Assembly (NCBI GenBank): GCA_903872565.1
Contig: CAIQLG010000303.1
Coordinates: 1 to 32,824 of the forward strand
Direction of reading: 5' to 3'
DNA: 32,824 nucleotides
Source of the DNA: an uncultured Lentisphaerota bacterium
GTDB lineage: Bacteria > Verrucomicrobiota > Lentisphaeria > Victivallales > GWF2-50-93
Shown here: in pieces, positions 1 through 32,824 of the stretch
How positions within the stretch are numbered: the first letter of the stretch is position 1
Layout: every line of letters begins with the position of its first letter
Notes under the pieces: model-generated
The model's database searches: none
What the model was told of the DNA's origin: nothing
Seen by the model: the letters and a program-made list of their open reading frames with translations, nothing else
Made by a program: the position numbers and the translations under genes

Positions 1-44
1 CTTATCATCAAGAATGAACTATTGCAAATCAATAATATAAAAAA

Positions 45-95
45 ATAGGTGTGACCCCGATGCCCTTAAACTATAGGTGTGATCCCGATGCCCTT
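45..95. repeat. Short direct repeat: ATAGGTGTGAYCCCGATGCCCTT at 45-67 and 73-95
   Basis: Two 23-nt copies differing at one position (C/T), period 28 nt, read directly from sequence. Confidence 0.85.
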
Positions 96-371
96 CGTTT
101 TTCCCCGCTAAGCACGCAAAAAACGCGAAAATACAATCCCTTAATATCTTTATATCTGGTTTCGCCACTAAAGTATTCAACAATATAACTTTTAAAATTA
201 TTTGTCAAACATAAAACAGTTAAATTTCAGATAAAATATGTCAGGGTTATGTTTTCAATTATTTTTAACATCGGAAGTTCCAGATCATGGATTGATTTTC
301 CCGTTTCCCATGTTATTCATAATGTTGCATTATTTCAAGTCGCTCACAATCAATCAGGGGAGAAAATTAAT

Positions 372-1247
372 ATGAAGAAAACAAGTTTCAAGGGATGGAA
401 AAATTGTGTCGAACTAAACAGCGGAGACTTCAAAATCGTAGTCACTACTGAAGTCGGACCACGCATCATTGGCGGGTTCGTCGGAAAAAGTGAAAACATC
501 TTCTACGTGGATCCCGCCAATGCCGGTAAAAAAGGCGGAAGCGAATGGACGCTCTACGGCGGACACAGGCTATGGCATTCCCCCGAGGCCAAACCCAGAA
601 GCTACTGCCCCGACAACGGCCCGGTACAAGTAAAAGAGAAAAAGGACGGCATGGAATTCACCGCAGGAGTAGAACCAACTACAGGCATTTACAAGAGCAT
701 GACGATAAAACCCCTCGGGAAAAGAAAATTCAGTGTCTCCCACATGCTGAGGAACGAAAATCCATGGCCAGTCGAACTCGCCGCCTGGGCTCTCTCCGTG
801 ATGGCACCCGGTGGAACCGCCGTCATACCAGTCCCGCAGGGCGACAGAAAAGCGCTTCTCCCTAACTGCTATATGACCGTGTGGCCGTACACAGACCTCG
901 GCGATTCCAGGCTCTCATTCGGAAGAAAACTCATTCTTCTTAGACAGGATCCGAATGCCAAGGAAGCGTCGAAGATCGGGCTCAACTGCGAGGATGGCTG
1001 GATAGCATACGCGAACAACGGCGTCGCACTCGTCAAGAGATTCGAACACATGGTTGACGCGGAATATCCCGACAACGGATGCAGCATCGAATCATATTCC
1101 TGCAGTTTCATGCTCGAGATAGAGACGCTTGGCCCGCTATACCTGCTCGAACCCGGTACTGAACTCGTACACGAGGAAGTATGGGAAGGTGTGACGGGAA
1201 TCGGAAAAATTGATACCGAAAAGGATGCAGCGAAGTATTTCAGATGA
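372..1247 (+). CDS. Aldose-epimerase/mutarotase-fold-like conserved protein (DUF4380-like)
   Basis: ORF 249..1247; ATG at 372 (MKKTSFKGWKNCVELNSGDFKIVVTTEVGPRIIGGF...) is the likely start. Motifs VGPRIIGGF, GGHRLWHSPE and NENPWPVELAAWALSVMAPGG resemble DUF4380-type proteins. Overlaps trpE by 4 nt (ATGA). Confidence 0.7.
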   Translation: MKKTSFKGWKNCVELNSGDFKIVVTTEVGPRIIGGFVGKSENIFYVDPANAGKKGGSEWTLYGGHRLWHSPEAKPRSYCPDNGPVQVKEKKDGMEFTAGVEPTTGIYKSMTIKPLGKRKFSVSHMLRNENPWPVELAAWALSVMAPGGTAVIPVPQGDRKALLPNCYMTVWPYTDLGDSRLSFGRKLILLRQDPNAKEASKIGLNCEDGWIAYANNGVALVKRFEHMVDAEYPDNGCSIESYSCSFMLEIETLGPLYLLEPGTELVHEEVWEGVTGIGKIDTEKDAAKYFR

Positions 1248-2749
1248 TGAACCCGGATCTTGCAACATTTAAAAAATTGGCCTCGAAAGGCAATCTCATC
1301 CCCGTTTCCAAGGAGATAATTGCCGATACGGAAACACCCGTTTCGGCCTACCGGAAAATCGCATACGATGAGAAGGGAAAGCCATACCCCTACTCCTTCC
1401 TCCTCGAGAGCGTCGAGGGCGGCGAGAACATCGCAAGATATTCCTTCCTCGGAGTCAACCCGCTCTCGGTATTCATACAGAAGAACGGCAAGGGGCTCCT
1501 CCACGAAATCTCCGGCAAAAAAATGGAAGTCAAAGGTGCGGATGTCTTTGAAAAAATAAATACCTTGATGAAAAAATATCGCCCGGTTCCAGTACCGGGA
1601 CTGCCGCCCTTCTCCGGCGGAGCCGTAGGATATGTTTCCTATGACATCATAAGCGAAGTCGAAAAAACTGTTCCGCGCCCGGACATCACACCACTCAACG
1701 CTCCGGAAGCCGTCTTCATGATTACCGATACCATTCTCGTATTCGACAGAGTCAGGCATACCATAAAAATAATAGCTCTTGCACATCTCGATGACGGGAC
1801 AAAGCCCGAAGATGCCTACGCAGACGCCCTAGAAAAAATAGAAAATCTCGAAAAAAGCCTCATGAAGGCGATCTCGATGCCGCCGGTATGCCACGACAGC
1901 ACGACAAAGGATGTGAAATTCGATTCGAACAAAACGTTCGACGAGTTCTGCGACATTGTCAGACGGACGAAAAATTACATATATGACGGGGACATCATCC
2001 AGGCGGTATTGTCGCAGCGTTTCTCGGTAAAGACTGCCGTCTCGCCGCTTTCACTCCACAGGGCGCTTAGGATATTGAATCCATCCCCCTATATGTTTCT
2101 TCTCAACTGCGATAATTTCTCCATCGTCGGCGCGTCTCCCGAAGTCCACGCCAAATGCATTGATGGGGCAATCACCGTAAGACCCATCGCAGGAACAAGG
2201 AAGAGAGGCGCAAACCCCGCACAGGATGCCGATCTGGAGAAGGAGCTTCTCGCCGATCCGAAGGAGCGTGCCGAACATATCATGCTCGTTGATCTTGCGA
2301 GAAACGACATTGGCCGCGTCGCAGAACCTGGCTCCGTAAAAGTTGATCAGCTTATGACCATCGAGAAATACAGCCACGTGATGCATATCGTCTCAAATGT
2401 CACCGGCAAACTGAAGCCGGGACTCGACACTGATGCCGTGATGAGAGCCACATTTCCGGCTGGAACCCTGAGCGGCGCACCAAAAGTCCGGGCGATGCAG
2501 ATCATCAGCGATTTGGAAAAGGAATGCCGTGGCCCCTATGGTGGCGCAGTCGCATACTATTCCTTCTACGGAAATCTCGACTCCTGCATAACGATAAGGA
2601 CTGCCGTAGTCAAGGATGGCACTGCCTATGTCCAGGCAGGCGCCGGCATTGTCGCCGACTCAGTGCCTGAAACAGAATTCGAGGAGACCGTGAACAAGGC
2701 GAAGGGAATGATGAAGGCCCTCGCCCTCGCCGAAAATTTCGAGAAATAA
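1244..2749 (+). CDS. trpE: Anthranilate synthase component I
   Basis: 501 aa. Chorismate-binding signatures: GDIIQAVLSQRF, NPSPYMFLL, GASPEVHAK, RPIAGTRKRG, EHIMLVDLARNDIGRV, TFPAGTLSGAPKVRAMQII, YGGAVAYYSF, QAGAGIVADSVPETEFEET. Confidence 0.96.
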   Translation: MMNPDLATFKKLASKGNLIPVSKEIIADTETPVSAYRKIAYDEKGKPYPYSFLLESVEGGENIARYSFLGVNPLSVFIQKNGKGLLHEISGKKMEVKGADVFEKINTLMKKYRPVPVPGLPPFSGGAVGYVSYDIISEVEKTVPRPDITPLNAPEAVFMITDTILVFDRVRHTIKIIALAHLDDGTKPEDAYADALEKIENLEKSLMKAISMPPVCHDSTTKDVKFDSNKTFDEFCDIVRRTKNYIYDGDIIQAVLSQRFSVKTAVSPLSLHRALRILNPSPYMFLLNCDNFSIVGASPEVHAKCIDGAITVRPIAGTRKRGANPAQDADLEKELLADPKERAEHIMLVDLARNDIGRVAEPGSVKVDQLMTIEKYSHVMHIVSNVTGKLKPGLDTDAVMRATFPAGTLSGAPKVRAMQIISDLEKECRGPYGGAVAYYSFYGNLDSCITIRTAVVKDGTAYVQAGAGIVADSVPETEFEETVNKAKGMMKALALAENFEK

Positions 2750-2750
2750 A

Positions 2751-4088
2751 ATGGATAAAACATACTGGAAATGCGTCGTCTGCTCCGCCGTTTTCGAGGG
2801 AACACTGCCCCCGGAAATATGCCCCGTATGCAAGGCAGGAAGAGAGGCCTTCATCCCATACACCCCTGAAGAAATCAATTTCAAAAATGACACGGACGAA
2901 AAAATCCTCATCATAGGATCCGGTGCAGCGGCAACATCCGCCGCGGAATCCGTCAGGAAGCGGAACGCGACAGCAAAGATAGACATCTTCACCTCCGAAA
3001 ACAAGCTCCCATACTTCCGCCCAATCCTCATCAGGGCATTGAACGAGAACATCAAGGACAAACAATATTATCTTCATCCTGCGCCATTCTATGCAAACAG
3101 GAAAATCGAAATTCACACCGGAAAAACTGCCTCTTCCATTGATCCGAGGGAAAGAACTGCGAATTTCGCGGACGGAGGAAAATACCCGTTCGACAAGATT
3201 CTTCTCGCCACCGGTGCGAAAAATTTTGCTCCGCCAATACCCGGCACCGATCTTCCCAGAGTGTTCACGCTGCGCGAAGCGGCAGATTTTGACAATCTCA
3301 AGACTTTCCTCGGCACTGAAAAGAATATCGTAATCATAGGCGGTGGAATTCTCGGTCTCGAGATCGCAGGAATATTAAACGAAATGAGACAGAAGATGAC
3401 TGTCGTCGAAGTATGCCCGAGAATACTTCCAAGACAGACAGATCCCGCCTCATCAAAGATCCTCGAAAAAATAATAACCGCTTCAGGGGTGAATCTGGTG
3501 AAAGGAGCTATCGTGTCCGAAATCGTCGGGAAAGACCATGTCGAGGGAGTCCGGCTCAACAGCGGCGAAATGATCAAATGCGACATGGTTATAATCTCCA
3601 CCGGAATCACGAGCAGAATGGAACTTGCGAAATTCGCAGACATCAAATGCGCCAGAGGAATCGTGGTGAACGAATTCATGCAAACATCAGCGGAATCAGT
3701 CTTCGCCGCAGGAGACTGCGCCGTCTTCGGAGACAAGATTGACGGCGTCTGGGAAACCGCCGCGGGACAGGGCAGAGTCGCAGGTGCGAACATCGCAGGA
3801 GACAAGACCTCTTATAAAGCGAAAATGTTCGGCACTCTTTTGAATGCATTCGGGACAAAACTCTTCTCGACAGGAGACTTCGGAACGATCCATTCCGCCG
3901 AAAAATACGAAGTGATTTCCACATCGGACAATGCATCAGGAACTTACAAAGCTTTCTATTTTCTTGGGGGAAAAGCCGTCGGTGGCATACTTCTCGGAGA
4001 TGCGATGCTGACCTGCCCCCTCATCGCCGCAATCGAAAACTCCTGGGACATCGCGGAATGCGCGAAAAACGGGATCAAAAGAAAATAA
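2751..4088 (+). CDS. Rubredoxin-domain fused NAD(P)/FAD-dependent oxidoreductase
   Basis: N-terminal rubredoxin-like YWKCVVCSAVFEG...EICPVCKAGREAF (two CxxC knuckles), then an FAD/NAD(P)-binding pyridine nucleotide-disulfide reductase domain (IIGSGAAATSAAES, ILLATGA, VIIGGGILGLEIAGIL, VFAAGDCA). Confidence 0.9.
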   Translation: MDKTYWKCVVCSAVFEGTLPPEICPVCKAGREAFIPYTPEEINFKNDTDEKILIIGSGAAATSAAESVRKRNATAKIDIFTSENKLPYFRPILIRALNENIKDKQYYLHPAPFYANRKIEIHTGKTASSIDPRERTANFADGGKYPFDKILLATGAKNFAPPIPGTDLPRVFTLREAADFDNLKTFLGTEKNIVIIGGGILGLEIAGILNEMRQKMTVVEVCPRILPRQTDPASSKILEKIITASGVNLVKGAIVSEIVGKDHVEGVRLNSGEMIKCDMVIISTGITSRMELAKFADIKCARGIVVNEFMQTSAESVFAAGDCAVFGDKIDGVWETAAGQGRVAGANIAGDKTSYKAKMFGTLLNAFGTKLFSTGDFGTIHSAEKYEVISTSDNASGTYKAFYFLGGKAVGGILLGDAMLTCPLIAAIENSWDIAECAKNGIKRK

Positions 4089-4118
4089 GCATCCGAGCCT
4101 TATGAGATAGGTTTAACC

Positions 4119-4534
4119 ATGAAATTTATTTATCGTAAGCTGTCAATTATATTATTATTTACATTTACTATTGCGATTGGGATATTTGTGGGCAATGGCT
4201 TTCCAAGAATTGGCATGAAAGCTTGACCCTTGATATCAATAAAACAGAGGATGATGATTACAGTGTAGTTATTTCAGTCAAAGGTGACGTTGGTTCTTGG
4301 ACCCTATTTCGAAAAGCGTCATTCAAAAATGGTCTCCTTGTTTTTGACAGGCCAATTATGGATTATGGAAGCAATGAAGCATATAGATATATGTATTTGT
4401 TAAGGGTCAACAATGCTCCTGCATTTCTGACTCACCCAATTGCAAAGTTAATTAAATTCGAGGAAAACCAACCTGTTCATGAGAAATCAGGCCTTGACTT
4501 ATTTCTTTTAAAACAGCCCTCTCCAAATCGCTAA
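4119..4534 (+). pseudogene. Small putative exported protein gene, apparently frameshifted near 4200-4224
   Basis: ATG 4119 gives MKFIYRKLSIILLFTFTIAIGIFVGNGFPRIGMKA* (stop 4224-4226), a signal/TM-like N-terminus. A different frame (ORF 4223..4534, upstream codons WHESLTLDINK...) continues as a 100-aa domain. Confidence 0.5.
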
Positions 4535-4738
4535 CTGACACCCCATTAACAGGATGGGTTTGACTATTAAAATAACGTGAAAGAGCTGGGACTCATTTCC
4601 GACAATGACTTGGGATGCCAAGAAAAATAACAGTTACTGTTTTTCCCGTGTATTCTGTGGTTATAGAATTGTCTGTGGTGTAAGTTGCCATATGGTTTTC
4701 CAGTAAAATCAGGAAGAATATGCGTATCAGGCACAGTG

Positions 4739-5077
4739 TCACACGAAGTTGATTTTGACGTGTTTTCCGCAAGCTCCGGCATAGGCGGCGATCGTGAACA
4801 ATGAAAGATTCGCACCCCTTTCAATCCGCGCAAGACTAGCTTGAGAAGTATGGAGCCTTTCAGCAAGCTGGGACTGAGTAAGCCCCGCTCTTTTTCTCGC
4901 ATGGTAAAGTTTTTCAGCCACTTCAAGCGCAATCTTTGCCCTTTCTACAGACTCCCTGTTTTTCGTGTCAGCAAGAAATTTCTTTCGAGATTCAGACTGT
5001 TTCTCATATTCCTTGGCAAATCCGCCTTTAAGCCCTCTAAGTTCGTTAATCAGCGCAATGTCATATTTCTTTTTCAT
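4739..5077 (-). CDS. XRE-family HTH protein, HigA-like antitoxin (no adjacent toxin)
   Basis: 112 aa with HTH_3 motif RKRAGLTQSQLAERLHTSQASLARIERG...; HigA-like architecture. Confidence 0.75.
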   Translation of the reverse strand: MKKKYDIALINELRGLKGGFAKEYEKQSESRKKFLADTKNRESVERAKIALEVAEKLYHARKRAGLTQSQLAERLHTSQASLARIERGANLSLFTIAAYAGACGKHVKINFV

Positions 5078-5191
5078 AGGTCACATTATATCATTAATAA
5101 TATATTACAAGCCCATTTTTTCACAAAGGTTTAATATATGCTGAAGGCGGCTAAGAGAAGGATTTTGACGAAAATATTTGCAATAAGAGAC

Positions 5192-5220
5192 TTGACTTAG
5201 TCACTTGACCAAGTTATAGT
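5192..5220 (+). promoter_or_regulatory. Sigma70-type promoter with embedded operator dyad upstream of the Phd/YefM-like antitoxin
   Basis: -35 TTGACT (5192-5197), 17-nt spacer, -10 TATAGT (5215-5220). The spacer region carries the dyad ACTTaGTCA-ct-TGACcAAGT (5195-5214; 8 of 9 positions symmetric). Confidence 0.65.
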
Positions 5221-5250
5221 AATAACGATTTGAAATCAGGAGATCAGACA

Positions 5251-5496
5251 ATGGATACGATGGTCATTTCGGAATTCAAGGCCAAGTGCATAGGGGTCAT
5301 GAAAAATATCAACAGAACGAAAAAACCTCTTACTATCACTCTGCGGGGAATACCAATCGTAAGAGTGGAACCGCTTAAAAATCAGACCGGGAAAAGAACT
5401 CTGGGAACCATGAAAGGCTCGGTGAAAGTAAAAGGCGACATTATTCCGAGACGGCATTATCCGGCGCTTCATCGTCATGGGACTCCACCATTTTAG
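5251..5496 (+). pseudogene. Phd/YefM-like antitoxin, apparently truncated at its C-terminus
   Basis: MDTMVISEFKAKCIGVMKNINRTKKPLTITLRGIPIVRVEPL...GTMKGSVKVKGDII is Phd/YefM-like. After GDII the frame becomes PRRHYPALHRHGTPPF, antisense to the 3' end of the htrA-like gene. Confidence 0.65.
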
Positions 5497-6556
5497 GATA
5501 AACAGTCACATCCAGCTTTTTCCCTTCCCTTATGAGTTTAATGAGGACTTCAGAGCCCTGTTGTTTGCTGAATATCCTGCTCTGGAGCTCTTTCGGGGTT
5601 TTGACTTCCAGTCCGTCAACCGCGACAATTACATCTCCCGGCTCTATCCCTGCCTTGTCCGCGGGGTTCGCCAAAAAAACTTCTCTGACAAGAACTCCCG
5701 ATTCGGCATTGAAATATTTTTTCATCTCAGAATTCAGTTCCTCCATCGCAATTCCTATCCATGGCCGAACAACCTTTCCATTCTTCTCAAGCTGTCCTGC
5801 AACATCCTTTGCTATATTGCTCGGCACTGCAAAACCAAGGCCGATATTGCCTGTCGAATACCCATCGGTGAAAATGAAATCGTTAACACCTATCACATCG
5901 CCCTCAATATTGAGCAGAGGTCCGCCGCTGTTCCCCCTGTTTATCGAAGCATCCGTCTGAATATAATTTTCATAGGAGTTCAAGCCGACGGATCTTCCTG
6001 TCTGGCTTACTATTCCCACTGTCATAGTATAGTCGAAATTGTATGGTGCCCCGACAGCAATAGCCCAATCGCCAATGCGGACCTTTTCGGAATCTGCAAA
6101 CTCGAGGAACGGGACTTTGCCAGGCGGACCTATTTTAAGCAGGGCGAGATCCGTCCTTGGATCAGTTCCTATCAGTTCCCCCTTGTACTGTTCTCCATTT
6201 TTCATTTTCACCAGGATCTCATCATTCCCTCTCACCACATGATAGTTTGTGAGGACATATCCATCCTCAGACACGAAAAAACCAGATCCTTTTCCCTCTA
6301 TCACAGGTGCTTTGAAATCATGCGTCCCGCGCTGTTGCTGATAATATCTCATGAAGGGAGAACCCATCTGATCGAGCTCTTTTCTTGTCGTTATGACCAC
6401 GACAGCTGGAAATGTCTTTTCTGCGACTTTGTTGAAAGCTTTCTGAATGCCTTTGAGCCCATCCACGTCGTCCGAAGCCCGAATAGCGAAAGAAACACTT
6501 ATTGGTGCGATAAGAACCAATATCGCAATTATTTTTTTGATAAAATGTCTTTCCAT
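5441..6556 (-). CDS. HtrA/Deg-family S1C serine protease with PDZ domain
   Basis: 371 aa. Signal-like N-terminus, GSGFFVSEDGYVLTNYHVV (His), DLALLKI (Asp), NRGNSGGPLLNIEGDVIGVN (Ser), PDZ region AGIEPGDVIVAVDGLEVKTPKELQ. Confidence 0.95.
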   Translation of the reverse strand: MERHFIKKIIAILVLIAPISVSFAIRASDDVDGLKGIQKAFNKVAEKTFPAVVVITTRKELDQMGSPFMRYYQQQRGTHDFKAPVIEGKGSGFFVSEDGYVLTNYHVVRGNDEILVKMKNGEQYKGELIGTDPRTDLALLKIGPPGKVPFLEFADSEKVRIGDWAIAVGAPYNFDYTMTVGIVSQTGRSVGLNSYENYIQTDASINRGNSGGPLLNIEGDVIGVNDFIFTDGYSTGNIGLGFAVPSNIAKDVAGQLEKNGKVVRPWIGIAMEELNSEMKKYFNAESGVLVREVFLANPADKAGIEPGDVIVAVDGLEVKTPKELQSRIFSKQQGSEVLIKLIREGKKLDVTVYPKMVESHDDEAPDNAVSE

Positions 6557-6648
6557 AAAAATTCCTCCATTTGCTTAATACCCATTTAGACATCCGTAGA
6601 TGGAAAAAGTTCACTGATGGCGGGTGAAAAAATATTCACGGGCATTTT

Positions 6649-7638
6649 TCAGCATTTTTTCATCTGGCATTCAAGGGATCCGAATCGTTGCAGAAAATAC
6701 ATTTTCATAAGTCCCTTGCCCTTGACATCCAGGGGAGGTCTCTCAGTGAATATGTATTTGTCCTTCAGAAGACTATAGGAGTTTTCCGAGACATTTATCT
6801 TCATGGGTTCGGAGTTGGATTCCATCCGAGATGCCGTGTTGATGGTGTCGCCGAAGACATCGTAGATATATTTTTCCGTGCCTACCACGCCGCCCACCAC
6901 AGGCCCCGAATGGATTCCGGCCCGTATTTCCCATTTAAGCTGGGAAACGGCATTTTTCCCTTTCAGATATTCAATAATCTCGAATGCGGATTTCGCAATA
7001 TTTAATGCGTGATCCTTGTTGGGGACTGGCATTCCGCATACGCAGAGATAGGCATCTCCTATTGTCTTTATCCTCTCGCAACCATTTCTGGTGATTATCC
7101 TGTCGAAGGCGGTGAATATCTCGTTAAGTTCGCTGATAACCTCAGCCGCTCCCATTTCGCTTGACATTTTTGTGAAGCCCACGATGTCGGAAAAGAAGAC
7201 AGTAACATCCTTGAAAGACTCCGGAATTGTCTTTCCATTCTCCTTGAGTTCTTCGGCTATCCTCATAGGCAGGATGTTGAGGAGAAGTTTCTCCGAACGT
7301 TGTCTTTCTCTTTCTATGATTTCATTCTGCTCAAGCATTTTGAGGTTCGCATCGGCAAGCTTGAAGCTCTGCTCTTCCAGCTTCTCCTGCTGTTCGAAGA
7401 GTTTCATGTTCGCCTCGGCAAGTTTCTGCTTCTGCTCTTCGAGCATCTCGTTTTTCTCGAGCAGGCCTAGATTAGCTCCGCCCATATTGAAGCCTTGCTC
7501 TTCAAACTCTTTCCGAAGTTTTCCGATGCTGTTTTTTTTGCGCCATAACAAGAAAGCTAAAATTGCCGACAGGACAATGAATACAAGAGTTGCCAGCGCA
7601 AGAATTAAGACATATTCAATTTTCACGGCCAAGATCAT
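6649..7638 (-). CDS. Class III nucleotidyl cyclase, predicted adenylyl cyclase, with N-terminal TM and coiled coil
   Basis: VTVFFSDIVGFTKMSSEMG, RIKTIGDAYLCVCG (Lys at the purine-specifying position) and YDVFGDTINTASRMES (Asp partner) match the K/D adenylyl-cyclase pattern. N-terminal TM plus ~21-residue EEQxxKLAxANxKLxEQ coiled-coil repeats. Confidence 0.92.
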   Translation of the reverse strand: MILAVKIEYVLILALATLVFIVLSAILAFLLWRKKNSIGKLRKEFEEQGFNMGGANLGLLEKNEMLEEQKQKLAEANMKLFEQQEKLEEQSFKLADANLKMLEQNEIIERERQRSEKLLLNILPMRIAEELKENGKTIPESFKDVTVFFSDIVGFTKMSSEMGAAEVISELNEIFTAFDRIITRNGCERIKTIGDAYLCVCGMPVPNKDHALNIAKSAFEIIEYLKGKNAVSQLKWEIRAGIHSGPVVGGVVGTEKYIYDVFGDTINTASRMESNSEPMKINVSENSYSLLKDKYIFTERPPLDVKGKGLMKMYFLQRFGSLECQMKKC

Positions 7639-7761
7639 TTTTACCTTTCCCTTTTAACCTCTCACAAAGCCGCTAGATCACAGAGTTTCCTGAAACATAA
7701 AATCAATTGAACATGTGCGTATGATTTCTTTGTGCCTCTGTGTGAGACATTTCCGGATTCA

Positions 7762-8838
7762 TCACGGCAATGCGAAACCTGCTGCACGCAGGCGCGGTTC
7801 GAGGTCTCCCTTGTCAACCGCCTTCATCCAGGCTTCGCGGGGTTCGACGGTGCCTGCCACGACCAGATCCAGCAAGGCATCGTTGAGAAGCGACATTCCC
7901 AACTTCCTGCTCGTCTGCATGATCGAGGGGATCTGGTATATTTTCGCTTCCCGGATAAGATTTGAAACCGATGGAATAACGCAGAGTATCTCCATCGCGG
8001 CTGCACGGCCGCCGCCTTTCTTCTTCACAAGAGTCTGCGCCACAACGCCCTTTAGGGATTCGCTCAGCATCGCTCTTATCTGCGCCTGCCTGTCCGCCGG
8101 GAACTGGCCAATGATCCTGTCAATGGTGCTGTATGCCGTTGTCGTATGAAGAGTTCCAAACACGAGATGCCCTGTCTCCGCGGTTTCTATCGCAATCTCG
8201 ACAGTCTCCAAGTCACGCATCTCGCCGATGAGAATGATGTCGGGATCCTCTCTGAGCGCCGCACGCAGCGCATTTTTGAACCCCGACGTATGCCTGTGGA
8301 CCTCCCTGTGATTGATGAGGCAGCTCTTGTTGGTGTGGACAAATTCGACAGGGTCTTCAATCGTGATTATGTGTGCGCTCCGAGTCTTATTGATAAGGTC
8401 TATCATCGCGGCAAGTGTCGTTGATTTTCCACTGCCGGTTGGGCCGGTGACTACGACAAGCCCCTTGTTCAGATTACAGAAGTTTCTGACAGACTGCGGG
8501 AGTCCCAGCTCATCCGCGGAAAGGATTTTCACAGGTATTTTCCGTATCACTGTGCCCACACCGTTAAGGTCCATAAAGACATTTACCCTGAACCTTGCCA
8601 TGCCCTTTATCTCGTATGCAAAGTCCGTGTCGAAACATTTCTGGAATTCCTCCTTGTTTCTCTCCGGCATGATTTCCTCGATCAGGGATACAACCATATC
8701 GCTTGTCATTTCATCGGTGTCCTGGGCGGAACGGATGTCGCCGTCGAGCCTGAACACAGGTCTGCTTCCGCTTGACAGATGGAAGTCTGATGCGCCACTT
8801 TCCACAAGGAACTCGAGGTATTGATCTATCCTAGGCAT
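7762..8838 (-). CDS. pilT: Type IV pilus retraction ATPase PilT
   Basis: 358 aa. GLVVVTGPTGSGKSTTLAAMID (Walker A), ITIEDPVEFVH, NHREVHRHTSGFKNALRAALREDPDIILIGEMRDLETVEIAIETAETGHLVFGTLHTTTA. Confidence 0.95.
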   Translation of the reverse strand: MPRIDQYLEFLVESGASDFHLSSGSRPVFRLDGDIRSAQDTDEMTSDMVVSLIEEIMPERNKEEFQKCFDTDFAYEIKGMARFRVNVFMDLNGVGTVIRKIPVKILSADELGLPQSVRNFCNLNKGLVVVTGPTGSGKSTTLAAMIDLINKTRSAHIITIEDPVEFVHTNKSCLINHREVHRHTSGFKNALRAALREDPDIILIGEMRDLETVEIAIETAETGHLVFGTLHTTTAYSTIDRIIGQFPADRQAQIRAMLSESLKGVVAQTLVKKKGGGRAAAMEILCVIPSVSNLIREAKIYQIPSIMQTSRKLGMSLLNDALLDLVVAGTVEPREAWMKAVDKGDLEPRLRAAGFALP

Positions 8839-9550
8839 TTTCGCCTCCTTTCCCCGCGGATTTCCCGGAGGTCTTTTCCTGGAATCCTATGCTTGCGATC
8901 GAATGATAGGGGATTATCCGGAAACTGTTGTTCTCAGTTTTCAAATAAAATTCATATGTCCCATTTTCGTGTTTTTCCACCTTCAGCAGGATGCCGCTGA
9001 CCTCCTTGCCATTCGAAAGTTCAATCACTAGGTTCCTGTTTTCCGCCACAAGCCGGTTGAAATCCAGTTGAATCACACCGCTGATGTTCAGCCCCCACTC
9101 CGCCGCATGCCGGTAGAGATCCGTCGTGTTGCGGAGACGTTCGGATATTATGTTAAGGAGGTGTTCCTGCAGTTTCACTCCGGCCAAAGGATTTTCGCCG
9201 CAGAACTTTCTGAAGGCTACGGCATTTATTGTAAGGAATCTGGCATTTTCAAGTACTCTTGCCGTTCCCGAGCGGGGCAGCCCCGAGATCAGTGACATTT
9301 CTCCGAACACACTGCTGGTTCTCAGCGTAATAAGCGTCTTGTCGATGGTTTCGCCAATCCTTGTCGTTATCTCGACAACACCATCTATCAGCACAAACAT
9401 TTCATCGCCCGTGTCGCCTTCGCCGAAGATTATTGCCCCAGCCTTGAACTCAGCCTTTTTCATTTCCAAGATAAGCAAGCGTAGCTCCTCTTCGGCCAGT
9501 TTCGAGAAAAACGGCATTTTGGAGGCCATTGCCATCATGTTTTCTTCCAT
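8831..9550 (-). CDS. Cyclic-nucleotide-binding domain protein with a small non-HTH C-terminal beta domain
   Basis: cNMP-binding fold: AGAIIFGEGDTGDEMFVLIDGVVEI, FGEMSLISGLPRSGTARV. No Crp-type HTH. C-terminus ELSNGKEVSGILLKVEKHENGTYEFYLKTENNSFRIIPYHSIASIGF. Its end overlaps the pilT start by 8 nt. Confidence 0.88.
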   Translation of the reverse strand: MEENMMAMASKMPFFSKLAEEELRLLILEMKKAEFKAGAIIFGEGDTGDEMFVLIDGVVEITTRIGETIDKTLITLRTSSVFGEMSLISGLPRSGTARVLENARFLTINAVAFRKFCGENPLAGVKLQEHLLNIISERLRNTTDLYRHAAEWGLNISGVIQLDFNRLVAENRNLVIELSNGKEVSGILLKVEKHENGTYEFYLKTENNSFRIIPYHSIASIGFQEKTSGKSAGKGGENA

Positions 9551-9657
9551 GTTACGACTCCTTTTAAACGGGAATTTAAATATGCCGCCTCACTGTGGTG
9601 CGGAGGTCCGAGATCCAGGGCTCTCTGCCCGCGAGACACACAAATCACGCGAGTTTC

Positions 9658-10254
9658 TCATTTACGCTTTTTCAGTTTCATCAATTGCCGTTTAAGGATT
9701 TCAAGATTTCTCTTCTTCTGTGGTTCCCTAAATTCAGTAGATGTATTTGTCCAATATTGGTGATGGGAGATGAAACCAATCTCATATTGAAGCCATTCGG
9801 CATCGGTAAAATTTTTCCCATGCACCTTAAGTTCCTTGCGCAAAAGATCCGATTTGTTTTCGAAGTCGGAAGTTCCAAGATAATCCAGATCGGCATCGCA
9901 GACAATTCTGTCGAACAGGTTCAAGGGATTCTGGGGAATGCGGGTCGCCATTATGACACCTTTTATCGTGGATATCTGCTTCGAGTTGTACCTGAAAGAA
10001 GGAAGGAGCTCCTGGGCTATCCTGCAACTCACCTCCTCGTTTTTGTCATATTTCTCAATAAATCCTACGTCGTGGAGGAGTGCCGCAGTTTCTACTATCG
10101 TCAGATTGTCCCCGGTCAACCCCTCCGCAAGTGAAATGGCTTCGGAAGACTGTAGGACATCAATCGCATGCTGGACGGAGTGATAGAAGAGATCCGCAGG
10201 CAATTCGCTCTTGAAAAGGGCTATAACTTTGTCTTGAAAACTGGAAAAATCCAT
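9658..10254 (-). CDS. HD-domain metal-dependent phosphohydrolase
   Basis: FYHSVQHAIDV...VETAALLHDVGFIEKYD...VCDADLDYLGTSDF shows the H...HD...D pattern. Confidence 0.85.
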   Translation of the reverse strand: MDFSSFQDKVIALFKSELPADLFYHSVQHAIDVLQSSEAISLAEGLTGDNLTIVETAALLHDVGFIEKYDKNEEVSCRIAQELLPSFRYNSKQISTIKGVIMATRIPQNPLNLFDRIVCDADLDYLGTSDFENKSDLLRKELKVHGKNFTDAEWLQYEIGFISHHQYWTNTSTEFREPQKKRNLEILKRQLMKLKKRK

Positions 10255-10368
10255 ACCTCATCACCTCATTTATGGGTTAAAGGTAAACATACTGCGTAAA
10301 TACCCGTTTTCAAGATTAATCTGTTCCATGGGTGAATTTATACGGAAGCGGGCTATTTTAGGTTTAAA

Positions 10369-10386
10369 GTCATCCAGTTGGATGAC
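10369..10386. promoter_or_regulatory. 18-bp palindrome upstream of the glycosyltransferase gene, operator-like
   Basis: GTCATCCA-gt-TGGATGAC, perfect 8-bp arms, located just before the GTG 10409/ATG 10418 start. Confidence 0.45.
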
Positions 10387-10408
10387 GGATTAATAGATTT
10401 TTGGATTA

Positions 10409-12673
10409 GTGGATTTTATGAAACGTAAATTCAGAATACTTTTTCTCGGCGAACCCACAAGCGCTAACACACTCTCCTGGATCGAAGGGCTCAGGGAGGC
10501 CGGATGCGATGTCAAAATGGCGTCGGCGAGAAGCTCCGGAGACGAGGAGATATTCCCCATCGGCCCCGTCCATTTCGCCCCCAGGGCCAGGATGCTCGCA
10601 GGCATAGAGGATCTTCAGAGAATAATCAAAAAGACAAGCCCCGACATTTTAATCGCCTACAGGATAACAAGCTATGGTTATATCGCCGCAAAAACATCCT
10701 TCAAGCCGCTGGTTCTAGCCGCGCAGAACGAACAGATTGTGTGGTCTCCTGAAAAGTCCATGCTGCGGAAAATGATGCTGTCGCACTTTGCGAAATTCGC
10801 AATAAAAAATGCGGACATGATCCACGCCTGGGGTAACAACATCAAGGACGGTCTCATGAGGTTCGGCGCGGATGAGAGGAAGATTCTTGTGATGCACCGA
10901 GGCATAGACACGGAAACCTACAGGCTACCGGAACATAGAAGGATCCAAAATCCTGCAAATCCGATCTTCATCTCGACACGTTCGCTCGAAAAGGAGTATC
11001 TTATTGACAGGCTTCTCCGCGCGTTCTCAATCCTTCTCGGAAAGACTCCCGGAGCCGAACTCAAGATAGCGGGGGAAGGTCCCGAGAGGAAAAATCTCGA
11101 GGAACTTGCCGATGCTCTGAAAATCAAAAAACAAATCAGTTTTCTCGGCAAACTGAATAAAACTGAAATTGCAGAAGAACTTAAAAATTCTGATTTCTAC
11201 GTTTCACCCATCGGCACGGAAGGAATTTCCAGCTCCCTGATCGAGTCCTGCGCCTGCGGGATCGTGCCAATTGTCGCCGATATTTCAGCATCAAGAGAGC
11301 TGGTGGAGAACGGCAAAAATGCCATTCTTCTGAAAGACGACAGCGTTGAGGAGCTTTCCGACGCAATGCTTGGAGCTCCTGCAAAAAAGGAGATTTCCAA
11401 AAACGCACTAATAAATGCTGACATTGTAAGAAGCAGATACGACAGAAAAAAGAATCTCGGGATTTTCGTGTCACATTACAGAAGACTTGCCGGAGCACCT
11501 CCGGAAGGAGACATCAAGATCCATATCTGCCATGTGACAACCTCTCATGCACCCGACGACAACAGGATTTTCCAGAGGCAGTGCAGGAGTCTTGCGCAAA
11601 AGGGATACAAGGTCTCCCTGATCGCAAGAGTGAAAAAAAAGACCGCCCCATACGAACAGGATGGGGTCAATATAATCCCGGTCAGATACATTCTTGGAAA
11701 GCCGGGCAGAAAAATTATCCTTCCGAAAATCGCGGTCGAAAAGGCACGCAGGCTCAAGGCGGACATCTATCACTTCCACGATCCCGAACTTATGCCCTGG
11801 ATGTGCATCATGGCAAAAAACTATCCTGTCAAAATCATATGGGACGCACATGAGCTATATTCCGCCACGATAAAGGAGTTCTATGTGAAAAAATGCTCGC
11901 CACTCTCAAAATTGCTGACGATCGCCTATTCGAGACTGGAAAAAATGTGGTGTGCGAATTTCGCGGGAATTGTAGCGGTGACTGACGATATAAGAAAGAT
12001 ATACGCAGACATGGGATGCACCAACTGCGTCACGGTCAGGAACACAGTTGACATGCAGAAGATACCCAGGGCTGAGACATGCAGGAACCCCTTTTTTTCG
12101 ATCATAGCCAGCGGCACCACCAACAGTAGCAGATGCATAATTGAGCTGATAGACGCATTTAAGATCGCACAGGAAAAACATGCGGAGATAATTTTGAACC
12201 TTGTCGCTCATTTTGAATCGCCGGAAGAAGAAAAGTTGATCCGGAGGCATATCACCGGGCTCGGGCTCGACAACAATGTGCGAATTTCGCAACCAATTCC
12301 ATGGGAGCAACTTATGTCTATGGAAATCCCCAGAAACCATCTTGGGATGGTGCTCTATGCAAAGACCGAAAACAACTGCGCAGGTCTCCCGAACAGGCTT
12401 TTCGAGTACTGGGCTCTCGGACTGCCGGTCGTAGCCACCGACACCAAAATATTGAGAAGCATTGTAGGCGATGCGAATGCCGGAAAACTTGTTGATTCCG
12501 ACAATCCCGGGAAAATAGCCGGTGCCATATTGGATTACGTCGAGAATCCAGAGCTTCTTGCGGAACACGGCAGGAACGCCCAAAAAGCAGTCAGGGAAAA
12601 ATACAACTGGAACAATGATCTTGCAGTCCTGAGCGCATTCTACGACAAAATAGTCGCGGACTGCATCAGGTAA
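10409..12673 (+). CDS. Tandem (two-domain) GT4-like glycosyltransferase
   Basis: 754 aa. N-terminal GT-B module (FRILFLGEPTSANTLSWIEGLREAGCDV...LKIAGEGPERKNLEEL...SLIESCACGIVPIVADISASRELVENGKNAILL) and second GT-B module (IKIHICHVTTSHAPDDNRIFQRQCRSLAQKGYKV...PNRLFEYWALGLPVVATDTKILRSIV). ATG at 10418 is an alternative start. Confidence 0.9.
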   Translation: MDFMKRKFRILFLGEPTSANTLSWIEGLREAGCDVKMASARSSGDEEIFPIGPVHFAPRARMLAGIEDLQRIIKKTSPDILIAYRITSYGYIAAKTSFKPLVLAAQNEQIVWSPEKSMLRKMMLSHFAKFAIKNADMIHAWGNNIKDGLMRFGADERKILVMHRGIDTETYRLPEHRRIQNPANPIFISTRSLEKEYLIDRLLRAFSILLGKTPGAELKIAGEGPERKNLEELADALKIKKQISFLGKLNKTEIAEELKNSDFYVSPIGTEGISSSLIESCACGIVPIVADISASRELVENGKNAILLKDDSVEELSDAMLGAPAKKEISKNALINADIVRSRYDRKKNLGIFVSHYRRLAGAPPEGDIKIHICHVTTSHAPDDNRIFQRQCRSLAQKGYKVSLIARVKKKTAPYEQDGVNIIPVRYILGKPGRKIILPKIAVEKARRLKADIYHFHDPELMPWMCIMAKNYPVKIIWDAHELYSATIKEFYVKKCSPLSKLLTIAYSRLEKMWCANFAGIVAVTDDIRKIYADMGCTNCVTVRNTVDMQKIPRAETCRNPFFSIIASGTTNSSRCIIELIDAFKIAQEKHAEIILNLVAHFESPEEEKLIRRHITGLGLDNNVRISQPIPWEQLMSMEIPRNHLGMVLYAKTENNCAGLPNRLFEYWALGLPVVATDTKILRSIVGDANAGKLVDSDNPGKIAGAILDYVENPELLAEHGRNAQKAVREKYNWNNDLAVLSAFYDKIVADCIR

Positions 12674-12699
12674 ATATTTTAAAAAGGCGGAAGGCAAAA

Positions 12700-13773
12700 A
12701 TGAATTATAGTTTTATCAAGACACCATCTGGGGCTGATATGTATAAACTGGAACTTCCTGGCAGGACAGAGTTCAACTTCACTTTCAAGGACAGCTCAAT
12801 TCTGCACTGCAAATCACTTGTCGAAAGCTCCATAAAGGATCAAAATGCCGTTATCACCAACAGTTTCATTTTCGGTGGACCTGACGCGGCTCCGGGAACC
12901 ACAGGAATAAATGTTATCATCAGGGACAAATTCTGTTCAAAGTCGGAAATATCTTCTGTTCAATCATTTGCGATTTCCGGCACCGAGCTGACGCCTGTGA
13001 TTTTCAAAGGGAAAAATATAGGCTTCGTCTTTGAGAACGAAAATTTCCGCGAATGCCGCCTCTGTGGGATTGTCCCAGAAAATACCTTTCTTGCACGCGG
13101 AGAGCAGGCACGTTCGGTCTTTAACACTATTGAAGAGGCGCTTCGACTCTTCGGGTTCAAGTTCACAGACACTGTGAGAACCTGGTTCTACAATGATCAT
13201 ATCCTCGACTGGTACACCGAATTCAACCAGATCAGAACAGAATTTTACAATAAGACCGGCATTTTCGGGTCCTTGTTGCCTGCAAGCACGGGAATAGGAG
13301 CTGGAAACGCAGCCGGGGCGGCTCTTTGCGTCAATCTTTTAGCGATACAGACTAAGAATGACAAGGTGACGATCCGGGAAGTCCTGTCCCCTCTGCAAAA
13401 CCCTGCGACCAGCTACAGAAGCTCTTTCAGCCGTGCGGTTAAGATATCAGAGCCAGGATTCGAGAAACTTCTTATTTCCGGGACAGCCAGTATAGACAAA
13501 GATGGAAAAACCGCCCATCTGGATGATCCGGAAAAGCAGATTGAACTTACGATGGACGTGGTAAAGGCGATCCTTGAATCACAGGGAATGGACTGGTCTT
13601 CCATCTTCAGAAGCATAGTATATTTCACGGGCAAAAAATTTGTTCCGCTTTTTGAAAATTATCTCAACCGCAACAAAATCCGGCGGATACCTGCGGCATA
13701 CGCGTTTGCAGACATCTGCCGTGCCGACCTCCTCTTCGAGATCGAACTCGATGCCGTAAAACTTAAAGTATAA
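12700..13773 (+). CDS. RidA/chorismatase (FkbO/Hyg5)-superfamily-like protein
   Basis: 357 aa. C-terminal RidA-like region (LLISGTASIDKDGKTAHLDDPEKQIELTMDVVKAILESQGMDWSSIFRSIVYF) after a longer N-terminal part (RTWFYNDHILDWYTEFNQIRTEFYNKTGIFGSLLPASTGIGAGNAAGAAL), as in FkbO/Hyg5-type proteins. Confidence 0.65.
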   Translation: MNYSFIKTPSGADMYKLELPGRTEFNFTFKDSSILHCKSLVESSIKDQNAVITNSFIFGGPDAAPGTTGINVIIRDKFCSKSEISSVQSFAISGTELTPVIFKGKNIGFVFENENFRECRLCGIVPENTFLARGEQARSVFNTIEEALRLFGFKFTDTVRTWFYNDHILDWYTEFNQIRTEFYNKTGIFGSLLPASTGIGAGNAAGAALCVNLLAIQTKNDKVTIREVLSPLQNPATSYRSSFSRAVKISEPGFEKLLISGTASIDKDGKTAHLDDPEKQIELTMDVVKAILESQGMDWSSIFRSIVYFTGKKFVPLFENYLNRNKIRRIPAAYAFADICRADLLFEIELDAVKLKV

Positions 13774-13815
13774 ACATCGAACTCTCGTAAATATTCAGTG
13801 AACTATGTGTTACTC

Positions 13816-13858
13816 GTAATCGCGATCAACTGACTATTAGACTATTTCGCGATTTACC
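13816..13858. repeat. Inverted repeat/hairpin AATCGCGA...TCGCGATT
   Basis: Perfect 8-bp arms around a ~21-nt loop in the RidA-typA intergenic region. Confidence 0.6.
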
Positions 13859-13882
13859 GATGAGTCTGCTGTCGCGGGCTCA

Positions 13883-13953
13883 TCTCAGGAGTGCGCAGAC
13901 GATCAAGTCTGCGCTATGCTTGAGCGGTGACTTTGTCACACGCACTCCTGAGA
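13883..13953. repeat. 71-nt cloverleaf-forming element (13-bp outer stem enclosing three abutting hairpins)
   Basis: TCTCAGGAGTGCG (13883-13895) pairs perfectly with CGCACTCCTGAGA (13941-13953). Inside are CAGAC-GATCAA-GTCTG, CGCT-ATGCTTG-AGCG and GTGAC-TTT-GTCAC. Only A13940 is unpaired at the junction. Confidence 0.85.
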
Positions 13954-14004
13954 GCTTCGCTCGCGGGTATTGGATTTGAGAATGCGCAATAATAAAAATT
14001 ATAA

Positions 14005-14172
14005 TGTGGGGAAGATGTTTACCGGCAGTATGACGGAGAAGACAGAAATCCCTGGAACGAGATCGAATGCGGAAGCAACTATGCGAGATCAATGGCGGCA
14101 TACGCCCTGCTCAACGCGTTCAGCGGATTCCCTTTCGACATGACACGTTCCATGACAGGCTTCTACTGGAAT
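14005..14172 (+). pseudogene. C-terminal remnant of a GH116 (DUF608)-like glycoside hydrolase
   Basis: Frame reads [55 protein letters not shown]. An in-frame stop (TAA) lies immediately upstream and the frame runs into the typA 3' end downstream. Confidence 0.7.
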
Positions 14173-15984
14173 TTACTCTTCTTCGGCGGCTTTTTTGTTA
14201 AATCTTCTTCTGTCAAGCTCGGTCAGATAACGTTTCCTGAGCCTTATATTGCTGGGGGTTGTCTCCACAAGTTCATCGGCGGCTATGTATTCGAGTGCCT
14301 CTTCGAGATTCAGTTTCTGCGCAGGTGCGATTTTCATATTTCTGTCGGAGCCGGCGGCCCGCATATTGGTGAGCTGCTTGCCGCGTTGGAGGTTCACTAC
14401 CAGGTCACCCCCCTTGCAATGCTCGCCCACAATCATTCCCTCATATGTCACCTCGTTTGGATCTATGAAGAAAATGCCCCTGAGCTGAAGCCCGTCTATG
14501 GCATAAGGAACAGCCTTTCCTCGTCCCATGCTGATCATCACTCCGTTGATTCTGCCAGCCATTTCGCCCTTGAAAGGACCATAGTGCGAATAGCGGTGCG
14601 AGACGATGGCCTGGCCAGCGGTGGCGGTGAGTATTCTGCTTCTTATGCCAATTATTCCCCGTGTCGGAATGTAAAATTCAAGGAGATGTCTCACCCCGTG
14701 CTGTTCAATCAGGAACATTTCACCCTTTCTAACTCCAGCTATCTCGATGACTTTTCCGGAATAATCGGTAGGGACATCCACCGTCAAGACTTCGATTGGC
14801 TCGTGTTTCTGTCCATCCACCTCTTTTAAGATCACCTGCGGCTGAGAGATTGTCAGCTCGTATCCTTCGCGCCTCATGTTTTCTACGAGGATAGAGAGAT
14901 GCAATACCCCTCTTCCGCTGACCTTGAACGAGTCTCCGCTCATCTCATCAACTTTTAGCGCCACATCTTTCTGTATCTCCTTGAAAAGTCTTTCCCTGAT
15001 ATGTCTGCTGTTGACATATTTGCCCTCCTGTCCATAGAACGGTGAATCGTTTATCCTGAAGATCATCGAGATTGTTGGCTCGTCAACTGTTATCGGGGGA
15101 AGTGCCTCGGGGTTCTCGGCATCGCAGATTGTATCTCCGATGTCAACATCCGCGATTCCGCTGATTGTGCAGAGATCTCCGCAGGTGACTTTTTCGGTTT
15201 TAACCCTCTCTATTCCCTCAAAGGTCTGAAGCTGAGTGAGTTCGACTCTCGTTGTGTCGCCATTTCTCTTAATTATGGAGAGCGGCTTTGAGGCATCCAA
15301 GTTCCCTCTGTAAACCCTTCCGATGCCGATCCTTCCCAGGTAATCTGAATAGTCAATGGTGGCGACCTGCATCTGTACCGGGCCTTCAATTATCTTAGGT
15401 GACGGAACATAGTTAATTATCGCATCCATCAATGGAAGTATCGAGTTCCTCGGACCATCCAAGGAGGTATCCGCCCATCCATTTCGCCCGCTTGAATAAA
15501 TTACCGGAAAATCAAGCAGTTCGTCCGGAGGATGGAGCTCCAGAAAAAGATCATAGACTTTGTCCAGGACTTCGTCGGCGCGGGCATCGGCCCTGTCAAT
15601 CTTGTTTATGAGGACAATCGGCTTAAGGTGGAGTTTCAGTGCCTTGTCGAGGACAAACCGGGTCTGCGGAAGTGGTCCTTCGGCGGCATCAACGAGGAGA
15701 AGCACCCCATCTGCGAGGTTCAGAACTCTCTCGACCTGACCTCCGAAATCACTGTGCCCCGGGGTGTCAATGATGTTGATTTTTACATTTTTATAGTGGA
15801 CGCTTATGTTCTTCGCGAGAATTGTGATTCCGCGTTCTCTCTCAAGGTCGTTGCTGTCGAGAAAGCAGTCTCTGACCTCCTGATTGTTGCGGAAGATATG
15901 TGCCTGCTTGAGAATCTGGTCCACAAGCGTTGTCTTGCCATGGTCAACATGGGCTATTATCGCTATGTTTCTTATTTCTGTCAT
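14173..15984 (-). CDS. typA: Ribosome-associated translational GTPase TypA/BipA
   Basis: 603 aa. [78 protein letters not shown]-type C-terminus. Confidence 0.97.
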
Positions 15985-16160
15985 TGCAGTGAAAATTCTT
16001 TGGTTTTGAGGTTGTCCGATTCAATCAGAATAATTAAAATGTTCTATCGAAAACAGTTTTCGGTGAATGTTTATTTAACGCCGGGTGCATAAGATAATGC
16101 CAGTTTGCATTTAAGCAACATCAATTTTAATTTTAAATGATATTTAAGCAATGCGTATTA

Positions 16161-16231
16161 TTGGTGGAGGGCCACGCTCCATCGTGGCAGCTTGACGGAC
16201 GCGACGGAGCGCGCCCCTCCATGGATACCAA
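16161..16231. repeat. Multi-hairpin intergenic repeat (GGAGGGCCACG...CGCGCCCCTCC type)
   Basis: Outer TTGGT/ACCAA and TGGAGG/CCTCCA stems. Inner hairpins GCCACG-CTCCAT-CGTGGC (perfect) and GGACGCG-ACGGAG-CGCGCCC (6/7). Loops are complementary (CTCC/GGAG). Confidence 0.8.
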
Positions 16232-16368
16232 TTGACAACAAACCTGTCAAACATTGAAGAAAATATCATAATTTTGTTTTCCCCCGCTAACATTTACTTC
16301 TTTGCAATGTACTGTCTACTCCAAGGGTTTTAGCACTAACTAAACTAATTTTATGAGGATGCGATATC

Positions 16369-16872
16369 ATGAAAACTGCGATTTATGGTGTTGCCCTAGT
16401 TTTTTGCCTTTTCCTGACTTCCAAATTGTCATCCCAAGGCGAGTCTGAAATCGAAGTTGGAAATGAGACATACCTTCCTTCAAGCTGGTCAGAACCAAGT
16501 GTTGCTGTCACCAATGGAACCTATGTAGTTACTCCCCCTAAGCCAGAACTTGAGAAAACTCAACTTGGCATCCGTCAGAAGACATTAAGGTCAAGCATCT
16601 CCGAAAAAATTATTATTCCCCCGTTTCCTGAAACAATAACATTCTTGGACTCGGAAAAAGCCAGTGATGACAAACTCAAGCTTACTTTCAAGGATATGAG
16701 AAGTGGCAAACTTTTCTATGTGATATATCCGGGAGGCATAACAGTTCAAGATAAAAACGGCAAAATCATAGATATGTATAAAGTCACCAGCGTCCTTGAA
16801 GACGGCATAACACTCCTAGACTCTAGAAAGCGGAAGTATACCGTCAAGAAATCTTTTGACAAGTGGAAGTGA
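16369..16872 (+). CDS. Putative secreted protein, paralog A
   Basis: Signal-peptide-like N-terminus MKTAIYGVALVFCLFLTSKLSSQGESEIEVGNETYLPSSW; C-terminus KLTFKDMRSGKLFYVIYPGGITVQDKNGKIIDMYKV shared with the next gene. Confidence 0.75.
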   Translation: MKTAIYGVALVFCLFLTSKLSSQGESEIEVGNETYLPSSWSEPSVAVTNGTYVVTPPKPELEKTQLGIRQKTLRSSISEKIIIPPFPETITFLDSEKASDDKLKLTFKDMRSGKLFYVIYPGGITVQDKNGKIIDMYKVTSVLEDGITLLDSRKRKYTVKKSFDKWK

Positions 16873-16966
16873 ACCTTTATCCTTCTGAAATTGAAGAAGC
16901 ATTGTATACTGGCAAAGTATCATGCATTATGCCTGTTGTTATTTTTCAACTACAATAGGTGATATC

Positions 16967-17791
16967 ATGAAAAATATGATTTGCGGCATTGTTTTAGTTG
17001 TATTCCTTCTTACGGCTTCCAGATTGTCAGCCACGGGCGAGTCTGAAATGGGATTCGGAACGGAGGTATACCTTCCTGTAGGCTGGACCCGGGCGCAATA
17101 TTTGCCTATGGGAACAGCAACGCAGAATATTGACGTTTTCATCCCTTCCGTCCCGCAATTCGGTGATCCTACAATGCTTGGCACCGCTATGTCAACGGGA
17201 AACGTCTCTGCTAAGAAAATAGTCATTGTCCCGTTCTATCAGAGAATAGCGTTTCTGGAATATGAAGAGTTTCGTGATGAACTTAGGTTTCTGCGTCCTC
17301 TCAAGGAAGAGGATGGGAATCCCGGCAAGGATATCCTGGCTGAGGTAAAACAAGGAGGGAAAACTTTCAATACTGCGTTCGCCCTGGGAGATAAAATAAC
17401 CTATGTCAACAAGGTCTACACAATAGACGAGATCCGGGAATTGACTCCTGAAGAGCAGGAAAAACGCAAGGAGGTGGAGAAAGTCAAGACCAAAGATGTG
17501 ACAGAGGATGAGGAGGCTGCACCAATCCCTTTTGTCATTCTGAAGGCGGAAGACGGTGTCAAGATTCCTGTCCCGTTCAATGTGAACATATCCCCTAGAT
17601 ATTTCAAGCTGACCTTCAAGGATCTGAAAAATGGAAAACTTTTCTATGCTTCATATCCGGGAGACATAAAAATACGCGATAAAAACGGCAAGATCATCGA
17701 GACGTACAAAGTCGGTGGCCTGTATGAAAATGGTGTAGTGCTCGTGGATGCGGGCAATGGAAAACATGGCGTGCCAAAAGCTGCAAAGTAG
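16967..17791 (+). CDS. Putative secreted protein, paralog B
   Basis: ATG 16967 (in ORF 16922..17791): MKNMICGIVLVVFLLTASRLSATGESEMGFGTEVYLPVGW...; C-terminus KLTFKDLKNGKLFYASYPGDIKIRDKNGKIIETYKV parallels paralog A. Both starts are preceded by GATATC. Confidence 0.75.
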   Translation: MKNMICGIVLVVFLLTASRLSATGESEMGFGTEVYLPVGWTRAQYLPMGTATQNIDVFIPSVPQFGDPTMLGTAMSTGNVSAKKIVIVPFYQRIAFLEYEEFRDELRFLRPLKEEDGNPGKDILAEVKQGGKTFNTAFALGDKITYVNKVYTIDEIRELTPEEQEKRKEVEKVKTKDVTEDEEAAPIPFVILKAEDGVKIPVPFNVNISPRYFKLTFKDLKNGKLFYASYPGDIKIRDKNGKIIETYKVGGLYENGVVLVDAGNGKHGVPKAAK

Positions 17792-17895
17792 AAATATACA
17801 CTGAAAACCCAGCCTCGAGAATATATGCCATAGTATTTCCGATTAAGGCATAGGACATATGCCCTAATCAGAAATATGTGGATGAGTATAGTCGC

Positions 17896-17939
17896 AGTAT
17901 CCGGTGGCCTGCCGCCACTCCCCAGAGGGCTGGCGTACT
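17896..17939. repeat. Multi-hairpin intergenic repeat
   Basis: AGTA (17896)/TACT (17936) outer pairing; hairpins GTGGC-CTGCC-GCCAC and CCAG-AGGG-CTGG. Confidence 0.65.
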
Positions 17940-18038
17940 TATGTCTTTTCCCTGCGGGTAAAAAATGCTTTTCGTTTCTGATAGGCTTGAATTGAACTTG
18001 GGTCGAGCTTATAATTGACCCAGTCATAGAGGTATTTT

Positions 18039-19160
18039 ATGGAGACAATTGAAAAGCTCAAAGTCCTTTCGCAGGATTCGCAATACGATCTCGCATGTGC
18101 ATGCGGCACTCGCGATAATGACAGGCGTCACCGTGGCGCACCCGGGAAATGGCTTTATCCCGTAACTCTGCCGGATGGAGGACATTCCGTGTTTCTGAAA
18201 ACACTTCTTTCCAACTGCTGTTCCAACGACTGCAAATACTGCCCGCTCAGGAATGACACGAACGTCCGCAGATGTTCACTTCATCCCGATGAGACGGCAA
18301 AAGTTTTCATGGAATATCTGAAAAGAAAAGAAGTGTTCGGACTGTTCCTTAGTTCCGGAGTCATCGACAACCCCGATTTCACTATGCAGAAGATGAATGA
18401 TACCGTACGGCTCATCCGCAGGAAATACGGGTTCAGGGGCTACATTCATCTCAAGATAATTCCTGGTGCGTCCAATGCCGCCGTTGAAGAGGCCGTATCG
18501 CTTGCTAGTGCGGTGTCTCTGAACATCGAAACGCCTGGTGAAAAACATTTCAAACTCCTGTCCGACAGGAAAAATTATCTTGAAGACATCATTCGTCCTA
18601 TAAAGCTGATGAGCAAGTTGACGGAAAAAGGGCAGAGGCATTATCGAGTGAAATGCACGACACAGTTCATTGTTGGAGCATCCGATGAGAAGGACACAGA
18701 GATCGTAGATTACATGAATGGTCTCTATAATAAACTCAATTTTGACAGGGTTTATTTTTCCGCCTATCAGCAGGGGCTTGGAAATCCTGATATTCCCGGA
18801 GAACGCAAGACGCTTTTCGACGGAGATGACCTATTTGTAAGGGAGCACAGGCTGTACCAGGTTGATTTTCTCCTGAGGAAATATGGATTCCAGAAGAATG
18901 AGATCATTTATGAGGCTTCGGGAAACCTCAGCTTGGAAAAAGATCCGAAGCAATTATGGGCGGAGAGGCATCCTGAATTCTTCCCTGTGAGAATCAACAG
19001 TGCGGATCGGGAAGCGCTTCTCAGAATTCCCGGGCTCGGGCTAGAGAGGGTATCAAGCATATTGAAACTCAGGAAGCAATCGCGTATCCGCGATCTTGCG
19101 ACTCTGAACGTAAAGGGAAAAACCCTTGCCAAGGCTTGCAAGTTTGTGACGTTTGAGTAA
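18039..19160 (+). CDS. Putative DNA modification/repair radical SAM protein (TIGR03916-like) with C-terminal HhH
   Basis: LLSNCCSNDCKYCPLRND (CxxxCxxC), FLSSGVIDNPDFTMQKM, YFSAYQQ, C-terminal helix-hairpin-helix INSADREALLRIPGLGLERVSSILKLRK. Confidence 0.88.
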   Translation: METIEKLKVLSQDSQYDLACACGTRDNDRRHRGAPGKWLYPVTLPDGGHSVFLKTLLSNCCSNDCKYCPLRNDTNVRRCSLHPDETAKVFMEYLKRKEVFGLFLSSGVIDNPDFTMQKMNDTVRLIRRKYGFRGYIHLKIIPGASNAAVEEAVSLASAVSLNIETPGEKHFKLLSDRKNYLEDIIRPIKLMSKLTEKGQRHYRVKCTTQFIVGASDEKDTEIVDYMNGLYNKLNFDRVYFSAYQQGLGNPDIPGERKTLFDGDDLFVREHRLYQVDFLLRKYGFQKNEIIYEASGNLSLEKDPKQLWAERHPEFFPVRINSADREALLRIPGLGLERVSSILKLRKQSRIRDLATLNVKGKTLAKACKFVTFE

Positions 19161-19201
19161 TGGCAAGTTGCAATCAATGGGCTAGTAATGCTCTCTTAAA
19201 T

Positions 19202-19253
19202 GTAGCCGCCTCCATGTTGGAGGCGACTGCACGGCCAACATGGCCGTGGCTAC
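19202..19253. repeat. Three-way-junction intergenic repeat (GTAGCC...GGCTAC)
   Basis: GTAGCC/GGCTAC outer stem; hairpins GCCTCCA-TGT-TGGAGGC and ACGGCCA-ACA-TGGCCGT, all perfect; loops TGT/ACA are complementary. Confidence 0.85.
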
Positions 19254-19330
19254 AAGATTAATTGCGAATAGAACGCTACTTTGTATAAGGTTTGAATGTG
19301 GTCGTTTATTGAATACTCAGAATTTCGCAT

Positions 19331-19354
19331 CATTAGCGTGTTTCGCGGGCAAAA
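19331..19354 (-). repeat. Dispersed short repeat copy (TTTTGCCCGCGAAACACGCTAATG on - strand)
   Basis: Matches 29785-29807 (TTTTGCCCGCGAAACACGCCAAT) with a single mismatch over 23 nt. Confidence 0.75.
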
Positions 19355-19360
19355 TAGAAT

Positions 19361-20374
19361 TTATTCTTTGGAGAGTATCCGCATTTTTGCGAGTGCGAAC
19401 TGGAAAATCCGTTCCACGGCCTTTGTATCGGTATGGTAGCCGGAGGTTTTACTCGTTTCCTGCCGCATAACTACAATATCCATTTCCCCCTCGTCTTTCC
19501 ATTCTGTCGTGATTTTTGGAACTGGGATTGAAATTAAACTGATCAAGAACGATGCCGGTTTTTCTGGCGGCTCGGCGGATTTTGAGGATTCAATTTTTTT
19601 CCTCATACCGAATTCGTTTTTCGCCACGAGCACACAGTAGAGATATGGAAAGTCATTTCCCTGTACATTGTTCAGGACGACCTGGATCTGAAGTCCATAG
19701 AACGAACTTCCGAGCGAAGGTTTCTGGAGAATCAGCTTGGCATCTGTCGGAATTTCTCCTTTTTCCGCCTTTGCGATCTCGATCTGGACATTCATCGCTT
19801 CATCTTTGTCCTTCATTTTTTCCCAGATGGAATAGACATACAGGAGGTTTTGGACTTTGACGACCAGCTTGTCGTTAGTGAGGATTCTGCGGACACCTGT
19901 AACCCAGTGGGGAAACAGCAGAACTACGCCATCAACGACAACAAGAAATCCAAGCAGAGGATATCCACATCCACACAGGATGATAAACAAAATTGCAAAA
20001 AATACGGCGACGGCGAGGAGCATCAGGAAGCCTCTGCCACATGTGATGTCGATCATGCTCTGATCCCAGGTTTTTGTTTTATTAGAGACTGCCACAATTT
20101 TCTCAAGCTGTTCCTTGTCGCCGGCGCGCCACTCTTTTTTATTGCTCTGTTTTTCCGGGATATTGGTGTATCCTTTTACAACTCCGAGCAATGATGCCGC
20201 CAGCAGAAGCATGGCACCCATAGGTATCCCTAGTATAAACCGGTTCAATAGGATCTGGACAAGAAACCCTGTGACAAGGATCAAGATTATGGACACAAGC
20301 CTGGTGTTGTAGGGCATTGATTTAGCAATGGAGAATTTGATTTCGCCGCGGCGTCTTGGATCAGGCAACAGCAT
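19361..20374 (-). CDS. Uncharacterised multi-TM membrane protein, third gene of the rSAM operon
   Basis: ORF track starts at 20596, but the ATG at 20374 with RBS GGAAGGAGGGAAT-ATG fits better; it overlaps the rSAM 3' end by 14 nt. TM segments (LVSIILILVTGFLVQILL, GAMLLLAASLLGVV, LMLLAVAVFFAILFIILCGCG...). Confidence 0.7.
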   Translation of the reverse strand: MLLPDPRRRGEIKFSIAKSMPYNTRLVSIILILVTGFLVQILLNRFILGIPMGAMLLLAASLLGVVKGYTNIPEKQSNKKEWRAGDKEQLEKIVAVSNKTKTWDQSMIDITCGRGFLMLLAVAVFFAILFIILCGCGYPLLGFLVVVDGVVLLFPHWVTGVRRILTNDKLVVKVQNLLYVYSIWEKMKDKDEAMNVQIEIAKAEKGEIPTDAKLILQKPSLGSSFYGLQIQVVLNNVQGNDFPYLYCVLVAKNEFGMRKKIESSKSAEPPEKPASFLISLISIPVPKITTEWKDEGEMDIVVMRQETSKTSGYHTDTKAVERIFQFALAKMRILSKE

Positions 20375-21695
20375 ATTCCCTCCTTCCCTGCAATTCACCG
20401 GTTCCCACCGCAGTCCAATAAAGGGGGCAGGCACCGGCGCAGGCGGTGAATTTTCCGCATCCGGAACATTCCTCCGGCGCATATTCCTTACGTCTGAAAA
20501 AGAGCGATGTAGTAGAATTCCACACTTCCTCGAAAGGCTTCCGAAGAAGATTTCCGACGGGCTGTGAATAGCTCGAGCAGGGCAGGACATCGCCATTCGG
20601 AGCGATGCTCAGAAGTCCGTCGCACGCGGCACAGCTCTTGTTTCCCAATCCTTCGGCAAGCGGATTGAAAATGCACATTGGAGTCGGCGAATACCACATG
20701 AATTCCACTCCGAGTTTTCTCGCGGCATTGCGTGCGGGTTCGACAAAAGACCATATTTTGCTGTATGATATCTGAAGCTCGCGTCCGGATGCGCTTCCCG
20801 CCGGAATTACCATGTTCATTGACATCCGCGCCATTCCAATTTTGGCCACAAACTTCACAAGATCAACAAGATGCTCCGCATTCCGTGAATTTACAGTCGT
20901 GTTTGTATGCACGTGTATGTTGGCATCTTTCAATGATGAAATTCCTTTCAATGTCTTTTCGAAGGATCCGGAGACTCCTGTGAGAGAATCGTGAGTTTCC
21001 GCTGTCGGCCCCTCGATCGAGATCTGTGCCGAATTTAGTCCCGCATCATGGAGCCGCCCTGCCAGATCATTCCCGGCGAGAAGGGTTCCATTGCTTATGA
21101 GATTCACTCTAAGCCCGGCTTTTTTTGCGCCTGCGACAAGTTCCACTATGTCCTTGCGCAGAAGTGGTTCTCCACCGGTGAAGCTTATGGAAGGCACTTG
21201 TGCGTCTTTTCGGATCACCTTGAAAATTTTGAGCAGTTCCCTGATGGACATTTCGGAGTCGCCGCCCTCTTTCTTCTGGCATCCGCAGGCGGCATAGCAG
21301 AATGCGCATTTGAGATTGCATCTGTATGTGACCGCGACCTCCGAGAGAACCGGAAGCAGGTTGAAAGATCCGGTATGCGGCACAGTTTGAACCGCCTTTC
21401 GTTTCTGTCCTTCGCCAAGGCACCCTGTCATCAGACTGCGAAAATCGCAGAGGAAATAGAACAGATCCATTTTCCTTTCCGCGTTGTCCCCAAGCCCTTT
21501 TAGTATCTCGTCTATTGAACGGCCGTCTTTCAGAAGTCGCAGAACTGTGAGTCCTGTCCGGTTCAATTTGACTGCCTTGTTCGGCAGGATGATAAGAAGA
21601 TCGTCGGCCTTGCGGACATCAAAATGTGGACGTATGTGCGAGAAATAGTCGTCAACCCAGCAGAAGTCATTTTCACTGTCGGATTTATAGTTCAA
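20361..21695 (-). CDS. Radical SAM/SPASM protein with N-terminal PqqD-like (RRE-like) region; putative peptide/protein maturase
   Basis: TYRCNLKCAFCYAACG (CxxxCxxC), SFTGGEPLLRKDI, SPASM-like CAACDGLLSIAPNGDVLPCSSY...CSGCGKFTACAGACPLYW. N-terminus PNKAVKLNRTGLTVLRLLKDGRSIDEILKGL resembles PqqD. Likely TTG start at 21695 with RBS GGAGGT, overlapping the upstream stop. Confidence 0.88.
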   Translation of the reverse strand: MNYKSDSENDFCWVDDYFSHIRPHFDVRKADDLLIILPNKAVKLNRTGLTVLRLLKDGRSIDEILKGLGDNAERKMDLFYFLCDFRSLMTGCLGEGQKRKAVQTVPHTGSFNLLPVLSEVAVTYRCNLKCAFCYAACGCQKKEGGDSEMSIRELLKIFKVIRKDAQVPSISFTGGEPLLRKDIVELVAGAKKAGLRVNLISNGTLLAGNDLAGRLHDAGLNSAQISIEGPTAETHDSLTGVSGSFEKTLKGISSLKDANIHVHTNTTVNSRNAEHLVDLVKFVAKIGMARMSMNMVIPAGSASGRELQISYSKIWSFVEPARNAARKLGVEFMWYSPTPMCIFNPLAEGLGNKSCAACDGLLSIAPNGDVLPCSSYSQPVGNLLRKPFEEVWNSTTSLFFRRKEYAPEECSGCGKFTACAGACPLYWTAVGTGELQGRREYAVA

Positions 21696-23398
21696 TGTGC
21701 ACCTCCGCTGACACAGGCCGAGTGGCATGCGGAATGGCATGCCGAATGACAGGCCGAGTGGCACGCCGAGTGGCACGCCGAATGGCAGGCGTCGTGGCAG
21801 GCCGAATGCACGAAACATCCCTGATAGCAGGCAGGGTTTTCCATAAAGCTCTGATAATTCCCGACATCTCCAATTATCGTTTTCACACTCTCCTGTGTTG
21901 CAATTGGAATACGATAAAATGTGTTATGCCGGCTCCCGCCCGAGTTGAGTAGATCGTAGTAGAACCAACGTTCATAATAGTCATTCGTGAAAGTTTTACC
22001 GGGCCTTGCGGAATCGTCTTCCTCCGACTCGATGACTGGCTTTTTGTCGAAGGCATCCTTGAACTTGCGCCTGTAATACTCCTTTGTGGGCTCGATGTCG
22101 GAATCCCAACTGTTTTTTTGCATTTCATCCACCATCTGTCCGATCAGAGCTTTCACTTTTACGGGATCAAGTTTGCCGTCGGTTCCTACCGCATTCAGAA
22201 GTGACGATTCGAATTTGTCCTTGACGCAATTGGCATCTAGGACATCAATACTTCCATTTTCGTGAAGATTGAGCACTCCCTGTCTTTGAAGTTTGCCCAG
22301 CATTATGTTGAGTATCTGGTTCACAGGCAAGCCTATGAAGAGGGCGGCCTCGAGGACTGAAAGCTTGGCGACTTGTCCCTCATTCCTGAAAGTTGTCATT
22401 ATTATTTTTGGCGGGGTCCAGTCCTGATCCACCCAGCTTATATCCGAAAGTCCGTCCGCAGCCTTGAGCATGCTCCTGTGCTTGGCAGCGATAATCAGAA
22501 AGAATATGACTCCTATGATGACTGCGAACACGATAAGTATTACCATTGAATATAAGCGGATATTGTTTTGTCCCTTCTGGTGGAATGGGATGGGAATTAG
22601 TGTGTTTTGGCCAGACTCAGTCTCCGGGGTATCTTCGATAAGTGGAGTTGTTGGGTTCGGAGAGGGTGGTATCGACAATTCAGGTCCGAAAATCGAAGCA
22701 TCAACATATTCCTGGACTTGGAGATGTCCCTTCGCCGGAACATTTTCCCAATGTATCAACTGCATCAGCCAGAATTTCTGGCCGGACTCGGCCGCGCTGT
22801 AATCCATCTTATATTGCGAGTTCATCCATTTTTCAGTCAAGATCTTCTGGGAAAGTTCTTCTCGTGTCGCAGTGCCGTTGGGAAGTTCCATCGGCCAGTA
22901 TATTTTCAATGTGTAGTGCCCAAGAGGATCTTCCCATTGGGCGGGTGCCCAGTTGAAGACCGCAAGATTCCGATTGCCGGAGTCCTTCGTCGGTGCCAGA
23001 TTGCCCGATGCCACAAAATCTGTTCCATAGGTGAAAGTGTAGATAATCCTGCCGTTTTTGACGGCCGCGCCATCCGCAAGAACAATGTCATATTTGTCTG
23101 AACTCACAGGCGTGATAGAAAGTCCATATTTTCTGTTGTTAGAATCTGTCGCATGGCATTTTTCCGGATCGAAATGCGGGGTGCCGGTGAATCCCTCGAA
23201 ATAGAAACCGTGCAGGCTGAATCCCTGCGGATTTATGGCTACATGATATACGATCGTGGCCTTGCCGTCAGGACGGAGAGAGACATCAACCTCGATAAAT
23301 TCCCAGCTAACCGCCCTGGATCCAATCGAACAGAAGATTAGCAGGAAAAGTATGGAAACTGTTTTCACGGATAGAATGTTTTGCAGTTTTACCAGCAT
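21692..23398 (-). CDS. DUF2207-like membrane protein with Cys/His repeat tail VHSA-CHDA-(CHSA)6-CVSGGAH
   Basis: 568 aa. Signal-like N-terminus, extracytoplasmic beta-rich domain (SLRPDGKATIVYHVAINPQGFSLHGFYFEGFTG...), TM YSMVILIVFAVIIGVIFFLIIAA, cytoplasmic region, Cys/His tail. Confidence 0.8.
   Translation of the reverse strand: MLVKLQNILSVKTVSILFLLIFCSIGSRAVSWEFIEVDVSLRPDGKATIVYHVAINPQGFSLHGFYFEGFTGTPHFDPEKCHATDSNNRKYGLSITPVSSDKYDIVLADGAAVKNGRIIYTFTYGTDFVASGNLAPTKDSGNRNLAVFNWAPAQWEDPLGHYTLKIYWPMELPNGTATREELSQKILTEKWMNSQYKMDYSAAESGQKFWLMQLIHWENVPAKGHLQVQEYVDASIFGPELSIPPSPNPTTPLIEDTPETESGQNTLIPIPFHQKGQNNIRLYSMVILIVFAVIIGVIFFLIIAAKHRSMLKAADGLSDISWVDQDWTPPKIIMTTFRNEGQVAKLSVLEAALFIGLPVNQILNIMLGKLQRQGVLNLHENGSIDVLDANCVKDKFESSLLNAVGTDGKLDPVKVKALIGQMVDEMQKNSWDSDIEPTKEYYRRKFKDAFDKKPVIESEEDDSARPGKTFTNDYYERWFYYDLLNSGGSRHNTFYRIPIATQESVKTIIGDVGNYQSFMENPACYQGCFVHSACHDACHSACHSACHSACHSACHSACHSACVSGGAH
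21713..21811 (-). repeat. 12-bp tandem coding repeat encoding Cys-His-Ser-Ala units
   Basis: Units on + strand of type TGGCAnGCCGAr; six CHSA, one CHDA and one VHSA tetrapeptides with synonymous codon variation. Confidence 0.93.
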
Positions 23399-23728
23399 CT
23401 GAACCTCTTTAAAATCTTAAAATAGACTGGACATACAGTAGTTTCGTTAAACGAAAAGTCAATCCTGCCATGCTGGCTAGTACTTGTGTTATCTCAGTAA
23501 ACCCGCTAAAAGGCATTTGATTTTATGTTGCTGCAGGTTTAAATACGGCGTCTATGCTATTTGGCGCAGCGAATCTTTTGCCGCACCCGGACAAGGGGAT
23601 CAGCGAGAAAGCCAAGCATTTTGCGATTTTTTGTCTCTCGGGCAAAAATCTATTTCATTGAATTGTCTAGAATAAGGGCTATTTTTACCCCTTAGATTAT
23701 TTAAGAAACCTAAGAGGAAACATTCACT

Positions 23729-25330
23729 ATGAATTCAAAGATGCTAGAAGAGAGAAAGAAAAAATATTGTCTGACCGATGGAACCATAGGATTTTCAATT
23801 GATGTGGCGGGAATGGATTTTAAGGATGAAGATCTCAATGCGCTTTCCGCGAAATTCGCAGACGCCCACAAGGAGATGATAAGAATAGAGAGTGGCGAGA
23901 TCAAGAACCCCGACGAAAACCGGAAGGTCACGCATTTCACCGACAGGGCCGTTTATCCCGGAACATCGCTTTTCGCGGATATCCAGAATTTTGCAGAGGA
24001 GCTCAGAACAGGGCTGATAAAAGGATGCACTGGAAAGGCTATCGAGAACGCCGTGATAAACGGGATCGGCGGTTCCGCCCTTGGCCCACAGCTCATCCAG
24101 AACGCCATAAGAGGGCCGTACTGGAACGAACTTCCGGCAAAAAAAAGAAAAGGCTTTCTTAGAATATATTTTCTCGACAATACCGACACGGCGGAACTAA
24201 AAGATCTTCTTGATGCAGTCGAACTCGACAAGACAATATTGATAAGCATTTCCAAGTCGGGTGGCACGCAGGAAACCAAAAACAACATGATCGCCTTCAG
24301 GGACATCTACTCTAAGAACAATCTTGATTTTGCGAAACACTCATGCGCCGTCACAATGATAGGAAGCGAACTCGACAAGTACTCGAAGGCTGAAAACTGG
24401 CTCAGAGTGTTCCCACTGGCTGACTCAATAGGGGGAAGAACCAGCGAGACGAGTGTCGTCGGGCATCTCCCGGCCGCGCTCGCCGGAATTGATTTCAAGT
24501 CGTTCCTCCAGGGCGCCTGCCACATGGATGCCTGGACAAGGGAGCCGGACTTCAGAATAAATCCCTCCTACCTCCTTGCCGCAATGTGGTTCATCGCCGG
24601 GAAGGGCAAGGGTGACAAGAACATGGTCATAGTGCCGTATTCCGACCGTCTCATCCTGCTGTCCAGATATCTCCAGCAGCTTGTGATGGAAAGTCTTGGT
24701 AAGGAAAAAGATCTGGATGGCAAGACTGTCCATCAGGGATTGAACGTCTTCGGCAACAAGGGCGGGACCGACGCCCACGCTTTCATACAGCAGCTCAACG
24801 ATGGCAGAAACGACTTCTTCGTGACTTTCATAGAGGTGCTGAAGGACTTCATCAATATTCCGATCGAGGAAAACATCTCGATGAGCGACTACCTCCATGG
24901 TTTCCTTTGCGGGCTGTCGAACGCGCTGCTCGGCAAGGACAGAGAGGTGATCAGGATGAGCGTGAGAGAGATGAATGAATTCAACCTGGGGCTTCTAATC
25001 GCGCTTTACGAGAGAGCCGTCGCATACTACGCAGAACTTGTGCATATCAATGCCTTCCATCAGCCGGGTGTCCAGGCTTACAAGCTTGCGAGCAAAAGCA
25101 TAATATCACTCACAAAAGACATCCAGGTGGCGCTCCGCTCCATCGGCCAATTCAGTGGGACAGCAAAGGAACTTCTCGCCAAGGCAGGGCTGAAGGCGCA
25201 AGCCTCCGAGGCGGAGGGAATCCTTGCGAAATTCGCGGAAAATTCCAGCCTGAGGAAATTCAATGGATTCAAGATCACCCGGGAATGGAACGATGAAAAG
25301 GGCTGGGTCTATGAGATCACAGTCCTGTGA
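23729..25330 (+). CDS. pgi: Glucose-6-phosphate isomerase
   Basis: 533 aa. GIGGSALGPQLI, ISKSGGTQETKNNM, SIGGRTSETSVVG, VHQGLNVFGNKGGTDAHAFIQQL, AFHQPGVQAYK. Confidence 0.95.
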   Translation: MNSKMLEERKKKYCLTDGTIGFSIDVAGMDFKDEDLNALSAKFADAHKEMIRIESGEIKNPDENRKVTHFTDRAVYPGTSLFADIQNFAEELRTGLIKGCTGKAIENAVINGIGGSALGPQLIQNAIRGPYWNELPAKKRKGFLRIYFLDNTDTAELKDLLDAVELDKTILISISKSGGTQETKNNMIAFRDIYSKNNLDFAKHSCAVTMIGSELDKYSKAENWLRVFPLADSIGGRTSETSVVGHLPAALAGIDFKSFLQGACHMDAWTREPDFRINPSYLLAAMWFIAGKGKGDKNMVIVPYSDRLILLSRYLQQLVMESLGKEKDLDGKTVHQGLNVFGNKGGTDAHAFIQQLNDGRNDFFVTFIEVLKDFINIPIEENISMSDYLHGFLCGLSNALLGKDREVIRMSVREMNEFNLGLLIALYERAVAYYAELVHINAFHQPGVQAYKLASKSIISLTKDIQVALRSIGQFSGTAKELLAKAGLKAQASEAEGILAKFAENSSLRKFNGFKITREWNDEKGWVYEITVL

Positions 25331-26385
25331 ATATTTACAACTGGAACGACTGGCGATGGCAGTTGAAAAATGGAATTTCGGGCGTTGGCGATGCGGCTAC
25401 CCTGCTGGGAACATCCTTTCCTCGATCAGACACCAGAGCCCGGGAAAAATTTCCTTTCCTCGTCACTCCATATCTGCTCGAACTTATAAGAACCCAGAAA
25501 AAGAATGATAACCCGCTTGTCAAGCAATTCCTCCCTTCCGCGAATGAAATGTTGACGAAGAAGCATCTGACGGATGATCCACTCTGCGAAGAGGAACAGA
25601 TGCCAGTTCCAAGCCTGATACACAGATATCCCGGCAGGGCTCTTCTGCTCCTGACCAACAGGTGTCCGGCGCACTGCCGATTCTGCTTCCGGAAAAGAAA
25701 ATGGAAAAGCTCCGAAAAAAAAACCGACATCAGCCTCCGAGATTTCAGGAATGCGCTTAAATATATTTCTGGAAATGAAAAAATAAGAGAGGTGATCCTG
25801 TCTGGAGGAGATCCTCTTCTCATTGAAAATAAAAGACTTAGACAGTTCCTCCAGGAAATTACAAGAATACCGAATGTCAAACTTGTGAGGATTCACAGCA
25901 GAGTTTTGTCCGTCCTGCCTATGCGCATTGACAGGGAGCTCGTGAAAATACTTTCGGGCACACAGGGACTATGGCTCTCCGGCCATTTCAACCATCCTGC
26001 GGAACTCACGAAGGAGTCGCGTTCCGCCTGCGCCAAGCTAGTCTCCTCCGGCGTTCCCCTCCTGTCACAGACCGTCCTGCTCAAGGGGATAAACGATGAT
26101 GCGGATATTCTTGAGGAACTTTTTCTGAATCTTGCCGCGATGAAAATAAAACCGTATTATCTTTTCTATCCTGATCCTGTGACGGGTGTCATGCATTTCA
26201 GGACGGGACTTGCAAAAGCTCTCGGAATAATGAGGGAACTTCTCAAGCGGCTTCCACATCACGCAGTGCCATCATTTGCGATAGATCTGCCAGGAGGAGG
26301 GGGGAAAGTCCATCTCCTGCCGGACATGTCGAAGAACGGCGCATTCGAGGCGATCAGCGGAAAATTTGTGAAATACACGGATTAA
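25327..26385 (+). CDS. Lysine 2,3-aminomutase-family radical SAM protein (EpmB/KamA-like)
   Basis: NRCPAHCRFCFRKRKW (CxxxCxxC), VILSGGDPLLIENKRLRQFLQEI, GLWLSGHFNHPAE, SQTVLLKGINDD, PYYLFYPDPVTGVMHFRTGL. GTG start overlaps the pgi stop by 4 nt. Confidence 0.88.
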   Translation: MNIYNWNDWRWQLKNGISGVGDAATLLGTSFPRSDTRAREKFPFLVTPYLLELIRTQKKNDNPLVKQFLPSANEMLTKKHLTDDPLCEEEQMPVPSLIHRYPGRALLLLTNRCPAHCRFCFRKRKWKSSEKKTDISLRDFRNALKYISGNEKIREVILSGGDPLLIENKRLRQFLQEITRIPNVKLVRIHSRVLSVLPMRIDRELVKILSGTQGLWLSGHFNHPAELTKESRSACAKLVSSGVPLLSQTVLLKGINDDADILEELFLNLAAMKIKPYYLFYPDPVTGVMHFRTGLAKALGIMRELLKRLPHHAVPSFAIDLPGGGGKVHLLPDMSKNGAFEAISGKFVKYTD

Positions 26386-26470
26386 ATTCCGCCAGGGGCT
26401 TTCGGAATAATGGATAAATTCGCACGTGACATCTTTCATTACTTGCATACTTCGCAATGATTTTTCTGCT

Positions 26471-27589
26471 TCAATCCCATAACTTACCATCTGGTATAAA
26501 ACAAAGGGGCTTTATGGTTCTTTGCAACCAGTCGCGGACGTTATGGCGCAGGATGCGCGTAATAGTTTCCTCCGGCAGGTGGAATTGTCCGGCCAGCGCG
26601 TCGGCGAGTCGATTTAGGTCGCCAACCGAGGAAATGCCGCAGGACTGCTCGTCGAAAATGCCGCCAAAATCGCTGCCGAGTGCTACGCTCTGCACGCCAT
26701 TTTCCAGCTGGCAAATCTTGTCAATGCGTTCGGCCACAGCTTGAGTGCTGTCAAAGAACGGCTTGGAGATACCGATGCCGATGATGCCGCCCAGTCGCAC
26801 GATTCGGCGTGCTTCACCTTCATCGAGTAGACGTTCGTTACATTCCATTATCGCGCGGTATTCTTCGGCCGCGTCGTCCGTTGTCGAACCGTGAGTGTAG
26901 GCTACTTGCTGTCCGCAGCCTAAATCCTCGGCGATATCCAGGATGTTGCCGCGCGCCAGCCGTGTCGTGTGCGCCAGATCAACAAGTTTGTCGGCAAGAA
27001 GCAGTTTACGCACTGCTTGTCGGCCGAGTTCGGTTAGTCCGTCCGATTTGGTTGAAAGGCGATTATCTTTGTTGTACTGAAGGCCGAAACAAATGATGCC
27101 CTTTGCCATCAGCTTGTCCAAGTCGGCCAGTTCGGTGACAAAGTCTGCGCCCTCCAGCGCGACGACAAGGTTGGTTCTGCTTTTCGCTATGTCGGAGCCG
27201 CACTGCACAATTTGCAATCCCCAGTGCCGGTATTCATCGGCCATGCGCATTACATCGCACAGCCGTTCGGTTTCGCTGGTCGGATCGCCGAACCCGCTCA
27301 TGATGAATTTGTCCACCACTGAGCCAAAGATGACATCATACTTGGCCTGAATAGCGTGCTCCATCAATTCGCGGTATTGCTCTCTGGTGATGCATTTCAG
27401 ATCTATGCCAGAATCGCGTAATTGAACGAGATCAATGCCGAATTGGCTGATCCTTTCCAGTACGCTTTTCTCGGTGAAATTAAACTGCTCAAACTTGGCG
27501 TTCTTATATTCACCAACACCGTGTTCGTGCGCGATCATGGGAATCTGTAGATCGTCATGCAGGGATGAGAATTTCACTATTTTTGGCAT
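26471..27589 (-). CDS. Membrane dipeptidase-like (peptidase M19 family) protein
   Basis: VVALEGADFV, GIICFGLQYNKDN, LVDLAHTTRLA, VALGSDFGGIFDEQ, ILRHNVRDWL. ATG at 27589 with AGGAAACTCCT upstream is the likely start. Confidence 0.82.
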   Translation of the reverse strand: MPKIVKFSSLHDDLQIPMIAHEHGVGEYKNAKFEQFNFTEKSVLERISQFGIDLVQLRDSGIDLKCITREQYRELMEHAIQAKYDVIFGSVVDKFIMSGFGDPTSETERLCDVMRMADEYRHWGLQIVQCGSDIAKSRTNLVVALEGADFVTELADLDKLMAKGIICFGLQYNKDNRLSTKSDGLTELGRQAVRKLLLADKLVDLAHTTRLARGNILDIAEDLGCGQQVAYTHGSTTDDAAEEYRAIMECNERLLDEGEARRIVRLGGIIGIGISKPFFDSTQAVAERIDKICQLENGVQSVALGSDFGGIFDEQSCGISSVGDLNRLADALAGQFHLPEETITRILRHNVRDWLQRTIKPLCFIPDGKLWD

Positions 27590-27865
27590 AGGAGTTTCCT
27601 TTCTAATCCGTTCCAATGGTTAAGCGACGATGATCCTGAAGCCCTCGTCGTCCGTCACTTCTTCTTTCATTTTTACTTTTTAAATATATCCCAAAATGGC
27701 ATTCCTACCATCTCGACGAACCATTTCCGATGTTTATTGCTTTGTGAGATGAATTATTAATTTATGAGGTTGAATTATATCATGCCTGACAGTATGATCG
27801 CCAGGTGCATCGAACATTCAACTTCCAACTTTCAACTTCGAAGTTTGTTCAAGATAAAGATTTTC

Positions 27866-29770
27866 ATGAAATCGAACACAGTCATAGTAAATGCTTCGGA
27901 ACTGGAAGTCCGCATCGGGCTTCAGGTCATTCTCAACAAGACCGGGCTGACAGTTTACGAGGGGGAACGCGTCGGGCTTGTCGGACGCAACGGCGCGGGC
28001 AAGTCCACGTTGTTGCGCATACTTGCAGGCATACTGAAACCGGATTCCGGAACGCTCGCATTCAAGCGTGATACACATGTGTCGTTCCTGCCGCAGGATC
28101 AGACACTCGACCCCGGGAAGACGGTCCGGGAAAACGTCCTTGACGGAGCAAAATACGTGCTGGACATGATTGAACACTACGAGGCGATGCCGCATGATCA
28201 TTCTGGCGCCATCGAGCTGGAGCACAGCATAGCAAAGCATGGCGGCTGGACTCTTGACCAGAGGGTGGACGAGGCGATGACTCGCCTCCACCTGCCACCT
28301 CCGGATTTCCCCGCCGCGAAGCTTTCCGGTGGCGAGGGGCGCCGCGTTGCACTCTGCCGCACCCTTGTCTCTCAACCCGACCTGCTCATCCTCGACGAAC
28401 CGACTAACCATCTTGACACCGATGCCATCGAATGGCTGGAAAAATTTCTTGCCCGCTATCCCGGCACGTGCATAATGGTGACACATGACCGCTATTTTCT
28501 GGATCGGGTCGCCGAACGGATTCTGGAACTATCGGATGGAATCATATATTCACATCCCGGAAATTACACCGCATACCTCTCAGCAAAAGCGGATCGCGAA
28601 GCGCAGTCCGAAGCACTCGGGGACAAACGTCGGTCGTTCCTTCGCCGCGAACTGGACTGGGTCCGCCGTGGACCGAAGGCGCGCACGACAAAGTCCAAGT
28701 TCCGCATGGAACGATATGCCAACGTCGTTTCACAGTCAGGGCCGAACCGTGAACTTGATGTGGAGATGATCCTGCCCCCTCCACCCAAGCTCGGCAACCG
28801 CATAGTTGACCTGAAAGAACTCAGCCTGTCTCTTGGCGGCAAGACACTCTTCAAGGATTTTTCATTCAACTTTCCACCTGGGAGCTGCATTGGTGTTGTC
28901 GGTCCGAACGGCGTGGGGAAGACATCGCTCATCCGGGTAATGATCGGCCAGCTCAAGCCGGACTCCGGCAATGTCATCGTCGGCGATTTGACGGTGTTCA
29001 ACTATGTGGACCAGCATCGAGTCCATCTCAACGACGACAACAATGTATTCAACGAGATCAACGACGGCAAGGATTTCATCCAGATCGGCGGCATGGGTGG
29101 CTATCGGCTTTCAGCCTGGACATATCTCAAACGCTATCTATTTGCAGATGAACGTATTCTGACACCTGTTCGCTGCCTTTCAGGGGGCGAGCGCAGTCGT
29201 CTCATGCTTGCCAAGATATTGAAGGATGGCGGAAATTTTCTTATTCTCGACGAGCCGACGAACGATCTTGATCTGCCGACACTACGCATACTGGAGGAAG
29301 GACTTCTCAATTTCGGGGGATGCGCGCTGGTCGTGAGCCATGACAGATATTTCCTGAACCGCGTCTGCACCGGAATCCTCGCATTCGAGGGAGACGGGCG
29401 CATATTCTATCAGGAGGGGGACTACGACTACTATCTTGAAAAACGCGAAAGACGAGAGGCCGCCGCTATTAAACTTGAGGTAGCTGTGCCACCCCGGCCA
29501 GCTGCGAATTTAGCAGCCAAATCATCATCCCCGGCCAAGCCAAAGCTCACCTGGAAAGAGCAGAAGGAACTAGAAGGGATCGAAGAGAAAATCTCTGCCG
29601 CAGAGGCTTCTGTAAAAGAACTCGAGACTCTTTTTGCCGAGCCGGATTTCTATGCCAAAAACGCGGTGAAGGTGGACGGATTCATTTCCGATCTGGAGAA
29701 TCGCCGCTCAGAAGTCGAGAAACTTTATTCGCGCTGGAACGAACTGACCGAAAAACAAAGCGGGGCTTAA
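27866..29770 (+). CDS. ABC-F family ATP-binding protein (two nucleotide-binding domains)
   Basis: GLVGRNGAGKSTLLRIL, LSGGEGRRVALCRTLVSQPDLLILDEPTNHLDTDAI, GVVGPNGVGKTSLIRVMIG, LSGGERSRLMLAKILKDGGNFLILDEPTNDLDL. ATG 27866 is preferred over the ORF start at 27764. Confidence 0.93.
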   Translation: MKSNTVIVNASELEVRIGLQVILNKTGLTVYEGERVGLVGRNGAGKSTLLRILAGILKPDSGTLAFKRDTHVSFLPQDQTLDPGKTVRENVLDGAKYVLDMIEHYEAMPHDHSGAIELEHSIAKHGGWTLDQRVDEAMTRLHLPPPDFPAAKLSGGEGRRVALCRTLVSQPDLLILDEPTNHLDTDAIEWLEKFLARYPGTCIMVTHDRYFLDRVAERILELSDGIIYSHPGNYTAYLSAKADREAQSEALGDKRRSFLRRELDWVRRGPKARTTKSKFRMERYANVVSQSGPNRELDVEMILPPPPKLGNRIVDLKELSLSLGGKTLFKDFSFNFPPGSCIGVVGPNGVGKTSLIRVMIGQLKPDSGNVIVGDLTVFNYVDQHRVHLNDDNNVFNEINDGKDFIQIGGMGGYRLSAWTYLKRYLFADERILTPVRCLSGGERSRLMLAKILKDGGNFLILDEPTNDLDLPTLRILEEGLLNFGGCALVVSHDRYFLNRVCTGILAFEGDGRIFYQEGDYDYYLEKRERREAAAIKLEVAVPPRPAANLAAKSSSPAKPKLTWKEQKELEGIEEKISAAEASVKELETLFAEPDFYAKNAVKVDGFISDLENRRSEVEKLYSRWNELTEKQSGA

Positions 29771-29784
29771 TTGGAAAAAAATCT

Positions 29785-29817
29785 TTTGCCCGCGAAACAC
29801 GCCAATTACGCGAAAAA
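29785..29817 (+). repeat. Dispersed short repeat copy TTTTGCCCGCGAAACACGCCAATTACGCGAAAA
   Basis: Near-identical to 19331-19354 (opposite strand); weaker relatives at 104-135, 9627-9655 and 23613-23655. Confidence 0.75.
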
Positions 29818-29886
29818 CCAATAAATCCACGCGTTACGGGTTTTTCCTTATCACTAAAATATTTTAAAAATATTTTTAAAAAGGCC

Positions 29887-29920
29887 TTGACTTTTACTAG
29901 CCAAGTAGTAAAATAGTAAA
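29887..29920 (+). promoter_or_regulatory. Promoter with operator dyad upstream of the GntR gene
   Basis: -35 TTGACT (29887-29892), -10-like TAAAAT (29909-29914). Dyad TTTTACTA-gccaag-TAGTAAAA (29892-29913) plus a direct half-site TAGTAAA (29914-29920). Confidence 0.65.
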
Positions 29921-29944
29921 TAGATAAAATGAAAAGGTGTAATT

Positions 29945-30328
29945 GTGAATGGTTTTAAAATAGAGTTTCATTCGGGGATTCCGGTATACAAGCAGATCAT
30001 CAACCGGATTCAGAGCGACATAGCGATGGGGAATCTGAAGGAAGGCGACAGGCTTCCGACCATCCATTCGCTCACAGCCTGCTTGAATGTCAATCCAAAC
30101 ACTGTGGCACATGCCTACCGTGAGATGGAACTGACCGGCATCATCATGAGCCAGCGCGGCAACGGATCGTTTGTCAGGGGTGGTGATACACGAGGCATTC
30201 GTCTTTCCTCCAAGGAAAAGGAGACGAAACTTGATGCTCTGTACGGACGTATGAAAACTGAAGCGAGCAGCTTTGGAATATCGGAATCTGAAATTGAAGA
30301 ATATTTAAATAAAAGGAGTAGAAAATGA
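29945..30328 (+). CDS. GntR-family transcriptional regulator (YtrA-like, short C-terminus)
   Basis: GTG start. GIPVYKQIINRIQSDIAMGNLKEGDRLPTIHSLTACLNVNPNTVAHAYREMELTGIIMSQRGNGSFV is a classic GntR wHTH. Confidence 0.93.
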   Translation: MNGFKIEFHSGIPVYKQIINRIQSDIAMGNLKEGDRLPTIHSLTACLNVNPNTVAHAYREMELTGIIMSQRGNGSFVRGGDTRGIRLSSKEKETKLDALYGRMKTEASSFGISESEIEEYLNKRSRK

Positions 30329-31359
30329 AGGCGAAGTTTATGCATAGTTGGCAGATTTTTAAGAGGTCTCTCATCGTATTGAAGGAAAACAAACGGCTCT
30401 TGCTCTTCCCCATTGTGACTCTTGCCCTGACATTGGTGATTGCCATCTTGTCCCTGATGCCCGCAGGAGCATTATTGGCATTCATGGACTCAGGGTATTC
30501 GTGGAAACAGGCGGAACATTGGCAGGTTGTACAAAAACGTTTTTCCTCAAATGATGATGTCGCCTCCATAAAAATGGTGGTGACATCATCAAATAGCGAT
30601 GGAACGGTGAAAAGTAGTCACTACTCCCATAACGTTGGAATTTCCGGTTTTAGAACATGGATATTATATGGATATTTAGCCGTTCTCTATTTTGGTTCCA
30701 TGTTTCTAGCGACGTTTTTCAATGTTGCATTCTACAATGAAGTTTTAAAAGTGCTGAACGGGGAGACTGTTTCGATAAAGGCTGGACTCAAGGTTGCAAT
30801 GAAGAGATGGAAAGCCATACTGTTCTGGTCATTGCTGGCGGGAATAGTTGGTTATCTGATAAGATTGATAGGGGAAAAACTTGGTTTCGTTGGCAGTTGG
30901 ATTATGAGATTTGTCGGCTTGGCGTGGAGTGTGGCAGCTGTGTTCATCGCTCCAGTTATTATCCGGGATCAGGAAGAGAACAACCCAGTGCGGTGCTTGA
31001 AGAAGTCAGCCGGAATCATCAGACGTACCTGGGGCGAAGGCCTGGTCGGGTATGTCGGGATGTCAGGGATAGTGAGTTTGTTCGTAATTGTCCCCGTCGT
31101 CACCATAATTGTAGCATTCGCATTCTCTCTTATTCTTTCTGCCCAAGTGCCATGGCTTGCACCCCAAGTGGTGCCGATTGTCTTTGCTGTCTGCGCCGTC
31201 ATCTGGTTGCTACTTTGTTGCGTATTGGGCTATGTTTGTTCAGTGCTGGAGAAAATCTATATTGGCGCGCTCTACATCTATGGGACAGAGGGTGTGATTC
31301 CCGAGGCGTTCGACAAGGAGACACTGGACATGGCGTGGAAGGTGCGCCAGGGCAAGTAA
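30325..31359 (+). CDS. Multi-pass membrane protein (DUF6159-like)
   Basis: 344 aa, multiple TM helices (SWQIFKRSLIVLKENKRLLLFPIVTLALTL...). ATGA overlap with the GntR gene. Confidence 0.75.
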   Translation: MKAKFMHSWQIFKRSLIVLKENKRLLLFPIVTLALTLVIAILSLMPAGALLAFMDSGYSWKQAEHWQVVQKRFSSNDDVASIKMVVTSSNSDGTVKSSHYSHNVGISGFRTWILYGYLAVLYFGSMFLATFFNVAFYNEVLKVLNGETVSIKAGLKVAMKRWKAILFWSLLAGIVGYLIRLIGEKLGFVGSWIMRFVGLAWSVAAVFIAPVIIRDQEENNPVRCLKKSAGIIRRTWGEGLVGYVGMSGIVSLFVIVPVVTIIVAFAFSLILSAQVPWLAPQVVPIVFAVCAVIWLLLCCVLGYVCSVLEKIYIGALYIYGTEGVIPEAFDKETLDMAWKVRQGK

Positions 31360-31420
31360 TAAGGGATAGGAATTGTATTTTAGAACGGAATCAGGAAAAT
31401 AACAAAACAGGAAGGTTGAC

Positions 31421-32389
31421 ATGAATAGGACAGTATTAATTGGAAGTATCTTAATCGTTGTGGCAATGGTAATTGGGACAATCTTGATTGCCATGAAGGA
31501 GATCAATCCCAAAAAAATCCCCCCAGCACAAGTGATACAGGATAAAAAAAAGGGACAATCCACTGCCGACATAAACCCAGCACCGGTACGTATTCAGACG
31601 CCGCAAAAGAATGAAAAAGAGACCACCCCGGCATTAGCGGCAATCCAGGATGACGACATTAACGCACAGAAGAACCAAGATACGGGAAAAATGGGCAGAC
31701 CATCTGCCCCAGCTTCCAGTTCTGAAGACAACAAAAAGGACAACCCGGACATAATGAGCATGGTGAAAGAAAAGATGAAAGATCCAGCAATGAGGGAGCA
31801 AATGTTGAAACAGGTTAGGATTCAACTTGCCCATATGTATGCCCCGCTGTATAATGATCTCGGGTTTGATGATGAAAAACGCGAAAAATTCACGGATACA
31901 ATTATGGACTTTGACACCAAATCAATGGATCTGACATATGGCGATTCTGACGGAGCTTCTAAAAAGGAAGAGGCATCAAAATTAAAATCTGAGCTTGACG
32001 AGAATTTAAAAGATTTGCTCGGCGCAGACTTCCCGAAATACGAGGAGTTTAAAGACTCAATACAACCCAGGTATACCATTGATACATTTAATCAGACCTT
32101 GATGCCAGAAGAAAAACTTGAGTCTGAGACACAGAAAAATCTTGTGAAGGCACTCACTGAAGAGCTAAAACTTTATGGGTCTGCAAACAAAATAGATGAA
32201 AGTCTTACGGAGTTTTCAACGGAAACCCTTGACGCATTGGAAAAGAGGATGGCTGATCTGAACAAAAAATATATCGAACGCGCAGGTTTTTATCTGAATG
32301 AGAAACAGTTGAAATCATTTAAAGATACCCTAGATCAACAGTTGGCCGGGTTTAAGTTGGGAAGAACGTTCACGGAAAAGAAAAAATAA
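31421..32389 (+). CDS. Hypothetical protein with single N-terminal TM anchor and charged helical domain
   Basis: 322 aa. MNRTVLIGSILIVVAMVIGTILIAMKEI TM anchor, low-complexity linker, helical Lys/Asp/Glu-rich domain. Confidence 0.7.
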   Translation: MNRTVLIGSILIVVAMVIGTILIAMKEINPKKIPPAQVIQDKKKGQSTADINPAPVRIQTPQKNEKETTPALAAIQDDDINAQKNQDTGKMGRPSAPASSSEDNKKDNPDIMSMVKEKMKDPAMREQMLKQVRIQLAHMYAPLYNDLGFDDEKREKFTDTIMDFDTKSMDLTYGDSDGASKKEEASKLKSELDENLKDLLGADFPKYEEFKDSIQPRYTIDTFNQTLMPEEKLESETQKNLVKALTEELKLYGSANKIDESLTEFSTETLDALEKRMADLNKKYIERAGFYLNEKQLKSFKDTLDQQLAGFKLGRTFTEKKK

Positions 32390-32490
32390 ATCTATAACAG
32401 AATCAGTAATAGTAGCAGTAGTGCTGAAAATTATGTGCAATAGGATTTTTGACAATGACTGAGCCAATTTTTGTCTCCTTCTGTTGTCTC

Positions 32491-32571
32491 GCCCTTTCAG
32501 GGCTCTATATTTTTGTTGATTGATACCCGGGGCGACTGCCCCGGGCTGGTATGTCGCGCCCCCTTCGGGGC
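32491..32571. repeat. Multi-hairpin intergenic repeat (GCCCT/AGGGC; CCCGGGGC/GCCCCGGG; GCCCC/GGGGC)
   Basis: Three perfect GC-rich hairpins: GCCCT-TTC-AGGGC, CCCGGGGC-GACT-GCCCCGGG, GCCCC-CTTC-GGGGC. Confidence 0.85.
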
Positions 32572-32824
32572 TGGGAATATGCAAATACAAAACAATAAAA
32601 TCATTAAATTGCAATGGCAATAATTTTAACAAAAAGTTAAGACAAAATGGATCCGTGTAAAAATCCTCGTACCCTTTATTCCTAACTTCAGACTTCCTGA
32701 TCCGCCCTAATTCTGTATTCTGTGTAACTACCTTAAATTCAATCTGTTAATTCCAGTTCTGGCGTGTCAGCTCTTTTTTGCAAGTGGAAAAAAGGGATGT
32801 ACCTTTCCTTAAAAAAACAACGCC

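Follow-up and report, generated by a model that had tools for sequence, protein, structure and literature searches.

The analyzed window, a stretch of 32,824 nucleotides from an uncultured Lentisphaerota bacterium, carries a palindromic element between two convergent genes that encode a RidA-like protein and the TypA/BipA GTPase (table 1). These two neighbors fall on different contigs in related genomes, so no empty site could be shown at the locus. Between the element and typA, and overlapping the end of typA, positions 14029–14190 (plus strand) look like a gene remnant whose 49-amino acid translation is glycoside-hydrolase-like by eye and has no Pfam match. Other repeats in the window are a tandem 12-nt repeat (CAGGCCGAGTGG-like, seven copies) at 21702–21820, where the minus-strand open reading frames 20361–21818 and 21692–23398 meet, two tandem copies of a 28-nt unit (AAAAAATAGGTGTGACCCCGATGCCCTT) at 40–95, and a second dispersed intergenic repeat (TTTTGCCCGCGAAACACGCNAATTACGCGAAAAA) that is present in both orientations at 99–137, 9623–9661, 19319–19354, and 29784–29822 and also occurs elsewhere in the same genome (L009).

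Table 1. Features of the element and its neighboring genes (window coordinates).
Feature	Position	Strand	Basis or remark
Left neighbor gene, Ribonuc_L-PSP/RidA-like protein	12700..13773	+	PF01042, E 4.8e-12; stops ahead of the element
5' extension GTAAATATTCAGTGAACTATG...ATTTACC, including the inverted pair AATCGCGA/TCGCGATT	13787..13857	+	Common to some own-genome sister copies
Left flanking hairpin GATGAGTCTGC-TGTC-GCGGGCTCATC	13859..13884	+	Sequence
13-bp outer stem, 5' arm, including REP1 head	13883..13895	+	Sequence, fold
REP1: head GGAGT (13888-13892), hairpin GCGCAGAC-GATCAA-GTCTGCGC (13893-13914), T	13888..13915	+	
Inter-REP spacer ATGCTTG	13916..13922	.	Alignment; length varies in relatives
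REP2, inverted: head GGAGT (13948-13944), hairpin GCGTGTGAC-AAA-GTCACCGC with one bulge, T	13923..13948	-	
13-bp outer stem, 3' arm, including complement of REP2 head	13941..13953	+	Sequence, fold
Right flanking hairpin GAGC-TTC-GCTC	13952..13962	+	Copy alignment
Right neighbor gene, TypA/BipA GTPase	14173..15984	-	PF00009, PF21018

A preliminary description of this DNA had reported a 71-nt cloverleaf at 13883–13953. Its perfect 13-bp outer stem, its three inner hairpins (CAGAC/GTCTG, CGCT/AGCG, and GTGAC/GTCAC), and the alternative pairing of GCGCAGAC with GTCTGCGC were all recovered. The structure is far beyond chance: the minimum free energy as RNA is −40.7 kcal/mol against a mean of −21.1 kcal/mol (SD 3.0) for shuffled sequences (z = −6.6, with 0 of 200 shuffles folding as well), and perfect 13-bp inverted repeats with arms no more than 60 nt apart number one in the window, the same as in 20 shuffled windows combined. 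The pairings of the four-way junction exist, but the minimum-energy RNA fold is the one that had been listed as the alternative, a 10-bp stem carrying two 8-bp hairpins. The cloverleaf (−39.4 kcal/mol) is 1.3 kcal/mol weaker than this two-hairpin form as RNA and 0.4 kcal/mol stronger, and thus nearly equal, as single-stranded DNA (−23.8 vs. −23.4 kcal/mol), so that both folds are available. A contact between the loop sequences TCAA and TTGA was rejected because it is not conserved among copies (sister copies have GACTTA or GATTAA as loop 1, and in most relatives this loop is 3 nt long). ARAGORN detects no tRNA at the element. The element is palindromic, with both strands folding about equally, and it runs past 13883–13953 on both sides.

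The core of the element consists of two inverted copies of a 26-nt unit in which GGA[G/C]T is followed by an 8-bp hairpin, and the outer stem is formed by the pairing of the two heads and their neighboring bases. The two halves (GGAGTGCGCAGAC..GTCTGCGCT and GGAGTGCGGTGAC..GTCACCGCT) are homologous REPs; the first reads GGAGT-GCGCAGAC-AAA-GTCTGCGC-T and the second, on the opposite strand, GGAGT-GCGGTGAC-AGA-GTCACCGC-T. Full copies of the repeat start with TTACG, finish with CGTAA, and carry a small hairpin ahead of each head. Of 92 distinct REP contexts upstream of GGA[GC]TGC, 62 contain a hairpin of 5–8 bp, where shuffled sequences would give 6.5, in a search that was confined to short loops and stems and did not score the window's own copy. 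The window copy retains both flanking hairpins and has drifted at its right end, where relatives finish with ...GCTTCGCTCGTAA and the window has GCTCGCGGGTA in place of GCTCGTAA, a decayed form of the terminal TTACG/CGTAA repeat. Longer copies in the same genome contain an extra hairpin in the REP2 loop that is absent here. The 5' extension of ~70 nt is near-identical in two sister copies (L004 and L005), diverged in L006, and absent from L002 and L003, and it probably belongs to the unit that was copied in this genome. Four own-genome copies (L001, L004, L005, and L006) share a longer common unit; this unit is bounded by imperfect inverted repeats (AACTATGTG..TCGTAATC and GATTACGAACATACTTT), and a larger composite may therefore have been copied.

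The window's own genome (G000) was compared with seven further genomes of the same family (G001–G007). A 121-nt query found 16 matching pieces in the own genome and matches in four of the relatives. A covariance model built from 20 copies, with opposite-strand duplicates counted once, gave lower bounds of about 17 sites in G000, 28 in G003, 25 in G005, 14 in G006, and 13 in G007. Within the order but outside the family, only two genomes contained matches, one of them strong (G078). A search of a plasmid collection found no match to the element and a search of viral contigs no match to the core pattern. The midpoints of 3 of 15 copies lie in open frames of at least 150 codons, compared with 85% of the flanking DNA, and the copies adjoin unrelated genes in differing orientations; near one of them a Cobalamin riboswitch was identified (77.4 bits, G000:C215, L003 2045–2231, minus strand). 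The core is nearly invariant inside the subfamily of the window, where covariation says little. Between subfamilies the REP hairpin does covary: across 26 distinct REPs, both-sided changes occur at six of the eight stem pairs, with pair types as different as U-A, A-U, C-G, and G-C at a single position, and the double-changed cells number 49 against 16.1 in shuffled data (0 of 500 shuffles reach 49, slid controls ≤12), counts that come from a hand-picked list and that kinship among the sequences inflates. A unique locus free of covariation, which the preliminary description had equated with chance or a single decaying element, is thus not what was found.

A strong fold would also be expected of a structured noncoding or cis-regulatory RNA (riboswitch, sRNA, or ribozyme), and the flanking hairpins add a second likeness of this kind. 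In sister copies the left flanking hairpin has the form GATGAG...CGAATC with tandem G.A pairs, and the same hairpin type, with stems that differ by genome in a compensatory manner, is found at L006, L007, L032, L046, L050, L153, and L201; it resembles stem II of the hammerhead core, presumably on account of tandem sheared G.A pairs. A hammerhead ribozyme itself was rejected, as it has no Rfam support and a G would occupy the cleavage position if the long stem were taken as stem III. No Rfam family matched the window at the gathering score or the element in its sister copies at E ≤1, both strands of the palindrome fold alike, and the copies adjoin unrelated genes and track RAYT transposase genes. 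An RNA regulatory element, as had been suggested earlier, is for these reasons unsupported, and we regard a cloverleaf that works as RNA as highly improbable. An integron attC site was also considered and rejected, with no GTTRRRY-type end boxes seen on inspection.

RAYT genes are present in all eight genomes of the family, many of which carry several kinds. A 176-amino acid gene on contig G003:C96 lies between copies of the unit; it is one of four RAYTs of its clade that exceed the NF047646 cut-off (81–91 bits vs. 80), and some other members of the clade fall just under it. In a phylogenetic tree of 68 RAYTs, the ten genes with GGA[GC]TGC units on both sides form exactly one clade (support 100/99), and none of the other 58 is bracketed in this way. 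The ten proteins share an invariant H64-x-H66 (HUH) motif and Y125...N129, P130 (class-2 Y---NP), and the best PDB match of the member on G000:C38 is the E. coli TnpA_REP (4er8, E = 9e-4). Under a stricter test, in which each flank had to carry a head and a hairpin with 7 bp or more of perfect pairing, GGA[GC]T hairpins were found at seven of the ten clade genes and at none of the 58 others, whereas GT[AG]G hairpins were found at none of the ten and at 12 of the 58, which shows that the head type follows the RAYT clade within the same genomes. One further locus (G006:C54) was rejected as REP-flanked since its GGACTGC motifs lack a hairpin. Several distinct RAYT clades coexist within single genomes, with 10–19 NF047646 matches in five of the eight, and one clade of 337–350-amino acid RAYTs has neither GGA[GC]T nor GT[AG]G hairpins on both flanks.

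The subtype of unit found in the window brackets the RAYT genes on G003:C96 and G005:C67, which form a pair within the clade (support 100/99). The two clade RAYTs of the own genome (G000:C38 and C410) are flanked by related subtypes, and the flanks of the former are matched by the covariance model of the window family (36.9 bits, E = 5.8e-8). A RAYT of the window's own subtype was not found in the fragmented, 93.6% complete assembly of G000; its copies could therefore be relics, or the gene could be located in sequence missing from the assembly. A profile of the ten proteins, run against 388 genomes sampled from the phylum, identified the clade in 42 of them, in 32 genera. Outside the family, GGA[GC]TGC is present on both flanks within 450 nt at 27 of 29 loci (the best-scoring ones and not a random draw), where ~3% would be expected by chance, and the typical form of the flank is TTTGGAGTGCGGCGGC..GCCGCTTT.

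The association with one RAYT clade also bears on the possibility that the element is a MITE or a palindromic repeat of another kind that owes its movement to a DD(E/D) transposase or an IS200-type TnpA, with the nearby RAYT genes being incidental. The terminal TTACG/CGTAA inverted repeats and the longer common flanks of the G000 copies would suit such an origin. However, bracketing is exclusive to a single RAYT clade and conserved phylum-wide, the unit is made of two REPs, each with head and hairpin, and the aligned copies display no visible target-site duplication, which makes this explanation very unlikely. REPs are defined by a head next to a hairpin, and the name REPIN applies to inverted REP doublets that fold (PMC3116915); we accordingly identify the element as a REPIN, that is, two inverted REPs of 26–28 nt (GGAGT plus an 8-bp hairpin) with small flanking hairpins that belong to a dispersed intergenic family, with a probability of roughly 90%. 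Homologous inverted REPs separated by a spacer, multiple extragenic copies, compensatory pairing, and the same REP type flanking RAYT genes all support this identification; the lack of an own-subtype RAYT in G000, the modest copy number, and a head other than GT[AG]G count against it. The spread of the repeat between genes, in this bacterium as in its relatives, was almost certainly the work of a RAYT transposase. Among the possibilities raised in the preliminary description, the mobile structured repeat is upheld and can be specified as a RAYT-system REPIN/BIME made of two inverted REPs, and a recombination or protein-binding hairpin fits as well, given that a RAYT working on single-stranded DNA would be expected to read it.

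Biochemical studies of the TnpA_REP proteins of E. coli, Stenotrophomonas, and Marinomonas describe binding of the single-stranded hairpin and head and cleavage near the foot, at a dinucleotide set by the head; in this model the AG that ends GTAG selects CT (PMC8266576). By analogy, the doublet would fold while the DNA is transiently single-stranded, a RAYT of the GGA[GC]T clade would read head and hairpin and cleave near the hairpin foot through its HUH-Tyr site, and the unit would then be moved or copied to another intergenic site. GGAG keeps the AG and CT follows the foot (GC|T), which might conceivably fit the GTAG cleavage model.

The REPINs and RAYTs of Pseudomonas fluorescens SBW25 (Bertels and Rainey 2011, PMC3116915) provide the closest parallel in structure: they too are inverted REP doublets with a spacer that fold as one long hairpin or as a "clover" (a fold named in the legend of their fig. 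S11), are extragenic, show compensatory changes, and adjoin RAYT genes with units of the same type. The element differs from them in the sequence of head and hairpin, in the extra small hairpins outside each REP, and in its far lower copy number, REPs of Pseudomonas or Stenotrophomonas having been reported in hundreds of copies. With the canonical GTAG-headed REPs (Nunvar 2010, PMC2817692; Di Nocera 2013, PMC3733652; Quentin 2018, PMC6006769) it shares a short head immediately 5' to a hairpin that is itself short (most stems 6–9 bp), the bracketing of RAYT genes by inverted copies, and a REP type of its own for each RAYT, but it does not have GT[AG]G at 0–2 nt from the hairpin foot. As in E. 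coli TnpA_REP (YafM, PDB 4er8; Y/Z BIMEs), HUH and Y...N motifs are present and the gene is flanked by inverted REP doublets. In contrast, the guide-region residues W94, Q95, E100, H101, and R104 of the E. coli protein align, in a weak pairwise alignment, to W, F/Y, D, S/R/K/T, and mostly T in the clade, and the conserved bulge of E. coli REP stems is absent from the stems here.

REPs elsewhere have been reported to act in transcription termination, mRNA stability, and gyrase binding (PMC6006769), and copies of a formerly mobile family may now be kept for a host role, as bidirectional terminators, mRNA 3'-end stabilizers, or binding sites for gyrase or other proteins, with the window copy serving the ridA-like/typA pair. 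This is compatible with a REPIN origin, to which it adds a present-day function, and the position between two convergent genes as well as the roles reported for other REPs would favor it. The stem is not followed by a T-run, however, other copies lie beside differently oriented genes, and the ends of the window copy have drifted from the consensus, and such a role is therefore considered unlikely. The window copy is probably a decaying REPIN that is now an immobile relic, given the drift at its ends and in one REP stem and the failure to find a RAYT of its subtype in G000.

REPINs are already known and the basic finding is ordinary biology; the part of interest is the head switch that is tightly tied to one RAYT clade. 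The REP heads described in the open literature searched are GT[AG]G, CGTC tags without a transposase, and CnGA in class 3, together with atypical structures in Bacteroidetes, and the REPs of the PVC bacteria have been described as GTAG-type (e.g., Opitutus terrae). A GGA[GC]T head was not found in this literature, and both this head and the small hairpin preceding it appear to be undescribed there. We lean toward the view that the GGA[GC]T REPs and their RAYT clade represent a TnpA_REP lineage that is phylum-wide and undescribed, with a guide changed from GT[AG]G to GGA[GC]T and a substrate that became bipartite (small hairpin, 3–4 nt, guide, REP hairpin). The GGA[GC]T system is found across the phylum of the window and coexists with GT[AG]G systems of other RAYT clades in single genomes, so that guide specificity should be mappable by comparing the clades. 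There is as yet no settled account of how RAYTs select and mobilize REPs, and the examples studied are nearly all GT[AG]G-headed; a clade that is widespread, is strictly tied to another head, and shares its genomes with GT[AG]G systems offers a guide swap performed by nature. The clade also accounts for one class of strong cloverleaf and palindrome signals between genes in this phylum, which might otherwise be taken for noncoding RNAs.
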